Made by a program: the position numbers and the translations under genes
The notes under the pieces: generated by a model
Seen by the model: only the letters and a program-made list of their open reading frames with translations
What the model was told of the DNA's origin: nothing
Database searches by the model: none
Part shown: piece after piece, positions 1-64,000 of the stretch
Layout of the letters: every line of letters starts with the position of its first letter
Position numbering within the stretch: the first letter of the stretch is position 1
Assembly: GCF_000787835.1 (NCBI RefSeq)
Contig: NZ_BBPP01000006.1
Location: 34,186-98,185, forward strand
Source of the DNA: Streptacidiphilus melanogenes
GTDB lineage: Bacteria > Actinomycetota > Actinomycetes > Streptomycetales > Streptomycetaceae
DNA length: 64,000 bases
Reading direction: 5' to 3'

Positions 1-39
1 GCGGCATGCTGCGCTAGGGCCTGCCGCACCGATCACTCC

Positions 40-78
40 GCGCGCGGGGGCCGCACCGACGGTGCGGCCCCCGCGCGC
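40..78. terminator. Strong GC hairpin terminator
   Basis: An 18-bp perfect inverted repeat (40-57 paired with 61-78) encloses a 3-base loop. It probably ends transcription of a plus-strand gene lying to the left of the window: the third frame of the first 18 bases reads Gly-Met-Leu-Arg followed by TAG at 16-18, which may be that gene's C-terminus. There is no T tract, which is common for actinobacterial terminators. Confidence 0.6.
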
Positions 79-141
79 CGTAAGACTTCCGTAGCCGGGT
101 TGCTCGACCTCAACACCCCAGTTCAGGAGTCTGATGGAGGC

Positions 142-1311
142 ATGAGACGCCTCCGCCTCCGCGACCCCCTCGACGCACCCCTGCCGGTCCCGCCCGACTC
201 GCTGCGGAAGGGGCCGTTCCAGGAAGGGGCCTTCCGGTCCCGGCTGCACGAGCCCCGGACCGCCGTGGTGTTGGGGCGATGGCTCGGCGCGGCGGTGCTG
301 GTCTGCTTCGTCACCGGCCTGATCAGCCATGTGCTCCAACAGCCTCCCGGCTGGCTGCGGGACCACCTGCCCAGCAGGCCCGTGCAGGGCTACCGCATCA
401 CCCAGGGCCTGCACGTGATCAGCGGCATCGCCGCGATCCCGCTGCTGGGCGCGAAGTTGTGGACCGTCTACCCGCAGCTGTTCGCCTGGCCGCCCGCACG
501 GACGCTCCGCCACGCGCTGGAGCGTCTCGGGATCGCCCTGCTCGTCGGCGCCCTGCTGCTGGAGCTGTTCACGGGGCTGCTCAACACACTGCAGTGGTAC
601 CCGTGGCCGTTCCCGTTCCGGCAGACGCACTTCTGGCTGGCCTGGATCGCGGTCGGCGGCCTGCTGCTCCACATCGCCGTGAAGGGGCCGGAGATCGCGG
701 CGCACTGGCGGCGCACGAAGCCGGCTCTCGCGGGACGGCGAGCGCTGCTGGGGTCGGTGGCGGCCGCCGTCGGCGCGGTGACTTTGGTGACGGCCGGTCA
801 GACCGTGCCGTGGCTGCGCTCGTTGGACCTGCTCGGCCCGCGTCGCCCGGACCTCGGCCCGCAGGGACTGCCCGTCAACCGCACCGCCGCCCAGGCCGGA
901 ACGGTGCACACACCCGCCGACTGGCGCCTGCACGTCGACGGGCCGCGCCCGTACACGCTCACCATGGACGAACTGCTCGCCCTGCCGCAGACGGAGGTCG
1001 ACCTGCCGATCGCCTGCGTGGAGGGCTGGAGCGCCTCCGCCCGCTGGGGCGGGGTCCGGCTGCGGGACCTGCTGGACCGCGCGGGCGCCTCGCCGGGCGC
1101 GTCAGTCCGGGTCACCTCGCTGGAGCGGGGCGGCCCGTACGCCGTGATGACGATGCCGCACACCTACGCGCGCGACCCCCTCACCGTGCTCGCGCTCCGC
1201 GTCAACGGCCAGGCCCTCGCGCCGGATCACGGCTACCCGGCCCGCATCATGGCGCCGAACCGCCCCGGCGTCCTGCAGACCAAGTGGGTCTCCCGTCTGG
1301 AGGTGCTGTGA
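142..1311 (+). CDS. Membrane-anchored molybdopterin-dependent oxidoreductase (sulfite oxidase/YedY-type)
   Basis: The 389-residue protein has an N-terminal membrane half with about four to five hydrophobic helices (first near residue 45, last just before residue 235) resembling a cytochrome b561-type anchor. A C-terminal oxidoreductase molybdopterin-binding domain follows (about 260-389). Cys292 in the IACVEGWS motif is the expected molybdenum ligand. The fold suggests a redox enzyme acting outside the membrane, with electrons passed through the anchor; the substrate cannot be told. The ATG at 142 is preceded by AGGAG at 125-129 and a GGAGG very close to the start; a TTG at 100 is an alternative that adds 14 residues. 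The next gene overlaps its stop codon, so the two are probably co-translated. Confidence 0.88.
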   Translation: MRRLRLRDPLDAPLPVPPDSLRKGPFQEGAFRSRLHEPRTAVVLGRWLGAAVLVCFVTGLISHVLQQPPGWLRDHLPSRPVQGYRITQGLHVISGIAAIPLLGAKLWTVYPQLFAWPPARTLRHALERLGIALLVGALLLELFTGLLNTLQWYPWPFPFRQTHFWLAWIAVGGLLLHIAVKGPEIAAHWRRTKPALAGRRALLGSVAAAVGAVTLVTAGQTVPWLRSLDLLGPRRPDLGPQGLPVNRTAAQAGTVHTPADWRLHVDGPRPYTLTMDELLALPQTEVDLPIACVEGWSASARWGGVRLRDLLDRAGASPGASVRVTSLERGGPYAVMTMPHTYARDPLTVLALRVNGQALAPDHGYPARIMAPNRPGVLQTKWVSRLEVL

Positions 1312-1814
1312 CGATGCTCCGCACACTGCGCACGGGCCTGGCCCTGGTGGGGGTCGGCGTCATCGGCTACGGGATCTACGGCCTGCTCCACGACCCGTAC
1401 ATCCGCGACCCCGCCGACGTCCTGGTCTGGGGCCTCGGCGGACTGGTCCTGCACGACGGTGTCTGGTTGCCCCTGGTCCTGCTCGCCGGCATGGTCCTGA
1501 GCCGCACCACGCTGCTGCGACGGCCGCTGCTGCGCGGCGGGTTGGTGGTCGCGGCGGCCCTCACCGCCGTGGGCCTGCCCGCGGTGCTGCGGGCGGGCGT
1601 CGACCGCGGCAACGCGACCCTGCTGCCGCTGCCGTATCTGCACAACTGGCTGCTGCTGCTCGGCGTGGTCGCAGCTGTCGTCGCCGTGCTCACCGCCGTG
1701 TTCGCGGCCGCGCCGAGAGTCCCGGGCGCGGCACGGGCGTTCGGGCGTCGGGGCAGGGGAGGCCGGTCCGCTCTCCGCCGCCGGGCCACGCGACGGGCGC
1801 ACCTGCGAGAATAG
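1308..1814 (+). CDS. Small integral membrane protein, partner of the molybdopterin enzyme
   Basis: This 168-residue protein begins at a GTG that overlaps the preceding stop by 4 bases (GTGA); an ATG two codons later is an alternative. It has about four hydrophobic segments (around residues 8-25, 38-62, 72-92 and 110-135) and a basic Arg-rich C-terminal tail. I do not recognise a named family. The tight overlap suggests translation coupled to the molybdopterin oxidoreductase, so it may be an accessory membrane subunit; this is inference from position only. Confidence 0.75.
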   Translation: MTMLRTLRTGLALVGVGVIGYGIYGLLHDPYIRDPADVLVWGLGGLVLHDGVWLPLVLLAGMVLSRTTLLRRPLLRGGLVVAAALTAVGLPAVLRAGVDRGNATLLPLPYLHNWLLLLGVVAAVVAVLTAVFAAAPRVPGAARAFGRRGRGGRSALRRRATRRAHLRE

Positions 1815-1867
1815 GGTGCAAGCCCACGTGAGCTGTCAGAGCGACAGACCCGACAGAAGGGCCCTAT

Positions 1868-2446
1868 GTGACCGACCAGACCGTGATCCACCGGACCGCC
1901 ACCATGACCGCGACCGTGACCGCCGTCAGCCGGAACGCCGAGCACTCCTTCAGCAAGCCGAACGCGCCTGCCATCCGGCTGCTCGCCGGCCTCGGCGTCG
2001 AGGGCGACACGCACCTCGGCGTCACCGTCCAGCACCGGTCGCGGGTCGCCGCCGACCCGACACAGCCCAATCTGCGCCAAGTGCACCTGATGCACGCCGA
2101 GTTCCACGACGAGCTGCGCGAGGCCGGGTACGAGGTCGCCGCCGGCGCGCTCGGCGAGAACGTCACCACCCGGGGCCTGGACCTGCTGGGGCTGCCGCGC
2201 GGGACCCGCCTGCGACTGGGCGCCGAGGCGGAGGTCGAAATCACCGGCCTGCGCAACCCCTGTCCGCAGATCAACGACTTCCGGCCCGGCCTGCTCAAGC
2301 TCTGTGCGGGCAGGGATGCGGACGGCAACGTGGTGCGCAAGGCCGGGATCATGGGCGTGGTGCTGCGCGGCGGCGAGGTCCGCCCCGGCGACCCGATCAC
2401 GGTCGAACTCCCCGACGAGCCGCACCAGCCGCTCGAGCGGGTCTGA
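1868..2446 (+). CDS. MOSC domain-containing protein
   Basis: The 192-residue protein has the pattern of small stand-alone MOSC proteins: an N-terminal GVEGDTHLG stretch, a GALGENVTTRGLDL segment, and a central NPCPQIN motif carrying the characteristic Cys. MOSC domains are related to molybdenum cofactor sulfurases and bind sulfur or Moco-type ligands. It starts at GTG 1868, 53 bases after the membrane gene, so the three genes form a likely molybdenum-related set. The exact reaction is unknown. A strong hairpin at 2518-2557 ends the unit. Confidence 0.88.
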   Translation: MTDQTVIHRTATMTATVTAVSRNAEHSFSKPNAPAIRLLAGLGVEGDTHLGVTVQHRSRVAADPTQPNLRQVHLMHAEFHDELREAGYEVAAGALGENVTTRGLDLLGLPRGTRLRLGAEAEVEITGLRNPCPQINDFRPGLLKLCAGRDADGNVVRKAGIMGVVLRGGEVRPGDPITVELPDEPHQPLERV

Positions 2447-2460
2447 CGGCTGACGTTCTG

Positions 2461-2510
2461 CCGGTCCGCCGGTCTGTTGGTCCGCCGGTCCGTTGGTCCG
2501 CTGGTCGGTT
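2461..2510. repeat. Degenerate GGTCCGYYGGT repeat tract
   Basis: A run of short imperfect direct repeats of the type GGTCCGCCGGTC / TTGGTCCGCTGG sits between the MOSC stop codon and the terminator hairpin. It lies in non-coding DNA and looks like slippage-derived sequence. No function is apparent. Confidence 0.6.
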
Positions 2511-2517
2511 TCGGAAC

Positions 2518-2557
2518 GACCGTGGCCGGGCGGCGAGTTCGCCGCCCGGCCACGGTC
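2518..2557. terminator. Bidirectional terminator between MOSC and GH8 genes
   Basis: A 19-bp perfect inverted repeat (2518-2536 with 2539-2557) separated by two bases lies between two convergent genes. It can terminate both the plus-strand molybdenum set and the minus-strand glycoside hydrolase. Confidence 0.85.
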
Positions 2558-2579
2558 GGGGCACGCACCGACGCGCACG

Positions 2580-3851
2580 TCAGTGCTGCGCGGGGTTCCA
2601 GTAGTCGCCCGCCATCACGATCATCACGAGCGTCTTGATGGTCTCGCCGTAGTAGCCGTCGCCGAACGGGTTGCTCTGCAACTGCTTCCAGATGGCGTCC
2701 GTCCAGGTCTGGTCACCGGCGGCCATCGCGGCCGGACCGATCGAGTCGCCGGCCTCCTCCGCCTGGGTGTCGCCGGAGACGTTGCCGTTGGCGCAGTTCA
2801 GCTTGATGTGCGGCTGCACCTTGGCGGGGTTGCCGCCGGAGAGCTTCTTCGTGCAGGCGGACCAATTCTTCGCGTCGTCGAGCGAGACGGCGGCGGTCCC
2901 GGAGCCGTAGAGCAGCGCGTCGGTGCCCAGGTGCCAGGGTACGCGGATGGAGTTGTAGCCGACGATGTTGTCGGGCTGGTCCTCCTGGTAGTTCGCCGGC
3001 GCAGGGGACGGCGAGGTGGTGTCGGCATGGACCACGAAGTCCGACATCAGCCCGGCACTCGAGGAGTACTTGGCGGTGAACTCGCTGACGACCTGCTGCA
3101 TCCGGTTCACGACCTTGGTCCAGTCGTGGGCCTTGTCGTAGGCGGCGAAGGCGCGCAGGTGGTCCAGCATGTTGTCGGACGGCCGGGTGTCGGTGGACGG
3201 ACCGTCGTCCTCGCACTTGAGGTGGCCGTCGGAGGCCACGTCGTGCGCGTAGACGCTCGCCAGCCAGGACTCGGCGTCGGTGGTGTAACCACCCCACTGC
3301 TTGTCGGCGAGGATCAGGCCGTAGCCGATGTCCAGGTCGCCGTCGGTGGCCGCGTCCGGCGTCCCCGAGCTGTAGTACTTGCAGCTCTTGCCGTCCAGCT
3401 GCCACTGCATCAGGCCCCACTTGTCCTTGTGGTCCTTCACCAGCTGCCAGAGGCCGTTGAACTCGGTCTGCGCATTCGAGTCGTAACCGGCCATCAGCGG
3501 CACGATGTTCATGCCGTAGCCCTGACCCTCGGAGACCGGCCCGTTGTTGGTCGCGTCGCCGTCACCCTTGGTGGAGACGTAGTACTCGTTGCTCGCGCAC
3601 CCGTGCACGAGGTAGGTCTTCTTCCAGGCGTCGTACTGCTTCTCCACTGCGGCGTCGCGGGTCGACTGCGAGACGGCGGGCATCACGCCGGTCTTGTACG
3701 TCTGGTGCTGCGGAAAGGCGAGCTTGGGGGCCGATCCGGCCGCGCCGGCCGTGGCTGCGGCGTCCGCGTTGCCGCCGACGGCGTACGCGCCCGCGGCGAC
3801 TGCGGCGGTGGCCACCAGTGCGGCCACGAGGCGTTGCGGAGTACGGGACAT
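2580..3851 (-). CDS. Secreted glycoside hydrolase family 8 enzyme
   Basis: The 423-residue protein has an N-terminal signal peptide (about residues 1-34, ending in an Ala-rich region) followed by a GH8 catalytic domain. The SEGQGYGM motif carries the probable proton donor Glu108, and the ATDGDLDIGYG motif (about 168-178) is the family signature with the active-site Asp. GH8 enzymes are endo-acting glucanases, xylanases or chitosanases; which one applies here cannot be decided by eye. The ATG at 3851 is preferred over GTG 3857 because AAGGAG at 3857-3862 gives it a 5-base spacing, whereas the GTG overlaps that site. A palindromic operator lies just upstream. Confidence 0.9.
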   Translation of the reverse strand: MSRTPQRLVAALVATAAVAAGAYAVGGNADAAATAGAAGSAPKLAFPQHQTYKTGVMPAVSQSTRDAAVEKQYDAWKKTYLVHGCASNEYYVSTKGDGDATNNGPVSEGQGYGMNIVPLMAGYDSNAQTEFNGLWQLVKDHKDKWGLMQWQLDGKSCKYYSSGTPDAATDGDLDIGYGLILADKQWGGYTTDAESWLASVYAHDVASDGHLKCEDDGPSTDTRPSDNMLDHLRAFAAYDKAHDWTKVVNRMQQVVSEFTAKYSSSAGLMSDFVVHADTTSPSPAPANYQEDQPDNIVGYNSIRVPWHLGTDALLYGSGTAAVSLDDAKNWSACTKKLSGGNPAKVQPHIKLNCANGNVSGDTQAEEAGDSIGPAAMAAGDQTWTDAIWKQLQSNPFGDGYYGETIKTLVMIVMAGDYWNPAQH

Positions 3852-3867
3852 CGACACTCCTTCGTGA

Positions 3868-3886
3868 GTTAGGAAACCTTCCTAAC
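3868..3886. promoter_or_regulatory. Palindromic operator of the GH8 gene
   Basis: GTTAGGAA-ACC-TTCCTAAC is a perfect 8-bp inverted repeat 6 bases upstream of the ribosome binding site. Near-identical TTAGGAAA/TTTCCTAA palindromes are known upstream of Streptomyces chitosanase and other extracellular hydrolase genes, where a ROK-family repressor (CsnR type) binds. Placement in the leader or core promoter fits substrate-relieved repression. Confidence 0.75.
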
Positions 3887-4079
3887 CAGGTTCTGGGAGT
3901 CTTCCGTCCACCTGGCGAGACGTCAATACCCCTGCATCCAACGCCCCCGTAACCCCCGAATCCCGCACACACCGCCCCCACATGACGCACACACCACGCA
4001 GAATCAAGATCCCGTCCCACGCCGGGAGCGGCTAGGCTCACGAACGGGTCATCCAAGCACCACGAGAGGCGGAAGTCCC

Positions 4080-4949
4080 GTGACCGACATCGTCCTGCTC
4101 ACCGGCCGCACCATGCCCCGCGAGGTCCACGAGAACGACCTCCTGGTGGACGAGCTGCGCACGCTGGGCGTCACCGCCGAGATCCACCCCTGGGACGAGG
4201 AACTGGACTGGAGCGCGTACGGCCTCGCGCTGGTACGCACCACCTGGGACTACTGGGACCGGCTGGACGAGTTCCTCGCCTGGGCCGGCCGGGCCGGGCG
4301 GCAGACCGCGCTGCGCAACCCCGCCGAGGTCATCGCCTGGAACCACCACAAGGGCTACCTCGTCGCCCTCGCGGAGCAGGGCATATCCGTGGTGCCCACC
4401 GCTCTCCTGCCCCGCGGCTCCGACCGGCGCGCGGTCGACGCGACGCTCGCCGAGTTCCGGGAGCGCCACGGCGACATCGAGATCGTCGGCAAGCCGACCG
4501 TCTCCGCCGGAGCGCGCGGCGCCCTGCGCGCCCACGTCGACGCACCCGAGACCGCCGCCCACCTGGAGACGCTCGTCAGCCGCGGCGACGCGCTGCTGCA
4601 GCCCCTCGTCGACTCCATCCTGACCCGCGGCGAGACCTCCCTGATCTTCTTCGGCACCGAGTTCAGCCACGCCGTCCGCAAGGTCCCCGCGGCGGGCGAG
4701 TACCGCATCCACGAGCACCACGGCGGCACGGTGCGACAGCACACCCCCTCCCAGGCCGAACTCGCGGTCGCCCGGGCCGCACTGGCGGCGGCGCCCGCGC
4801 CGGTCGCCTACGGGCGCGTCGACCTGGTCGAACTCGCCGACGGCCCCGCCGTCATGGAGCTAGAGCTGATCGAGCCCGAGCTCTTCCTCCCCCACACGCC
4901 GGGCGCGACGGCCCGCTACGCCCACCACCTCGCCGAGCTGCTGCCATGA
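4080..4949 (+). CDS. ATP-grasp domain protein
   Basis: The 289-residue protein resembles RimK/glutathione synthetase-like ATP-grasp proteins. The N-terminal part has a TTWDYW motif. An N-P...W-N-x-x-K segment (around residues 79-90) follows, then a central nucleotide-binding region around GKPTVSAGARGA and a C-terminal acidic VMELELIEPELF stretch that should hold the metal-binding residues. Such enzymes join a carboxylate to an amine or similar nucleophile using ATP; the substrate is unknown. It starts at GTG 4080 and its stop overlaps the PPTase start by 4 bases, so the two are probably translationally coupled. Confidence 0.82.
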   Translation: MTDIVLLTGRTMPREVHENDLLVDELRTLGVTAEIHPWDEELDWSAYGLALVRTTWDYWDRLDEFLAWAGRAGRQTALRNPAEVIAWNHHKGYLVALAEQGISVVPTALLPRGSDRRAVDATLAEFRERHGDIEIVGKPTVSAGARGALRAHVDAPETAAHLETLVSRGDALLQPLVDSILTRGETSLIFFGTEFSHAVRKVPAAGEYRIHEHHGGTVRQHTPSQAELAVARAALAAAPAPVAYGRVDLVELADGPAVMELELIEPELFLPHTPGATARYAHHLAELLP

Positions 4950-5722
4950 CCGAGGCGGGGCAGGCCGAGCCGGGGCAGGCCGAGGCGGGGAGGGTCGAGC
5001 CGGGGCAGCCCGAGCCGGGGCAGAGCAATGCGGAGCAGACCCAGGCGGGGAGGGTCGAGTTGGCACAGGTCGACCTCTGGCTGCTCGATGTGCGGGCTCC
5101 CCAGCCCGCACTTGACCCCGCCGTCCTCGACGCGGAGGAACGCGAACGCGCCGCCCGCTTCCTCCGTGAGGGCGACCGCGTCCTCTACACCGTCGCCCAC
5201 ACCGCCCTCCGCGCCGTGCTCGCGGCACGGACCGGCGTGCCGGCGGCGGACCTCCGCTTCGAACGCGCCCCCTGCCCCTGCTGCGGCGCGCTCCACGGCC
5301 GCCCCCGCCTCGCCTCGGCGGACGGCCCCGAGTTCTCCCTCTCCCACGGCGGCGACCTGGTCCTCATCGGCCTGGCCCCGCAGTCGGCGCCGATCGGCGT
5401 CGACGTGGAGCGGCTCCCCGGACCGGAGACGGTCCGCGAGACGACGGCCACCCTCCACCCGGCGGAGCGCACCGAGTTGGCCGCCGCTGCCGGCGGCCCC
5501 TCCCCCGAGGCCTTCGCGCGGATCTGGACCCGCAAGGAGGCCTATCTCAAGGCACTCGGCACCGGCCTCGGCCGCGAGCCCTCCGCCGACTACGTCGGCG
5601 AGGCGGATCCGGCAGCGCTCCCTCAGGGCTGGACCATCGCCACCCTCGACGCCGGCCCCACCCACGCGGCGGCCTTCGCCGTCGCGGCCTCCGCGGCGAC
5701 GTTCACCTTCCACGAGCTCTGA
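4946..5722 (+). CDS. 4'-phosphopantetheinyl transferase (Sfp type)
   Basis: The 258-residue enzyme would move the phosphopantetheine arm of CoA to a carrier-protein serine. Visible motifs are SLSHGG, GVDVE with the Mg-binding Asp153 and Glu155, and WTRKEAYLKALGTGL, in the order expected for Sfp-type enzymes. The first 40 residues are an odd Gly/Pro/Glu/Gln-rich run of GQAEPGQAE-type repeats encoded by a repetitive stretch at about 4957-5035, probably dispensable. Its partner is not obvious, but a carrier-protein domain exists in this window in the NRPS at 32924-36862. It overlaps the ATP-grasp gene by 4 bases. Confidence 0.9.
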   Translation: MTEAGQAEPGQAEAGRVEPGQPEPGQSNAEQTQAGRVELAQVDLWLLDVRAPQPALDPAVLDAEERERAARFLREGDRVLYTVAHTALRAVLAARTGVPAADLRFERAPCPCCGALHGRPRLASADGPEFSLSHGGDLVLIGLAPQSAPIGVDVERLPGPETVRETTATLHPAERTELAAAAGGPSPEAFARIWTRKEAYLKALGTGLGREPSADYVGEADPAALPQGWTIATLDAGPTHAAAFAVAASAATFTFHEL

Positions 5723-5752
5723 GCGCGTCCGCCCTCGCCCTGGGGCGGGAGT

Positions 5753-6877
5753 TCACGTCTGGCTCTGCGGCTGGTACTCCTCCACCGACAGGCCGAACGT
5801 CCAGGCGACCCCCTCCCGCGCGCTGCGCGTGCTCGGAGGAACCCGGAGCCAGTAGACCCGGTTCGTACCGTCGGGCTCCGGCGTGGAGTTGACCACCTCG
5901 ACCATGACCAGGGGCTCGTCCCCCGGCAGTTGGATGCGCCAGAGCACCCCCGTCTCGTCCCGGCCGAGCGGCTGCGCCCCGGACTCGGCGAGGTAGCGGT
6001 CGTAGCCGAAGTGCTCCAGCATCACGCGGCGCACCTCGGCGTTGCCCTCCTCGCGGATCTCCTCGACCGTCAGCGTGGCGAGGCGCGCGAAGAGCGAGGC
6101 CGGCACCGGCATGCCGCGCCAGGCGTGCAGCGCGAAGCCGTCGGGATAGGCCAGCGCCGGGCCGTCACCACGGTGCAGGCGCCCCGCCTCGTCCAGGTCC
6201 AGCACGACCGGACGCTCCGCCAGCAGCACCACCTCGGCGTACGGCCACCACCAGCCCGCGCTGCGCGCCACGGCCGCGAGACCCGCCAGCTCCTCGTCGT
6301 CCGCGAGGGCGGCGAGCCATGCCGCGTCCTGCTGGCCGAGCACCGCGTCGAGCAGCGCCAGCCGCACGGCCGACCGCGCACCATCGGACGGCACCGCCTG
6401 CCCGGCCTCGGCCCCGGCCAGCGCGTCCACGACGGCGTCCCGTATCCGCTGCCCCAGCCCGTGCAGGCGCGGCCACAGCTCGCCCGCGGTACTCGTCCAC
6501 CGCTCCGACCATCCGGCCTGGCCGAGCCGGCCGACGAGGCGGGCACGGGCGCGCTGCCAAGGCGCCGTCCGCACGGCGTCCCGCACGCTCGTCACCAGCG
6601 ACTCGCCCCCGTGCGACGCGAAGCCGTGCTCCCCGAGGAGCCGACGCGCCCGCACGCCGGCGCGCTCGGCCTCAGGGCCGGTCATCTCAGCGGTGCTGCC
6701 GGTCAGTTGCAGTGCGGCTGCAGCGGCGACCAGTGGCGAGTCGCACCACACCACCGCCCTGGGCTCCGCCAAGCCGGCCCGCCGGTAGGCCGCGCGCACG
6801 CCCGCCTCCGCCTCGGCCCGCTCCGCCGGAGCGACCCGCAGGCCGATCCGCGCCCAGTCGTCCCGCTCGGTCCCCAT
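5753..6877 (-). CDS. DUF6745 domain-containing protein
   Basis: The 374-residue protein has features I associate with the DUF6745 family: an N-terminal DDWARIGLRVAPAERAEAE region, a PRAVVWCDSPL segment near residue 40, and a C-terminal end (LRVPPSTRSAREGVAWTFGL) close to the family's usual ending. It is soluble, with no signal peptide or membrane segment. The biochemical role is unknown. In other actinomycetes a short conserved gene precedes it, and here that gene lies 153 bases upstream on the same strand. Confidence 0.75.
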   Translation of the reverse strand: MGTERDDWARIGLRVAPAERAEAEAGVRAAYRRAGLAEPRAVVWCDSPLVAAAAALQLTGSTAEMTGPEAERAGVRARRLLGEHGFASHGGESLVTSVRDAVRTAPWQRARARLVGRLGQAGWSERWTSTAGELWPRLHGLGQRIRDAVVDALAGAEAGQAVPSDGARSAVRLALLDAVLGQQDAAWLAALADDEELAGLAAVARSAGWWWPYAEVVLLAERPVVLDLDEAGRLHRGDGPALAYPDGFALHAWRGMPVPASLFARLATLTVEEIREEGNAEVRRVMLEHFGYDRYLAESGAQPLGRDETGVLWRIQLPGDEPLVMVEVVNSTPEPDGTNRVYWLRVPPSTRSAREGVAWTFGLSVEEYQPQSQT

Positions 6878-6940
6878 GGTCTGCGCTCCTCGCCTTGTGT
6901 GGTGTCCAACGGGCCCATCCGGTCCCGGTGCTGATGTACG

Positions 6941-6991
6941 GATCCCGGCTCGGCTGATCCCGGCTCCGCTGCTGATCCCGGCTCGGCTGCT
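6941..6991. repeat. GATCCCGGCTCSGCTGCT direct repeats
   Basis: Three imperfect copies of a 15-18 base unit (GATCCCGGCTCGGCT, then GATCCCGGCTCCGCTGCT and GATCCCGGCTCGGCTGCT) fill the gap between the two minus-strand DUF6745-pair genes. They lie in untranslated DNA and would be transcribed if the pair is an operon. Confidence 0.65.
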
Positions 6992-7030
6992 GTCGGCGCC
7001 GCCGACGGCGGTCCGGCTCCGGCGTCCGTG

Positions 7031-7357
7031 TCAGTCGGCGACGACGCGGACCGCGCCCGGCGTGTACTCCCGCTGCCGGACGACCCGGTACCAGCCGCGC
7101 GGCAGCGCTATCGCCGCGTGCTCCTCGTGGACGATCCGGCCGCTCTCGGTGAGCTCCAGCCAGGCCTGGGCGAACTGGTCCCCCTTGCGCAACAGACGCC
7201 CCGGCCCCTGCACGGCGTGGGCGTGGCCGGTGACCTCGCCGCGCGCCAGCACCAGCCGCCCACGCCCGTCGCGCGGCTGCGCCGGCAGGTTCGCGACCGA
7301 CGCCGGCACCGCGACCTCGGCCACCGGGACCAGCAGGACGTCTCCTTGGCGATACAT
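7031..7357 (-). CDS. Conserved small hypothetical protein, DUF6745 partner
   Basis: A 108-residue protein starting MYRQGDVLLVPV and containing a GEVTGHAHAV segment (about 40-49) and a C-terminal PRGWYRVVRQREYTPGAVR region. This pattern recurs in small proteins encoded next to DUF6745 genes; the compact beta-rich make-up could be a single small barrel. Function is unknown. The start at 7357 is the ATG that removes a long upstream extension antisense to the STM4015 gene. Confidence 0.7.
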   Translation of the reverse strand: MYRQGDVLLVPVAEVAVPASVANLPAQPRDGRGRLVLARGEVTGHAHAVQGPGRLLRKGDQFAQAWLELTESGRIVHEEHAAIALPRGWYRVVRQREYTPGAVRVVAD

Positions 7358-7561
7358 CGACCAGACCCCCTCGACGGTTTCGGGACGACCCGCGTCGCCC
7401 CACGTCCGGAACAGTAGGAGGGGGGTCTGACAATCGACGTCGCGAGCGCGGCCACCCGGTCGCACGGGCGAACCCCGGTCCGCGCGCTGTCGGTCGGGCC
7501 TGATAGGACATGGGCCGCTGTCCTCGTCCGGCTGTCCCTTCTCCGCTCTGGAGTGCCACCG

Positions 7562-8509
7562 ATGTCCGCTCACCACCTGACCACGTTCCACGGCCTTCCG
7601 GTCTTCGACCTTCCGTCGGCCGACGCGTCCGAGCCGCTCCCGGCGGCCGACTCCGTGGCCTGGCGCCTGCGCCGCGACTGGGACGACGAGGAGGACTTCG
7701 ACGGCCTCTGGCGGCGCTTCCTGGACGCCGTCCGCACCGAGGACGTGCGGGCGCTGGTCATCGGCGCCTGGGACGAGGAGATGTACGAGGACGACGCCCT
7801 CGCGCCGGTGCTGCAGGCCGTCCTCGACGCGAAGGACCGTTTCCCGCGCCTGCGCGCCTTCTTCCTCGCCGACCTCGAGTCGGAGGAGAACGAGATCTCC
7901 TGGATCCAGCAGCAGGACCTGGCACCGCTGTTGGAGGCGTTCCCCACCCTGGAGGAGCTCGGCGCGCGCGGCGCCCACCGCGTCTTCACGCCGGTCCAGC
8001 ACGCGTCACTGCGCAGGCTGCGCCTCGAATCCGGCGGCTTGGCCAAGGAGGTGGTGCACGGTGTCAGCGAGAGCAAGCTCCCGGCGCTGGAGTACCTGGA
8101 ACTCTGGCTCGGCTCCGAGAACTACGGCGGCGACACGACCGTCGCCGATCTCGCGCCGCTGCTGGCCGGCGACCGCTTCCCGGCGCTGCGTCACCTCGGG
8201 CTGCAGGACAGCGAAATCCAGGACGAGATCGCCGCGGCCGTGGCCGCCGCCCCGGTCGTCCCGATGCTGACCTCGCTCAGCCTCTCCATGGGCGTGCTCA
8301 CCGACACGGGCGCCGAGGCACTGCTGCACGGCCAGCCGCTGACCCACCTCGAACGGCTCGACCTGCACCACCACTTCCTCTCCGACGGCATGATGCAGCG
8401 CCTGCGCGAGGCGCTCGAACCGGCCGAGGTCGAGCTGGACCTGAGCGGGCAAAGCACCCCGCACCAGTGGAACGACCAGGTCTGGCACTACGTCGCGGTC
8501 TCGGAGTAG
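7562..8509 (+). CDS. STM4015 family leucine-rich-repeat-like protein
   Basis: The 315-residue acidic protein has repeated Leu-rich segments (PALEYLELWLG, PALRHLGLQDSEI, HLERLDLHHHFL) typical of bacterial LRR-like proteins. It begins HLTTFHGLPVFDL, the conserved opening of the STM4015 family. It is the first gene of a co-directional STM4015-STM4014-STM4013-STM4012-STM4011 set. LRR proteins usually bind other proteins, so it could be a scaffold or a substrate of the neighbouring enzymes; this is inference. ATG 7562 is chosen because GGAG at 7550-7553 gives an 8-base spacing; GTG 7553 overlaps that site. Confidence 0.85.
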   Translation: MSAHHLTTFHGLPVFDLPSADASEPLPAADSVAWRLRRDWDDEEDFDGLWRRFLDAVRTEDVRALVIGAWDEEMYEDDALAPVLQAVLDAKDRFPRLRAFFLADLESEENEISWIQQQDLAPLLEAFPTLEELGARGAHRVFTPVQHASLRRLRLESGGLAKEVVHGVSESKLPALEYLELWLGSENYGGDTTVADLAPLLAGDRFPALRHLGLQDSEIQDEIAAAVAAAPVVPMLTSLSLSMGVLTDTGAEALLHGQPLTHLERLDLHHHFLSDGMMQRLREALEPAEVELDLSGQSTPHQWNDQVWHYVAVSE

Positions 8510-8529
8510 CGGCGGGAAGGGGCCGGACC

Positions 8530-8721
8530 ATGTCTGTCGAGAACCACCTCAGCACCTTCCACTCCCCGCCCGTCGTCGACGTCACCGAACTGACGGAGAG
8601 GGCCGAGCGCCTGCGCGGTGCGCTGGAACCGGCGGGCGTCGCCGTGGACCTGAGCGAGGCGCAGGTCCCACAGCAGGACGACGACGAGCACCCGTGGCTC
8701 TTCGTCGCGGTCTCGGAGTGA
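8530..8721 (+). CDS. Mini-STM4015: internally deleted paralogue, 63 residues
   Basis: This short gene joins the first about 18 residues of an STM4015-type protein (HLSTFHSPPVVDV) directly to its last about 42 residues (RLRGALEPAGVAVDLS ... FVAVSE). About 250 residues of the LRR body are missing, yet the reading frame, start and stop are intact. The C-terminal ends of the two proteins match closely (both end VAVSE). It sits 20 bases after the full-length gene and touches the STM4014 gene. It is either the scar of an in-frame deletion in a tandem duplicate, or a functional micro-protein that keeps only the terminal recognition segments. Confidence 0.75.
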   Translation: MSVENHLSTFHSPPVVDVTELTERAERLRGALEPAGVAVDLSEAQVPQQDDDEHPWLFVAVSE

Positions 8722-8726
8722 TCGAC

Positions 8727-9935
8727 GTGTCCACCCCTGCCTCCGTCCGCTTCGCGGTCGTCGGCGTGCCCGGCAACCGGCGCGTCGAGATGTTCGCCGA
8801 GGCCGTGCGCGCAGCCGGTCTCGACACGCCCCTTGTCGTCCCTTGGCTGGAGGTCCTGACTCCGGGCGCGGCCGACCGGCCGGTTCTGCCGCCGGGCTGC
8901 CTGGTCCGGGTCGACTCGCCCGGCGAGGACGAGGCGGTGGACCGACTGCTGCGCGGCGAGGCGCTGGGCGGGGGCTGGGCGCCGACCAGGGTCGAGGGCG
9001 GCGCGGCCTGGTACGCGGGCTTTCGCAGCGGTCTGCGCACGCTCGCCGACGCCGTTGCGGCGACGCCCGACTGCCGACTGCTCGCCGATCCGGACGACAT
9101 CGCCGTGATGTTCGACAAGCGGCTCACCCATGCGCGTCTCGCCGCCGCGGACGTTCCGGTGCCGCCGGTGCTGCTCCAGGGCGCGGGCGGGGTCTCCGGC
9201 TGGGAGGAGCTGCGGCAGCTGCTGCGCGAGCAGCGCATGCCCCGCGTCTTCGTCAAGCCCGCACACGGATCGTCGGGTTCGGGCGTGGTCGCTCTGGAGC
9301 TCGGTCCCGACGGGCAGGCCACGGCCACCACCTCCGCCCAGCTGACCACGACCGCGGACGGCGCGGTGGAGCTGTTCAACTCCCTCCGGGTGCGGCGCTA
9401 CCGGGACGAGTCGGAACTGCGCGCGCTCTTCGACGCGCTGGCTTCCGAGCGGCTGCACGTCGAGCGCTGGCTCCCGAAGGCCGCGCAGGGCGGCCGCCCG
9501 GCCGACCTGCGCGTCGTGGTGACGGCGGGTCGGGCCACCCACCTGGTCGTCCGCACCAGCTCGCACCCCATGACCAACCTCCACCTCGGCGGCAGCCGGG
9601 GCGACGTCGCCCAGCTGCGCGAGGCGGTCGGCGCTCGCTGGTCCGCGCTGCTGGAGACGGCAGAGCAGGCTGCGGCCTGCTTCCCCGGCAGCCCGTCCGT
9701 CGGCGTGGACATCCTGCCCGCCACGGGCTGGCAGCGCTTCCGCGTCGGCGAGGTCAACGCCTTCGGCGACCTGCTGCCCGGTCTCACCGGTCTGCCCGGC
9801 AGCGGCGCGGAGGGCCTGGACACGTACGCCGCCTTCGTCACCGCGACCACCTCGCGCCTCGCCGCCACCCCGTCCACATCCCACACCGGGATCCCCCGCA
9901 CCACCACGCACCGAGAGCTCATCCCATGCCCCTGA
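8727..9935 (+). CDS. STM4014 family ATP-grasp-like protein
   Basis: The 402-residue protein has an N-terminal pre-ATP-grasp-like region (RFAVVGVPGNRRVEMF) and a central nucleotide-binding region (DKRLTHARLAAADVPVP, then VFVKPAHGSSGSGVVAL). A C-terminal segment, FRVGEVNAFGDLLPG, holds the likely metal-binding Glu and Asn. ATP-grasp enzymes make amide-like bonds with an acyl-phosphate intermediate, so it may ligate a small molecule or amino acid to the cluster's substrate. GTG 8727 is placed 8 bases after GGAG (8715-8718); GTG 8718, overlapping the previous stop, is an alternative. It overlaps the next gene by 10 bases. Confidence 0.82.
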   Translation: MSTPASVRFAVVGVPGNRRVEMFAEAVRAAGLDTPLVVPWLEVLTPGAADRPVLPPGCLVRVDSPGEDEAVDRLLRGEALGGGWAPTRVEGGAAWYAGFRSGLRTLADAVAATPDCRLLADPDDIAVMFDKRLTHARLAAADVPVPPVLLQGAGGVSGWEELRQLLREQRMPRVFVKPAHGSSGSGVVALELGPDGQATATTSAQLTTTADGAVELFNSLRVRRYRDESELRALFDALASERLHVERWLPKAAQGGRPADLRVVVTAGRATHLVVRTSSHPMTNLHLGGSRGDVAQLREAVGARWSALLETAEQAAACFPGSPSVGVDILPATGWQRFRVGEVNAFGDLLPGLTGLPGSGAEGLDTYAAFVTATTSRLAATPSTSHTGIPRTTTHRELIPCP

Positions 9936-10849
9936 CCGACCCTCCCGCGCCGGGCGCGATCCCGCGCTCCCCCGACCTCGACATGAACGAGATCGTCGGC
10001 AGCCACGACATCCTGCTCGTCACCCTGGACACCCTGCGCTACGACGTCGCCCAGGAGTTGGCCGCGGCCGGTCGACTGCCGAACCTCGCCGCCGCGGTGC
10101 TGCCGTCCGGACGATGGGAGCGCCGGCACAGTCCCGGCAGCTTCACCTACGCGGCCCACCAGGCCATCTTCGCGGGCTTCCTGCCGACCCCGGCGGAGCC
10201 GGACGGCCCGCGCGAGCGGCTTTTCGCCGCGCGCTTCGCCGGCAGCGAGACGACCGCCCCGGCGACGTACGTCTACGACACGCCCGACCTGGTCTCCGGC
10301 CTGGCCGCGTCCGGCTACCGGACCGTGTGCATCGGGGGTGTCGGCTTCTTCAACAAGCAGGCGGCGCTGGGTTCGGTGCTGCCCGGCCTGTTCCAGGAGA
10401 GCCACTGGTCGCCCGAGCTCGGGGTCACCTCGCCCACCTCCTTCGAGTCACAGGTCGCCCTCGCCGAGCAGATCTCGGCCGGACACCGGCCCGAGCAGCC
10501 GCTCTTCCTCTTCGTCAACGTCCCGGCGCTGCACCAGCCCAACTGGTTCCACCTGCCCGGCGCGACACGCGAGCACGGCGACAACCGCGCGTCCCACGCG
10601 GCCGCCCTGGAGTACGTCGACGCCCACATCGGCCGCCTCTTCGGGGCGATGCGCCGACGCCGTCCCTGCCTCGCGATCGTCTGCTCCGACCACGGCACCG
10701 CCTACGGGGACGACGAGTACCACGGCCACCGCCTCGGCCACGAGGTCGTCTGGACCGTCCCCTACGCCCACGCGGTGCTGCCGGCCGAGCCCCAAGCCTC
10801 CTCCGCACCCACGCCCATGCCCATGCCCACGCCTGAGGAGACGCCGTGA
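9926..10849 (+). CDS. STM4013/SEN3800 family sulfatase-like hydrolase
   Basis: The 307-residue protein has an alkaline-phosphatase-superfamily layout: LLVTLDTLRYD (metal-binding Asp) near the N-terminus, FLFVNVPALHQPN in the middle and CSDHGTAYG with the metal-binding Asp-His pair, then HRLGHEVVWTVPY. The classical sulfatase CxPxR formylglycine site is absent; the matching region reads SPGSFTYAAHQAIFAG, so a Ser or Thr is the probable nucleophile. It may therefore be a phosphatase or transferase rather than a sulfatase. The C-terminus is a Pro/Met-rich tail. It overlaps both neighbours. Confidence 0.82.
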   Translation: MPLTDPPAPGAIPRSPDLDMNEIVGSHDILLVTLDTLRYDVAQELAAAGRLPNLAAAVLPSGRWERRHSPGSFTYAAHQAIFAGFLPTPAEPDGPRERLFAARFAGSETTAPATYVYDTPDLVSGLAASGYRTVCIGGVGFFNKQAALGSVLPGLFQESHWSPELGVTSPTSFESQVALAEQISAGHRPEQPLFLFVNVPALHQPNWFHLPGATREHGDNRASHAAALEYVDAHIGRLFGAMRRRRPCLAIVCSDHGTAYGDDEYHGHRLGHEVVWTVPYAHAVLPAEPQASSAPTPMPMPTPEETP

Positions 10850-12282
10850 CCGTCACCGACCTGCGCATCCCCGGCCTGGACACGGGTGAGTCCCCGTACC
10901 AGAGCTATGTCTACGCGTACCCCCACAAGACCGCGTACCGGCCGCTGTCCCCGCGCCCGCGCCTCGCGGACCTCTGGGCGGCGGAGCCCAAGCACGCCCT
11001 CTCGCTCTACGCGCACATCCCCTTCTGCGAGGTCCGCTGCGGCTTCTGCAACCTGTTCACCCGGATCGGCGCCCCGGACGGGCTCAGCACCGCCTACCTC
11101 GACGCGCTCGACCGGCAGGCCGCCCGGACCGCCGAGGCGCTGAACGCCGCCCCCGGCGACGAGCCGCGCTTCGCCCAGGCCGCCTTCGGCGGGGGCACCC
11201 CCACCTTCCTGACGGCGGACGAACTCACGCGCCTCTGCGACATCATGGAACGCCGCCTGGGCGTCGACCTGCGCGCGGTGCCGCTCTCCGTCGAAGCCTC
11301 GCCCGCGACGGCCACGGCCGACCGGCTCGCCGTCCTCGCGTCGCGCGGCGCCACCCGGCTCAGCCTCGGCGTGCAGAGCTTCGTGGACGCGGAGGCCCGC
11401 GCGGCGGTCCGGCCGCAGCACCGGGCCGATGTCGAGACGGCGATCGGCCGCGTCCGCGAGGCGCGGATACCGATCCTCAACCTCGACCTCATCTACGGCA
11501 TCGAGGGCCAGACCGAGACCAGTTGGCGCCGGTCGCTGGACGCGGCGCTCGCCTTCGAGCCCGAGGAGCTGTACCTCTACCCGCTCTACGTCCGCCCGTT
11601 GACCGGCCTCGGCCGCCGAGCCGAGCCAGGCGCCCGGCCGGGCGAAGCGACCCCGGGCGACCCCGCGCAGGGTGACACCACCCCGACCGGCACCGATCCG
11701 GTCTGGGACGCCCAGCGCCTCGCCCTCTACCGGCAGGGCCGCGACCACCTGCTGGCTCACGGCTACGAGCAGGTCTCCATGCGGATGTTCCGGCGTGCCG
11801 CCTCTCCGCAGGCCGGCGGCACCGAGTACTGCTGCCAGACCGACGGCATGGTGGGGCTGGGCTGCGGCGCCCGCTCCTACACGAGCCGTCTGCACTACTC
11901 CTTCGACTACGCGGTCTCCACCGCCGAGGTGCGTGGCATCATCGACGACTACGTCGCCCGTTCCGCTGCGGACTTCGGGTACGCCGAGGTGGGCTTCGCG
12001 ATGACTCCGGACGAGGCCCGGCGCCGTCATCTGGTGCAGTCCCTGCTCCAGGCCGAGGGCTTGGACGTCCCCGGCTACCGGAGCCGCTTCGGCGGCGATC
12101 CGTCCGCCGACTTCGCCACCGAGCTGACCCGGCTCCACGAACGCGGCTGGCTCGACGCCGCGACGACGGCAGCGGACCGGATCCGCCTCTCGGCGGAGGG
12201 GCTCGCCCACTCCGACGCGATAGGTCCCGCGTTCTTCTCTCCCGGGGTCCGTGCCGCGATGGCCGCCTACGAGGCGAGGTGA
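10846..12282 (+). CDS. STM4012 family radical SAM protein (HemN-like)
   Basis: The 478-residue protein carries the radical SAM iron-sulfur motif as Cys61-x3-Cys65-x2-Cys68 (HIPFCEVRCGFCNLF). It continues with HemN-like features: FGGGTPTFL, LSLGVQSF and DLIYGIEGQT. HemN-like enzymes include coproporphyrinogen dehydrogenases and methyltransferase-like relatives; here a cluster-specific substrate is more likely. Residues about 245-290 form a Gly/Pro/Asp-rich insertion with repeated GDxxPGD-like sequence. It starts at GTG 10846, overlapping the preceding stop by 4 bases. Confidence 0.87.
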   Translation: MTVTDLRIPGLDTGESPYQSYVYAYPHKTAYRPLSPRPRLADLWAAEPKHALSLYAHIPFCEVRCGFCNLFTRIGAPDGLSTAYLDALDRQAARTAEALNAAPGDEPRFAQAAFGGGTPTFLTADELTRLCDIMERRLGVDLRAVPLSVEASPATATADRLAVLASRGATRLSLGVQSFVDAEARAAVRPQHRADVETAIGRVREARIPILNLDLIYGIEGQTETSWRRSLDAALAFEPEELYLYPLYVRPLTGLGRRAEPGARPGEATPGDPAQGDTTPTGTDPVWDAQRLALYRQGRDHLLAHGYEQVSMRMFRRAASPQAGGTEYCCQTDGMVGLGCGARSYTSRLHYSFDYAVSTAEVRGIIDDYVARSAADFGYAEVGFAMTPDEARRRHLVQSLLQAEGLDVPGYRSRFGGDPSADFATELTRLHERGWLDAATTAADRIRLSAEGLAHSDAIGPAFFSPGVRAAMAAYEAR

Positions 12283-12286
12283 GCCC

Positions 12287-13231
12287 GTGGGCGACGACGC
12301 GCTGACCATCCTCTACCGGGGCCCGCTCGCCTCCTGCGACTACGACTGCCCTTACTGCCCGTTCGCCAAGCGCCGCGACAGCCGGGCCGAGCTGACGGCC
12401 GACCGCGAGGCGTTGGAGCGCTTCGCCGCCTGGGTGCGGGGGCAGCGGGAGACCGGGCTCTCGCTGCTGTTCACGCCCTGGGGCGAGGGCCTCGTCCGGT
12501 CCTGGTACCGGCGCACGCTGGCCGAGTTGAGCCGGCTTCCGCACGTGCGGCGGGTGGCGATCCAGACCAATCTCAGCCACCGCACCGACTGGGTCGGGCA
12601 GGCCTGCCCGGCCACGCTCGCCCTGTGGACGACGTACCACCCGGGACAGGTCGGCCATGACCGCTTCCTCGCCAAATGCCGCGAGCTGGACGCGCGCGGC
12701 ATCCGCTACAGCGTGGGCGTGGTCGGCGATCCGGCCCACCTCGAGGCGGCCCGGCGGATGCGTGCCGCCCTGCCCGAGCACGTCTACCTCTGGGTCAACG
12801 CCCAGGAGGGGCGCCGCTACACCGACGCCGAGGCCGAGCCGTGGGTGGCGCTGGACCCGCTCTTCCCCTTCAGCCGTGACCCGCACCCGAGCGCGGGTCG
12901 GGTCTGCCGGACGGGTGAGACGGTGGTCTCGGTGGACGGCGAGGGAACGGTCCGGCGCTGCCACTTCGTGAAGCAGCCGCTCGGCAACCTCTACGACGGC
13001 TCGTACCGCGCCGCGCTACGCCCGCGACCGTGCCCGCTCGCCGTCTGCGACTGCCACATCGGCTACGTGCACCTGGAGTCGCTCCCGCTCTACGACGTCT
13101 TCGCGGGCGGCGTGCTCGAGCGGATCCCCGCCGCCTGGCCGCGACCGGCGAACGCCGACCGGGCGGCCGTACCGAGCCGGTCGAGGCCGACGACGACGGC
13201 CGCGAGCACGACGAACTCTACGGTCAGCTGA
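12287..13231 (+). CDS. STM4011 family radical SAM protein
   Basis: The 314-residue protein has Cys17-x3-Cys21-x2-Cys24 (SCDYDCPYCPFAK) as its radical SAM cluster motif. A C-terminal Cys group follows (HFVKQPLG region, then CPLAVCDCHIGYVHL) that resembles the auxiliary cluster-binding segment of SPASM/twitch-type enzymes. GAGGTGA at 12276-12282 supports the GTG start at 12287. The last about 47 codons are antisense to the C-terminus of the convergent Pr6Pr gene, and the final Ser/Thr/Arg-rich residues look unlike a folded domain. It is the last gene of the STM401x set. Confidence 0.85.
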   Translation: MGDDALTILYRGPLASCDYDCPYCPFAKRRDSRAELTADREALERFAAWVRGQRETGLSLLFTPWGEGLVRSWYRRTLAELSRLPHVRRVAIQTNLSHRTDWVGQACPATLALWTTYHPGQVGHDRFLAKCRELDARGIRYSVGVVGDPAHLEAARRMRAALPEHVYLWVNAQEGRRYTDAEAEPWVALDPLFPFSRDPHPSAGRVCRTGETVVSVDGEGTVRRCHFVKQPLGNLYDGSYRAALRPRPCPLAVCDCHIGYVHLESLPLYDVFAGGVLERIPAAWPRPANADRAAVPSRSRPTTTAASTTNSTVS

Positions 13232-13821
13232 GCGATCTGCAGGCCGACCCAGCCGTACCCGTGACCGGTGGGGTCCAGGAAGAAGTAGGGGTAGCGGTTG
13301 GGGAAGTAGGGGAATAGTGCGGCGCGAAGCTCCGTCAGTCCGGCGTAGCCGAGCGGGAAGGCGAGCCAGAGGGGCAGGTCGCGCCAGCGGGAGGCGTTGC
13401 GCGGGCGGCAGCAGAGCCAGTCCACCAGCACCATGATCGGCGTGGTGTAGTGCAGGAGCAGCAGCGACCAGCTCTGCAGGCGGTCCGCGCCGCTGCCGTG
13501 CGTCAGGCCGGGGAGCGGGCTCGCTCCGTGGTTGAGCACGATGTGCGCGACCAGGCCGGTGATCAGGATGTAAAGGGTCACGGCGCCGCGCAGCCGCGGC
13601 GCCGGGCCGTCGACGGTGCGCCGGGTGACCATCCGGTAGAGGGCGGCCGTGAAGTAGCCGAGGACGAGCACGTTGCTCTCGACGGTGAAGTACACCAGCG
13701 AACTGGTCCCGGTGATCAGCCCGCCTCCGGCGGAGAGGACGATGCCGATCCGCCACCAGAGGGCGGCGCTCATCCACACGGACCCGTTTGCTTCGCCGTT
13801 CTGTTCCACGCTCTGTACCAC
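13090..13821 (-). CDS. Pr6Pr family membrane protein
   Basis: The 243-residue protein has about six hydrophobic helices, with TSSLVYFTVESNVLVL, AHIVLNHG, LLHYTTPIMVLVDW and a YPYFFLDPTGHGYGW segment typical of Pr6Pr (FAR-17a/AIG1-like) membrane proteins. Function in bacteria is unknown. It starts at GTG 13821; an in-frame ATG at 13773 is the alternative. Its 3' end overlaps the 3' end of the convergent STM4011 gene by 142 bases, so one or both C-termini may be longer than in relatives. Confidence 0.8.
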   Translation of the reverse strand: MVQSVEQNGEANGSVWMSAALWWRIGIVLSAGGGLITGTSSLVYFTVESNVLVLGYFTAALYRMVTRRTVDGPAPRLRGAVTLYILITGLVAHIVLNHGASPLPGLTHGSGADRLQSWSLLLLHYTTPIMVLVDWLCCRPRNASRWRDLPLWLAFPLGYAGLTELRAALFPYFPNRYPYFFLDPTGHGYGWVGLQIAQLTVEFVVLAAVVVGLDRLGTAARSAFAGRGQAAGIRSSTPPAKTS

Positions 13822-14132
13822 TGCCTCGCGACGTCGGACCGGATCGCCGCACTCTACCGGCGGGTAGCCCCCGGGGGTAGCTCTCCCGACCGAACGACAC
13901 GCGCCACGCCAAACGCATATTTCCAGCCATGTCGGGAAGATCCCTCCGCATACGATGCACCCTTACCGCACTTGTGTTCGACCAGTTCTCGAACGCCGGA
14001 CCGACGACAGTTCGCAGGCGGCAAACGGCTCAGACCCTCCTGTCGATCCTCTGTTCCGGCTCGGAGGATGGACGCGCTCGGCGTGCCGCCCGGCACGTCG
14101 GGGGGTTAGGTGGACTTGGGAGGAGGAGAACC
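13822..14132. other. Divergent intergenic region before the ergothioneine operon
   Basis: This 311-base stretch separates the minus-strand Pr6Pr gene from egtA and should hold both promoters. Visible items are a GC-rich near-palindrome around 13863-13880 (GTAGCCCCCGGGGGTAGC) and a CATACGAT box near 13950 that could be a -10 element for egtA. No gene is supported in it. Confidence 0.5.
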
Positions 14133-15443
14133 GTGGACCATGAACGCGATGCCGGCAGGCCGGACGAGCTCACGCTCGACAGGGCGGCCGGCCACATCCA
14201 CGGCGTGTGCTTCAAGACCGGGCCGCCCGGAAACGCGGGCGTCGAGCTGGAATGGCTGGTCCTCGACCGCACACAGCCGCACCGTCCCGTACCGCCCGAG
14301 CGCCTCGACGCGGCGCTCGCGCCCCTTCCGACGAGGGACGGAAGACTGCCGAGCGGCACACTGCTGACCCGCGAACCCGGCGGGCAGCTGGAACTGAGCA
14401 CGTCCTGCGCGCCAGGCCCCCTCGCCTGCGTCACCACGGCCGCCGACGACCTCGCACTGGTCCGGCAGGCCCTCGACGAGCAGGGCCTCGACCTCTCCGG
14501 TTACGGCCTGGATCCGTACCGCGACTCGCCGCGGGTGCTCGACCATCCGCGTTACGCGGCCATGGAGGCCTACCTCGACCGCATCGGCCCATGGGGCCGG
14601 ATGATGATGCGCTCCACCGCCGCCTTCCAGCTCAACCTCGACGCCGGCACCGAGAACGGCGGCATCGACGGCTATCGCGCCCGCTGGCAGCTGGTCCACC
14701 GGCTCGGCCCGGTGCTGGTCGCCGCCTTCGCGAACTCCCCGCTGTGGCACGGCAAACCCACCGGATGGCGGTCCACCCGCCAGGCCGTCTGGGAACACCT
14801 CGACCCGAGCCGCACCCGTCCCCCGCTGGGTCTGCCCGCCGACGCCGACCCGCGCGACGCGTGGGCGCGCTTCGCCCTCGACGCCGGGCTGCTCTGCCTG
14901 CAGCGCACCCCGCCCGCCGACTGGACCGCCCCGCCCGGCCACACCTTCGCCAGCTGGCTGCAGGGCGGCATCACCGAGCGTCCGCCCACGCAGGAGGACC
15001 TCGACTACCACCTGAGCACGCTCTTCCCGCCCGTCCGCCCCCGCGGCTGGCTGGAGCTGCGGATGATCGACGCCCAGCCGGGCGACGGCTGGCTCGTCCC
15101 GGCGCTGCTCACCACGGTGCTGCTGGACGACCCGGACGCCGCCCGGGCGGCCTGGTCGGCGACGGAACCGCTCTGCGCGGCGTCCTCGCCGTTCCCCGCG
15201 CAGTCGGTCTGGTCCCGCGCGGCACGGCTGGGCCCGTCCGCGCCCGAGTTCGCCAAGGCCGCACTGGCCTGCTTCGAGGTCGCGGACGCCGCGCTCACCC
15301 GGGCGGGCGTCCCCGCCTCGCTGCGCGAAGCCGTTGCGGCCTTCGCCGAGCGCTACCCCGCCCGCGGGCGATGTCCCGCCGACGACCTCCTGGACGACCG
15401 CGTCGCTGGTCGACCCGCCCATCCGGAAGGACTCCTCCGATGA
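14133..15443 (+). CDS. egtA: EgtA, glutamate-cysteine ligase of ergothioneine synthesis
   Basis: The 436-residue protein is a GCS2-like ligase that makes gamma-glutamylcysteine, the thiol donor for EgtB. Visible family features are the GVELEWLVLD motif near the N-terminus, the GGQLELSTSC segment, MMMRSTAAFQLNLDAG in the middle and a RGWLELRMIDAQPG stretch. GTG 14133 is preceded by a GGAGGAGGAG-type ribosome site at about 14119-14128. Its stop overlaps the egtB start by 4 bases (ATGA). It is the first gene of egtA-egtB-egtC-egtD. Confidence 0.93.
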   Translation: MDHERDAGRPDELTLDRAAGHIHGVCFKTGPPGNAGVELEWLVLDRTQPHRPVPPERLDAALAPLPTRDGRLPSGTLLTREPGGQLELSTSCAPGPLACVTTAADDLALVRQALDEQGLDLSGYGLDPYRDSPRVLDHPRYAAMEAYLDRIGPWGRMMMRSTAAFQLNLDAGTENGGIDGYRARWQLVHRLGPVLVAAFANSPLWHGKPTGWRSTRQAVWEHLDPSRTRPPLGLPADADPRDAWARFALDAGLLCLQRTPPADWTAPPGHTFASWLQGGITERPPTQEDLDYHLSTLFPPVRPRGWLELRMIDAQPGDGWLVPALLTTVLLDDPDAARAAWSATEPLCAASSPFPAQSVWSRAARLGPSAPEFAKAALACFEVADAALTRAGVPASLREAVAAFAERYPARGRCPADDLLDDRVAGRPAHPEGLLR

Positions 15444-16942
15444 CCGCGACCTCCCGTCCCTACGACCCCACCAGCAAGACCGACGCGATGGACAGCACCG
15501 ACGCGACAGGCACGACCGACCCGACACGTACGACCGACCCTGCGGAAAGCACCATGCCCCGCAGGACCGCGGACGACCTCCGCGCGACGGCCCGGGCCGC
15601 CCTGGAGCGAGCCCGACGCCGCACCCTCGCGCTGACCGACTGCCTGGACGAGGAGGAGCTCGGCGCGCAGCACTCACGGCTGATGTCGCCGCTGGTCTGG
15701 GATCTCGCCCACATCGGCAACCAGGAGGAGATCTGGCTGGTCCGCGCGGCGGGCGGCCAGGACGCGATCCGGCCGGACCTGGACCCTCTCTACGACGCCT
15801 TCCAGCACCCGCGCGCCGACCGGCCCGCGCTGCCGCTGCTGCCCCCCGAGCCTGCGCGCCGCTACGTCGCCGCCGTCCGCGAGCGCTCGTTCGCGGTGCT
15901 GGAGGACGCGCCGTTCGGCCCCGGTGAGGACCCGCTGCTCGCCGACGGCTTCGTCTTCGGCATGCTCGCCCAGCACGAGCAGCAGCACGACGAGACCATG
16001 CTCGCCACCCACCAGCTGCGCCGCGGCCCGGCCGTGCTCCACGCGCCGCCGCCGGACCCTGCCCCGGCGGACGCGGGCGACCTTCCGTCCGAGGTCCGGA
16101 TCCCGGGCGGCCCGTTCGTCATGGGCACGGACGACGAGCCCTGGGCCCTCGACAACGAGCGGCCCGCGCACCCGGTCGACGTCCCGGACTTCTGGCTGGA
16201 CACCGTTCCCGTCAGCAACCGCGCCTACCAGGCCTTCATCGCTGCGGGCGGCTACGAGGACGCGCGCTGGTGGAGCCCCGCGGGCTGGTCCCACCGCGTC
16301 CAGGCGGGCCTGCACGCGCCGCTGTTCTGGCGGCGCGCCGACGACCCCGACGCGGTCGAGGGCGGCTGGCTGCGCCGTCGGTTCGGCGTGGTCGAGCCGG
16401 TGCCGCTCGACGAGCCGGTGCTGCACGTGTGCTGGTACGAGGCCGACGCCTACGCCCGCTGGGCCGGACGCCGCCTGCCCACCGAGGCGGAGTGGGAGAA
16501 GGCGGCGCGCCACGATCCCGCCACCGGCCGTTCCCGCCGCTATCCGTGGGGCGACGCGGAGCCCACGACGGAGCTGGCCAACCTCGGTCAGCGCCACCTC
16601 CAGCCGGCCCCGGTCGGCAGCTACCCGGCCGGTGCCTCCCCGCACGGCGCACGGCAGTTGATCGGCGACGTGTGGGAGTGGACTGCGAGCGACTTCGAGC
16701 CGCACCCGGGCTTCACGGCCTTCCCGTACAAGGAGTACTCGGAGGTCTTCTTCGGCCCGGACTACAAGGTCCTGCGCGGCGGCGCCTTCGGCGTCGACCC
16801 GGTGGCCTGTCGCGGGACCTTCCGCAACTGGGACTACCCGATCCGCCGGCAGATCTTCGCCGGCTTCCGCACCGCGCGCGACGCGGCCCCCGGCGGAGCC
16901 GCCGACGGGACGGCCGACAACCCGGCGGAGGCACGCGACTGA
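15440..16942 (+). CDS. egtB: EgtB, iron-dependent sulfoxide synthase of ergothioneine synthesis
   Basis: EgtB joins hercynine to gamma-glutamylcysteine using oxygen and a mononuclear iron. The 500-residue protein has an N-terminal DinB-like domain with the probable iron ligands His91 (AHIGNQEE) and His179/His183 (HEQQHDETM), and a C-terminal formylglycine-enzyme-like FGE-sulfatase domain ending in GFRTARD. The first about 38 residues are a low-complexity Asp/Thr/Ser run. An ATG at 15554 after GGAAAG gives a 462-residue protein closer to the usual length, so the true start is uncertain. It overlaps egtA by 4 bases and egtC by 1 base. Confidence 0.93.
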   Translation: MTATSRPYDPTSKTDAMDSTDATGTTDPTRTTDPAESTMPRRTADDLRATARAALERARRRTLALTDCLDEEELGAQHSRLMSPLVWDLAHIGNQEEIWLVRAAGGQDAIRPDLDPLYDAFQHPRADRPALPLLPPEPARRYVAAVRERSFAVLEDAPFGPGEDPLLADGFVFGMLAQHEQQHDETMLATHQLRRGPAVLHAPPPDPAPADAGDLPSEVRIPGGPFVMGTDDEPWALDNERPAHPVDVPDFWLDTVPVSNRAYQAFIAAGGYEDARWWSPAGWSHRVQAGLHAPLFWRRADDPDAVEGGWLRRRFGVVEPVPLDEPVLHVCWYEADAYARWAGRRLPTEAEWEKAARHDPATGRSRRYPWGDAEPTTELANLGQRHLQPAPVGSYPAGASPHGARQLIGDVWEWTASDFEPHPGFTAFPYKEYSEVFFGPDYKVLRGGAFGVDPVACRGTFRNWDYPIRRQIFAGFRTARDAAPGGAADGTADNPAEARD

Positions 16943-18900
16943 TGTGTCGTCACCTCGCCTATCTTGGCCCGGAGGTGTCGCTCGCGGAGATCGTGCTGCG
17001 TCCTGCGGGTGGACTCTACGAGCAGTCCTGGGCGCCCCGCCGCCAGCGCTACGGCACCGTGAACGCGGACGGATTCGGTCTCGGCTGGTACCCGGAGCCC
17101 CTTCCGCCTCCACGCGATTCGGAGGCGGCGCCCAAGGAGGCGGCCGAGGCCGCCGAGGCTCCCGAACCGGCGCGTTACCGCCGCGCGGTCCCGATCTGGG
17201 CCGATCCGAACCTGCCCGAGCTGGCGGGAGCGGTGCGCAGCGGCGCGATCCTCGCCGCCGTGCGCTCGGCCACCGCGGGCACCACACAGGACGAGTCGGC
17301 CGCCGCGCCGTTCCGCGACGGGCGTCGCCTGTTCAGCCACAACGGCGCGATCCGGGACTGGACCCGCCTGCCGGCGGCGATCGCCGCCGCGGGCGGCCCC
17401 GGGGCCGACGCGCCGCTCGACGGCGCCGCGCTGCTGTCGCTGGCGGCGCGCAGCGACTCCGCGCTGCTGTGGGCGATGCTCACCCGCCGCCTGCGCCGCG
17501 GCGAGACGGCGGGCGGCGCGCTCGCCGCACTCGTCCGGCAGGTCGCCTCGGTCCGGCCGGACGCGCGGCTCAACCTGCTGCTCACCGACGGCGCGACCAT
17601 CGCCGCCACCCGCTACGGCGACACGCTCTGGTACCGGCACGCGCCGGGCCGCGTCCTCGTCGCCTCCGAGCCCGACGACGAACCGTCGTCGGAGGCACTG
17701 GGCAGCTGGCAGGAGGTCCCCGACCACTCCCTCCTCCTCGCGACCCGGGCCGGCGTCCGCGTCGTCCCGCTGCGCCCGCCGACGGAGCCTCCCCGCCTGA
17801 CGGCGGGCCCCGCGGACGCCACCGACAGCCTTTCCCGTCCTACCCGTTCCATCCGCAGGCCCGACCTGTGCCTGCCCGCCGACGGCGGAACAGAACCGGA
17901 GAGACTCACCATGATCACGCAGCGACCCCGCTTCACCCTGGACGACCGGCTTCCCGCCGACCACCTGGCCAAGGCCCTGCGCAACGACGTCGCCTCCGGC
18001 CTCACCGCCGAACCCAAGTCCCTGCCACCCAAGTGGTTCTACGACGCCCACGGCAGCGAGCTGTTCGAGCAGATCACGCATCTCGCCGAGTACTACCCGA
18101 CCCGCGCCGAGCAGGAGATCCTGACCCGCCGCGCCCCGGAGATCGCCGCGCTCACCCGCGCCGGCACCCTCTTCGAGCTCGGCTCCGGCTCCTCCCGCAA
18201 GACCCGTCTACTCCTCGACGCTCTCACCGAGGCCGGCACGCTCTCCTGCTACGCCCCGCTCGACGTCAGCCCGAGCGCCCTGGAGCAGGCCGGCTCGGCC
18301 CTCGTCCGCGACTACCCGAACCTGCGCGTCGCCGCCACCGTCACCGACTTCGAGTCCGACCTCACCCTCCCGCCGGACGCCCCCGGCCCGCGCCTTGTCG
18401 CCTTCCTCGGCAGCACCATCGGCAACCTGGACCCGCAGCAACGCGCGGCGTTCTACCGCTCTCTGCGCCGCACTCTCAGCGCGGACGACGTGCTGCTGCT
18501 CGGCGCCGACCTCGTCAAGGACCCCGAGGTCCTCGTCCGCGCGTACGACGACGGCGAGGGCGTCACGGCCGAGTTCAACAAGAACGTCCTCAGCGTCCTC
18601 GACCGCGAGCTCGACGCCGACTTCGACGTGGACGCCTTCGCCCACGTCGCTCTCTGGAACGAGCAGCAGGAGCGCATCGAGATGCACCTGCGCTCCCTGC
18701 GCGCCCAGACCGTCAAGGTCCCGGCGCTCGACCTCTCGGTCGACTTCGCCGCCGACGAGCTGATGCGCACGGAGATCTCCTGCAAGTTCCGCCGCGAATC
18801 CCTCACCACCGAACTGGCCGCCGGCGGCCTCACCGTCCGCCACTGGTGGACGGACGAATCCGCCCGCTTCGCCCTCCTCCTGGCGGTCCCGAGCCGCTGA
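16942..18900 (+). CDS. egtC-egtD: EgtC-EgtD in one continuous frame (amidohydrolase fused to histidine methyltransferase)
   Basis: One 652-codon frame contains both genes with no stop between them. Residues 1 to about 275 are EgtC, the class II glutamine-amidotransferase-like hydrolase that removes glutamate from the EgtB product, with catalytic Cys2 (MCRHLAYLG) and SHNGAIRDW. Residues about 276-323 are a Pro/Thr/Arg-rich linker without domain features. Residues 324-652 are EgtD, the SAM-dependent histidine trimethyltransferase (LFELGSGSSRKT, FLGSTIGNLD). ATG 17911 at the EgtD start is preceded by GGAGAG at 17898-17903, so EgtD may also be made separately by internal initiation. Most actinobacteria carry egtC and egtD as separate genes. 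Confidence 0.9.
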   Translation: MCRHLAYLGPEVSLAEIVLRPAGGLYEQSWAPRRQRYGTVNADGFGLGWYPEPLPPPRDSEAAPKEAAEAAEAPEPARYRRAVPIWADPNLPELAGAVRSGAILAAVRSATAGTTQDESAAAPFRDGRRLFSHNGAIRDWTRLPAAIAAAGGPGADAPLDGAALLSLAARSDSALLWAMLTRRLRRGETAGGALAALVRQVASVRPDARLNLLLTDGATIAATRYGDTLWYRHAPGRVLVASEPDDEPSSEALGSWQEVPDHSLLLATRAGVRVVPLRPPTEPPRLTAGPADATDSLSRPTRSIRRPDLCLPADGGTEPERLTMITQRPRFTLDDRLPADHLAKALRNDVASGLTAEPKSLPPKWFYDAHGSELFEQITHLAEYYPTRAEQEILTRRAPEIAALTRAGTLFELGSGSSRKTRLLLDALTEAGTLSCYAPLDVSPSALEQAGSALVRDYPNLRVAATVTDFESDLTLPPDAPGPRLVAFLGSTIGNLDPQQRAAFYRSLRRTLSADDVLLLGADLVKDPEVLVRAYDDGEGVTAEFNKNVLSVLDRELDADFDVDAFAHVALWNEQQERIEMHLRSLRAQTVKVPALDLSVDFAADELMRTEISCKFRRESLTTELAAGGLTVRHWWTDESARFALLLAVPSR

Positions 18901-18919
18901 ACCGCTCCCTGGCCTGACG

Positions 18920-18962
18920 GCGGGCCGAGACCCCCTGGCGATCCTGCCCGGTCTCGGCCCGC
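18920..18962 (+). terminator. Terminator of the ergothioneine operon
   Basis: A 13-bp perfect inverted repeat (18920-18932 with 18950-18962) with a 17-base loop lies 20 bases after the EgtD stop codon. Confidence 0.8.
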
Positions 18963-19099
18963 TCGCGTCGTGTCTTCGTCGCGCATTCGTCGCGGCCACT
19001 CGTAACGGCCCGGAATCCGCCGGACTCGGCCGGACTGCCCCTGTTGCTGGCGGCACGTGGCTGGTAATGTACACGCCATACAACTTCAAGCCACCTGAC

Positions 19100-19116
19100 C
19101 TGCGAAAACACCGCAG
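19100..19116 (-). terminator. Small hairpin downstream of tRNA-Arg
   Basis: CTGCG and CGCAG (19100-19104 and 19112-19116) enclose a 7-base loop which reads as a T-rich GTGTTTT on the tRNA strand, 32 bases past the tRNA 3' end. It may end the tRNA transcript. Confidence 0.4.
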
Positions 19117-19147
19117 AAGACCGGATGGCGCAGGGGTTCTGCAGACG

Positions 19148-19220
19148 CGCCCCCGGCAGGACTCGAACCTGCGGCCAAGTGCTTAGAAGGCACCTGCTCT
19201 ATCCACTGAGCTACGGGGGC
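19148..19220 (-). tRNA. tRNA-Arg (anticodon UCU)
   Basis: The minus strand folds as a complete cloverleaf: acceptor strands GCCCCCG (from 19220) and CGGGGGC, D arm with AGCTCAGTGGATAGAGC, anticodon loop CTTCTAA giving UCU for AGA codons, and T arm GGTTCGAGTCC. The 3' CCA is not encoded. tRNA genes of this kind are common integration sites for actinobacterial elements, but no integrase gene or duplicated tRNA end is visible here. Confidence 0.96.
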
Positions 19221-19621
19221 ATGGCGCGGAGCCTGGCGGGCGGCCTGGTCCTGTCGAGGGACAGGATAAGCAGCGCCGGGCGTGGCGTCGGGTGCGTGCG
19301 GCCGGGTCGTTCGGGCGAATCCTGCCGCGAGGCGGTCTGATAATCGCAGGTGGGGTCGGTCGGGCGCAGCGGTCGCGGAACAATGGACCCCTGCTGTTGT
19401 TCACTCGTTACTGCGCTGCCCCCTCAGCCGTTATGGAGTCGCACGGCCGGGCGAAAAGTGTGGGGTTCTCGTGAAAGTGCACCCATAAGGGTGGCGATGT
19501 TGTCCACACCCCCAGAGTTGTCCACAGGCCGGACGGAGGCCCGCGCGAACGTCCACGCCGCGAGGCAGTGTGGTCGCAGGCGGCCCCGCGGGGCCGGAGA
19601 ACGACCAGTGGGGGCTGCACG
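19221..19621. other. Non-coding region between tRNA-Arg and ssb-like gene
   Basis: About 400 bases without a supportable gene. It must hold the promoter of the tRNA (right-to-left) and that of the ssb-like gene. The only clear elements are two DnaA boxes at 19500-19526. Confidence 0.6.
19500..19526 (+). promoter_or_regulatory. Two direct DnaA boxes
   Basis: TTGTCCACA occurs twice in the same orientation, at 19500-19508 and 19518-19526, 18 bases apart start to start. This is the preferred Streptomyces DnaA box sequence. The pair lies about 100 bases before the ssb-like start, where DnaA could act as a transcription factor. Two boxes are far too few for oriC. Confidence 0.75.
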
Positions 19622-20308
19622 ATGATGAACGGCACGATGGTCACGCTCGTCGGGGTCGCGGTGAGCCAGGTCCGGTACGCGACGACGGTCGGCGGGGTGC
19701 CGGTGGCGCATTTCCGTCTGGCGGCGACGGAGCGTCGCTTCGACCGGCCTCGGCAGGTCTGGGTGGAGGGTGACACCAGCTACTTCACAGTATGGGCTTG
19801 GCGGAGCCTCGCAGAGAACGCCCTCACCTCGATCGGCTGCGGCGATCCGCTGCTGGTGACGGGCCGGATGCGAATCCGCGAGTGGGAGCGCCCGGACGGT
19901 CAGCCCAAGGGCGTCTCCGCGGAGATCGAGGCCACCGCGCTCGGCCACGACCTGGCGCGGGGGACGACGGTCTTCCGCCGTACGCTGCGCGGCCGGCCCG
20001 AACTGGTCGCCTCCGCCTCCGAGCGAAACCGGATCGCCGAGCAGCGCCGCACGTCGATCCGGGGGGAGCGTCCGCCCGCGGCGGAGCGCGAACAGCGTGG
20101 AGAGGGCGAGCCACGTGCGGAGCGCGGGTCCGAGAGCATCCAGAGCAGGGATCCCTCGGCCACCTTGGCGACCGCGGCCGTACCGGAGGGCAAGGTGCTC
20201 GTCCTCGCCTCGGCCTGCCAGGCAGCCCCGGCCCGCGAGCCGGCCCCTGCCGAGGCGACCGCGGGTCGCGGCGCGGCGGCCGCCTCGACTCCCCCCGGCC
20301 CGGCGTAG
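19622..20308 (+). CDS. Single-stranded DNA-binding protein paralogue
   Basis: The 228-residue protein has an N-terminal SSB-type OB fold (about residues 5-105: TMVTLVGVAVSQVRY, VAHFRLAATERRFD, SYFTVWAWRSLAENA, GDPLLVTGRMRIREWE). A charged then Ala/Pro-rich tail of about 120 residues follows. The acidic C-terminal tip used by standard SSBs to dock partner proteins is missing; the protein ends in PPGPA. It is therefore a divergent paralogue rather than the main replication SSB. ATG 19622 fits the domain boundary. Two DnaA boxes lie upstream. Confidence 0.85.
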   Translation: MMNGTMVTLVGVAVSQVRYATTVGGVPVAHFRLAATERRFDRPRQVWVEGDTSYFTVWAWRSLAENALTSIGCGDPLLVTGRMRIREWERPDGQPKGVSAEIEATALGHDLARGTTVFRRTLRGRPELVASASERNRIAEQRRTSIRGERPPAAEREQRGEGEPRAERGSESIQSRDPSATLATAAVPEGKVLVLASACQAAPAREPAPAEATAGRGAAAASTPPGPA

Positions 20309-20399
20309 CGGGCCCGGCCGGCCGGTCGGGGTCCCTCGGCGGGTGCGGCACAATAGAAGGCTGTAGCCACACCCCAACAACGACGCCGGACGGTTCATC

Positions 20400-22064
<1,665 letters not shown>

Positions 22065-22099
22065 GCGAGCAGCGTCCCGCACACCCGCACGACCAGTGA

Positions 22100-22138
22100 C
22101 CGGGGCAGGACGGACGGCCGACGTCCCTCCTGCCCCGG
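22100..22138 (+). terminator. Terminator after ettA
   Basis: CCGGGGCAGGA (22100-22110) pairs with TCCTGCCCCGG (22128-22138), 11 bp with a 17-base loop, between the ettA stop and the thioesterase start. Confidence 0.75.
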
Positions 22139-22160
22139 CACAGCAACCGACGGAGACTCC

Positions 22161-22604
22161 GTGGCCCGCCACATATACGCCTGCCCGATGCGCTGGTCCG
22201 ACATGGATGTCTTCGGGCACATCAACAACGTGAACTTCCTCCGCTACCTGGAGGAGGCCCGGATCGACTTCACCTTCACCACCGCCGGCGAGGTCGGCGA
22301 GAAGGCCATGGCCGAGGGCTCGGTCGTGGCCCGACACGAGATCGACTACCTGATCCCGCTGGTCTACCGGCCCGAGCCGATCACCATCGAGACCTGGATC
22401 ACCAAGCTCGGCCGCGCGTCCTTCACGGTGACGTACGAGGTCAAGGACATCGGCGCCGGGCCGGGCGGCAAGGACAAGGTCTACGCCCGTGCCACCACCG
22501 TCTGCGTCCCCTACGACCTGGCGGCCGGACGCCCGCGTCGACTGACCGCGGGCGAGAGCGCCTTCCTCGCCGAGTACCTGGAACCCAGCACGGTCACCGC
22601 ATGA
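22161..22604 (+). CDS. Acyl-CoA thioesterase (hotdog fold)
   Basis: The 147-residue protein has the 4-hydroxybenzoyl-CoA thioesterase/YbgC-type pattern: MRWSDMDVFGHINNVNFLRYLEEARIDF-like sequence near residues 10-37 with the catalytic Asp in the D-x-F-G-H-I-N-N motif, then the second-strand region IDYLIPLVY. It would hydrolyse an acyl-CoA in the cytoplasm; the chain is unknown. It starts at GTG 22161 and overlaps the next gene by 4 bases. Confidence 0.9.
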   Translation: MARHIYACPMRWSDMDVFGHINNVNFLRYLEEARIDFTFTTAGEVGEKAMAEGSVVARHEIDYLIPLVYRPEPITIETWITKLGRASFTVTYEVKDIGAGPGGKDKVYARATTVCVPYDLAAGRPRRLTAGESAFLAEYLEPSTVTA

Positions 22605-23254
22605 GCACCGCCCTGGAGCCGCTGCGCCTCGCCGAGCCGCAGGAGGCCGCGCCCCTGGCCGACTTCCTGGAGCGGCTGCTGCGTTACGACCGCGCGTCGG
22701 CCGTGCGCCTGCAGACGGCGGGCACGACGCTGGCGGTCTTCGCCCGCCTTCCGCTCGGCCGGACGGGCCCGCTGGTGGTCCGCACGGCGCGGCTGGCCCA
22801 GGCTCTCCCCCTGGACGTGACGGTCTCGGCCGGCCAGTGGCTGGAGGAGCTGGCCCGCGACACCGCGGTCACGGACGTCCCCCTGCCGCCCGCCATCACC
22901 GGCCCGTCCTGGGCCGGTCTGCTGCCGCCCCGCTCCGGCTGGGAGCATGTCGAGGACCTCGCGACCGCGCCCCTCGGCGCAGCGGTCGCCGCGGCGATCG
23001 GGGAGTTCCGCAAGGCAGCCGAGGCCGCTGAGGGCGGCGACGCCCTGGCCGAGGCCATCTGGTCGCGCCGGGTCCACCCCTCGGGGCTCACCCTGCGCGC
23101 CCTCCACGCCGCCCACCTCACCGGCCTGCTCCGCCAGTCCCCCCAGCTGGCCCTCCACCGGCACCCCTCCTGGCTCCGCCTCACCGCTCCCCGCGGCTCG
23201 GTCGCCATCCGCCGCAGCACCCCGGGTCTGGGCCTGAGCCTGACACCGAGCTGA
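22601..23254 (+). CDS. Conserved hypothetical protein coupled to thioesterase
   Basis: The 217-residue protein is soluble and Ala/Leu-rich, with no motif I can name. Its start overlaps the thioesterase stop (ATGA), so the two are probably translated together. The central AITGPSWAGLLPPRSGWE segment and the C-terminal HRHPSWLRLTAPRGSVAIRR segment look conserved in character. Function unknown. Confidence 0.75.
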   Translation: MSTALEPLRLAEPQEAAPLADFLERLLRYDRASAVRLQTAGTTLAVFARLPLGRTGPLVVRTARLAQALPLDVTVSAGQWLEELARDTAVTDVPLPPAITGPSWAGLLPPRSGWEHVEDLATAPLGAAVAAAIGEFRKAAEAAEGGDALAEAIWSRRVHPSGLTLRALHAAHLTGLLRQSPQLALHRHPSWLRLTAPRGSVAIRRSTPGLGLSLTPS

Positions 23255-23586
23255 CGCGCCCTCACGGACCGGAGGGACGTTCCGTGCCGAAGACGTACGG
23301 CCGACTCACCGCTCGCGGTCGCGTCCCACGCGCACGGGAAACGCCGACGCGGGACCGGTCCCAGGCCTGACGGAGCCGGCGCTCCCCGATCCGGGGATCT
23401 CCACCCGCGGGAGGACTTCGAAGGCTTCGGCCGAGTTGCACCGCCGCCGAGCACCCTCGCCGAGACCCGCACGCGCTCGCTGGGCGCACCCCGTCGCCGG
23501 TTTCGGCCGGAGGGCGCTGTCAGTGCCGGGGTGCAGGATGCGAAAGAGCAGAGCATCCACGTCCCTCGCGCGAAAGCCGGTGCCTG
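23255..23586. other. Non-coding gap before clamp paralogue
   Basis: A 332-base stretch with no supportable gene. CACGGA (23263-23268) and TCCGTG (23281-23286) form a small hairpin just after the upstream stop that may act as a terminator. The remainder should include the promoter of the clamp-like gene. Confidence 0.45.
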
Positions 23587-24861
23587 GTGAAACTCCGAAT
23601 CCCCCGCGAAGCCCTGGCCGAGGCCGTCTCCTGGGCCGCGCACGCGCTTCCGGCCCGGTCCACCGTCCCGGCGCTCGCCGGGCTGCTGCTGACGGCGAGC
23701 CAGGACGGCGCCGGAGGAATGCTTGCCGTGTCCGGGTTCGACTTCGAGGTCTCCGCCCGGTTCCGGGCCGGGGCGGAGGTGGCCGAGCCCGGGGCCGCGC
23801 TGGTACCGGGGCGGCTCCTGTCGGATCTGGCGCGGGCGTTGCCCGGGGGCGGCCACGACGTCGAACTGGCCGTCTCCGGCTCGGATCTGTCCCTGCGTTG
23901 CGGGCCGGCCGGGTTCGACCTGCCACTGGTGCCGGTCGAGGACTACCCGCGGCTGCCCTCGCTGCCGCCGGTGTTGGGCTCGGTGGACGGCGCGCTGTTC
24001 GCAGAGGCGGTGGCGCAGGTCGCCGTCGTGGCGGGGCGGGACGAGACGCTGCCGTTCCTGACCGGGATCCGCCTGGAGTTCACGGCGGACGCGCTGCGCC
24101 TGGTCGCCACCGACCGCTATCGCCTCGCGGTGCGCGACATCGCCTGGGAACCGGGGTCGGCCCCGGAGCCGAGGACGGGGCCGGAGCCGAGGACGGGGCC
24201 GGAGCCGAGGACGGGGCCGGAGCCGAGGACGGGGCCGGAGCAGACCTCCGCAGCGGGCGGCGGAGCGGCGGGCGGGCGGATCGAGGAGCCGATCGTCGCG
24301 CTGGTCCCGGCGCGCAGTCTGCACGAGATCGCCCGCTCCCTCACCAAGGGCGAGCGGGTCACCGTCTCGGCCGCGGCGGACGACACCGGTACCCGTGCCG
24401 GCAGCTCCGGCGGCGGCCTGATCGGATTCGCGGCCGGAGAACGCGAGGCGACGACTCGGCTGCTCGGCGCGGACTTCATCACGTACCAGTCGATCTTCCC
24501 GAGCTCCTACGTCGGCAGCGCCGTGATCGAGCGTCAGCCGCTCCTGGACGCGGTCAGGCGGATGGCCTTGGTCGCGGACCGGCACCGGCCGGTGCGGCTG
24601 GCGTTCGAGGCCGGGCGGGTCTCCGTCGACGTGGGTGCGGGCGGCGAGGCACGCGGACGCCAGTCGCTGGCGGCGGGGTTCCCCGCGGACGCCGAGCCGA
24701 TCACCCTGGCGGCGAACGCAAGCTATCTCGTCGACGGTCTCTCCGCCCTCACTTCCGACGAGGTGGAGCTGCACTACACCACCCCCACCCGCCCGGCCGT
24801 GCTCACCGGCCGGGGCGGGGACGGGTACCGCTACCTCTTCATGCCGCTGCGCCAGAACTGA
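23587..24861 (+). CDS. DNA polymerase III beta-subunit (sliding clamp) paralogue
   Basis: The 424-residue protein follows the three-domain clamp pattern: MKLRIPREALAEAVSWA at the N-terminus, FDFEVSARF, LVPGRLLSDLARALP and VEDYPRLPSLP in domain 1. Domain 2 contains LVATDRYRLAVRD and LVPARSLHEIARSL; domain 3 ends in YRYLFMPLRQN. The ending matches the MPxR terminus of true clamps. Between the ATDRYR motif and the next strand it carries four perfect (PEPRTG) repeats, an insertion not expected in a clamp. A separate dnaN near oriC is presumed, so this is a second clamp or a repair-associated derivative. It starts at GTG 23587 and precedes a polymerase-like gene. Confidence 0.88.
   Translation: MKLRIPREALAEAVSWAAHALPARSTVPALAGLLLTASQDGAGGMLAVSGFDFEVSARFRAGAEVAEPGAALVPGRLLSDLARALPGGGHDVELAVSGSDLSLRCGPAGFDLPLVPVEDYPRLPSLPPVLGSVDGALFAEAVAQVAVVAGRDETLPFLTGIRLEFTADALRLVATDRYRLAVRDIAWEPGSAPEPRTGPEPRTGPEPRTGPEPRTGPEQTSAAGGGAAGGRIEEPIVALVPARSLHEIARSLTKGERVTVSAAADDTGTRAGSSGGGLIGFAAGEREATTRLLGADFITYQSIFPSSYVGSAVIERQPLLDAVRRMALVADRHRPVRLAFEAGRVSVDVGAGGEARGRQSLAAGFPADAEPITLAANASYLVDGLSALTSDEVELHYTTPTRPAVLTGRGGDGYRYLFMPLRQN
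24163..24234 (+). repeat. Four perfect 18-bp tandem repeats inside the clamp gene
   Basis: CCGGAGCCGAGGACGGGG occurs four times without change (24163, 24181, 24199, 24217), followed by a 7-base partial copy. In frame it encodes (Pro-Glu-Pro-Arg-Thr-Gly)x4. Being a multiple of three, copy-number change keeps the frame open. Confidence 0.95.
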
Positions 24862-25008
24862 CCCCCAGGACGCAACCGCGGGTCCTTCGTTCGGTTGCTC
24901 CCGTGCGCGCCGGCTGCCATGACCAGGGCGAGCCGCGGTCGCTGTCAGAGGGCGGTGCTACGTTCGCGACAGGACAACCGACCAGGACGACGACAGGAAC
25001 GACGAACG

Positions 25009-26823
25009 GTGGCGGAGCTGCGGATCGCGGTCGACGCGGACCAGGACGGTCCGGGCGGACGGCTCCAACCCCTGGACGAGCGCGGGCAGGCCCGGGGGCC
25101 GGCGGACCGGGTGCGGGATCTGGCGGCCGCCATGGCGGCCCGGGAGCGGGCGGACCGCCCGCGCTGGGTCTGGGCCGCCACGGACGAGGTGTACGCCCGG
25201 TTGCTGCCGCGGCTGCCCGAGAGCCGGCTCGCCCGCTGCCACGACGTCAAGCTGGTCGAGCCGCTGCTGCTCGCGCACGAGGGGCTGTACGGAGCGCCGC
25301 GCTCGCTCGGCGCGGCATGGGCGCGGCTGCGCGGGCTGCCCGTCCCGGCGGATCTGCCGCTGGGCCTAGCCGGGGCCGAGGCGGACGCCCACGCGCAGGA
25401 CGCCCTCTTCGCGCCGGACCGCAGTCGGCTCGAACCGGGCGTGGACCCGCTGACCGCTCTGGTGGCCGTTCACGCCGAACAGCTGCGTCGGCTGGCGTCC
25501 CTGCCGGAGGCCGACCGGAACGGCCTGCGGCTGCTCGTCGCGGCGGAGTCCGCGGGCGGGCTCGCGGCCGCCGAGATGGCGTACGACGGGCTGCCGTGGA
25601 GCACGGCCGTCCACGACGCGCTGTTGGACGACCTGCTCGGCTCGCGTCCGACGACGGCTCAGGCGGCGAGCGGGGCGCGCCCGCCCAAGCTGGCGGCGCT
25701 CGGCATCGAGCTCCAGGAGGCCCTGCACGCACGGCAGCTGAACCCGGACTCCCCCGGCCAGGTGCTGCAGGCCTTCGCCAAGCAGGGCGTCAGCCTCACC
25801 TCGACCAGGAACTGGCTGCTGCGCCAGGTCGACCACCCGGCCGCGCCGCTGCTGCTGCGCTACAAGGAGCTGTCGCGCATCTACGCGGCCCACGGCTGGG
25901 CCTGGCGGGACGCCTGGGTACGGGGCGGCCGGTTTCGACCGGAGTACGTCGTGGGCGGCGTCGTCTCCGGACGCTGGGCGAGCCGGGGCGGCGGCGCCCT
26001 GCAGATCCCGCGCATCCTGCGCGGGGCGGTCGTCGCCGATCCGGGCTGGCGGCTGGTCGTGGCGGACGCCGGTCAGCTGGAGCCGCGGGTACTGGCGGCG
26101 CTGTCCGGCGACCCGGGCCTGATCCGCGCGGGAGCGGCGGGCGACCTGTACGCCGGGCTGGCCGCGGACGCCTTCGGCGGGGATCGGGCTCGGGCCAAGC
26201 TCGGCCTGCTCGGCGCGATGTACGGGCAGACCAGTGGCGAGGTCGGCCCGCTGCTGGCGGTGCTGCGGCGGCGCTTCCCGCAGGCGATGGGGCTGGTGGA
26301 GGCGGCGGCGCGCACGGGCGAGGCGGGCGGCACGGTCCGCTCCCGTCTGGGCCGGGTCTGCCCGCCGCCCTCGGCGGCCTGGCAGGACGCCACCTCCGCG
26401 GCGTTCGGAGGCGACGTGGACGCTCTGGCGGAGGAGGGAGGCGGGCGCGCCGGCTCCGCGGCCCGCTCCCGCGGCCGCTTCACGCGCAACTTCGTCATCC
26501 AGGCCAGCGCCGCGGACTGGGCGCTCGCCCTGATCGCCGCGCTGCGCCGCCGTCTCGCGGAGCTCCCGGTCGGCCCGGCCGGGGAACGAGCACGCCTGGT
26601 CTTCTTCCAGCACGACGAGATCGTGGTGCACAGCCCGTCCCCGCTGGCGGAGGCGGTCGCGGCGGCGGTCACCGCCTCGGCGGAGGAGGCCCGCCGTCTC
26701 GTTTTCGGCGACACGCCGGTCCACTTCCCGATGGACACACACATCGTCGAGCGCTACGCCGACGCGAAGGGCGGCGAGTCCGCGGAGCCGGATCTGGACG
26801 ACGAGGACGTCCCCGAGTTCTGA
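25009..26823 (+). CDS. Family A DNA polymerase-like protein (bifunctional 3'-5' exonuclease/polymerase family)
   Basis: The 604-residue protein matches the actinobacterial family annotated as bifunctional 3'-5' exonuclease/DNA polymerase. The C-terminal half has PolA-like motifs: motif A as VVADAGQLEPR around Asp353 (standard D-Y-S-Q-I-E-L-R), motif B as KLGLLGAMYGQTSG, and motif C as QHDEIVVH with Asp536. The N-terminal half is exonuclease-like but the usual acidic catalytic pattern is not obvious to me. It ends in an acidic tail (EPDLDDEDVPEF). It starts at GTG 25009, 147 bases after the clamp paralogue, suggesting a clamp-polymerase pair. Confidence 0.85.
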   Translation: MAELRIAVDADQDGPGGRLQPLDERGQARGPADRVRDLAAAMAARERADRPRWVWAATDEVYARLLPRLPESRLARCHDVKLVEPLLLAHEGLYGAPRSLGAAWARLRGLPVPADLPLGLAGAEADAHAQDALFAPDRSRLEPGVDPLTALVAVHAEQLRRLASLPEADRNGLRLLVAAESAGGLAAAEMAYDGLPWSTAVHDALLDDLLGSRPTTAQAASGARPPKLAALGIELQEALHARQLNPDSPGQVLQAFAKQGVSLTSTRNWLLRQVDHPAAPLLLRYKELSRIYAAHGWAWRDAWVRGGRFRPEYVVGGVVSGRWASRGGGALQIPRILRGAVVADPGWRLVVADAGQLEPRVLAALSGDPGLIRAGAAGDLYAGLAADAFGGDRARAKLGLLGAMYGQTSGEVGPLLAVLRRRFPQAMGLVEAAARTGEAGGTVRSRLGRVCPPPSAAWQDATSAAFGGDVDALAEEGGGRAGSAARSRGRFTRNFVIQASAADWALALIAALRRRLAELPVGPAGERARLVFFQHDEIVVHSPSPLAEAVAAAVTASAEEARRLVFGDTPVHFPMDTHIVERYADAKGGESAEPDLDDEDVPEF

Positions 26824-26826
26824 GAC

Positions 26827-26850
26827 AGTGTTCGTCGAATGTCGTACACT
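26827..26850. promoter_or_regulatory. Operator copy 1, 8-8-8 dyad
   Basis: AGTGTTCG, 8 bases, CGTACACT. The arms are an inverted repeat with one mismatch. It begins 3 bases after the polymerase stop codon and has the same geometry as the second copy 36 bases downstream. Confidence 0.7.
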
Positions 26851-26862
26851 CAGAGCCACGAA

Positions 26863-26886
26863 AGTGTTCGATGGTCACCGAACACT
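26863..26886. promoter_or_regulatory. Operator copy 2, perfect 8-8-8 dyad
   Basis: AGTGTTCG, 8 bases (ATGGTCAC), CGAACACT: a perfect inverted repeat 25 bases before the oxidoreductase ATG. With copy 1 it forms a pair of sites spaced 36 bases centre to centre, about 3.4 helical turns, of the kind used by TetR-type repressors. No such regulator gene is adjacent. Confidence 0.8.
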
Positions 26887-26911
26887 CCGACTTCGCTGGG
26901 GGAAGTGCGAC

Positions 26912-27886
26912 ATGCGTGCTGTGGTGTTCGACAAGCTGGGCGGCCCCGAGGTGCTCCAGGTCGTGGATGTTCCCGAGCCCGAGCCTGCCGAGGGCGAGGT
27001 CGTGATCGAGGTGAACTGGGCAGGCGTCAACTTCGCCGATGCCAAGGCGCGGTCGATCGGCTACCGGATCGAGTCCCTCCCGTTCCGGCCCGGCCTCGAG
27101 GTCTCCGGCACGGTCCGCGCGGTCGGCTCCGGTGTCACCGGCCTGACGGTCGGCCGGCGCGTCTTCGCCATGCTGAACGGAAAGGGTTACGCGGAGACCG
27201 TCGTCGCCCCGGCGGCCACCACCTTCGCCGTGCCCGAAGCGCTCGGCCTGCGCGACGCGGCGGCGCTCGGCACCGTGCTCGCGACCGGGTACGCCCTCCT
27301 GCACGAGGTGGCCCGGCTGCGCGAGGGCGAGACCGTGCTCGTCCAGGGCGCGGCGGGAGGCGTCGGCACGGTCACCGGCCAACTGGCCCGCGCCGCCGGG
27401 GCCGGACGGGTCTTCGGCGTCGTCTCCCGCCCGGAGAAGGCCGCGCACGCGAAGGACTCCGGCTACGACGAGATCCTGGTCGGCGAGGACTTCGACGAGC
27501 AGGTGCTGCGCGCCACGGACGGCCGGGGCGTCGACATCGCCCTCGACCCGGTCGGCGGGGAGAGCTGGCGCCGCAGCGTCGCGGCCCTGGCGCGCTTCGG
27601 CCGTGCCGTCTCCTTCGGCAACGCCGGCGACGCGAAGGCGTGGAGCGCGGGGTTCGCCGAGCTCGCCCCGCGCGGCCTCTCGGTGGCCGGCTTCTCCATC
27701 CTCGGCCTCGCCGCCGCTGACCCGGCCCGCCTGCGTGTCCTGACCGAGCAGGCGTTCCGCGAGGCGGAGCGCTCGGGCATCACCATCCCGGTCACGGGCG
27801 AGTTCGGCCTCGACGACGCGGGCGACGCCCACCACCTCCTGGAGAGCCGCACCAGCACGGGCAAGCTCCTCCTCCGCGTGCGCTGA
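26912..27886 (+). CDS. Quinone oxidoreductase-like zinc-type alcohol dehydrogenase family protein
   Basis: The 324-residue MDR-superfamily protein has the N-terminal GroES-like domain (PEVLQVVDVPEPEPAEGEV; WAGVNFADAKAR; RPGLEVSGTV) and a Rossmann domain with VLVQGAAGGVGTVTGQLAR. The structural and catalytic zinc Cys ligands of classical alcohol dehydrogenases are absent, which fits NADPH:quinone reductases. It would reduce quinones or enones in the cytoplasm. Two matching operators upstream suggest tight induction, perhaps by its substrate. Confidence 0.9.
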   Translation: MRAVVFDKLGGPEVLQVVDVPEPEPAEGEVVIEVNWAGVNFADAKARSIGYRIESLPFRPGLEVSGTVRAVGSGVTGLTVGRRVFAMLNGKGYAETVVAPAATTFAVPEALGLRDAAALGTVLATGYALLHEVARLREGETVLVQGAAGGVGTVTGQLARAAGAGRVFGVVSRPEKAAHAKDSGYDEILVGEDFDEQVLRATDGRGVDIALDPVGGESWRRSVAALARFGRAVSFGNAGDAKAWSAGFAELAPRGLSVAGFSILGLAAADPARLRVLTEQAFREAERSGITIPVTGEFGLDDAGDAHHLLESRTSTGKLLLRVR

Positions 27887-27936
27887 GGGACTCCCCCGAC
27901 CACGCCCCGCTGTCCGCAAAAGTGCCATGCGAGTGG

Positions 27937-27942
27937 CATAGT
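27937..27942 (+). promoter_or_regulatory. -10 box of a likely leaderless transcript (GNAT gene)
   Basis: CATAGT ends 6 bases before the GTG at 27949, the spacing of a -10 element when transcription begins at the start codon. A TGCCA/TGGCA dyad (about 27923-27938) overlaps it. Confidence 0.5.
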
Positions 27943-27948
27943 CGGCTG

Positions 27949-28425
27949 GTGCTCCTCACCACGCCTCGCCTGCGGCTCTGTCTCGCGCCTCCGCCGTTCG
28001 ACCCCAGTGGGTTCGAATGGGTGGTGGAGGCGCCCGGCCCAGGGGTGTGGGAGCTGGCGGGGATCACCGCCCGTGCCGCGGAGGTGGGGTGGTACGTGCC
28101 GCCGTGGGGGCTGTTCGTGATCGTGCGCGGCGCGGACGATCAGGCGATCGGCGGCATCGGGTTCCACGGGCCGCCCACCGCGACCGGAGAGGTCGAGATC
28201 GGGTACGAGCTCGCACCCACGGCGCGCGGCGCGGGATACGCGACGGAGGCGGTACGGGCGCTGGCCGCGCTCGCGCTGGAGCACGCGGAGGTCGGCGCCG
28301 TCACCGCGCGGACCGCGCCGTCGAACAGCGCCTCGCAGGCAGTCCTGCTCCGGGCGGGGTTCGCCCGGGTGCCCGTGCCTCCGGCGGACGGCATGGTGCA
28401 CTTCCAGCTGAACGATTCCGGTTGA
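27949..28425 (+). CDS. GNAT family N-acetyltransferase
   Basis: The 158-residue protein resembles RimJ/RimL-type acetyltransferases: LLTTPRLRLCLAPP at the N-terminus, GGIGFHGPP, EIGYELAPTARGAGYATEAVRAL (acetyl-CoA pyrophosphate loop) and NSASQAVLLRAGFAR near the C-terminus. The substrate is unknown. GTG 27949 is chosen because it starts at the first conserved residues and sits just after a -10-like box; an ATG at 27928 frame-shifted context and an in-frame ATG at 27922 region would add unrelated residues. Confidence 0.85.
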   Translation: MLLTTPRLRLCLAPPPFDPSGFEWVVEAPGPGVWELAGITARAAEVGWYVPPWGLFVIVRGADDQAIGGIGFHGPPTATGEVEIGYELAPTARGAGYATEAVRALAALALEHAEVGAVTARTAPSNSASQAVLLRAGFARVPVPPADGMVHFQLNDSG

Positions 28426-28541
28426 ACGTCTCCGGCTGAACGAGGAGCCGCCGGACGGGCCGCGCCCGTGATCCGGCTCCGGGTCCGCGCCTTTGAGCCG
28501 CTTCACGGATAACGGCTCGACATGCGGCGCACCCCCTTGCG

Positions 28542-28547
28542 TACGCT
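28542..28547 (+). promoter_or_regulatory. -10-like box of hrpA
   Basis: TACGCT lies 10 bases before the ATG at 28558 with no ribosome site between them, consistent with a very short leader or a leaderless transcript. Confidence 0.4.
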
Positions 28548-28557
28548 TGTCCGTGCA

Positions 28558-31500
28558 ATGGGAACCCAGCAGCAGAACACCGCGTCCCCCCGTCCCCGCC
28601 GCCGCGCCGCGCACGCCTCCGTGCAGGCCGCGCCGAGCGGCGAGTTCGGCGCACTGGCCGCCCGGCTGACCGGGCTCTCACTCCGTGACGAGTCGCGGCT
28701 CGGGCGTCGGCTCGAGGGGCTGCGGAAGGTGCGCGAGCCCGAGAAACGCGAGCGCGTCCTCGCCTCCATCACCGCCGAGGTCGACGCCGCCGAGCTGCGG
28801 CTGGAGAACCGCCGGGCGTCCGTGCCCACCCCGGCGTACCCGGAGGAGCTGCCGGTCAGCGGCCGCCGGGAGGACATCCTGGAGGCCATCCGCGACCACC
28901 AGGTCGTGATCATCGCCGGTGAGACCGGTTCCGGGAAGACGACCCAGATCCCCAAGATGTGCCTGGAGCTCGGCCGCGGCGTACGCGGCCTGATCGGGCA
29001 CACCCAGCCGCGCCGCATCGCGGCCCGCACGGTCGCCGAACGCGTAGCGGAGGAGCTGCGCACCGAGATCGGCCAGACCGTCGGCTGGAAGGTCCGCTTC
29101 ACCGACCAGGTGGGCGAGCAGACCGCGATCAAGGTGATGACGGACGGCATCCTGCTCGCCGAGATCCAGAACGACCGCCAGCTGCGCCAGTACGACACGC
29201 TGATCATCGACGAGGCCCACGAGCGCAGCCTCAACATCGACTTCATCCTGGGCTATCTGAAGCAGCTGCTGCCCAAGCGCCCGGACCTCAAGGTGATCAT
29301 CACCTCGGCCACCATCGACCCGGAGCGCTTCGCCCGGCACTTCGCCGACCCGCGCACCGGCAAGGACGCGCCGATCATCGAGGTCTCCGGCCGCACCTAT
29401 CCGGTCGAGGTCCGCTACCGTCCGATCGTCGACGACGGCGTCGACGAGGACGACGACGAGAACGGGTCGGGCGGCGGCGGGATCGACCGGGACCGCGACC
29501 AGGTCCAGGCGATCGTCGACGCCGTCGACGAGCTCGGTCACGAGGGACAGGGCGACATCCTCGTCTTCCTCTCCGGCGAGCGGGAGATCCGCGACACCGC
29601 CGAGGCCCTGGAGAAGGCCAAGCTGCGCAACACCGAGGTGGTGCCGCTCTACGCCCGCCTCTCCTCCGCCGAGCAGCACCGCGTCTTCCAGGCGCACACC
29701 GGCCGCCGCATCGTGCTGGCCACCAACGTCGCCGAGACCTCCCTCACCGTCCCGGGCATCCGCTACGTGATCGACCCGGGCACGGCCCGCATCTCCCGCT
29801 ACAGCCACCGCACCAAGGTGCAGCGACTGCCGATCGAGGCGGTCTCGCAGGCCAGCGCGAACCAGCGCAAGGGCCGCTGTGGCCGTACCAGCGACGGCAT
29901 CTGCATCCGGCTCTACTCCGAGGAGGACTTCCTCTCCCGCCCGGAGTTCACCGACCCGGAGATCCTGCGCACCAACCTGGCCTCGGTCATTCTGCAGATG
30001 ACGGCGGCCGGCCTCGGCGACATCTCGGCGTTCCCGTTCATCGAGCCGCCGGACCGCCGCAACATCAAGGACGGCGTCGACCTGCTCCAGGAGCTGCACG
30101 CCCTGGAGGCCGACACCGCCGCCCAGCAGGGCAAGGCGATGCGGCTCACGCCCATAGGCCGCAAGCTGGCCCAGCTGCCGGTCGACCCGCGCCTGGCCCG
30201 CATGGTGCTGGAGGCGGAGAAGAACGGCGTGATCCGTGAGGTCATGGTGATCGCCGCCGCACTCTCCATCCAGGACCCGCGCGAGCGGCCCGTCGAGAAA
30301 CGCACGCACGCGGACCAGCTGCACGCCCGCTTCACCGACCCGACCTCGGACTTCCTCACCTACCTGAACCTGTGGCGTTACCTGAAGCAGCAGCAGAAGG
30401 CGCTCAGCAGCAGCCAGTTCCGGCGCATGTGCAAGGCCGAGTTCCTGAACTACCTGCGGATCCGCGAGTGGCAGGACATCGACGCGCAGCTGCGCCAGGT
30501 GGCCAAGTCCCTCGACGTGGACCTCGGCGCGGCGCACATGCCCGAGGAGGTCGACGGGGACGCCGTCCACCGCTCGCTGCTCTCCGGCCTGCTCTCGCAC
30601 GTCGGCTCCAAGGACGCCGAGAAGCAGGAGTACTTCGGCGCGCGCGGCGCGAAGTTCGCCGTCTTCCCCGGGTCCGCCCTGTTCAAGAAGACGCCGGCCT
30701 GGGTGATGGCGGCCGAGCTGGTGGAGACCTCGCGCCTGTGGGCGCGGATCGCGGCCAAGGTCGAACCGCAGTGGATCGAGGAGCTCGCCGAGCACCTGAT
30801 CAAGCGCAACTACAGCGAGCCGCACTGGGAGAAGGACCGCGGCCAGGTCGTCGCCTTCGAGCGGGTCACCCTCTACGGGCTGACGCTCGTGGCCGGCCGC
30901 AAGGTCGGTTACGGGAAGCTCGACCCGGAGCTTTCGCGCGAGCTGTTCATCCGCCGCGCGCTCGTCGAGGGCGACTGGCGCACCCACCACCGGTTCTTCC
31001 ACGACAACCGCAAGCTGCTCGACGAGGTCGAGGAGCTGGAGAACCGCGCCCGCCGCCGCGACATCCTGGTCGACGAGGAGACCCTCTTCGACTTCTACGA
31101 CCAGCGCGTGGGCCAGGAGGTCGTCTCCGCGGCCCATTTCGACAGCTGGTGGAAGAAGGCACACCGGGCCAAGCCCGACCTGCTGACCTTCACCCCCGAC
31201 CTGCTGGTCAACGACAGCGCAGAGGCCGTCACCGAGCGGGACTACCCGTCGGTGTGGCATCAGAACGACCTGGAGCTGCCGCTCACCTACCAGTTCGAGC
31301 CGGGCACGGAGCAGGACGGCGTCACCGTCCACATCCCGCTGACCCTGCTCAACCAGGTGAAGCCGTCCGGCTTCGACTGGCAGATCCCGGGCCTGCGCGA
31401 GGAGCTGGTCACCGCGCTGATCCGCTCGCTGCCCAAGGTGCTGCGCCGCAACTTCGTCCCCGCGCCCGACTACGCCAAGCGGTTGATGCAGACGATGGCC

Positions 31501-32619
31501 GCGCATGTGGACGAGGCCGAGGAGAAGCCGCTGGTGGAGCTCCTCGAGTGGGAGCTGCACCGTCTGCGCGGCATCCCCGTGCCGCGGGACAGCTGGAACC
31601 TCGACGCGGTGCCCGACCACCTGCGGATCACCTTCCGGGTGGAGGACGAGCGCGGTCGCAAGCTGGCCGAGGCCAAGGACCTGGACCGGCTCAAACTGGA
31701 GCTGAAGTCCCGCACCCAGCAGGCCATCGCCAAGGCGGCCGGCGGGCTGGAGAAGCGCGGCCTGACCAAGTGGACGATCGGCGAGCTGCCGCACACCTTC
31801 GAGACCAAGCGCGGCAACCAGACCGTCAAGGGCTATCCGGCGCTGGTCGACGACGGCGACTCGGTCTCCGTCCAGCTGCTCGACACCCCCTACGAGCAGC
31901 GGCGCGCGATGGCCGCGGGCACCCGGCGGCTGATCCTGCTGGGCGCGAACTCGCCGGTCAACTCGATCCAGTCGCGCCTCGGCAACGGCGCCAAGCTGGC
32001 GCTGGCGGCGAACCCGCACGGCAGCACGGAGGCGCTCTTCGCCGACTGCCTGGCGGCGGCCGCGGACAAGCTGATCGCCGACGCGGGCGGCCCGGCCTGG
32101 GACGGCGAGGACTTCGCCAAGCTGCGCGACCACGTCCGCGGCGAGCTGTACGAGGCGACGGCGGACGCGGTGGTGAAGACCGCCAACATCCTGGCCGTAC
32201 ACCACCGGGTCCAGGAGCGCCTCAAGGGCATCGGCAACAGCCTCGCGCTGCTGACGGGCCTGACGGACGTGCGGACGCAGCTCAAGGAGCTGATCCACCC
32301 CGGCTTCGTCGCCGAGACCGGTCTGCGCCGCCTGCCCGACCTGCTGCGCTACCTCAAGGCCGTCGAGCGCCGCCTGGTGAAGCTCCAGGACGACCCGATC
32401 CGCGACCGCGACCGGACCAGCGCCGTCATCCGCATGCAGGACGCCTACGCCGACCTGCTCGCGGAGCTCCCGCCGGAGCGCCGCGACGAGGACGGTGTCC
32501 TGCAGATCCGCTGGATGATCGAGGAACTGCGGGTCAGCCTGTGGGCGCAGCCCCTGGGCACCCCGTACTCGATCTCCGAGCAGCGGATCCTCAAGGCCGT
32601 CGACGCCCTTCTGGGCTGA
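28558..32619 (+). CDS. hrpA: HrpA, ATP-dependent DEAH-box RNA helicase
   Basis: The 1353-residue protein is a full-length HrpA (family about 1300). Motif I is GETGSGKT at 121-128, motif II DEAH at 218-221, motif III SAT soon after, and motif VI QRKGRCGRT in the second RecA domain. An acidic insert (VDDGVDEDDDENGSGGG) splits the first and second helicase domains. The HA2, OB and long C-terminal HrpA domains follow. It unwinds RNA and in other bacteria rescues stalled ribosomes or processes mRNA. ATG 28558 is preferred to ATG 28522. A strong hairpin directly follows the stop. Confidence 0.95.
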   Translation: MGTQQQNTASPRPRRRAAHASVQAAPSGEFGALAARLTGLSLRDESRLGRRLEGLRKVREPEKRERVLASITAEVDAAELRLENRRASVPTPAYPEELPVSGRREDILEAIRDHQVVIIAGETGSGKTTQIPKMCLELGRGVRGLIGHTQPRRIAARTVAERVAEELRTEIGQTVGWKVRFTDQVGEQTAIKVMTDGILLAEIQNDRQLRQYDTLIIDEAHERSLNIDFILGYLKQLLPKRPDLKVIITSATIDPERFARHFADPRTGKDAPIIEVSGRTYPVEVRYRPIVDDGVDEDDDENGSGGGGIDRDRDQVQAIVDAVDELGHEGQGDILVFLSGEREIRDTAEALEKAKLRNTEVVPLYARLSSAEQHRVFQAHTGRRIVLATNVAETSLTVPGIRYVIDPGTARISRYSHRTKVQRLPIEAVSQASANQRKGRCGRTSDGICIRLYSEEDFLSRPEFTDPEILRTNLASVILQMTAAGLGDISAFPFIEPPDRRNIKDGVDLLQELHALEADTAAQQGKAMRLTPIGRKLAQLPVDPRLARMVLEAEKNGVIREVMVIAAALSIQDPRERPVEKRTHADQLHARFTDPTSDFLTYLNLWRYLKQQQKALSSSQFRRMCKAEFLNYLRIREWQDIDAQLRQVAKSLDVDLGAAHMPEEVDGDAVHRSLLSGLLSHVGSKDAEKQEYFGARGAKFAVFPGSALFKKTPAWVMAAELVETSRLWARIAAKVEPQWIEELAEHLIKRNYSEPHWEKDRGQVVAFERVTLYGLTLVAGRKVGYGKLDPELSRELFIRRALVEGDWRTHHRFFHDNRKLLDEVEELENRARRRDILVDEETLFDFYDQRVGQEVVSAAHFDSWWKKAHRAKPDLLTFTPDLLVNDSAEAVTERDYPSVWHQNDLELPLTYQFEPGTEQDGVTVHIPLTLLNQVKPSGFDWQIPGLREELVTALIRSLPKVLRRNFVPAPDYAKRLMQTMAAHVDEAEEKPLVELLEWELHRLRGIPVPRDSWNLDAVPDHLRITFRVEDERGRKLAEAKDLDRLKLELKSRTQQAIAKAAGGLEKRGLTKWTIGELPHTFETKRGNQTVKGYPALVDDGDSVSVQLLDTPYEQRRAMAAGTRRLILLGANSPVNSIQSRLGNGAKLALAANPHGSTEALFADCLAAAADKLIADAGGPAWDGEDFAKLRDHVRGELYEATADAVVKTANILAVHHRVQERLKGIGNSLALLTGLTDVRTQLKELIHPGFVAETGLRRLPDLLRYLKAVERRLVKLQDDPIRDRDRTSAVIRMQDAYADLLAELPPERRDEDGVLQIRWMIEELRVSLWAQPLGTPYSISEQRILKAVDALLG

Positions 32620-32646
32620 CGCCCGCCGTCCGGGGCGGGCGGGCGT
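32619..32646 (+). terminator. Terminator of hrpA
   Basis: ACGCCCGCC (32619-32627) pairs with GGCGGGCGT (32638-32646), 9 bp with a 10-base loop, starting within the hrpA stop codon. The rest of the 304-base gap to the NRPS gene holds no supportable gene and presumably the NRPS promoter. Confidence 0.7.
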
Positions 32647-32923
32647 GCCTGCGGCCCCGGACAACGCGGACACCTCGAACACGGCTCGACGGACGTGCAC
32701 CCGCGGCCTCGCGTGCCCCTGACGGCGCAAGCCCCCGGCCATGTCCAGGCGCCCCGCCGCGAGCGCGGCAAGCATGCTCCGAGCAGGGCCGTCGTCGGGA
32801 CGGGAGCCCGGTACGGCCGGGCCGTCACGGGGGTCCCGGGAGCGGTCACGCGTCACACATGCCCGGTTTGCCTGACCCGGTTCGGTAAACTCGACTCTCT
32901 TGTCACCAAGGGACGAGGGCCTG

Positions 32924-35900
32924 ATGACCACCGCCACCACTGCCCAGCCCGCACCCGCCGCACCGACCGCGCTGTTCAGCGCGGGCGCGGGTGCTCCGAC
33001 GCGTACCCTCGTGGACGTCCTGGACGCGACCGTCCGGGCGCACCCCAACGAGCCCGCGTTGGACGACGGCCAGACGCAGCTGAGCTACCGCGCGCTCGCA
33101 GCCGCGGTCGAGACTCAGCGGAGGCGACTGGTCGCGGCGGGCGTCCGCCCCGGCGACCGGATCGGGGTGCGGATCCCCTCGGGCACCAACGATCTCTACG
33201 TCGGCATCCTCGCCGTCCTCGCCGCCGGTGCGGCCTACGTGCCCGTCGACTTCGAGGACCCGGACGAGCGCGCCGCGCTCGTCTTCGGCGAGGCGGAGGT
33301 CCGCGCGGTCATGGGCGCGAGGTACGAGCTGACGCTGCACCAGAGGGTGGAGGACGCCCAGCCGCAAACGGCGCCGTCGCAGGCTGACCCGTCACCGGAC
33401 GGGCCGTCACCGGCCGCGCCGCAGGCTGCCACCCAGCCGCAGGACGCGGGCCGTCCCACGCCCGAGCACGACGCGTGGATCATCTTCACCTCCGGTTCCA
33501 CCGGCAAGCCGAAGGGCGTCGCGGTCTCCCACCGCAGCGCCGCCGCGTTCGTCGACGCCGAGGCCGCGCTGTTCCTCAAGGAGGAGCCGATCGGGCCCGG
33601 CGACCGGGTCATGGCGGGGCTGTCCGTCGCGTTCGACGCCTCCTGCGAGGAGATGTGGCTGGCCTGGCGCCACGGCGCGTGCCTGGTGCCCGTGCCGCGT
33701 GCGCAGGTGCGCAGTGGCGCGGACCTCGGGCCCTGGCTGGTGGACCAGGAGATCACCGTCGTCTCCACCGTGCCCACCCTCGCCTCGCTGTGGCCCGCCG
33801 AGGCGCTGAGCGAGGTCCGGCTGCTGATCTTCGGCGGCGAGGCCTGCCCGCCCGAGCTGGTGGCGCGCCTGGTCACCGAGGGCCGCGAGGTGTGGAACAC
33901 CTACGGCCCGACCGAGGCGACCGTCGTCGCCTGTGCCGCGCTGATGGAGGGCGACCAGCCGGTCCGTATCGGCCTGCCGCTTTCCGGCTGGGAGCTGGCC
34001 GTCGTGGACGAGCAGGAACAGCCGGTGCCGATCGGCGGTTCCGGCCAGCTCGTCATCGGCGGCCTGGGCCTGGCCCGCTACCTCGACCCGGCGAAGGACG
34101 CCGAGAAGTACGCGCCGCTGGCCTCGCTCGGCTGGGAGCGCGCGTACCGAAGCGGCGACCTGGTCCGCGCCGACGCCGAGGGGCTGGTCTTCCTCGGGCG
34201 CGCCGACGAGCAGGTCAAGCTCGGCGGCCGGCGCATCGAGCTGGGCGAGGTCGACGCCGCGCTGCAGGCCCTGCCCGGGGTCGCCGGCGCGGCCGCCGCC
34301 GTCCGCACCGCGCGTGGCGGCAACCAGCTGCTCGTCGGCTACGTCGTCGCGGGCGAGGAGTGGAACCGCACGGAGGCCGTCGAGCGGCTCCGCAAGGAAC
34401 TGCCCGCCGCGCTCGTCCCGATCCTGGCCGTCGTGGACGACCTGCCGACGCGCACCTCCGGCAAGGTCGACCGCAACGCGCTGCCCTGGCCGCTGCCCGA
34501 CGCCGGTCAGGACGAGGCCGCCGAGCGCTTCGAGGGAACCGAGGCGTGGCTCGCCGAACAGTGGACCGAGATCCTCGGCGTGTCCGTGACCGGCCACCAG
34601 GACGACTTCTTCGCCATCGGCGGCGGCAGCCTGGCCGCCGCGCGCCTGGCCACGCTGCTGCGCGAGCGCTACCCCTCTGTGGCCGTCCTCGACGTCTACG
34701 CCTACCCGACGCTGCGCAAGCAGGCCAAGCTGCTGGACCGCTCGGCCAGCACCGGCGGCGAGCAGCGCGTCATCACCCCGACGCCGCGCCGCGCACAGGC
34801 GATCCAGCTGGCGCTGCTGGTGCCGCTCCTCACCCTGGTCGGACTGCGCTGGGCGACGGCCCTGCTCGCCCTGGGCAACGTCCTGCACTGGTTCGGACCG
34901 TACACCTGGGCACCGACAGCCTCGTGGTGGCTGGTCGGCTCCGCCGCGGTGCTGTTCTTCTCCCCGCCCGGACGCATCGCGATCGCGGCCGGCGGCGCCC
35001 GCCTGCTGCTGCGCGGCCTGACCCCGGGCAGCTACCCGCGCGGCGGCTCCACGCACCTGCGGCTGTGGACCGCCGAGCGGATCGCGGAGTTCAGCGGCGC
35101 GACCGAGCTCTCCGGCTCCTGGCTGATCCGCTATGGCCGCGCGCTCGGCGCGCGCATCGCCGAGGACGTCGACCTGCACTCGCTGCCGCCGGTCACCGGC
35201 ATGCTCAAGCTCGGCCGCGGCTGCGCCGTCGAGTCCGAGGTGGACCTGGCCGGCTGGTGGCTGGACGGGGACCGGCTCGAGGTCGGCCCGATCAAGGTCG
35301 GCTCGCAGGCCGTGGTCGGCACCCGCACCGTGCTCTTCCCCGGCGCCCGCGTCGGCAAGCGCGCCGAGGTCGTGCCCGGTTCCGGCGTCACCGGCCAGAT
35401 CCCGACCGGCCAGCGCTGGGGCGGCGTCCCGGCCGTCAAGCTCGGCAAGGCCGACCACGCCTGGCCCAAGCGCCGCCCGGCGCGCCACCTGCGCTGGTCG
35501 GCCGCCTACGGCGTCAGCGGCGCGTTCCTCACCCTGCTGCCGTTCCTCGCGGCCGCCCCGGCGGCGCTGATCGCCGCCCAGTTCGTCACCCCGGCCGACG
35601 GCGGCGGCGCCGCCCTGCAGGGGGCGCTGCTCGCCGTCGTCCCCGCCGCCCTCGCCTACGGCGCGACCTACGCGCTGCTGGTGCTGGCCGGCGTCCGACT
35701 GCTCAGCATCGGACTGCGCACCGGCCACCACCCCGTGCACAGCCGCGTCGGCTGGCAGGCGTGGACGGTCAGCCAGCTGATGGACGCCGCCCGCGACACG
35801 CTCTTCCCGCTCTACGCGGGCCTGGTCACCCCCGTGTGGCTGCGGCTGCTCGGCATGAAGGTCGGCCGCGGCGCGGAGGTCTCCACCGTTCTGGCGCTGC

Positions 35901-36862
35901 CCAGCCTCACCAAGGTGGGCGACGGCGCGTTCCTGGCCGACGACACCCTGACCGCCCCCTACGAGCTGGGCGGCGGCTGGATGCGGATCGGCAAGGCCGA
36001 GATCGGCCGCCGGGCCTTCCTGGGCAACTCCGGCATGACCGGCCCCGGCCGCTCCGTCCCGGACGGCGGCCTGGTCGGCGTGCTGTCCGCGACGCCGAAG
36101 AAGGCCAAGAAGGGCTCCTCCTATCTCGGCCTGCCCCCGGTCCGCCTGCCGCGCGCCGCCGAGCAGTCCGACGAGGGCCTCACCTACGACCCGCCCGCGC
36201 GGCTGCTGTGGGCGCGCGGCCTGGTCGAGCTGTGCCGCCTGGTCCCGGTCTTCTTCTCGGCCGCGCTCGCGGTGCTCACCGGGGCGGCACTGTGCGCGCT
36301 GTGGCAGAGCGGCTGGACCGTCCTCGCGGGCCTCGTCCTGCTCGGCGCGGGCCTGCTGGCGGCGGTCGTCGCGGTCGTGGCGAAGTGGCTGCTGGTCGGT
36401 CGCTTCAAGGCGGTGGACCACCCGCTGTGGAGCGGCTTCGTGTGGCGCAACGAGCTCGCCGACACCTTCGTCGAGGTGCTGGCGGTGCCGTGGCTGGTCG
36501 GCCGGACCACCGGCACGCCCGTGATGACCACGTGGCTGCGCGCGATGGGCGTGGGCGTCGGACACGGCGTCTGGTGCGAGAGCTACTGGCTGCCGGAGTC
36601 CGATCTGGTCACCCTCGGGGACGGGGTCAGCGTCAACCGCGGATGCGTGTTGCAGACCCATCTCTTCCACGACCGGATCATGCGCATGGATACTGTGGTC
36701 CTCGATCAGGGAGCCACCCTTGGTCCGGGTGGCATCGTCCTCCCGGGCAGCCGGGTCGGGGCCCGGACCACGCTCGGCCCGGCCTCGCTCGTCATGGGCG
36801 GCGAATCGGTGCCCGCGGACACCCGCTGGCTCGGCAACCCGATCGAGGCGTGGCAGGACTGA
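32924..36862 (+). CDS. Pls/PosA family non-ribosomal peptide synthetase
   Basis: The 1312-residue protein has an adenylation domain (about 20-525; FTSGSTGKPKG near 188-198, YGPTEATV, RTSGKVDRNALP), a carrier domain with the phosphopantetheine Ser569 in GGGSLAAARL, and a long C-terminal membrane region. That region has about six transmembrane helices interleaved with hexapeptide left-handed-helix segments (GSQAVVGTRTVLFPGARVGK and similar). There is no condensation or thioesterase domain. This is the plan of epsilon-polylysine synthetase, which polymerises one amino acid at the membrane. The monomer here is unknown. A PPTase able to prime it is encoded at 4946-5722, and an M1 peptidase follows 61 bases downstream. 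Confidence 0.92.
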   Translation: MTTATTAQPAPAAPTALFSAGAGAPTRTLVDVLDATVRAHPNEPALDDGQTQLSYRALAAAVETQRRRLVAAGVRPGDRIGVRIPSGTNDLYVGILAVLAAGAAYVPVDFEDPDERAALVFGEAEVRAVMGARYELTLHQRVEDAQPQTAPSQADPSPDGPSPAAPQAATQPQDAGRPTPEHDAWIIFTSGSTGKPKGVAVSHRSAAAFVDAEAALFLKEEPIGPGDRVMAGLSVAFDASCEEMWLAWRHGACLVPVPRAQVRSGADLGPWLVDQEITVVSTVPTLASLWPAEALSEVRLLIFGGEACPPELVARLVTEGREVWNTYGPTEATVVACAALMEGDQPVRIGLPLSGWELAVVDEQEQPVPIGGSGQLVIGGLGLARYLDPAKDAEKYAPLASLGWERAYRSGDLVRADAEGLVFLGRADEQVKLGGRRIELGEVDAALQALPGVAGAAAAVRTARGGNQLLVGYVVAGEEWNRTEAVERLRKELPAALVPILAVVDDLPTRTSGKVDRNALPWPLPDAGQDEAAERFEGTEAWLAEQWTEILGVSVTGHQDDFFAIGGGSLAAARLATLLRERYPSVAVLDVYAYPTLRKQAKLLDRSASTGGEQRVITPTPRRAQAIQLALLVPLLTLVGLRWATALLALGNVLHWFGPYTWAPTASWWLVGSAAVLFFSPPGRIAIAAGGARLLLRGLTPGSYPRGGSTHLRLWTAERIAEFSGATELSGSWLIRYGRALGARIAEDVDLHSLPPVTGMLKLGRGCAVESEVDLAGWWLDGDRLEVGPIKVGSQAVVGTRTVLFPGARVGKRAEVVPGSGVTGQIPTGQRWGGVPAVKLGKADHAWPKRRPARHLRWSAAYGVSGAFLTLLPFLAAAPAALIAAQFVTPADGGGAALQGALLAVVPAALAYGATYALLVLAGVRLLSIGLRTGHHPVHSRVGWQAWTVSQLMDAARDTLFPLYAGLVTPVWLRLLGMKVGRGAEVSTVLALPSLTKVGDGAFLADDTLTAPYELGGGWMRIGKAEIGRRAFLGNSGMTGPGRSVPDGGLVGVLSATPKKAKKGSSYLGLPPVRLPRAAEQSDEGLTYDPPARLLWARGLVELCRLVPVFFSAALAVLTGAALCALWQSGWTVLAGLVLLGAGLLAAVVAVVAKWLLVGRFKAVDHPLWSGFVWRNELADTFVEVLAVPWLVGRTTGTPVMTTWLRAMGVGVGHGVWCESYWLPESDLVTLGDGVSVNRGCVLQTHLFHDRIMRMDTVVLDQGATLGPGGIVLPGSRVGARTTLGPASLVMGGESVPADTRWLGNPIEAWQD

Positions 36863-36923
36863 CACCTGCCCCGCGCGGGAAAAAGCGACGCACGGAAGCA
36901 CAGCGGCAGGGAGCGGAACACCG

Positions 36924-38291
36924 GTGAGTCCCCGACAGGCCCGGCAGCAGCAGCACGCGACGGGCAGACCGGGCGTGCCCGACGTCGACCCGTACTTCCC
37001 GACCAACGGCGACCCGCGCTACCACGTCCACCGCTACGAGATCGCGCTCGACTACCGCCCGGAGCCGAACCGTCTGGCCGGGAGTGCACGGCTGAGCGCC
37101 ATAGCGGCGGAGGGCGGCGGCCCGCTCGCCGACTTCGCCCTGGACCTGGCTGCGGGCTTCCGCATCGGCCGGGTCCTGGTCAACGGCAAGGCCCCGCACT
37201 ACGCCCACCGTGCGGGCAAGCTGCGCGTCCGCCCGGCCAAGCCGCTGCTGCCCGGTGCGGCCTTCACCGTCGAGGTGCACTGGACCGGCAACCCGAAGCC
37301 GGTCCGCAGCCCCTGGGGCGGCATCGGCTGGGAGGAGCTGAACGAGGGCGCCCTCGTCGCCAGCCAGCCGATCGGCGCGCCGTCCTGGTACCCCTGCAAC
37401 GACCGCCCGGCCGACAAGGCCTCGTACCAGATCTCGCTGACGACGCCTTCGTCCTACGCGGTCGCGCTGGGCGGGCAGCTGCTCACCCGGACCGTCAAGT
37501 CGTCCAGCACCACCTGGGTCTACGAGCAGCCCGCGCCGACCGCGAGCTACCTGGTCGGGATCGCCGTCGGCCCGCTCCACCAGATCCGCCTGGACGACCC
37601 GGATGCCGAGGGCGTCCCGCAGTACGGCTGGGCGCCACACCCCAAGGTGCCGGCCTTCGCCGCCGCGTTCTCACGGCAGCCGGAGATGATGCGGCTGTTC
37701 CAGGACCTCTTCGGCCCCTACCCCTTCGACCGCTACACGGCCGTCGTCGTCGACGAGGAGCTGGACGTCCCCGTCGAGTCCCAGGCGATGGCCACCTTCG
37801 GCACCAACCACCTCGAACCCGGCTGGCACTCGGAGCGGATGGTCGCCCACGAGCTGGCGCACCAGTGGTTCGGCAACAGCCTCACCGTCGCGGACTGGAG
37901 CCACATCTGGCTCAACGAGGGCTTCGCCAAGTACGCGGAGTGGCTCTGGTCAGAGGCGACGGGCGGCGCGGTCGCGGCGGAACGCGCCGTCAAGGCGTAC
38001 CAGCTGCTGGTCTCGCTCCCCCAGGACCTCCGCCTCGCGGACCCCGGCCGCCGCCTCATGTTCGACGACCGCCTCTACCAGCGCGGCGGTGTCACCGTCC
38101 ACGCACTGCGCGTGGCCCTCGGCGACGAGGCCTTCTTCCGCATGCTGCGGGACTGGACCCGCCTGCACCGGCACGGTGTGGTGAGCACGGACGCCTTCCT
38201 GGCCCACGTCCGCCGCTACGCCGCCGAACCGATCGACGGCCTGCTGCAGGAGTGGCTCTTCGAGACGACGCTGCCGGCGTTCCCCCGGTAG
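36924..38291 (+). CDS. M1 family zinc metallopeptidase
   Basis: The 455-residue protein is an aminopeptidase N-like gluzincin without a signal peptide. The zinc site is His309-Glu310-x-x-His313 with the third ligand Glu332 18 residues on (HEXXH-x18-E). A substrate N-terminus recognition stretch (GGIGWEELNEGALVASQPIGAP region) lies around residues 130-155. It lacks the large C-terminal domain of full aminopeptidase N, so it is a short-form M1. It is probably co-transcribed with the NRPS. Synthetase-peptidase neighbours suggest trimming, degradation or self-protection against the amino-acid polymer; the pairing is inference. Confidence 0.9.
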   Translation: MSPRQARQQQHATGRPGVPDVDPYFPTNGDPRYHVHRYEIALDYRPEPNRLAGSARLSAIAAEGGGPLADFALDLAAGFRIGRVLVNGKAPHYAHRAGKLRVRPAKPLLPGAAFTVEVHWTGNPKPVRSPWGGIGWEELNEGALVASQPIGAPSWYPCNDRPADKASYQISLTTPSSYAVALGGQLLTRTVKSSSTTWVYEQPAPTASYLVGIAVGPLHQIRLDDPDAEGVPQYGWAPHPKVPAFAAAFSRQPEMMRLFQDLFGPYPFDRYTAVVVDEELDVPVESQAMATFGTNHLEPGWHSERMVAHELAHQWFGNSLTVADWSHIWLNEGFAKYAEWLWSEATGGAVAAERAVKAYQLLVSLPQDLRLADPGRRLMFDDRLYQRGGVTVHALRVALGDEAFFRMLRDWTRLHRHGVVSTDAFLAHVRRYAAEPIDGLLQEWLFETTLPAFPR

Positions 38292-38330
38292 TGCGGCGGC
38301 ACGCGCGTTCGGGCCCCCCGGCGTGGGTCG

Positions 38331-38753
38331 CTAGCGCGCGGCGAGTTCCGGCAGCAGCTTCTGCAGGATGTCGTGCAGGGCGTCCCGCTCGGACTCGTCG
38401 AGGCGGTCGAGGGCGTCGTGGACGGACTTCATGTCCTCGCGGACGGCGAGGATCGCCGCGCGGCCCTCGTCCGTCGCGGTGACGATCTTGACGCGGCGGT
38501 CCTGCGGGCCTGCCTCCCGCCGGACGAGGCCGCGGGACTCGAGCCGGTCGACGATGCCCGTCACGTTCGAGGCGTCGCAGACCAGCGCCTCGGCCAGGGC
38601 CCGCATGGGCAGCGGCGCGCGGACGGCCGCGCCCAGGACCTTCGCCTGGACGGGGGTCAGGCCCTGCCGGGCCGCGACGGCGGCGAAGTCCTGGTAGTAC
38701 GCGCCGCCGACGGCCGCGATCACGTCCATCAACTCCGCCTTGCTGGTGCTCAT
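38331..38753 (-). CDS. MarR family transcriptional regulator
   Basis: The 140-residue protein has the MarR winged-helix layout: LTPVQAKVLGAAV, LPMRALAEALVCDASNVTGIVDRLE (recognition helix) and LVRREAGPQDRRVKIVTATDEGR (wing). It is divergent from an aldo/keto reductase gene 118 bases away, the usual arrangement for a MarR repressor and its target. A dyad in the shared promoter region is a candidate site. Confidence 0.92.
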   Translation of the reverse strand: MSTSKAELMDVIAAVGGAYYQDFAAVAARQGLTPVQAKVLGAAVRAPLPMRALAEALVCDASNVTGIVDRLESRGLVRREAGPQDRRVKIVTATDEGRAAILAVREDMKSVHDALDRLDESERDALHDILQKLLPELAAR

Positions 38754-38785
38754 GGAGTGAGTCTACGTCCGCGAAATTGATGACC

Positions 38786-38799
38786 TCAACTATCCTTGA
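38786..38799. promoter_or_regulatory. Candidate MarR operator between marR and aldo/keto reductase
   Basis: TCAA, 6 bases, TTGA (TCAACTATCCTTGA) forms a short dyad in the AT-richest part of the divergent promoter. The size fits MarR-type sites, but the arms are only 4 bases. Confidence 0.4.
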
Positions 38800-38871
38800 T
38801 CACGAACAGTTCGCACCGGCCGGGCCCGCGAGCCGGGTCCATCGGGCCGCCCGCACAGGGGGAGCACACAG

Positions 38872-39858
38872 ATGAGCGGCAGCAGCATCCGCACCACCAC
38901 ACTCGGCGCCGACGGGCCCGAGATCGGGGTCGTCGGCCTCGGCTGCATGGGCATGTCCCACGCCTACGACCCGAACGGCCGGGACGACGAGACCTCCGTC
39001 GGTGTCATTCACCAGGCGCTGGACCTGGGCGTGACACTGATCGACACCGCCGACGTGTACGGGCCCTTCACCAACGAGGAGCTGGTCGGCCGCGCGCTGG
39101 GCGGCGCCCGCCGCGATCGCGCCGTGCTGGCGACCAAGGTCGGACTGGTCGTGCCGGAAGGCGGCCTGGGCAGCGGCGCCGCCGCGCTGGCGCGCAACGG
39201 CAGGCCGGAGCACATCCGCGCCGGGATCGACGCCAGTCTGCGACGTCTCGGCACGGACCACGTCGACCTGTACCAGCTGCACCGGGTCGACCCCGAGGTC
39301 CCGATCGAGGAGTCCTGGGGCGCGATGGCCGAGGCCGTCGCGGCCGGCAAGGCCCGCGCGATCGGCCTGTCCGAGGTGGGCGTGGACGAGATCGAGCGCG
39401 CACAGGCCGTGCACCCGGTGGCCTCCGTCCAGTCCGAGCTGTCGCTGTGGACCCGGGAGGCGCTGGACGAGGTGCTCCCCTACTGCGAGAGCCGGGGCAT
39501 CGCCTTCCTGCCGTTCTCGCCGCTGGGCCGCGGCTTCCTCGCAGGGCGCTTCTCCGGCTCGCAGGATCTGCCCGCCGACGACTGGCGCTCCACCCTGCCG
39601 CGCTTCCAGGCGGACGCGCTCGCCGCCAACCAGGCGATCGTCGAGACCGTCAGGAAGGTCGCGGAGCGCCACGGCGCGACGCCGGCCCAGGTCGCGCTGG
39701 CCTGGACCGTGGCCCAGGGCCGCTACGTGGTGCCGATCCCGGGCACCAAGACCCCGAAGTACCTGGCCGACAACGCCGGCGCGGCGGCACTGACGCTCGA
39801 CGCGGCGGACCTGGCCGAGCTGGACGCCCTCCCGACCCCCACCGGCTCGCGCTACTGA
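38872..39858 (+). CDS. Aldo/keto reductase
   Basis: The 328-residue TIM-barrel oxidoreductase has the family catalytic tetrad Asp58 and Tyr63 (LIDTADVYG), Lys89 (LATKVG) and His137 (LYQLHRVD), with the C-terminal cofactor region VPIPGTKTPKYLADN. It reduces aldehydes or ketones using NADPH. It resembles the group often induced by electrophiles under MarR-type control, and a MarR gene is divergent to it. ATG 38872 follows a GGGGGAG ribosome site. Confidence 0.93.
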   Translation: MSGSSIRTTTLGADGPEIGVVGLGCMGMSHAYDPNGRDDETSVGVIHQALDLGVTLIDTADVYGPFTNEELVGRALGGARRDRAVLATKVGLVVPEGGLGSGAAALARNGRPEHIRAGIDASLRRLGTDHVDLYQLHRVDPEVPIEESWGAMAEAVAAGKARAIGLSEVGVDEIERAQAVHPVASVQSELSLWTREALDEVLPYCESRGIAFLPFSPLGRGFLAGRFSGSQDLPADDWRSTLPRFQADALAANQAIVETVRKVAERHGATPAQVALAWTVAQGRYVVPIPGTKTPKYLADNAGAAALTLDAADLAELDALPTPTGSRY

Positions 39859-39934
39859 CGTCCCTGACCTTCCGTCACAGCCCCTGCGGCGGCGACAATG
39901 AAACCGAATCGGAGCCACCCACGTCCGAAGGGAC

Positions 39935-40159
39935 ATGACGACGGACGCCATCTGGACGGACATTCCTCCAGGCCCAGGGCCGGGAGCAGGGCCGGGGCCG
40001 GGGATCGAGGCGGCACGGGCCGACGCGGCTCGTCGGCGCAACCGGAAGGCCACGCTCGCGGTGCTGATCTCCCTGGTCGCGCTGGCGGGGCTCGCCGTGG
40101 GGTTCGTGCTGCTGCTCGGAGCGAGCGCGAGCGCGGTCGGCGGCTGCGGCGGAGGGTGA
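39935..40159 (+). CDS. Small single-pass membrane protein
   Basis: A 74-residue protein with a Pro/Gly-rich N-terminus (PPGPGPGAGPGPG), an Arg-rich stretch, one hydrophobic helix (about residues 41-62, AVLISLVALAGLAVGFVLLL) and a short tail ending CGGG. Charge distribution predicts the N-terminus inside. It ends 7 bases from the convergent gene. No family is recognised; the start has only a weak ribosome site. Confidence 0.5.
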   Translation: MTTDAIWTDIPPGPGPGAGPGPGIEAARADAARRRNRKATLAVLISLVALAGLAVGFVLLLGASASAVGGCGGG

Positions 40160-40166
40160 GCCGGCG

Positions 40167-41207
40167 TCAGCCCAGCAGGTAGGGCAGTCTCTCGCGCAGG
40201 AAGGCGCGCGGGAACGCGTCGCGGAGCCGCCACAGGCCGGCGTCCACGACGAAGTGGGCCATCACCGCGCCCAGGTAGGCCCCGTAGAGCGCACGCTCGG
40301 CGGGGCCTCCGCTGTGCAGGTGGGAGGCGAGGTTCAGCAGCAGGCCGAGCAGCAGCGCGATGTTGACGAGCACGGCCAGCGAGATGAGTCGCGGTATTCG
40401 CTCGACCGGGCCGCCGCCCGCCACCAGCCCCATCATCACCAGGTACTGGAAGCCGTGCGCCATGGTCAGCCCGGCGACGGCCGCATACGGGGAGTCGAAC
40501 AGGAAGACCGGCAGGAAGAAGCCGACCGCCGTACCGAAGAGCGTCGCCACCTGCCACGGCCGCTCCTCGGGGCGGCGGCGCAGCAACTGCACCGCGCCGT
40601 AGCCGACCGAGGCGGCGAACAGCGCCGCCGCGAAAGGGAAGAGCGCGGTCAGCCCGGGCACCGAGCCGGTGAGCTGCAGCAGCTCCGGGTGGCAGAGCAG
40701 GCCGAACGTGCCGAACACCCCGGACGCGGTGACGGCGAGGCGCTCGCCCCGGCGCAGCGGTCCGGTGCCGTAGGCGGCTGAGGCGAGCGCGGCCAGGCCC
40801 AGGTTCTGCTTCTGGAAGTGGAAGAACTGCCAGGCGAAGAAGGCGAGAAGCAGCAGCGCGAACGGTTGGGGCGGGACCAGGGCGCCCAGCACCGACATCC
40901 CGACGACGAGGCCGACCGGCGCCGCCAGGTACCGCCCCCGTCGGGCGGCCATGAACCGGCGCACCTCCGGCACCGTGCAGAACCAGGCGCTGCTGGCGAC
41001 GTGCACGGAGGAGCCGAGGAAGAGCAGCCCACCGAAGGCCGCCCCGGCGCTCGCCCCGGCCGGGGGCGCGGCGAGCGCGGCGCCCAGCAGCGAACCCAGC
41101 GTCAGCAGCAGTGTGACGCACAGCCATGCGTCGCGCGGCACGGCCCCGGACCTGCGGGGACCGAGCCCGACGGGCGGCCTGGTGCGGGTGGGGTCGACTG
41201 CTGCCAT
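40167..41207 (-). CDS. Polytopic membrane protein of unknown function
   Basis: The 346-residue protein has eight or more hydrophobic helices. Conspicuous polar residues lie within or near helices: AWQFFHFQKQNLG, TMAHGFQYLVMMG and AHFVVDAGLWRLRD, the last near the C-terminus. Repeated His residues at membrane faces recall carotenoid-cleaving Brp/Blh-type or heme-binding membrane proteins, but I cannot assign it. ATG 41207 is chosen; a GTG at 41270 would extend it. Confidence 0.78.
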   Translation of the reverse strand: MAAVDPTRTRPPVGLGPRRSGAVPRDAWLCVTLLLTLGSLLGAALAAPPAGASAGAAFGGLLFLGSSVHVASSAWFCTVPEVRRFMAARRGRYLAAPVGLVVGMSVLGALVPPQPFALLLLAFFAWQFFHFQKQNLGLAALASAAYGTGPLRRGERLAVTASGVFGTFGLLCHPELLQLTGSVPGLTALFPFAAALFAASVGYGAVQLLRRRPEERPWQVATLFGTAVGFFLPVFLFDSPYAAVAGLTMAHGFQYLVMMGLVAGGGPVERIPRLISLAVLVNIALLLGLLLNLASHLHSGGPAERALYGAYLGAVMAHFVVDAGLWRLRDAFPRAFLRERLPYLLG

Positions 41208-41627
41208 CGCGCCAGCATAGGGCGGCTCACCGACAGCGCGGCCACCCCCGACCGGACGGGCCCGCACCACCCGGTGGCGGGAAGCCGCCGCTTGGCCGGC
41301 CGACGCACGGGAGACGTACAGGAGACCGGCAAGAGACTCCCCGGGAAACTGAGCCGGAACTTCCCGGTCCCTTGCCTGACGTTAACCATTGGCCCGAATC
41401 CGTCCGCATATGATCTGAGTGCGCTCGACGGAACCCGATGGGGGTGAAGGGGGAGCTGCAGCCGTTCGACGGTAGGGAGCCGGTAAGAGGCCCGCTCCGG
41501 TCGTCCGCTGTTCAGCGACCGTCTCACCCGGGGCAACCCCGGGCCACTACTCATGTCGCGGGCGTTGCGCTGGCCCAGACCACTTGATCATTTCAAGCTA
41601 CAGCGCGCAACGAGGAGAATCGTTCCA
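41208..41627. other. Divergent intergenic region upstream of the phosphatase-like gene
   Basis: 420 bases with no supportable gene, between two divergent genes. It contains CCGGGAA (41341-41347) with TTCCCGG (41361-41367), a dyad with a 13-base spacer, and a CTTGA-5-TCAAG dyad (41583-41597) just before the ribosome site. A CATATGAT box near 41408 could be a -10 element. Confidence 0.5.
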
Positions 41628-43280
41628 GTGACCCGACGTACTCTGCGCCTCGCGGCCGTGCTCGGCTCCTTCGGGATGCTCGGCGGTGCGTTCTTCGCCC
41701 AGGCCGTGGCCTCCCCGCTGAAGGGCGCCTCGACCGGCAAGCCGCACCACGTCCTGGTCCTCTCCGTCGACGGCATGCACCAGTCCGACCTGGAGTGGTA
41801 CGTCTCGTCGCACCCGAGCTCGGCGCTGGCCCACCTGGTGGAGACCGGAACCCAGTACACCCAGGCCAGTACCACCGTGCCGTCGGACAGCTTCCCCGGC
41901 ATGATCGCCCAGTTCACCGGCGGCGACCCCGGCCTGACCGGCGTCTACTACGACGACACCTGGAACGCCAGGCTGCTGCCGGCGGGCACCACCGACTGCA
42001 AGGGCGTCAAGCCCGGCGCCGAGGTCGACTTCACCGAGGACCTGGACAGGAACAAGTCCAGCATCGACGCCGGCGAGGGTCTGCCGGGCCTGCCAGGCTC
42101 GGTCCTCCAGATGACCGGCTCCCCGCAGAAGCTGATCGACCCGAGCAAGCTGCCGGTCGACCCGAAGACCTGCAAGCCGGTGTACCCGCACTCCTACCTG
42201 CTGGCCAACACGGTCTTCGAGGTGGCCCAGAACGCCGGCCTGCGCACGGCCTGGTCGGACAAGCACGCCGCCTACGAGATCCTCGACGGCCCCACCGGGA
42301 CCGGCATCGACGACCTGTTCACGCCGGAGATCAACTCCGATGCGAACGGCTACCCGGCCGGCAGCGACTGGACCACCGACAACAAGGCCACCGAGCAGTA
42401 CGACAACGACAAGGTGCAGGCCGTCCTCAACGAGATCGACGGCTTCAACCACCAGCACACCGACCGCGTCGGCACGCCGTCCATCTTCGGCATGGACTTC
42501 CAGGCGGTCTCCACCGCCCAGAAGCTGCCCTCCTCCGACGGCCTGAAGGGCGGTTACGTCTCGACCAACGTGCCCGGCCCGCTCCTGGTCAAGAACCTGG
42601 ACTTCGTCAGCGACGAGATCGGCCGCATGGTCTCCGAGCTGCACAAGCGCCACATGGAGAAGACCACCACGATCATCCTCTCCGCCAAGCACGGCCAGTC
42701 CCCGACCGACCCGAAGGCGCTGACCCGCATCGACGACGGGCCGCTGCTGGCCGGCCTGAACGCCGCGTGGAAGAGGCTCCACCCGAGCGCCGGCAACCTT
42801 GTCGTCCACTCGGTCGACGACGACGGCATGCTGCTCTGGCTGAGCGACCGCTCCCCGGCGGCGACCGACTTCGCCAAGTCGTACCTGCTGGCGCAGTCCG
42901 GCAAGGGCACGGACATCGACAAGGCGCCCAAGGCGTTCACCCACAGCGGCCTCGCCACGGTCTACGCGGGCGCGGCGGCGGCGAAGTACTTCGGCGTGAA
43001 GCCCGGCGACGCGCGCGTCCCCGACGTCTTCGGCATCAGCCAGTACGGCGTCGTGTACACCGGCGGCACCGGCAAGATCGCCGAGCACGGCGGGGCCCAG
43101 CCCGACGACCTGAACGTCCCGCTGGTGCTCAGCGGCGCGTTCACGCCGAACCACGTCGTGGACACCGCTCCCGTCGAGACCAAGCAGATCGCCCCGACCA
43201 TCCTCACCCTGCTCGGCCTCGACCCGAGCTCGCTCGTCGCGGTCGACAAGGAGCACACCGAGGACCTCCCGATCCGCTGA
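41628..43280 (+). CDS. Secreted alkaline phosphatase superfamily protein (phosphodiesterase/nucleotide pyrophosphatase-like)
   Basis: The 550-residue protein has a signal peptide (VTRRTLRLAAVLGSFGMLGG..., cleaved after about residue 28). The alkaline phosphatase-superfamily core follows: VLVLSVDGMHQSD (metal-binding Asp), TTVPSDSFPGMIAQFTGG (Thr/Ser nucleophile region), ILSAKHGQSPTDP and VPLVLSGAF with the C-terminal metal ligands. It would hydrolyse phosphate esters or diesters outside the cell. A GAGGAGA site at 41612-41618 supports GTG 41628. A hairpin follows the stop. Confidence 0.88.
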   Translation: MTRRTLRLAAVLGSFGMLGGAFFAQAVASPLKGASTGKPHHVLVLSVDGMHQSDLEWYVSSHPSSALAHLVETGTQYTQASTTVPSDSFPGMIAQFTGGDPGLTGVYYDDTWNARLLPAGTTDCKGVKPGAEVDFTEDLDRNKSSIDAGEGLPGLPGSVLQMTGSPQKLIDPSKLPVDPKTCKPVYPHSYLLANTVFEVAQNAGLRTAWSDKHAAYEILDGPTGTGIDDLFTPEINSDANGYPAGSDWTTDNKATEQYDNDKVQAVLNEIDGFNHQHTDRVGTPSIFGMDFQAVSTAQKLPSSDGLKGGYVSTNVPGPLLVKNLDFVSDEIGRMVSELHKRHMEKTTTIILSAKHGQSPTDPKALTRIDDGPLLAGLNAAWKRLHPSAGNLVVHSVDDDGMLLWLSDRSPAATDFAKSYLLAQSGKGTDIDKAPKAFTHSGLATVYAGAAAAKYFGVKPGDARVPDVFGISQYGVVYTGGTGKIAEHGGAQPDDLNVPLVLSGAFTPNHVVDTAPVETKQIAPTILTLLGLDPSSLVAVDKEHTEDLPIR

Positions 43281-43288
43281 CCGCTCCG

Positions 43289-43309
43289 GCCCGCCCCCCG
43301 GGGGCGGGC
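43289..43309. terminator. Bidirectional terminator between phosphatase-like and PP2C genes
   Basis: GCCCGCCCC (43289-43297) pairs with GGGGCGGGC (43301-43309), 9 bp with a 3-base loop, between convergent genes. Confidence 0.8.
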
Positions 43310-44470
43310 TCAGGCTTCCGTGGGTGGGTCGTCCGCCCAGGTGAGGAGCATCAGGGCGGCGTCGTCGCGCAGGGGGCCGCCGGTGGCGCGGGTGACGTCC
43401 GCGTGGACGGAGGCCAGGCCCGCGCCGAGATCCGGGGAGGCGGAGCGGATCAGCTCGGGGACGCGGGTGGCCAGCGGATAGAACGCGCCGTCCGCGTCGC
43501 GCGCCTCGGCGACGCCGTCGGTGTAGAGGAGCAGCCGGTCGCCGGAGGCGAGGCGTTCGCGCCAGGGCTGGGGCTTGCCCCCGGCCAGGCGGGCCAGACC
43601 GAGCGGGACCCAGGGGTCCGGCGGCTCCAGCACGCTCGCCGTGCCGTCCGGGCGGACGCGCAGCGGCGGGACGTGACCGCAGTGCACCAGCTCGACGGTG
43701 TCCGGCGGCTCGAACTGCACCAGCAACGCCGTCGTGAACTCGCCCGTCGCGGCGTGGCGCGCCACGCTGCGGTCCAGTCGCGCGGCGACGCCCGCGAGCT
43801 CCGGCTCGTCGTAGACGGACTCGCGGAAGGCGCCCAGCACCAAGGACGCCATCCGCACGGCGGGCAGGCCCTTGCCCCGGACGTCGCCGATCAGCGCGCG
43901 CACGCCGTAGGGGGTGTCGAGCACGGCGTACAGATCACCGCCGATCTGGGCCAGGTCGGCCGCCGAGACGTAGCGCGCGGCCACCCGCACGGGGCCGACG
44001 CGCGGTTCGGGCGGCGGCAGCAGGGCGAGCTGGGCCGCCTCGGCGACCGTCCGGACGGCCACCAGATGACGTGTCCTGACGATCCGGGCGTGCGAGATGA
44101 ACACCGCGGCGACGGTGAGCGCGGCGTAGGCCACCAGGGTGCCCTCGAACAGGCGGCGCGCCTCCGCGTCGCCGAGGCCGTCGTAGTGGGTGAGCCCGAT
44201 CATCAGCACCAGGCCCAGGCAGCTGCTGACCACCACCTCCAGCGGATACAGCAGCAGCGCGGCCAGCGGCGGGACCACGGACATCAGCGAGGCCAGATAG
44301 GTGTCCTGACCGGACAGCAGGTCGGCGGCGCAGACGACCGCCATCGCCGCGCCGATCGGCAGCAGCCGCTGCCACATGGGCAGCCCGAGCAGGGCTGCTC
44401 CGTCGTGGAGCGCCAGTCCGGCCGACGACGCGGGGAGGCCCGCTCGGTCGCCGGGCCGTGTGCTTCTCAC
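43310..44470 (-). CDS. Membrane-bound PP2C family (SpoIIE-type) Ser/Thr phosphatase
   Basis: The 386-residue protein has about four N-terminal membrane helices (residues 30-150) followed by a SpoIIE-type PP2C domain. Metal-binding motifs are visible as DLAQIGGDLYAV, ALIGDVRGKGLPAV, LLYTDGVAEARD and RDDAALMLL. Such proteins dephosphorylate anti-sigma factor antagonists in stress or development pathways. No kinase or antagonist gene is next to it. It starts at GTG 44470. Confidence 0.92.
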   Translation of the reverse strand: MRSTRPGDRAGLPASSAGLALHDGAALLGLPMWQRLLPIGAAMAVVCAADLLSGQDTYLASLMSVVPPLAALLLYPLEVVVSSCLGLVLMIGLTHYDGLGDAEARRLFEGTLVAYAALTVAAVFISHARIVRTRHLVAVRTVAEAAQLALLPPPEPRVGPVRVAARYVSAADLAQIGGDLYAVLDTPYGVRALIGDVRGKGLPAVRMASLVLGAFRESVYDEPELAGVAARLDRSVARHAATGEFTTALLVQFEPPDTVELVHCGHVPPLRVRPDGTASVLEPPDPWVPLGLARLAGGKPQPWRERLASGDRLLLYTDGVAEARDADGAFYPLATRVPELIRSASPDLGAGLASVHADVTRATGGPLRDDAALMLLTWADDPPTEA

Positions 44471-44590
44471 ATGCCGAACTTATCGGAACGCCCGGTAAGC
44501 AACACGTGTGGAGCACGTGACGCACCGCGCTGCGACTGATTCGGAAATATGACAGAAAGGGGATGTATCCACTCGCCTGGAGGCCCCACC

Positions 44591-45601
44591 ATGTCCGCTG
44601 CGGCCGCCCCACCCCCGCGCCCGCCGCAGCGCCCGCCCTTTCCCGACCTGCGCACCCACCGTTGGCGCAGCTGCTTCCTGGTCGGCCTCGCGCTGTGGGT
44701 GGCCAGCGTGACCGTGACCTACTGGACCGGGAACCGCAACCTGGTGCCGACCGTGGTCCTGCTCGGCAGCTTTCTCGTACCGGGCACCTTCGTGGTCTGG
44801 GCCCACGAGCGGTACGGCCAGGACCTGGGCACCGACCGGATCGTCGCCTGCTTCGCGGTGGGCGGGGTCATCGGCGTGCTGGGCGCCTCACTGCTCGAGT
44901 ACTACCTGCTCAGGTCCTCGGTCTGGCTCTATCTCGGGGTCGGCCTGATCGAGGAGGCGGTCAAGGCCTGGGCGCTGATCCTGCTGACCCGCCGGATCCC
45001 CGCGGGTGGCGTCCGGCACGGCCTGGTGCTCGGCGCGACGGTGGGCTTCGGCTTCGCGGCCTTCGAGAGCGCCGGATACGCCTTCGCCGCGGTGCTGACC
45101 GAGCACGGCTACTCGCTGCCGGACCTGGTCTCGACCGAGATCCTGCGCGGCATCCTGGCGCCCCTCGGCCATGGCCTGTGGACGGCGATCCTGGGCGCGG
45201 CGCTGTTCCACGAGCGACGCGGCGACGGCCGGTTCCGGCTGAACCTGCGGGTGCTGCTCACCTATCTGGGTGTCTCCGTGCTCCACGCGCTGTGGGACTC
45301 CACCCACGGCATCGCCACCTGGATCGTCGGCAGGCTCACCGAGACGCGGTGGCAGCGGACCGTCTTCGAGCTCGGCTATCTGCCCAACCCGACCCGCTAC
45401 CAGGTGGAGCTGTTCGCCCTCTTCTCCACCCTCGGCCTGGTGCTGGTGTCCTGTCTGGGCCTCGGCTGGCTCGGCCTGATCGTCCACCGCGCCCGCCGCG
45501 AGGGCGACCTTCCGCCGCGCCGCCGCCGACCGCGGCCGCCGCAGCCTCCGCTCGAACCGCACCAGCGCTGGTACCGGCCGCCGGATCCGCCGAACCGGTA
45601 G
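44591..45601 (+). CDS. PrsW family intramembrane metalloprotease
   Basis: The 336-residue protein has about eight membrane helices with PrsW active-site segments: GLIEEAVKAWALI (Glu-Glu pair), GFGFAAFESAGYAF, PLGHGLWTAILGAAL and LHALWDSTHG. PrsW-type proteases cleave anti-sigma factors or other membrane proteins within the bilayer. Both termini are Pro-rich. ATG 44591 is supported by GGAGG at 44579-44583; an upstream ATG at 44549 is in frame but lacks a site. It is divergent from the PP2C phosphatase gene. Confidence 0.9.
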   Translation: MSAAAAPPPRPPQRPPFPDLRTHRWRSCFLVGLALWVASVTVTYWTGNRNLVPTVVLLGSFLVPGTFVVWAHERYGQDLGTDRIVACFAVGGVIGVLGASLLEYYLLRSSVWLYLGVGLIEEAVKAWALILLTRRIPAGGVRHGLVLGATVGFGFAAFESAGYAFAAVLTEHGYSLPDLVSTEILRGILAPLGHGLWTAILGAALFHERRGDGRFRLNLRVLLTYLGVSVLHALWDSTHGIATWIVGRLTETRWQRTVFELGYLPNPTRYQVELFALFSTLGLVLVSCLGLGWLGLIVHRARREGDLPPRRRRPRPPQPPLEPHQRWYRPPDPPNR

Positions 45602-45752
45602 CGGTCCCTCCCCGTGGCCCCGCGCTCCCCGTGAAAAAAACCGGAGCCGGCCGGCAACCGGTTCTGTAGCCTCGGCGTCAGCGCTTGCGGACCCCACGCG
45701 GGTCCTCTCGCGCCAACGACATGCGATCAACTGCATATTGGGGGGAATCACC

Positions 45753-46178
45753 ATGCGTACCACCATGCGCGCCGCCGCCGTGGCGGCCGTCGCGACCTGC
45801 GCTCTCGCCGGCACCGTGGCCGCCGCGGGCACCGCGTCCGCCGCGTCGTCGCACTACGTCTCGATCAGCGCGCCGTCCAGCGTCAAGACCGGCCAGGCCT
45901 TCCACGTGACCGGAACCGGCTACGACTACCGCACCACCTCGGGGGAGATCTGCCTGCAGGAGCGCGTGCTCGTGCACGGCCGCTGGAGCGCCTGGAACAC
46001 CGCGCTGTGCGAGGGGGACCGCCGTTCCGGCCACCACGTGGGCTTCGACGCCCTCGCGTCGCACGGCCTCCCGGTCGGCGAGTACGACCTGCGCCTCGTC
46101 CTGGAGTCGCACCCGCGCGCGGGTGTCTGGACGAAGCTCGACTGGTCCTCGCAGCACATCCTGAAGGTCCACCGCTGA
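45753..46178 (+). CDS. Small secreted protein of unknown function
   Basis: The 141-residue protein has a clear signal peptide (MRTTMRAAAVAAVATCALAG..., cleaved after the AxA near residue 31). A beta-rich region of about 105 residues follows, with two Cys residues (EICLQE and TALCEG) that could form a disulfide. It is similar in style to small extracellular Ig-like domains. GGGGGAA at 45740-45746 supports ATG 45753. No family is recognised. A strong hairpin follows. Confidence 0.75.
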   Translation: MRTTMRAAAVAAVATCALAGTVAAAGTASAASSHYVSISAPSSVKTGQAFHVTGTGYDYRTTSGEICLQERVLVHGRWSAWNTALCEGDRRSGHHVGFDALASHGLPVGEYDLRLVLESHPRAGVWTKLDWSSQHILKVHR

Positions 46179-46200
46179 GCTGCCGGCGGTGAGTGCGTGA

Positions 46201-46246
46201 ACGGCTCGGCCGGTGTGGCGTCACGACGCGACACCGGCCGAGCCGT
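46201..46246 (+). terminator. Terminator of the small secreted protein gene
   Basis: A 16-bp perfect stem (46201-46216 with 46231-46246) whose 14-base loop can itself pair CGTC with GACG. Confidence 0.85.
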
Positions 46247-46334
46247 GACCGGGCGTCTGGCCCCCGCGCCTGTCCCCCGCGCGAGAAGTGGCTCATCTCA
46301 CCTTCGTCAAGGCCTACCTACGGTGGCGTAGGTC

Positions 46335-46351
46335 ACTTCATGAGGTGAAGT
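46335..46351. promoter_or_regulatory. Dyad upstream of SGNH hydrolase gene
   Basis: ACTTCA, 5 bases, TGAAGT is a perfect inverted repeat ending 8 bases before the ATG at 46360. It covers the position where a ribosome site would lie, and GAGGTGAAG within it could serve as that site. It is a candidate repressor site or translation-control element. Confidence 0.5.
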
Positions 46352-46359
46352 ATCGTGCC

Positions 46360-47163
46360 ATGCCGACTTCGCGATCACTCCAGGAGACCCCAGAGATCAC
46401 GTCCTACGTGGCCATCGGTGACAGCTTCACCGAGGGGCTGAACGACCCCGGCCCCGACGGCGGGTTCGCCGGGTGGGCCGACCGGCTGGCACGACTGCTG
46501 GCCGAGCAGCGCCCCCAGACGGAGTCCGGCCACTACGACCTGCGCTACGCCAACCTCGCCGTGCGCGGCCGTCTGCTGGACCAGATCGCCGCCGAGCAGG
46601 TGCCACTGCTCGAGGAGATGCGGGCGGACCTGGTCAGCATCTGCGCCGGCGGCAACGACATCCTGCGCCCGGGCAGCGACCCGGACGACGTGGCCGAGCG
46701 CTTCGAACAGGCCGTCAGCCGGATCACTCCGCACGCCGGACGCGTGCTGATCTTCACGGGCTTCGACACCAGGGACACCCCGGTGCTCAAGCACCTGCGC
46801 GGAAAGATCGCCACCTACAACGCGCACCTGCGCGCGATCGCGGACCGGCACGACCTCGCCGTCGCGGACGTCTGGGCGCTGCGTTCCGTGCGCGACCGCC
46901 GGGCCTGGAGCGAGGACCGACTGCACCTCTCCCCCGAGGGCCACGAGCGCGTGGCCCAGCTCGCCGCCCGCGCGCTCGGCGTGCCGACCGGGGACCCGGA
47001 GTCGCCGTGGCCGCCGGCCGCCCCGCACACTTCGGCGGACCTGCGCCGGGAGAACATCCAGTGGGCGCGCGAGTTCCTGCTCCCCTGGGTCGGTCGCCGT
47101 CTGCGCGGCGAGTCCTCCGGCGACCACGTCGTCGCCAAGCGCCCGGAGCTGGAACTGCTGTAG
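46360..47163 (+). CDS. SGNH/GDSL hydrolase
   Basis: The 267-residue esterase-like protein has block I GDSFTEG (catalytic Ser near residue 22), block III GGNDILRPG with the Asn, and block V DRLHLSPEGH with the Asp-x-x-His pair. There is no signal peptide, so it acts in the cytoplasm, on a carbohydrate ester, lipid or thioester that cannot be told. ATG 46360 is used; the longer upstream reading adds residues across a dyad. Confidence 0.92.
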   Translation: MPTSRSLQETPEITSYVAIGDSFTEGLNDPGPDGGFAGWADRLARLLAEQRPQTESGHYDLRYANLAVRGRLLDQIAAEQVPLLEEMRADLVSICAGGNDILRPGSDPDDVAERFEQAVSRITPHAGRVLIFTGFDTRDTPVLKHLRGKIATYNAHLRAIADRHDLAVADVWALRSVRDRRAWSEDRLHLSPEGHERVAQLAARALGVPTGDPESPWPPAAPHTSADLRRENIQWAREFLLPWVGRRLRGESSGDHVVAKRPELELL

Positions 47164-47187
47164 GCCAGGAGGCCCGCCCCCGGCATG

Positions 47188-47220
47188 CCCGCCGCAACAC
47201 CTTCGGGTGTGGTCGGCGGG
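47188..47220 (+). terminator. TTCG-loop terminator after SGNH gene
   Basis: CCCGCCG and ACACC pair with GGTGT and CGGCGGG around a TTCG tetraloop, followed by the T-rich CTTTCTGCT. This is close to a classical intrinsic terminator. Confidence 0.85.
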
Positions 47221-47296
47221 CTTTCTGCTACCCCAAGCGACGAAACATTACTCTCGGTACAGGTGGAATTTCTTCCATCCGCCCCCCATATGGCGG

Positions 47297-47315
47297 CATA
47301 CCCTAGGGGGGTATG
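47297..47315. promoter_or_regulatory. CsoR-type copper operator
   Basis: CATACCC, 5 bases, GGGTATG is a perfect inverted repeat 53 bases before copZ. ATACCC...GGGTAT is the hallmark of CsoR repressor sites on copper efflux genes. Copper binding to CsoR would release copZ-copA. No csoR gene is present in the window. Confidence 0.85.
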
Positions 47316-47368
47316 GTGTTGTCATCATCGAAAGACACGACAAGTAAGCCAGCCTTCAGGAGGCAGCC

Positions 47369-47584
47369 ATGACCACCGCCGTCTTCACCGTTTCCGGCAT
47401 GACCTGCGGCCACTGCGAAGAGTCGGTCTCCGAGGAGCTCGGCGGCCTGCCCGGTGTGCTCCAGGTCTCCGCCGACGCCAAGGCGGGCACGGTCACCGTC
47501 GAATCGGAGCACCCGCTCGACGACGCCACGGTCCGGGCCGCCGTCGACGAGGCCGGCTACGAGCTCACCGGCCGCAGCGCCTGA
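47369..47584 (+). CDS. copZ: Copper chaperone, heavy-metal-associated domain protein
   Basis: The 71-residue protein is a single HMA ferredoxin-like domain with the metal-binding motif GMTCGHC (Cys13 and Cys16). It ferries Cu(I) to the P-type ATPase encoded 44 bases downstream. A CsoR-type operator controls the pair. A CAGGAGG ribosome site precedes ATG 47369. Confidence 0.93.
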
Positions 47585-47628
47585 CCCGAGTCGCCGAGCG
47601 GGAAGACGTCCATCGAGGAGGGAACGGC

Positions 47629-49899
47629 ATGACCACGGCCACGTCGGGCATAGAACCGGCCGCCCAGCGGATCGAGCTCGCCATCGGCGGCATGACCTGC
47701 GCCTCCTGCGCGGCCAGGATCGAAAAGAAGCTGAACCGGATGGAGGGCGTCTCCGCCACGGTCAACTACGCCACCGAGAAGGCCAGCGTCGACTTCCCCC
47801 CGCACGTGGCCGTCGCCGACCTGGTCGCCACGGTGGAGAAGGCCGGCTACACCGCGGAGCCACCCCCGCCGCCTGCCGTCGCCACGCCCGCGGAGGAGGA
47901 CGCGGACGCGGCTTCCCCGCCGGACGAGGAGACGGCGAGGCTGCGGCGGCGCCTGCTGGTCACGGTGGCGCTCAGCATCCCGGTGGTCCTGCTGGCCATG
48001 GTCCCGGCCTGGCAGTTCCGCAACTGGCAGTGGCTCTCGCTGACCCTCGCCGCCCCCGTCGTGGTCTGGGGCGGCCTGCCCTTCCACCGGGCCGCCTGGA
48101 CCAACGCCCGGCACGGCGCGGCCACGATGGACACCCTCGTCTCGGTCGGCACCCTGGCCGCCTTCGGCTGGTCGGTCTGGGCGCTCTTCTTCGGTGACGC
48201 CGGCATGCCGGGCATGCGCCACGGCTTCGACTTCAGCCTCTCCTCCCAGAACGCCTCGCAGGCGCTGTACCTGGAGACGGCCGCCGGTGTCACCGCCTTC
48301 ATCCTGCTCGGGCGCTATCTGGAGGCCCGCGCCAAGCGCCGCGCGGGATCGGCGCTGCGCGCCCTGCTGGAACTCGGCGCCAAGGACGTCGCGGTGCTGC
48401 GCGGAGGCCGCGAGGAGCGCGTCCCCGTGGCGCAGCTGGCGATCGGCGACCGCTTCGTGGTCCGGCCGGGCGAGAAGGTCGCGACGGACGGCCGCGTCGT
48501 CGAGGGCAACTCGGCGGTCGACGCCTCGATGCTGACCGGCGAGTCCGTGCCCGTCGAGGTCGGTCCGGGCGACGCCGTCACCGGAGCCACCGTCAACTCC
48601 GGCGGTCGGCTGGTCGTCGAGGCCACCTGCGTGGGGTCCGACACCCAGCTTGCGCGGATGGCCGCCCTGGTCGAGCAGGCCCAGACCGGCAAGGCCGCCG
48701 CGCAGCGGCTCGCCGACCGGATCTCCGCCGTCTTCGTCCCCGTGGTGCTGCTGATCGCGGTGGGCACGCTGGTCGCCTGGCTCGCCAGCGGCCACGGCGC
48801 GACGGAGGCCTTCACGGCCGCCGTGGCCGTGCTCATCATCGCCTGCCCCTGCGCCCTGGGCCTGGCCACCCCGACCGCCCTCATGGTCGGCACCGGACGC
48901 GGGGCTCAGCTCGGCATCCTGATCCGCGGCCCCGAGGTGCTGGAGGGCACTCGCCGCGTCGACACCGTCGTGCTGGACAAGACCGGCACCGTCACCACCG
49001 GCCGGATGGCCCTGGTCGGCGTGCACGTCGCCGACGGCGTGGACGAGGCCGAGGCACTGCGGCTGGCGGCCGCGGTCGAGCACGCCTCCGAGCACCCGAT
49101 CGCCGCGGCCGTCGCGGCGGCGGTCGAACACCCCGCCCCGGTCGAGGACTTCCGGAACCTCCCGGGCCTGGGCGTCCAGGGCGTCGTCGACGGCCACGCC
49201 GTCGTCGCCGGCCGGGAGCGGCTGCTGGACGACTGGGCCATGCACCTGCCCGCGCGCCTCGCCGCGGCGAAGGCGGCGGCGGAGGCCGCCGGACGGACGG
49301 CCGTCCTGGTGGGCTGGGACGGCGCCGCCCGCGCCGTGCTGGAGGTCGCCGACCGCGCCAAGCCCACCAGCGCCGAGGCCATCACCCGCCTGCGCGAGCT
49401 GGGACTCACCCCCGTCCTGCTCACCGGCGACAACGCCGCAGTGGCGCATTCGGTGGCGGCGGAGGTCGGCATCGACGCCGACCGGGTCATCGCGGAGGTG
49501 CTCCCGGAGGACAAGGCCGGAGTCATCGCGAGGCTCCAGGCCGAGGGCCGCACGGTCGCCATGGTCGGCGACGGCGTCAACGACGCGGCCGCGCTGGCCC
49601 AGGCCGACCTGGGCCTCGCCATGGGCACCGGCACGGACGCGGCCATCGAGGCCGCGGACCTGACGCTGGTCCGGGGAGACCTGCGCTCGGCGGCGGACGC
49701 CATCCGCCTGTCCCGCCGCACCCTCGCCACGATCAAGGGCAACCTCTTCTGGGCCTTCGGCTACAACGTGGCCGCGCTCCCGCTGGCCGCGCTGGGGCTG
49801 CTGAACCCGATGATCGCGGGGGCGGCCATGGCCTTCTCCTCGGTCTTCGTCGTCACCAACAGCCTCCGGCTGCGCCGCTTCCAGGCCGAGTCAGCCTGA
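47629..49899 (+). CDS. copA: Copper-exporting P1B-type ATPase
   Basis: The 756-residue pump has one N-terminal HMA domain (GMTCASC, Cys24 and Cys27), membrane helices, and the ion-binding Cys406-Pro-Cys408 in [12 protein letters not shown]. The phosphorylated Asp450 lies in DKTGT, a HP motif in EHPIAAAV, and the [12 protein letters not shown] hinge near the C-terminus. It exports Cu(I). GAGGAGGG at 47614-47621 supports ATG 47629. It is in an operon with copZ. Confidence 0.95.
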
Positions 49900-50048
49900 G
49901 GCCCCCTCGCGCCCACCGTCCGGCGTCGATCCGTCGGCCGGGCGGGCCGCGTCCGCGGTGCCCCCCGGTCGCCACCGTGGCGACGGCCGCGGGGCATGCC
50001 GCTGCGGGAGGCCTGCGCCGGTGCCGGCGCGGCCGAGCAGTGGGGCGC

Positions 50049-50768
50049 TCATCTGCCCAGCAGCTCGCCACCGTTGCAGTGGAGGATCTCGCCGGTGATG
50101 TAGCCCGCCTCCGGGGAGGCGAGGAAGTGGACCGCCGCCGCCACGTCCCCCGGCTCGCCCACGCGGCCCACCAGGGTCCGGCCGGCGCGGCGGACGACCT
50201 CCGCGTCGTCGAGGCGGTCGCCGAAGAACTCCGTGCCCGCCACCGTGCCGGGGGCCACCACGTTCGCGGTGATGCCGTTGGGGCCCAACTGCCCCGCCAG
50301 GAAGTGGTTCCAGGCGTGCAGCGCGGCCTTGGACGCGCCGTAGGAACCGGCGCCCCGCAGCGCCGCGATCGAACTGACCGTCACCACCCGGCCCTGACCG
50401 GGCGTCAGGCGGTCCCGGACGGACTCGGTGAGCAGCACCGCGGTCAGCACGTTGCGCTCGAAGTCCCCGCGCCAGCGCGCCACCAGCGCATGCGGGCCGC
50501 CCCCGACCCGGGACTCCCGGCTGCCCGCGTTGTTCACCAACACGTCGATGGCTGCGGGTAGTTCCTCGAGCAGCGCCTCGACCTGGTCCGGGTCGGCAAG
50601 GTCGCAGGCGAGCGGGCGCACCGTCGGGCCGAGCTGCGCGGCCGCTCGTTCGAGCACCTCCCTGCGCCGGCCCACGATGGTGACGACATCTCCCCCCTCC
50701 GCGAAACGCCGCGCAACGGCGAAGCCGATCCCGGTACCGCCGCCCGTGACGACGACACTTCTAGCCAT
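50049..50768 (-). CDS. SDR family oxidoreductase
   Basis: The 239-residue Rossmann protein has the NAD(P)-binding TGGGTGIG (residues 8-15), NNAG (79-82), Ser132/133, and the catalytic Tyr143-x3-Lys147 (YGASKAA). GEILHCNGGE at the C-terminus is typical of FabG-like members. It oxidises or reduces an alcohol/ketone of unknown identity. It stands alone. Confidence 0.92.
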   Translation of the reverse strand: MARSVVVTGGGTGIGFAVARRFAEGGDVVTIVGRRREVLERAAAQLGPTVRPLACDLADPDQVEALLEELPAAIDVLVNNAGSRESRVGGGPHALVARWRGDFERNVLTAVLLTESVRDRLTPGQGRVVTVSSIAALRGAGSYGASKAALHAWNHFLAGQLGPNGITANVVAPGTVAGTEFFGDRLDDAEVVRRAGRTLVGRVGEPGDVAAAVHFLASPEAGYITGEILHCNGGELLGR

Positions 50769-51209
50769 CTACGCCCCCACTCCATACCTCAGCTCACGTG
50801 ATTCCTACCACGCGTCCTTTCGCCCGCTTCGCACCGGGTCGCCCCGACCCGCCCCGTGGACATTCGGGACTGCGGGCACACAAGCGACCACGAACGGCGA
50901 TGGGACCGCTCCCGACCGGCATATGCGGAGCTGGTGAGTGTGGCGTCACATCGGCCGACCGTAACTTCGTCCGGCCAAGTTTGTGTTAGAACTCCAGAGC
51001 CGGGGTTCCGGCGGATCCCGGTGGACGGCCGCCGTCGCTGGGCGGCCGACAGCGCACGGCGCGGGCGTGATCAGGGTGGTTGAGCGGCCTCCCCCGCGCC
51101 CCGCCGTGCGCCGCAAGCGCTCCCACCGCCGCAGACACGGAACGGGCCCCTGCGGCCGCCGTAGCGGCCGCAGGGGCCCGTTCAACGCTTCACGCCGTCA
51201 GTCGGCGCG
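50769..51209. other. Intergenic region between SDR and citrate synthase genes
   Basis: 441 bases without a supportable gene. The left part should contain the SDR promoter; the right end holds the citrate synthase terminator. A TTGTGTTAGAAC stretch near 50981-50992 resembles promoter sequence but leads into no clear gene. Confidence 0.5.
51141..51182 (-). terminator. Terminator of citrate synthase gene
   Basis: A 19-bp perfect inverted repeat (51141-51159 with 51164-51182) with a 4-base loop lies 28 bases past the citrate synthase stop. Confidence 0.9.
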
Positions 51210-52499
51210 TCAGCGCGCCTCGATCGGGACGTAGTCCCGGATGACCTCGCCGGTGTAGATCTGCCGCGGACGGCCGATCTTGTTGGTCGGGTCTGTGATC
51301 ATCTCCTGCCAGTGGGCGATCCAGCCGGGCAGTCGGCCCAGCGCGAACAGCACGGTGAACATGCTGGTCGGGAAGCCCATGGCCCGGTAGATCAGGCCGG
51401 TGTAGAAGTCCACGTTGGGGTAGAGCTTGCGGGAGACGAAGTAGTCGTCCGTCAGGGCGTGCTGCTCCAGCTTCAGCGCGATGTCCAGCAGCTCGTCGGC
51501 CTTGCCGAGCTGCGAGAGCACGTCGTGGGCCGCGACCTTGATGATCTGGGCGCGCGGGTCGAAGCTCTTGTAGACGCGGTGACCGAAGCCCATCAGGCGG
51601 ACGCCGTCCTCCTTGTTCTTCACCTTGCGGATGAAGGCGTCCACGTCGCCGCCGTCGGCCTTGATGCCCTGGAGCATCTCCAGCACGGCCTGGTTGGCGC
51701 CGCCGTGCAGGGGGCCCCACAGGGCGTTGATGCCGGCCGAGATCGAGGCGAACAGGTTGGCGTGCGAGGATCCGACCAGACGCACCGTGGAGGTGGAGCA
51801 GTTCTGCTCGTGGTCCGCGTGCAGGATCAGCAGCTTCTCCAGCGCGCTGACCACGACCGGGTTGAGCTCGTACTCCTCCGCCGGGACGGCGAAGGTCATC
51901 CGCAGGAAGTTCTCGACGTAGCCGAGGTCGTTCTTGGGGTAGACGAAGGGGTGGCCCTGGGCCTTCTTGAAGGCGTAGGCGGCGATCGTCGGCAGCTTGG
52001 CGATCAGGCGGACGGCCGAGAGGTAGCGCTGCTCGGCGTCGAACGGGTTGTGGCTGTCCTGGTAGAACGTCGACAGCGCGCTGACCACGGAGGACAGCAT
52101 GGCCATCGGGTGCGCGTCCCGGGGGAAGCCCTGGAAGAAGCGCTTGACGTCCTCGTGCAGCAGCGTGTGCTGAGAGATGTCGTGCTGGAAGATGCGCAGC
52201 TGCTCCGCGTTGGGCAGCTCGCCGTTGATCAGCAGGTAGGCGGTCTCCAGGAAGGTGCCCTGGTCGGCCAGCTGCTCGATCGGGTAGCCGCGGTAGCGCA
52301 GGATTCCGGCGTCACCGTCGATGTAGGTGATCGCGGACTTGCAGGCAGCGGTGTTGCCGAAGCCGTTGTCCAGGGTGGTCAGGCCGGTCTGGCCAAGAAG
52401 CTTCGAGATGTCGAAGCCGCCGTTGCCGACGGTGGCCTCGGTCACCGGGTACTCGTACTCGCCGCCCTGGTAGCGGAGTACTACAGAGTTGTCGCTCAC
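51210..52499 (-). CDS. gltA: Citrate synthase
   Basis: The 429-residue enzyme condenses acetyl-CoA and oxaloacetate at entry to the TCA cycle. Active-site motifs are LILHADHEQN, GPLHGGANQ and GFGHRVYKSFDPRA (His, His, Asp). It is the long hexameric-type form. GTG 52499 gives the VSDNSVVLRY N-terminus expected for Streptomyces; an in-frame ATG at 52511 and another start at 52535 are alternatives. It has a strong terminator. Confidence 0.95.
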   Translation of the reverse strand: MSDNSVVLRYQGGEYEYPVTEATVGNGGFDISKLLGQTGLTTLDNGFGNTAACKSAITYIDGDAGILRYRGYPIEQLADQGTFLETAYLLINGELPNAEQLRIFQHDISQHTLLHEDVKRFFQGFPRDAHPMAMLSSVVSALSTFYQDSHNPFDAEQRYLSAVRLIAKLPTIAAYAFKKAQGHPFVYPKNDLGYVENFLRMTFAVPAEEYELNPVVVSALEKLLILHADHEQNCSTSTVRLVGSSHANLFASISAGINALWGPLHGGANQAVLEMLQGIKADGGDVDAFIRKVKNKEDGVRLMGFGHRVYKSFDPRAQIIKVAAHDVLSQLGKADELLDIALKLEQHALTDDYFVSRKLYPNVDFYTGLIYRAMGFPTSMFTVLFALGRLPGWIAHWQEMITDPTNKIGRPRQIYTGEVIRDYVPIEAR

Positions 52500-52666
52500 G
52501 TCTTCCCTCATCACCAGCGGAATGACCCTGTTCAAGGGTTCAAGGGGTGCCCTGACTCCCTCCTACCTTCCCCCAGGCGGGTTACACCTGTGCAGGCGGG
52601 GTGGCTCGAAAGAGCCGAAGGTCACAAAGAATCGGGTCATTCGCTTTCAAGTTCTGACAGCGGAAC

Positions 52667-54886
52667 CTACCCCCGAGCCAGCCTATGGTCCAAAGCCGTG
52701 TGTCGGCGACCTGCGGAGACCGCCCGAACGGCCTGGCTGAGCGCCCGGCGGGAGCCGACCAGTACCACCAGCTTTCTGGCGCGGGTCACGGCCGTGTAGA
52801 GCAGGTTGCGCTGGAGCATCATCCAGGCGCTGGTGGTGAGAGGGATCACAACGCACGGGTACTCACTGCCCTGCGAACGGTGGATCGTCACCGCGTAGGC
52901 GTGGGCCAGCTCGTCCAGCTCGTCGAAGTCGTAGTCGACGTCCTCGTCCTCGTCGGTGCGGACGGTGAGCTGCTGCTCCTCCGGGTTCAGCGCGGTGACG
53001 ACCCCCACGGTGCCGTTGAAGACGCCGTTGCGCCCCTTGTCGTAGTTGTTACGGATCTGGGTGACCTTGTCCCCGACCCGGAAGGTCCGCCCGCCGAAGC
53101 GGCGCTCGGGCCGGTCCGGGTGGGCGGGCGTGATCGCCGCCTGCAGCAGGGTGTTCAGGTTGCCGGCCCCGGCCGGGCCGCGGTGCATCGGGGCCAGCAC
53201 CTGCACGTCGCGGCCCGGATCCAGGCCGAAGCGCTTCGGGATGCGGCGGGCGACCACGTCGACGGTCAGATCGGCCGTACGCTCGGTGTCCTCCTCGGCG
53301 AAGAGGAAGAAGTCGGCCAGGCCCACCGTGAGCGGCGGGACGCCCTCGTTGATCCGGTGGGCGTTGGTGACCACGCCGGACTGCTGCGCCTGCCGGAAGA
53401 TCCTGGTCAGCCGGACGGCCGGGATCGGGCTGCCCGGGGCGAGCAGGTCCCGCAGGACCTCGCCCGCACCGACGGACGGCAGCTGGTCCACGTCGCCCAC
53501 CAGCAGCAGGTGCGCGCCGGGCGGGACGGCCTTGGCCAGCTTGTTGGCCAGCAGCAGATCCAGCATGGAGGCCTCGTCGACCACGACCAGGTCGGCGTCG
53601 AGGGGCCGGTCGCGGTCGTAGGCGGCGTCCCCGCCCGGCTTGAGCTCCAGCAGCCGGTGGACCGTGGCGGCCTCACCCCCGGTCAGCTCGGCGAGCCGCT
53701 TGGCGGCCCGCCCCGTCGGCGCGGCCAGCACCACTTTGGCCTTGCGGGCCAACGCCAGGGTGACGATCGACCGGACGGTGAAGGACTTGCCGCAGCCGGG
53801 GCCGCCGGTCAGCACGGCCACCTTGCTGGTCAGCGCGAGCCTGACAGCCGCCTCCTGCTCGGGCGCGAGATCCGCCCCCGTCTGTCCGCGCAGCCACGCC
53901 AGCGCCCGGGTCCAGTCGACGTCGGCGAAGCCGCCCAGCCGGTCCTCGGGTGTGCGCAGCAGGCGCCCGAGCTGGGCGGCCAGGGAGACCTCCGCCCGGT
54001 GGAAGGGGACCAGGTAGATCGCACTGACCGGCACCGCGTGCCCCGACTCGTCGTGCTCCTCCCCGGGGACCGGCTCGCGGACCACGCCCTCCTCGGCGAC
54101 CAGCTCGGCCAGGCACTCGATGACCAGGCCCGTGTCCACGGCGAGCAACTTGACCGCGTCGGAGATCAGCTGCTCCTCGGGCAGGTAGCAGTGGCCCTGG
54201 TCGGAGGACTGCGACAGGGCGTACTGGAGCCCGGCCTTGACCCGCTGCGGGCTGTCCTCGGGGATGCCGACGGCCTGGGCCAGCCGGTCCGCGGTCAGGA
54301 ATCCGATGCCCCACACGTCGGCGGCCAGGCGGTACGGCTCGTTCTTCACCACGGAGATCGAGGAGTCCCCGTAGTTCTTGTAGATGCGCACGGCGAGCGA
54401 GGTGGAGACCCCGACGCCCTGGAGGAAGACCATCACCTCCTTGATCGCCTTCTGTTCCTCCCAGGCGGCGGCGATCAGCTTGGTGCGCTTGGGCCCGAGC
54501 TTGGGCACCTCGATCAGGCGGGCCGGCTCGGTCTCGATGACGTCCAGCGTCTCCAGCCCGAAGTGGTCGACGATCCGCTCGGCCAGCCGCGGCCCGATGC
54601 CCTTGATCAGCCCGGAGCCCAGGTAGCGGCGGATGCCCTGGACGGTGGCGGGCAGCACGGTGGTGTAGTTCTCGACGGTGAACTGCTTGCCGTACTGGGG
54701 GTGGCTGCCCCAGCGGCCGTGCATGCGCAGGCTCTCCCCCGGCTGGGCGCCGAGCAGCGCGCCGACGACGGTGAGGAGCTCGCCCCCGCCGCGACCGGTG
54801 TCGACACGGGCCACCGTCCAGCCCGTCTCCTCGCTCGCGAAGGTGATGCGTTCCAGCACCCCCTCGACGACCGCCAGTTGGTTCAT
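52667..54886 (-). CDS. RecD-like (RecD2) ATP-dependent DNA helicase
   Basis: The 739-residue SF1B helicase has the RecD2 N-terminal domain with helix-hairpin-helix region (IKGIGPRLAERIVDHFG; VPKLGPKRTKLIA), Walker A GGPGCGKS at 361-368, Walker B VVVDEASMLD, motif GDVDQLPSVG, and the C-terminal AVTIHRSQGSEYPCVV and YTAVTRARK motifs. There is no RecBC partner nearby, in line with RecD2 proteins that act alone in repair and replication-fork maintenance. ATG 54886 is preferred because a TACGGT box lies 7 bases upstream; a TTG at 54916 would add 10 residues. Confidence 0.93.
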   Translation of the reverse strand: MNQLAVVEGVLERITFASEETGWTVARVDTGRGGGELLTVVGALLGAQPGESLRMHGRWGSHPQYGKQFTVENYTTVLPATVQGIRRYLGSGLIKGIGPRLAERIVDHFGLETLDVIETEPARLIEVPKLGPKRTKLIAAAWEEQKAIKEVMVFLQGVGVSTSLAVRIYKNYGDSSISVVKNEPYRLAADVWGIGFLTADRLAQAVGIPEDSPQRVKAGLQYALSQSSDQGHCYLPEEQLISDAVKLLAVDTGLVIECLAELVAEEGVVREPVPGEEHDESGHAVPVSAIYLVPFHRAEVSLAAQLGRLLRTPEDRLGGFADVDWTRALAWLRGQTGADLAPEQEAAVRLALTSKVAVLTGGPGCGKSFTVRSIVTLALARKAKVVLAAPTGRAAKRLAELTGGEAATVHRLLELKPGGDAAYDRDRPLDADLVVVDEASMLDLLLANKLAKAVPPGAHLLLVGDVDQLPSVGAGEVLRDLLAPGSPIPAVRLTRIFRQAQQSGVVTNAHRINEGVPPLTVGLADFFLFAEEDTERTADLTVDVVARRIPKRFGLDPGRDVQVLAPMHRGPAGAGNLNTLLQAAITPAHPDRPERRFGGRTFRVGDKVTQIRNNYDKGRNGVFNGTVGVVTALNPEEQQLTVRTDEDEDVDYDFDELDELAHAYAVTIHRSQGSEYPCVVIPLTTSAWMMLQRNLLYTAVTRARKLVVLVGSRRALSQAVRAVSAGRRHTALDHRLARG

Positions 54887-54893
54887 GGGCAGC

Positions 54894-54899
54894 ACCGTA
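54894..54899 (-). promoter_or_regulatory. -10 box of leaderless recD2-like transcript
   Basis: On the minus strand TACGGT is followed by 7 bases and the ATG. The lack of a ribosome site fits a transcript that begins at the start codon. Confidence 0.5.
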
Positions 54900-55063
54900 G
54901 CGGGTGCCGCTGACAAGTCTCGATCCGCTCATTTCCGTTCGAATCGGCTCGAAAATGACCGATAAGAATCGTTCACGCCCCGGCCGTCCCGGAGGGGGTG
55001 AATTGTCAGTGGGGCGCGGAAGACTGGGGAACGGCTCAACGGAGACAACCCACAGGAGCACCC

Positions 55064-55837
55064 ATGCTGAGTACCGAGTACACCCCGGGCACCCCGCGCT
55101 GGATCGACCTCGGCAGCCCGGACGTCACGGCCACCGACGCCTTCTACACCGGCCTCTTCGGATGGGACAAGGAGGACGCCGGGCCGGAGGCGGGCGGTTA
55201 CGGCTTCTACCGGAGCGGGGGCAAGCGCATCGGTGGCGTCGGCCCGCTGATGGACCCGAGCGCCTCCCCGGCCTGGACGATCTACTTCGGCACGGACGAC
55301 GCAGAGGCAGCCGTCCGTGCTGTCGAGCAGGCCGGCGGCAAGGTCCGCGTCCCGGCCTCCGACGTGATGGGCTTCGGCCGGATGGCCCAGTTCACCGACC
55401 CGCAGGGCGGCGAGTTCGCCGTCTGGCAGCCGCAGCTGACCAAGGGCTTCGACATCGCGGGCGTCCCGGTCTCCCTCTCCTGGACGGAGCTGCACACCGC
55501 CGACGCCGAGGGCGCCCGCGGCTTCTACACCTCCGTCTTCGGCTGGTCGCTCACCGACAACGACATGGGCGAGTTCACCTACACCGTCACCTCGATGGGC
55601 AGCGAGGAGTCGTCCTTCGGCGGTCTGATGGGCCACTTCCCCGGGGAGACGGTCACCATGTGGCTGCCCTACTTCGAGGTCGCGGACTGCGACGCGACGG
55701 TCGCCAAGGTCGCCGAGCTCGGTGGCGCCGTGCTGATGGGCCCCGCCTCGCTGGACGGCGTCGGCCGGATGGCCTCCGTGCGCGACCCGCACGGCTCCAT
55801 GTTCTCGGTGATCACCAGCGCTCCCCCGGCCGGCTGA
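55064..55837 (+). CDS. VOC family protein with two glyoxalase-like domains
   Basis: The 257-residue protein has two tandem vicinal-oxygen-chelate domains. Each starts with a W-x-[DE]-L and ends with DPQGGEFAVWQP or DPHGSMFSVI (FYTGLFGW and FYTSVFGW repeats mark the halves). It resembles Streptomyces proteins annotated as hydroxylases or bleomycin-resistance-like, but a substrate cannot be assigned. AGGAG at 55054-55058 supports ATG 55064. Confidence 0.9.
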   Translation: MLSTEYTPGTPRWIDLGSPDVTATDAFYTGLFGWDKEDAGPEAGGYGFYRSGGKRIGGVGPLMDPSASPAWTIYFGTDDAEAAVRAVEQAGGKVRVPASDVMGFGRMAQFTDPQGGEFAVWQPQLTKGFDIAGVPVSLSWTELHTADAEGARGFYTSVFGWSLTDNDMGEFTYTVTSMGSEESSFGGLMGHFPGETVTMWLPYFEVADCDATVAKVAELGGAVLMGPASLDGVGRMASVRDPHGSMFSVITSAPPAG

Positions 55838-55993
55838 CACGCCCCGGGCCTCCTCACCGGGCCGCCGGGAACGTCGCGAGCATCGGGAGTGTCGGGAAGA
55901 AGCGGGCCGGTGACGCGGTTGTCGCCGAGGTCGAGGGCTACCCTCGACCTCGGCCGACCGCGCCCTGACGAGCAGAGCCCCGGAGGATCCAAG

Positions 55994-56482
55994 ATGAGCC
56001 TGACCGACATTCCGCTGAAGACCCTGGGCGGCGAGCCCACCAGCCTCGCCGACTACGCGGGCCAGGCGGTGCTGCTGGTCAACGTCGCGTCCAAGTGCGG
56101 ACTGACCCCGCAGTACGCCGGCTTGGAGCGCCTCCAGCAGGCCTATGCCGGGCGCGGCTTCACCGTGCTGGGCGTCCCGTGCAACCAGTTCGCCGGCCAG
56201 GAGCCCGGCTCGGCCGAGGAGATCCAGACCTTCTGCTCGACCAGCTACGGCGTCAGCTTCCCGCTGCTGGAGAAGACGGACGTGAACGGCCCGGAGCGGC
56301 ACCCGCTCTACGCCGAGCTGACCGCCGCCGAGGACGCCGCCGGCGAGGCGGGCGACATCACCTGGAACTTCGAGAAGTTCCTGCTCTCGCCCAAGGGCGA
56401 GGTCGTGGGCCGGTTCCGCCCGCGAACCGAGCCGGAGGCGCCTGAGCTGGTCGCCGCGATCGAGGCCCAGCTCTCCGCCTGA
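55994..56482 (+). CDS. Glutathione peroxidase family thiol peroxidase
   Basis: The 162-residue thioredoxin-fold enzyme has the peroxidatic Cys35 (NVASKCGLTPQY), FTVLGVPCNQFAGQEPG with the catalytic Asn/Gln residues and a second Cys63, and ITWNFEKFLL. Cys replaces selenocysteine, and actinomycetes lack glutathione, so it probably runs on thioredoxin or mycothiol-linked reductants. GGAGG precedes ATG 55994. Confidence 0.95.
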   Translation: MSLTDIPLKTLGGEPTSLADYAGQAVLLVNVASKCGLTPQYAGLERLQQAYAGRGFTVLGVPCNQFAGQEPGSAEEIQTFCSTSYGVSFPLLEKTDVNGPERHPLYAELTAAEDAAGEAGDITWNFEKFLLSPKGEVVGRFRPRTEPEAPELVAAIEAQLSA

Positions 56483-56507
56483 GCGACGCGTCGCACGGCC
56501 CGCCGCG

Positions 56508-56513
56508 TAGGGT
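56508..56513 (+). promoter_or_regulatory. -10 box of leaderless GNAT transcript
   Basis: TAGGGT is followed by exactly 7 bases and the ATG at 56521, the classical actinobacterial leaderless arrangement. Confidence 0.6.
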
Positions 56514-56520
56514 GATGATC

Positions 56521-56976
56521 ATGACCGACGTCATCTTCCGGCGGGCTACCGCCGCCGACCTGCCCGCCATCGTCGCGATGCTCGCCGCCGACTCGCTCGG
56601 CGTGGGCCGGGAGTCGCCGGACGACATGACCCCCTACGAGGAGGCGTTCGCCCGGGTCGAGGCCGACCCGAACCAGCACCAGATCGTGGCGGAGCGCGCG
56701 GGCGAGGTGGTCGGCACCCTGCAACTGACGGTGATCCCGGGCCTTTCACGGCGTGGGGCCACCCGCACCGTCATCGAGGCCGTCCGGGTCCGCGCCGACC
56801 AGCGCGGCAGCGGGCTGGGCACGGAGCTGATGGAGCACGCGGTCGCGGAGTCGCGCCGCCTCGGCGCCTCGCTGGTCCAGCTGACCAGCGACAACACCCG
56901 CACCGACGCGCACCGCTTCTACGAGCGGTTGGGCTTCACCGGCTCACACGTCGGCTTCAAGCTGCCGCTGGGCTGA
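56521..56976 (+). CDS. GNAT family N-acetyltransferase
   Basis: The 151-residue protein has GNAT motifs: FRRATAADLPAIVAMLA, EVVGTLQLTVIP, EAVRVRADQRGSGLGTELM (acetyl-CoA loop) and THRFYERLGF-type sequence (DAHRFYERLGF). The substrate is unknown. ATG 56521 is chosen over GTG 56512 because of the -10 box position. Confidence 0.92.
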   Translation: MTDVIFRRATAADLPAIVAMLAADSLGVGRESPDDMTPYEEAFARVEADPNQHQIVAERAGEVVGTLQLTVIPGLSRRGATRTVIEAVRVRADQRGSGLGTELMEHAVAESRRLGASLVQLTSDNTRTDAHRFYERLGFTGSHVGFKLPLG

Positions 56977-56986
56977 TCTCCGCCGG

Positions 56987-57331
56987 TCAGGCCTGCTCGG
57001 CCGCGGCTTCCTCCTCGTTGCGCTGGACGGTGCCGGCCGTGCCGTCGGCGCGGTGCCACTCGGCGACCAGCTCGTCCTTGCTCCCGAAGCGGACCAGGTG
57101 ACGGCCGACGACGTCCTCCAGACGGTCGAGGTCGTCGGCAGCGCCCTCGACGACGAGCAGCAGGGCGTCCGGGGTGGCGGTCATGGCGGCGGTGCCGAAG
57201 CTGAAGCTGAGCGAGCCCTGCCCTGTCTCCTCGTCCCAGTGGGTCTCGATCTTGCGACCGAAGTGCGAGGCGAGCTGCTTGGCATAGCGGTTCGGGCGGT
57301 CGGTGGCGACGCGCGCATGAGAGCGGGCCAT
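56987..57331 (-). CDS. DUF2218 domain-containing protein
   Basis: The 114-residue protein is a full-length DUF2218: ARVATDRPNRYAKQLASHFGRK, WDEETGQGSLSFSFGTAAM, and LLVVEGAADDLDRLEDVVGRHLVRFG. Family members are often encoded with siderophore or iron genes. Here an iron-box-like palindrome lies 43 bases upstream of the start. GGAGG 5 bases before ATG 57331 supports the start. Its molecular function is unknown. Confidence 0.92.
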   Translation of the reverse strand: MARSHARVATDRPNRYAKQLASHFGRKIETHWDEETGQGSLSFSFGTAAMTATPDALLLVVEGAADDLDRLEDVVGRHLVRFGSKDELVAEWHRADGTAGTVQRNEEEAAAEQA

Positions 57332-57373
57332 GGAAACCTCCAAGAGACGGCAGCCACGGCGGACCCCTGGCTG

Positions 57374-57389
57374 CTTAGGCGAGCCTAAG
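57374..57389. promoter_or_regulatory. Iron-box-like palindrome (DmdR/DtxR type)
   Basis: CTTAGGC, GA, GCCTAAG is a perfect 16-bp palindrome in the divergent promoter of the DUF2218 and MarR genes. Read on the minus strand with its flank it matches the core TTAGGCT and CCTAA halves of the DtxR/IdeR/DmdR1 site. It would repress under iron sufficiency. Confidence 0.75.
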
Positions 57390-57480
57390 GCATAATGAGC
57401 TTGGCTCTCTAATTATTTCCCTCGCCGGTCCTGACCGACTCTGTCGATATCCTGGCCTCCCCCTACGCAGGAGCCCTTCC

Positions 57481-58041
57481 GTGACCGCCGCAGCCCCGTC
57501 CGCCACCGCGCCCGAGCCGATCCCCACCGAGGTCGAGCTCGCCGACGCGCTGATGCGCGCGAGCAAGCGCATGCGGAAGGCCACTTTCCACCGGCTGGCC
57601 CCCCACGGGCTGACGCCCTCCCAGGGCCGCGCGCTGGACACCCTGGCCTGGAGCGGCGGACGCGGCATCCGCCTCAACCAGCTCGCGGATCGGCTGCGCA
57701 TCGCCCCGCGCTCGGCCACCACGGTCGTCGACGCCCTGGAGGCAGCCGGGCTGGTCACCCGCTCTCCCGACCCGGACGACCGCCGCGCCACACTGCTCCA
57801 TCTGACGGAGCAGGGCGAGGCGGCCGTGGCCCGGATCGCGGCGGTCCGCCGCGAGGTCGCGGCCGAGTACTTCGGCCCGGTCAGCTCGGCCGAACGGGTG
57901 ACGCTGCTGCGTCTGCTGCACGTGGCGGAAGAGGCGTACGAGCAGGCACACCCCCACCACGGCCCGCACGGCCACCCCCATGCACCCCACCCGCACGCAC
58001 CCGGCCCCGCTCAGGGTGGTCAGCCCTCGGCGCAGGACTGA
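57481..58041 (+). CDS. MarR family regulator with His-rich C-terminal tail
   Basis: The 186-residue protein has a MarR domain (LTPSQGRALDTLAW, IRLNQLADRLRIAPRSATTVVDALE, LVTRSPDPDDRRATLLHLTEQG). A 16-residue stretch at 157-172 then contains eight His residues (HPHHGPHGHPHAPHPH), followed by a Pro/Gly/Gln tail. The His-rich tail might bind metal, and the gene faces an iron-box-like site. The tail is antisense to the 3' end of the EamA gene, so its composition may be constrained by that overlap. It starts at GTG 57481. Confidence 0.88.
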   Translation: MTAAAPSATAPEPIPTEVELADALMRASKRMRKATFHRLAPHGLTPSQGRALDTLAWSGGRGIRLNQLADRLRIAPRSATTVVDALEAAGLVTRSPDPDDRRATLLHLTEQGEAAVARIAAVRREVAAEYFGPVSSAERVTLLRLLHVAEEAYEQAHPHHGPHGHPHAPHPHAPGPAQGGQPSAQD

Positions 58042-58921
58042 TCACCGACCGCCCGAGCCGCGGGCGGGTCACGGACGCGATCGCGATCCCGGAGATCACC
58101 AGCGCGGCCGCCGCTCCGGAGAGCGGGCTGAGCGCCTCCCCCCGGAGCAGCCACGCCGAGGACATCCCGAAGACCGGCACCAGCAACGAGAACGGTGCCA
58201 CCACGGACGCGTCGTGACGCCGCAACAGGTACCCCCAGAGCCCGAAGCCGACCAGGGTCGCACCCCACGCCACGTACAGGAGCGAGCCCACGGCACTCGG
58301 ACTGAAGGTGGTCAGCGCCCGCAGATCCGCCCGGGGACCCTCGGTGAGAAGCGACAGCACCGCCAGCGGCAGCGGCGGCACCACGCTGACCCAGACCATC
58401 CAGCGCAGCGCGTCCGGCGGCGCGGCCTTCCGGGTGATGATGTTGGAGAACCCGAACGCCGCCGCCGCTCCCACCACCAGGGCGAACGCGCCCAGGGGCG
58501 CGGCACCCCCGCGTGACGCCTGGTCCAGCGCCGCGACGACCATGCCGACCACGGCGACCCCGAGCCCCAGCAGTCGGCGTGCACCGATCCGCTCGCGCAG
58601 CAGTGCCGAGGCGAAGACCGCCGTGAAGATCGCCTGCCCCTGCTGGACCAGCGAGCTGAGCCCCGCCGGCATGCCTGCCTTCATCCCCTCGAAGAGCAGC
58701 CCGAACTGAAGTGCGCCCAGCACCAGCCCGCCGGCCAGGACGTAGCGCCAGGGCACCCCCGGCCGTCCGACCAGGAAGACGGCGGGCACCGCCGCGACAA
58801 GAAAGCGCAGAGCGGTGAAGAGCAGCGGCGGATAGTGGCTCAGCCCGGCGTCGATGGCGACGAAGTTGACGCCCCAGACGGCGGCGACGAGGACGGCGAG
58901 TCCGAAGTGGCGACCTGTCAT
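57881..58921 (-). CDS. EamA/DMT family transporter
   Basis: The 346-residue protein has ten membrane helices in two EamA repeats (GVNFVAIDAGL and FGFSNIITRKAAPPD openings), as in amino-acid or metabolite exporters. The membrane part ends near residue 297; the remaining about 49 residues are an Arg/Gly/Pro-rich tail that overlaps the 3' end of the MarR gene by 161 bases. A stop may have been lost relative to relatives of about 300 residues. ATG 58921 is chosen. A LysR gene lies beyond the next gene. Confidence 0.88.
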   Translation of the reverse strand: MTGRHFGLAVLVAAVWGVNFVAIDAGLSHYPPLLFTALRFLVAAVPAVFLVGRPGVPWRYVLAGGLVLGALQFGLLFEGMKAGMPAGLSSLVQQGQAIFTAVFASALLRERIGARRLLGLGVAVVGMVVAALDQASRGGAAPLGAFALVVGAAAAFGFSNIITRKAAPPDALRWMVWVSVVPPLPLAVLSLLTEGPRADLRALTTFSPSAVGSLLYVAWGATLVGFGLWGYLLRRHDASVVAPFSLLVPVFGMSSAWLLRGEALSPLSGAAAALVISGIAIASVTRPRLGRSVISPAPRADHPERGRVRAGGVHGGGRAGRGGGVPARTPLPPRAADAAASPVRPS

Positions 58922-58940
58922 GATCCGAGGATCACCCCTG

Positions 58941-58995
58941 GCATCCATGCAGCACCAGCAAACAGTTCTTCAGCGAATCGTTCATGGATGCTGAA
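58941..58995. promoter_or_regulatory. Nested dyads in the EamA/protease divergent promoter
   Basis: GCATCCATG (58941-58949) and CATGGATGC (58983-58991) form a 9-bp perfect inverted repeat 33 bases apart. TTCAGC (58969-58974) and GCTGAA (58990-58995) form a second, 15 bases apart. The position upstream of EamA suggests regulator sites; a LysR gene is nearby. Confidence 0.5.
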
Positions 58996-59084
58996 TGATT
59001 GAGCTTGGACTCGGGCCTGTCCGACAGACCGTCAGTTCACTCGCTTGCCGACAATGGTGGCAAGCATCCCCTTCCTGGCAAATC

Positions 59085-59855
59085 ATGCGGTACATGACGC
59101 TTCGTTCGTTGGCGGCCGCCGGTGCGATGCTCGCCGTGCTGCTGACCGCGCCCCAGACCCAGGTCTCCGCCGCCGGAGCGACCGACTCCACGGCGTTCGG
59201 CGGGGCCTCCCGCGTCGGTGCGATCTTCGGCTCCTCCGCCGCCCACCCCGACCACCACTTCTGCACCGGCGCCGTGGTCGACAGTCCCACCCGCGACATC
59301 GTGGTGACGGCGGCCCACTGCGTCATCGCCCCCGGCACCGGTCGCGCCCGTGGCGGCCTCACCTTCGTCCCCGGCTACCACGACCGACGACGCCCCTTCG
59401 GCACCTGGTCGGTGGCCACGGTCGTCGCCGACAGCGGCTGGACCGCCCGCGGGAACCAGAACTCCGACGTGGCGTTCCTGATCCTGCGTCCGGACGCGGC
59501 CGGACGGAGGATCCAGGACGTGGCAGGCGCGGAGGCCCTCGCCTTCAACCCGCGCCCCGGCACCCGCGCCGTCGCCATCGGCTACCCCAGCCGCACCGAC
59601 CGGCCGGTCCACTGCTCGTCCCGCCTGCGGCGCTTCAACGCCCACCAGCTCGAGTTCGACTGCCCCGGCCTGCCCGGCGGCACGAGCGGCGGCCCGTTCC
59701 TGGTCGGCGTAGCCGCCGACGCCCGCACCCGCGGCGCGGTCGCGGGTGTCATCGGCGGCTACGAGGGGGGCGGCGCCACGGCCAACGTCTCGTACTCGGC
59801 GTACTTCGGCCCCTCGATCGCGGCGGTCTACCGGGCCGCGGTGGCACGCGGCTGA
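59085..59855 (+). CDS. Secreted trypsin-like serine protease
   Basis: The 256-residue protein has a signal peptide (about residues 1-28, LRSLAAAGAMLAVLLTAPQTQVSA) and a chymotrypsin-fold domain. The catalytic triad is His78 (VTAAHC), Asp128 (QNSDVAFL) and Ser201 (GGTSGGPF). Cys residues near 64/79 and 180/193 are placed for disulfides. It would be an extracellular endopeptidase of the glutamyl endopeptidase/trypsin-like group. ATG 59085 or 59094 may be used; there is no strong ribosome site. Confidence 0.9.
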   Translation: MRYMTLRSLAAAGAMLAVLLTAPQTQVSAAGATDSTAFGGASRVGAIFGSSAAHPDHHFCTGAVVDSPTRDIVVTAAHCVIAPGTGRARGGLTFVPGYHDRRRPFGTWSVATVVADSGWTARGNQNSDVAFLILRPDAAGRRIQDVAGAEALAFNPRPGTRAVAIGYPSRTDRPVHCSSRLRRFNAHQLEFDCPGLPGGTSGGPFLVGVAADARTRGAVAGVIGGYEGGGATANVSYSAYFGPSIAAVYRAAVARG

Positions 59856-59959
59856 CGTCCGGCCCTGACCGGCTGACATCCGGATGTTGTTCGGGTCGGT
59901 CGCGGGCGCGCCCGCGCGGCGAGGCTCCGCAGGCCCCTGGACGGTGCGACCGCAGGTCA

Positions 59960-59965
59960 TAAGCT
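59960..59965 (+). promoter_or_regulatory. -10-like box of lysR gene
   Basis: TAAGCT lies 6 bases before the ATG at 59972, consistent with a leaderless transcript. Confidence 0.45.
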
Positions 59966-59971
59966 GCCTGC

Positions 59972-60910
59972 ATGATGGATCTGGGACGACTCCGCGCCCT
60001 TCACGCCGTGGCCGTGCACGGCTCCGTGGGGCGCGCGGCCGCGGCCTTGGGGTACACCCCGTCTGCCGTCTCCCAGCAGATCAGCAAGCTGGAGCGGGAG
60101 ACACGGACCCCGCTGCTGGAGAAGCGCGGCCGCGGCGTCGTGCTGACCGACGCCGCGCAGGAGCTCGTGCGGACCGCCGGAACCGTGCTGGCGCTGGTGG
60201 ACCAAGCCGAGGTGGACCTGGAGGCACGCCGCGGGCAGGTGACCGGACGGCTCTTCGTCGCGGCCTTCGCCACCGCGGCCCGCGGCCTGCTGCCCGCGGT
60301 CCTGGCCGACCTGACCGCCCGCTACCCGGAGCTGGAGCTGCGGGTCCTGGAGAGCGACCCGTATCTCATGGCCGAACTCGTCGCCCGCGGCGAGATCGAC
60401 CTCGCGGTGGTCCAGGACTGGCCCAACACCCCCCTCGCCACGCCCGAGGGGGTCGCCCGCCGCCACCTGGGCGTGGACGTCGTCGACGCCGTCCTGCCCG
60501 TCGACCATCCGCTCGCCGCGCGCGAGGTGCTCAGCGTCGGCGACCTCCTCGGGCAGACCTGGGTGAACACCCCGGCCGGCACCATCTGCCACGACTGGCT
60601 GATCCGCACCCTCAGGGAGGCCGGCGAGGAGCCCGACACACGCTTCCAGGCCACCGAGTTCGACACGCAGATCGCGCTGATCGCGGCCGGGCTCTGCCTC
60701 GGCCTGGTGCCGCGCCTGGGCCGTGCGCCCCTGCCGCACGGGGTCGTCGCCCGACCGATCATGCCGGAGCCGACGCGTCGGGTCTCGGTGCTGTGGCGGC
60801 AGCACGCCTCACGCCGTCCGGCGATCATCGCGGCGCTGGACACGCTGCGCCGGCACTGGCCGGAGCGCACGGCGGCCCCCGAACCGACGCTGATCGCGCA
60901 GCGCGGCTGA
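59972..60910 (+). CDS. LysR family transcriptional regulator
   Basis: The 312-residue protein has an N-terminal winged HTH (LRALHAVAVHGSVGRAAAALGYTPSAVSQQISKLE) and a periplasmic-binding-protein-like effector domain (from about 90; GRLFVAAFATAARGLLP). Such regulators in actinomycetes often control an adjacent EamA exporter; here the exporter is one gene away, beyond the serine protease. ATG 59972 is used; ATG 59975 is equally possible. Confidence 0.93.
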   Translation: MMDLGRLRALHAVAVHGSVGRAAAALGYTPSAVSQQISKLERETRTPLLEKRGRGVVLTDAAQELVRTAGTVLALVDQAEVDLEARRGQVTGRLFVAAFATAARGLLPAVLADLTARYPELELRVLESDPYLMAELVARGEIDLAVVQDWPNTPLATPEGVARRHLGVDVVDAVLPVDHPLAAREVLSVGDLLGQTWVNTPAGTICHDWLIRTLREAGEEPDTRFQATEFDTQIALIAAGLCLGLVPRLGRAPLPHGVVARPIMPEPTRRVSVLWRQHASRRPAIIAALDTLRRHWPERTAAPEPTLIAQRG

Positions 60911-60930
60911 GCCGGTCGCACGGGTCGGGG

Positions 60931-61818
60931 TCAGCTGTTGGCGAGGCCGATGACCAGCCACATGAAGCCCGCTCCGGCCACCGTGCACAGCAACGTCGAC
61001 CGTGACGGGTGGGGGCTGTGGGCCTCGGGCAGGATGTCCGAGGTCGCCAGGTACATCAGGAAGCCGCCGAAGAAGCCCAGGTAGAGGCCGACGACATGCT
61101 CGGGGATGGTGAAGGCGAGGGTGACCGCCGCACCGACGACCGGGGCGATCGCGTCCAGAGTCAGCAGGATGACCGCCCGCCGCAGGTCGTTGCCGTAGAG
61201 CCGGGTGATGGTGAAGGTGTTGTAGCCGTCGGCGAAGTCGTGGGCCAGCACGGCGACCGCCACCACCGCGCCGAAGCTGTTCCCGACCTGGAAGGAGGCT
61301 CCGATCGCGAAGCCGTCCATCAGACTGTGCACGCAGAGGCCGGACGCGGCCGCGAGGCCGAGCTTCTGGCTCCGCCCGTCCGGGCCGACAGCCGCCATGA
61401 CACCGTGGGCGTGTGCGTGGCCGTGATCCTGGGCTTGGGGGGCCTGGGCTTGGGGGGCCTGGGACCGGCTCTGGGCTTGGGCTTGGCCTTGGCCGTGCGC
61501 GGGGCCGTGGACGTGCGGAAGTCCGGCGTGCTCGTGGGCCGCGTACTCCGCTTCGTGCGCCCGGTGGATCGCCACCGAGCGCTCGGCTATGTGCAACACC
61601 AGGAAGCCGAGCACGAACATCAGCAGCGCTTCGGGCACGCCCCACAGATGCCGGCCCGCCGCCTGGACCGCCTCGGGCAGCAGGTCGAAGGAGACGACGC
61701 CGAGCATCAGCCCGGCAGCCAGTCCCAGGAGCAGGTGTCGGCGGTCGCCGAACCTGCCGGCGACGAGCCCGCCGAGGAGGGTCATCACGAAGGCCCCTGC
61801 GGCCACCAGTACCGGCAT
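60931..61818 (-). CDS. ZIP family metal transporter
   Basis: The 295-residue protein has eight membrane helices with ZIP metal-binding motifs: GVVSFDLLPEA, CVHSLMDGFAIGA (His164, Asp168) and LAHDFADGYNT. A long cytoplasmic loop (about residues 85-140) is rich in His (AHEHAGLPHVHGPAHG; DHGHAHAHG) and Gln/Ala repeats, and likely senses or concentrates zinc or related divalent metal. ATG 61818 is supported by GGGAGGG; an upstream in-frame extension of 73 residues is not. Confidence 0.9.
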   Translation of the reverse strand: MPVLVAAGAFVMTLLGGLVAGRFGDRRHLLLGLAAGLMLGVVSFDLLPEAVQAAGRHLWGVPEALLMFVLGFLVLHIAERSVAIHRAHEAEYAAHEHAGLPHVHGPAHGQGQAQAQSRSQAPQAQAPQAQDHGHAHAHGVMAAVGPDGRSQKLGLAAASGLCVHSLMDGFAIGASFQVGNSFGAVVAVAVLAHDFADGYNTFTITRLYGNDLRRAVILLTLDAIAPVVGAAVTLAFTIPEHVVGLYLGFFGGFLMYLATSDILPEAHSPHPSRSTLLCTVAGAGFMWLVIGLANS

Positions 61819-62043
61819 CGGCCCTCCCGAGGACGGGGACGGGCGCGGGGCGGGACGACGTGCGAGGGCGGCGGCGCCCTGCCCAGTCGCCGCCGCCCTG
61901 CTTGCGGGCCCACCCTCGGCGCCCTCGGCACCATCCTCACTGACGGCCCGTCCACCCGCGCGCCGATTACCCCACACGAGCGACCGGCCACCGGGCCGCC
62001 TCCGCGCTCCCGTCCCGACCGCCTCAGGCCGTATCAAACCTCG

Positions 62044-62487
62044 TCAGCCCTCGTCAGCCTCGGAGTACACCTGCCACAGTGAGGGCGCTCCCTGTGCGGC
62101 CCAGTCGCGGCCGACCGCGGCCACGTCCAGCTCGCGTCCGCTCGCCAACCGGACGAACGGACGCCCGTCCCGCAGCAGCTCCCAGCTCGCGCCGGCGACG
62201 GACGCGACGATCACCGAGCCCAGGTAGAGCCCCGCGTCGTGCCCCAGCTCGGCCGCCTCCTGCGGATCGTCGCGCCAGCGCGGCGGCAACTGGTCCAGCG
62301 CCGAGAGGGACTCGGGGGCGTCGTCCAACTCCACCCCCATGTCCGCCGCGCGGCCACGCAGGAGGGCGCACTCACCGAGCACCTCCGCGAGGCCCGCCGG
62401 ATCTCCCACTCCTCCCGGATACCGCTCGGCCCGCGCCTCGGCGTCGTCCCGGCGCGGCCGCCAGCGATCCATGAAGGGGAAGCTCAT
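62044..62487 (-). CDS. DUF6278 family protein
   Basis: The 147-residue soluble protein matches an actinobacterial family by its GECALLRGRAADMGVELDD, ALDQLPPRWRDDP, GHDAGLYLGSVIV and RPFVRLASGRELDVA segments. Function is unknown. The start is ATG 62487. No operon partner is obvious. Confidence 0.8.
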   Translation of the reverse strand: MSFPFMDRWRPRRDDAEARAERYPGGVGDPAGLAEVLGECALLRGRAADMGVELDDAPESLSALDQLPPRWRDDPQEAAELGHDAGLYLGSVIVASVAGASWELLRDGRPFVRLASGRELDVAAVGRDWAAQGAPSLWQVYSEADEG

Positions 62488-62729
62488 GCCTCAAGGGTGA
62501 CACCGCGGCGGCGCCCAGCCCCTGAAGGGCACGGGGAAGTTGCCCGGCCCACCCGCGACACCGCCGGTCCGGAGCCCGGCTCGCCTCACAGCCTGCTCCA
62601 CCGCGCCATGGACAGCTGCCCGAACACGGCCGCAGTCCGGCCGAGGCCAAGCGCGTTGCAGCGCCGAGCGGAGCGGCCCCGGCGCGGAGCGGTGCGGTCT
62701 GGGCGCGACGCTGATGCGCGTGGCTGCCC

Positions 62730-63989
62730 TCAGCCGCCGAGTTCCGCGCCGAGGTGCTCGCGGATCAGCGCGCGGAGCTCGCCGCCGTCGATGAGCCGCA
62801 GGCTCGCGTGTTCGGCGGCGGCCAGGACCGCCTGCGGATGGAAGCTGCCGGTCGTGGCCCAGATGCCCGCCTCCGCCTGCTCCTCCTCCATCACCTCGGC
62901 GACGTTGCGGACCGCCTCCTCGCCGACCACCGTGGGGCGTCGCGCGAGGCAGACGACGTGGGGGTGGTCGGCGAAGCCCACGCCGTCGCCGTGGGCTATC
63001 GCGAGCAGGCCGTCGCGGCCGACGAGCCGGGCGTCCCAGTCCGGCAGGCCCATCGCGGCGAACAACTCCGCCGCGAGGCCGGCGAACTCGCCGGGGGAGA
63101 GCTCCTCCGGAAGGGGCGCGGTCGGGCTGCTGACGCCGAAGGGGACGACGGGCGCGGGGGCGTAGGGGTCGACGGTGATCCGGCAGGGCAGCTCCCGGAG
63201 CCGGGCCGGCGCATCCGCGTGCTCGGTGGGGAGCAGGGTTCGCGCGTACAGGTCGTGGCGGCGCGCGTCGACGCTGAGCAGCGTCGTCTCCCCGGCCTCG
63301 GCGGTGACGACCCGTCCGTTCAGCACGACGCCGTCCAGGTGCGACTCGGTGTCGGCCGCGACGACGGCGTCCAGCGCGCGCAGGGCCAGGCGGGCGACCA
63401 GGAGCAGGTACCGCTCCACGCACTCCTCGCGCGGACGCGGCACCGGCTCGATGCCGCCCTCGGCGTCGTCCGACGAGACGCGGAAGGCCAGCGCGGGCGG
63501 GACGACGCCGACTCCGGGCAGGACCAGGTCGATCACGGCGGTCCTGGTGAGCGGCCGGTAGCCGACGCGGGCGGGGACCTCCAGGCCGGGGAGGCGTCCG
63601 GCGGCGGCGAGGGCGCGTTCCATCACCGACTCGACCGCGGCCGGCTCGCCGTCCTCGTAGGCGTGCCGGTACTCGACCAGGCGCTCGTTGTAGGCGCGCA
63701 CCGCGTCGGCGCGCTCGCGCTCCTCGCGCTCGTAGGCGAGCCGGACCTCCTCGGCCCGGTCGCGCAGCGTTCGCTCCTGCTCGCGGTACTCACGCAGGGC
63801 GCGCTGGTGGGCGAGCCGGGCGGAGGCGAGGTTCTGCTGGTAGGCGGGGTCGAGCAGCGGCTGCCCGGAGCGGCCGACGGGCAGCTGGCCCGCGTCGGGC
63901 TCGAAGTCCGCCCAGCGCGGGGGTTCGGAGACGGCGGTCGGCGGCAGCGGGCGCGGCGTGTAATCGCGGCGCAGCGCCTCGAAGTCCAC
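62730..63989 (-). CDS. Mrr-like restriction endonuclease-fold protein with coiled coil
   Basis: The 419-residue protein has a strongly charged coiled coil (about residues 45-120, rich in Arg/Glu), a middle domain, and a C-terminal Mrr_cat-like domain. That domain reads VCLARRPTVVGEEAVRNVAEVMEEEQAEAGIWATTGSF, then LIDGGELRALI. Such domains are found in restriction-like or DNA-associated proteins; the standard D-(x)n-E/Q-x-K catalytic set is not complete here, so activity is doubtful. It starts at GTG 63989, 11 bases from the window edge with the frame still open, so the true start may lie outside. Confidence 0.75.
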   Translation of the reverse strand: MDFEALRRDYTPRPLPPTAVSEPPRWADFEPDAGQLPVGRSGQPLLDPAYQQNLASARLAHQRALREYREQERTLRDRAEEVRLAYEREERERADAVRAYNERLVEYRHAYEDGEPAAVESVMERALAAAGRLPGLEVPARVGYRPLTRTAVIDLVLPGVGVVPPALAFRVSSDDAEGGIEPVPRPREECVERYLLLVARLALRALDAVVAADTESHLDGVVLNGRVVTAEAGETTLLSVDARRHDLYARTLLPTEHADAPARLRELPCRITVDPYAPAPVVPFGVSSPTAPLPEELSPGEFAGLAAELFAAMGLPDWDARLVGRDGLLAIAHGDGVGFADHPHVVCLARRPTVVGEEAVRNVAEVMEEEQAEAGIWATTGSFHPQAVLAAAEHASLRLIDGGELRALIREHLGAELGG

Positions 63990-64000
63990 GGCGGGCGAGG

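Follow-up and report, generated by a model that had tools for sequence, protein, structure and literature searches.

The LRR protein of the STM4011-STM4015 gene cluster ends in a conserved glutamate and may be a carrier loaded by the ATP-grasp protein STM4014

STM4015, the LRR protein of the STM4011-STM4015 gene cluster, has a conserved C-terminal tail with a terminal glutamate, a new observation that points to a protein substrate encoded within the cluster itself. We give slightly better than even chances to a pathway in which STM4015 serves as substrate or carrier, with STM4014 coupling an amine to its glutamate and the other enzymes acting on it. The cluster lies in a 64,000-nucleotide stretch of Streptacidiphilus melanogenes DNA (the window), where the features are as follows.

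5753-6877, minus strand: DUF6745 protein, 374 aa (PF20530, 357.1 bits)
7031-7357, minus strand: RQGD protein, 108 aa (phrog_27831, E 1.5e-14)
7358-7561, no strand: divergent intergenic region, presumed from position only to hold the promoters of both units
7562-8509, plus strand: STM4015 family LRR protein, 315 aa (NF038076, 382.9 bits; cut-off 275)
8464-8506, plus strand: STM4015 variable linker followed by the conserved C-terminal tail (W)HYVAVSE, from per-column conservation
8530-8721, plus strand: 63-aa extra gene, a miniature STM4015 (weak C-terminal NF038076 match, E 0.0025)
8727-9935, plus strand: STM4014 family ATP-grasp protein, GTG start (NF038074, 417.8 bits; cut-off 175)
9926-10849, plus strand: STM4013 alkaline-phosphatase/sulfatase-fold hydrolase, ATG start (NF038075, 415 bits; cut-off 250)
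10846-12282, plus strand: STM4012 HemN-like radical SAM enzyme, GTG start (NF006067, 625.9 bits; cut-off 380)
12287-13231, plus strand: STM4011 radical SAM enzyme, GTG start (NF038073, 406.1 bits; cut-off 200)

The genes from 7562 to 13231 are co-directional and almost contiguous, in the order STM4015, 63-codon gene, STM4014, STM4013, STM4012 and STM4011. The STM4013 start overlaps the STM4014 stop (9926 versus 9935), the STM4012 start overlaps the STM4013 end by 4 bases, and STM4011 has an alternative start at 12251. All five main proteins score far above the curated cut-offs of their NCBIfam families (STM4011, STM4012, STM4013/SEN3800, STM4014 and STM4015), and these families are adjacent in a fixed order. 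The locus is thus a genuine cluster of the STM4011-STM4015 type, as the original prediction held. That prediction also described the set as lacking a defined product, in agreement with our literature search, which found no published function, and with the five NCBIfam entries, which are curated only as hypothetical. In one paper STM4013 is listed with a predicted sigma-54 site, and nothing further is said on the cluster (PMC3844500). Rfam detected no RNA elements over 5000-14500, and a search for sigma-70 promoters and terminators found none, which is uninformative in so GC-rich a genome.

The cluster behaves as a recurrent unit whose genes are together or absent. In a survey of STM4015, STM4011 and STM4014 in 247 Actinomycetes genomes (STM4012 and STM4013 were checked within loci only), STM4015 and STM4011 exceeded their cut-offs in an identical set of 31 genomes, 30 of which also passed for STM4014, a co-occurrence far beyond chance. 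Actinobacteria, Deinococcus, Methylobacterium, Paenibacillus and Salmonella share the gene order (STM4015)n-4014-4013-4012-4011, and the families range from Actinobacteria to Salmonella and Bacteroides, with a patchy distribution and some copies on plasmids. Three loci (L037, L093 and L094) that apparently lacked STM4014 proved to lie in genomes that contain the gene; in L037 it is fused to STM4012, the one natural fusion.

The conserved neighborhood extends upstream on the minus strand to 5753. Of 87 mapped loci, 67 have DUF6745 beside the cluster and 58 have the RQGD gene; strong RQGD matches are confined to exactly those 17 of the 247 genomes that have strong DUF6745 matches. This linkage had been overlooked. 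The proposed search for a constant sixth gene such as a precursor peptide gave these linked genes, which roughly three quarters of the sampled loci contain. RQGD has the invariant motifs GExTGHxH and HEEH and a terminal aspartate (61/61), the window protein ending in ...VVAD. The Salmonella locus lacks both genes, whereas the window has both plus the miniature second STM4015. Other flanking genes (phosphopantetheinyl transferase, Pr6Pr protein and ergothioneine genes) were rejected as members of the system because their linkage is not kept past the nearest species.

The window STM4015 protein ends in ...WHYVAVSE. The family tail, usually R-Y-V-A-V-S/A-E, is preserved from Actinobacteria to Salmonella and Bacteroides, and glutamate is the last residue in 186 of 189 distinct sequences from different phyla; three copies end in GIGA instead. 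Tyrosine, valine and alanine are also conserved, but most positions other than the last tolerate substitution, as in the endings MYTE (Salmonella), MITE (Bacteroides) and SLTE (Paenibacillus). The glutamate is not a by-product of overlap between a GAG/GAA-TGA end and the next start codon, since it still ends all 47 copies whose stop codon is TAG or TAA. In operons where STM4015 ends in glutamate the terminal residues of STM4011-4014 are mixed. A variable acidic linker precedes the tail, and identity between tandem copies is 76% in the tail, 65% in the body and 24% in the linker. STM4015 is the only gene duplicated in tandem, with one to five copies per single STM4014, 4013, 4012 and 4011, a multiplication beside one enzyme set that resembles that of precursor genes. 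STM4015 lies directly upstream of STM4014, and extra STM4015 copies elsewhere in a genome are accompanied by a second STM4014-like gene. The AF2 model of STM4015 (pLDDT 94.5) has as its nearest solved structure 2ra8 (33% identity over 253 columns, rmsd 1.8), a Bacteroides fragilis protein (Q64V53) that shares the LRR domain; 2ra8 is a structural-genomics entry with no assigned function.

The original prediction had the set modifying a small molecule or peptide. Because of the conserved C-terminal glutamate tail and the sole tandem multiplication of its gene, we favor the protein STM4015 as substrate over a small molecule or a separate precursor. The 63-residue gene, which had been counted as distinct, is instead a second STM4015 copy reduced by deletion and was rejected as a separate precursor peptide. 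Relative to the full-length second copy of another locus (L031) it lacks an exact 792-bp in-frame internal stretch, with flanks 87.5% and 85.9% identical, such that the N-terminal 21 codons are joined in frame to the C-terminal 42 residues, which end in ...WLFVAVSE. Shortened STM4015 genes occur in at least six loci and retain both ends, terminal glutamate included.

STM4014 has the ATP-grasp fold together with the nucleotide lysines and D/E/N metal ligands of that superfamily (invariant K131, K177, D328, E342 and N344), and is a predicted ligase. In its AF2 model (pLDDT 88.7) the fold is predicted to be RimK/ArgX-like with the catalytic residues kept. The top Foldseek match was ArgX complexed with LysW (3vpb, E 2.6e-12), and the graspetide ligase PsnB was also among the best matches listed. 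Structural Z scores were 23.0 for RimK, 22.5 for ArgX and 22.0 for LysX, which in this model comparison put RimK and ArgX only modestly ahead of other ATP-grasp proteins (glutathione synthetase, 20.7; D-Ala-D-Ala ligases, about 20). By sequence STM4014 belongs to neither family, scoring 28.3 bits against RimK (cut-off 143.4) and 17.2 bits against LysX (cut-off 275.6), and sequence profiles of STM4014 and STM4011 gave no useful match to solved structures. RimK targets the C-terminus of RpsF (PMC10092738), and the ligases of amino-group carrier proteins act on the gamma-carboxylate of a C-terminal glutamate (PMC9303977). The earlier proposal that the ATP-grasp protein ligates stands as a prediction, with the LRR protein now its proposed substrate.

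STM4013 matches Pfam Sulfatase (32.4 bits) and has the near-invariant motifs DTLRxD, FTxAxH, SDHG and GHRxGH. STM4012 has an invariant CxxxCxxC motif (C61, C65 and C68). STM4011 has invariant C17, C21 and C24 plus five additional invariant cysteines (C207, C225, C249, C254 and C256), but its Pfam SPASM match fell below the cut-off (E 0.064); it may carry an auxiliary Fe-S cluster. Additional conserved cysteines are common in peptide-modifying radical SAM enzymes.

Given these properties, we propose that the LRR body of STM4015 would serve as a handle for recognition, and the flexible C-terminal tail as the reactive end. STM4014 would use ATP to form an acyl phosphate on a carboxylate of the terminal glutamate and couple it to an amine, which in the simplest case would be an amino acid, much as ArgX and LysX act on LysW and RimK on S6. 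STM4012 and STM4011 would then alter the attached unit or the STM4015 tail, and STM4013 would split a phosphate or sulfate ester en route. We infer the action of STM4014 on the tail, the nature of the group it attaches and all later steps. The retention of terminal glutamate, the tail conservation between tandem copies, the persistence of both ends in shortened genes, the juxtaposition and co-duplication of STM4015 with STM4014, the likeness of the STM4014 model to enzymes acting on protein C-termini and the STM4014-STM4012 fusion all argue for this carrier. Against it stand the modest structural lead and low family scores of STM4014, the GIGA copies, the invariant acidic terminus of RQGD, the possibility that the tail is a docking motif and the lack of any peptidase or other release enzyme encoded in the cluster.

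Three known systems bear on the proposal. The LysW/ArgW amino-group carriers share with STM4015 an acidic, flexible C-terminal stretch ending in glutamate, and their partner ligases LysX/ArgX supplied the top structural match of STM4014. However, the proposed carrier here is an LRR protein of 300 aa, present in tandem copies, rather than a small LysW-type protein, and the kinase, reductase, aminotransferase and release peptidase of those systems were not found in the cluster, which has radical SAM enzymes and a phosphatase/sulfatase-fold hydrolase instead. RimK likewise is an ATP-grasp protein working on the C-terminus of a partner protein, but its partner S6 is not the partner here and the STM4014 gene never occurred here without the other cluster genes. 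Pearlins (TglA/TmoA carrier peptides of PEARL systems) use a reusable carrier C-terminus as a building site, with radical SAM steps (PMC9303977). The proposed pathway resembles them in both respects, but its carrier is a folded LRR protein, and no PEARL (tRNA-dependent ligase), MNIO (DUF692) or protease is present among the cluster genes.

If the tail is instead modified in a RiPP-like manner, the radical SAM enzymes would act on its Tyr, Val and Ser side chains, STM4014 would only cap or cross-link, and the modified tail would be the product or a built-in cofactor. The STM4015 sequence is compatible with such a precursor; the conserved tail Y, V and A, the extra STM4011 cysteines and the PsnB match fit it, but the variability of most tail positions save the last and the lack of a separate leader/core layout, peptidase or exporter do not, and we regard this as unlikely, at perhaps one chance in a few. 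Less probable still is that STM4015 is an adaptor or regulator whose tail docks another protein while the enzymes build a free small molecule with no carrier. LRR proteins typically serve as scaffolds for binding, a docking tail would likewise be conserved and the RQGD C-terminus is invariant too, but this leaves unexplained the retention of glutamate itself, the tandem multiplication of STM4015 alone and a neighbor resembling ligases for protein C-termini. A defence or conflict system using LRR recognition proteins, suggested by the patchy distribution, plasmid copies, divergent tandem LRR copies and phage relatives of RQGD and DUF6745, we reject as highly improbable, as PADLOC gave no useful match, the sole defence-family match was a weak radical SAM one, and the core enzymes are intact, of metabolic type and present in fixed stoichiometry.

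The LRR-carrier reading gives a cluster of unknown purpose its first directly testable function. If it is true, the LRR fold would join the known biosynthetic carriers, a protein handle would bring together an ATP-grasp ligase and two radical SAM enzymes, and the 63-residue protein would be a natural minimal carrier suited to in vitro work. We tentatively suggest, with the odds somewhat against us, that the cluster may represent a third kind of C-terminus-tethered biosynthesis alongside the amino-group carriers and the pearlins, in which the terminal glutamate of a folded LRR carrier would be loaded by a dedicated ATP-grasp ligase, two radical SAM enzymes and a hydrolase would elaborate the unit, tandem carrier copies would share a single set of enzymes, and carriers shortened by deletion to as few as 63 residues would keep only their ends.

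The five main proteins of the STM cluster in the window surpassed the curated NCBIfam cut-offs for STM4011 to STM4015 by wide margins, and the set is a member of these families. As first noted, the genes are co-directional, all lying on the plus strand with ends that overlap or almost touch. The cluster and the two divergent genes upstream of STM4015 are:

7562-8509, plus strand: STM4015, LRR protein (cut-off exceeded)
8530-8721, plus strand: 63-codon gene, a miniature STM4015 (alignment to the second STM4015 of locus L031)
8727-9935, plus strand: STM4014, ATP-grasp protein (cut-off exceeded)
9926-10849, plus strand: STM4013, hydrolase fold (cut-off exceeded)
10846-12282, plus strand: STM4012, radical SAM protein (cut-off exceeded)
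12287-13231, plus strand: STM4011, radical SAM protein (cut-off exceeded)
7031-7357, minus strand: RQGD, uncharacterised 108-residue protein, named here from its N-terminus
5753-6877, minus strand: DUF6745

The STM4011-STM4015 genes form a unit. In a profile survey of 247 genomes of the class, STM4015 and STM4011 exceeded their cut-offs in the identical 31 genomes, and STM4014 did so in 30 of these, the sole exception being an assembly in 1310 contigs. Among 79 loci with long flanks plus annotated plasmids, the order (STM4015)n-4014-4013-4012-4011 recurred in Actinobacteria, Deinococcus, Methylobacterium, Paenibacillus and Salmonella. In Streptosporangium subroseum (L037:8791-11517) STM4014 and STM4012 share a single 909-codon open frame with no STM4013 between them, a natural link of ligase and radical SAM enzyme, although one case only. 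The genomes of L125-L128 (family f3, genus g19) carry a second, distant STM4015 beside a diverged STM4014-like gene. A literature search, with subscription journals mostly outside its reach, found no published function for the set.

The 63-residue protein had been taken as the product of a separate extra gene, but it is an in-frame deletion derivative of a second STM4015. Streptacidiphilus anmyonensis is a near relative of the window genome, whose first STM4015 shares 90% identity with its counterpart in L031. Aligned with the full-length second STM4015 of L031, the miniature has one gap of 792 bases (264 codons), the flanks of which are 87.5% identical over 64 bases and 85.9% over 128 bases. 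It retains the N-terminal 21 and C-terminal 42 residues and ends in WLFVAVSE. Further shortened copies (L018, L019, L025, L073 and L130) also keep both ends and the terminal glutamate, which suggests that the ends of STM4015 matter most. Alternatively, these copies are decaying and held in frame by translational coupling. Differences from L031 at codon positions 1/2/3 were 6/9/11 for the miniature versus 20/13/51 for the intact first copy; its protein sequence therefore looks less constrained, and so we make no claim of function for the miniature.

Full-length STM4015 proteins most commonly end in R-Y-V-A-V-S/A-E, and glutamate was the last residue in 186 of 189 distinct sequences. The three others are middle copies ending in GIGA (L013, L017 and L021), with normal copies in the same operons. 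The non-actinobacterial sequences sampled (about a dozen, mostly from plasmids) included glutamate ends in Salmonella (MYTE), Bacteroides (MITE), Paenibacillus (SLTE) and Calothrix (CSVAE). That the glutamate is a by-product of a GAG-TGA or GAA-TGA junction supplying the next start codon is excluded, as copies with TAG or TAA stops end in glutamate in 47 of 47 cases. In the same operons, STM4011-4014 end in a variety of residues. Between tandem STM4015 copies within one operon, identity averaged 76% in the tail, 65% in the body and 24% in the linker preceding the tail. The STM4015 model has a confident LRR fold followed by a low-confidence coil over the last five residues (block pLDDT 65), and the closest solved structure is PDB 2ra8, which has no known function. 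Loci with one, two, three, four and five full-length copies numbered 42, 28, 6, 6 and 2, respectively, with STM4014, 4013, 4012 and 4011 single in every locus. Multiple copies beside a single shared enzyme set are the usual pattern for substrates, and the multiplication of STM4015 alone fits a substrate of shared enzymes.

STM4014 is the predicted ligase. The ATP-grasp lysines and metal ligands (K131, K177, D328, E342 and N344) were retained in all aligned sequences. Foldseek ranked ArgX in complex with LysW first for the STM4014 model (pLDDT 88.7), followed by LysX, D-cycloserine synthetase and the graspetide ligase PsnB. VIA-align Z scores were 23.0 for RimK, 22.5 for ArgX, 22.0 for LysX, 20.7 for glutathione synthetase and near 20 for others, such that the lead of RimK, ArgX and LysX is modest; by sequence STM4014 falls outside both the RimK and LysX families. 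The core argument is that a gene having these nearest folds adjoins one encoding a protein with a near-invariant C-terminal glutamate; the fold likeness and the glutamate are independent observations. STM4014 would thus act on that residue.

The search for a constant extra gene was partly rewarded: DUF6745 adjoins the cluster, on either side, in 67 of 87 mapped loci and RQGD in 58 of 87, but the pair is absent from Salmonella and Paenibacillus, where the core is present. Strong matches (E < 1e-90 for DUF6745, E < 1e-30 for RQGD) fell in an identical 17 of the 247 genomes, all 17 with an STM cluster nearby. Weaker, diverged pairs occur without the cluster (e.g., genomes G159 and G183). Because pairs exist without the cluster and the core exists without the pair, we treat the pair as an accessory module. 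RQGD matched no Pfam or NCBIfam model and has phage relatives (phrog_27831); its invariant GExTGHxH and HEEH motifs look metal-binding. As RQGD ends in aspartate in 61 of 61 sequences, a conserved acidic end alone is no proof of a carrier.

Locus comparison gave no conserved association for neighbors beyond these two. In the window, egtA, egtB, egtC and egtD for ergothioneine lie downstream (13929-18900, plus strand), a link that is not conserved. egtC and egtD occupy one unbroken frame (16270-18897) matching both TIGR03442 and TIGR03438, a possible EgtC-EgtD fusion. A Pr6Pr family membrane protein gene immediately downstream (13090-13821, minus strand) is convergent with STM4011 and overlaps its 3' end. 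Upstream is a phosphopantetheinyl-transferase-like gene (4946-5722, plus strand) having N-terminal repeats rich in Q, A, E, G and P.

STM4012 resembles HemN, and its CxxxCxxC motif is invariant. STM4011 has this motif plus five more invariant cysteines, which hint at an auxiliary cluster, though its SPASM Pfam match was below cut-off. STM4013 retains the metal-site motifs of the alkaline-phosphatase/sulfatase superfamily. These three enzymes would act on a carrier-bound unit or on the STM4015 tail. The set departs from amino-group carrier protein systems in the families of its proposed carrier and of its ligase and in the enzymes downstream, and is neither such a system nor RimK nor a pearlin pathway. 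We propose that it would work in the manner of amino-group carrier protein systems and RimK, with STM4015 as the carrier or substrate.
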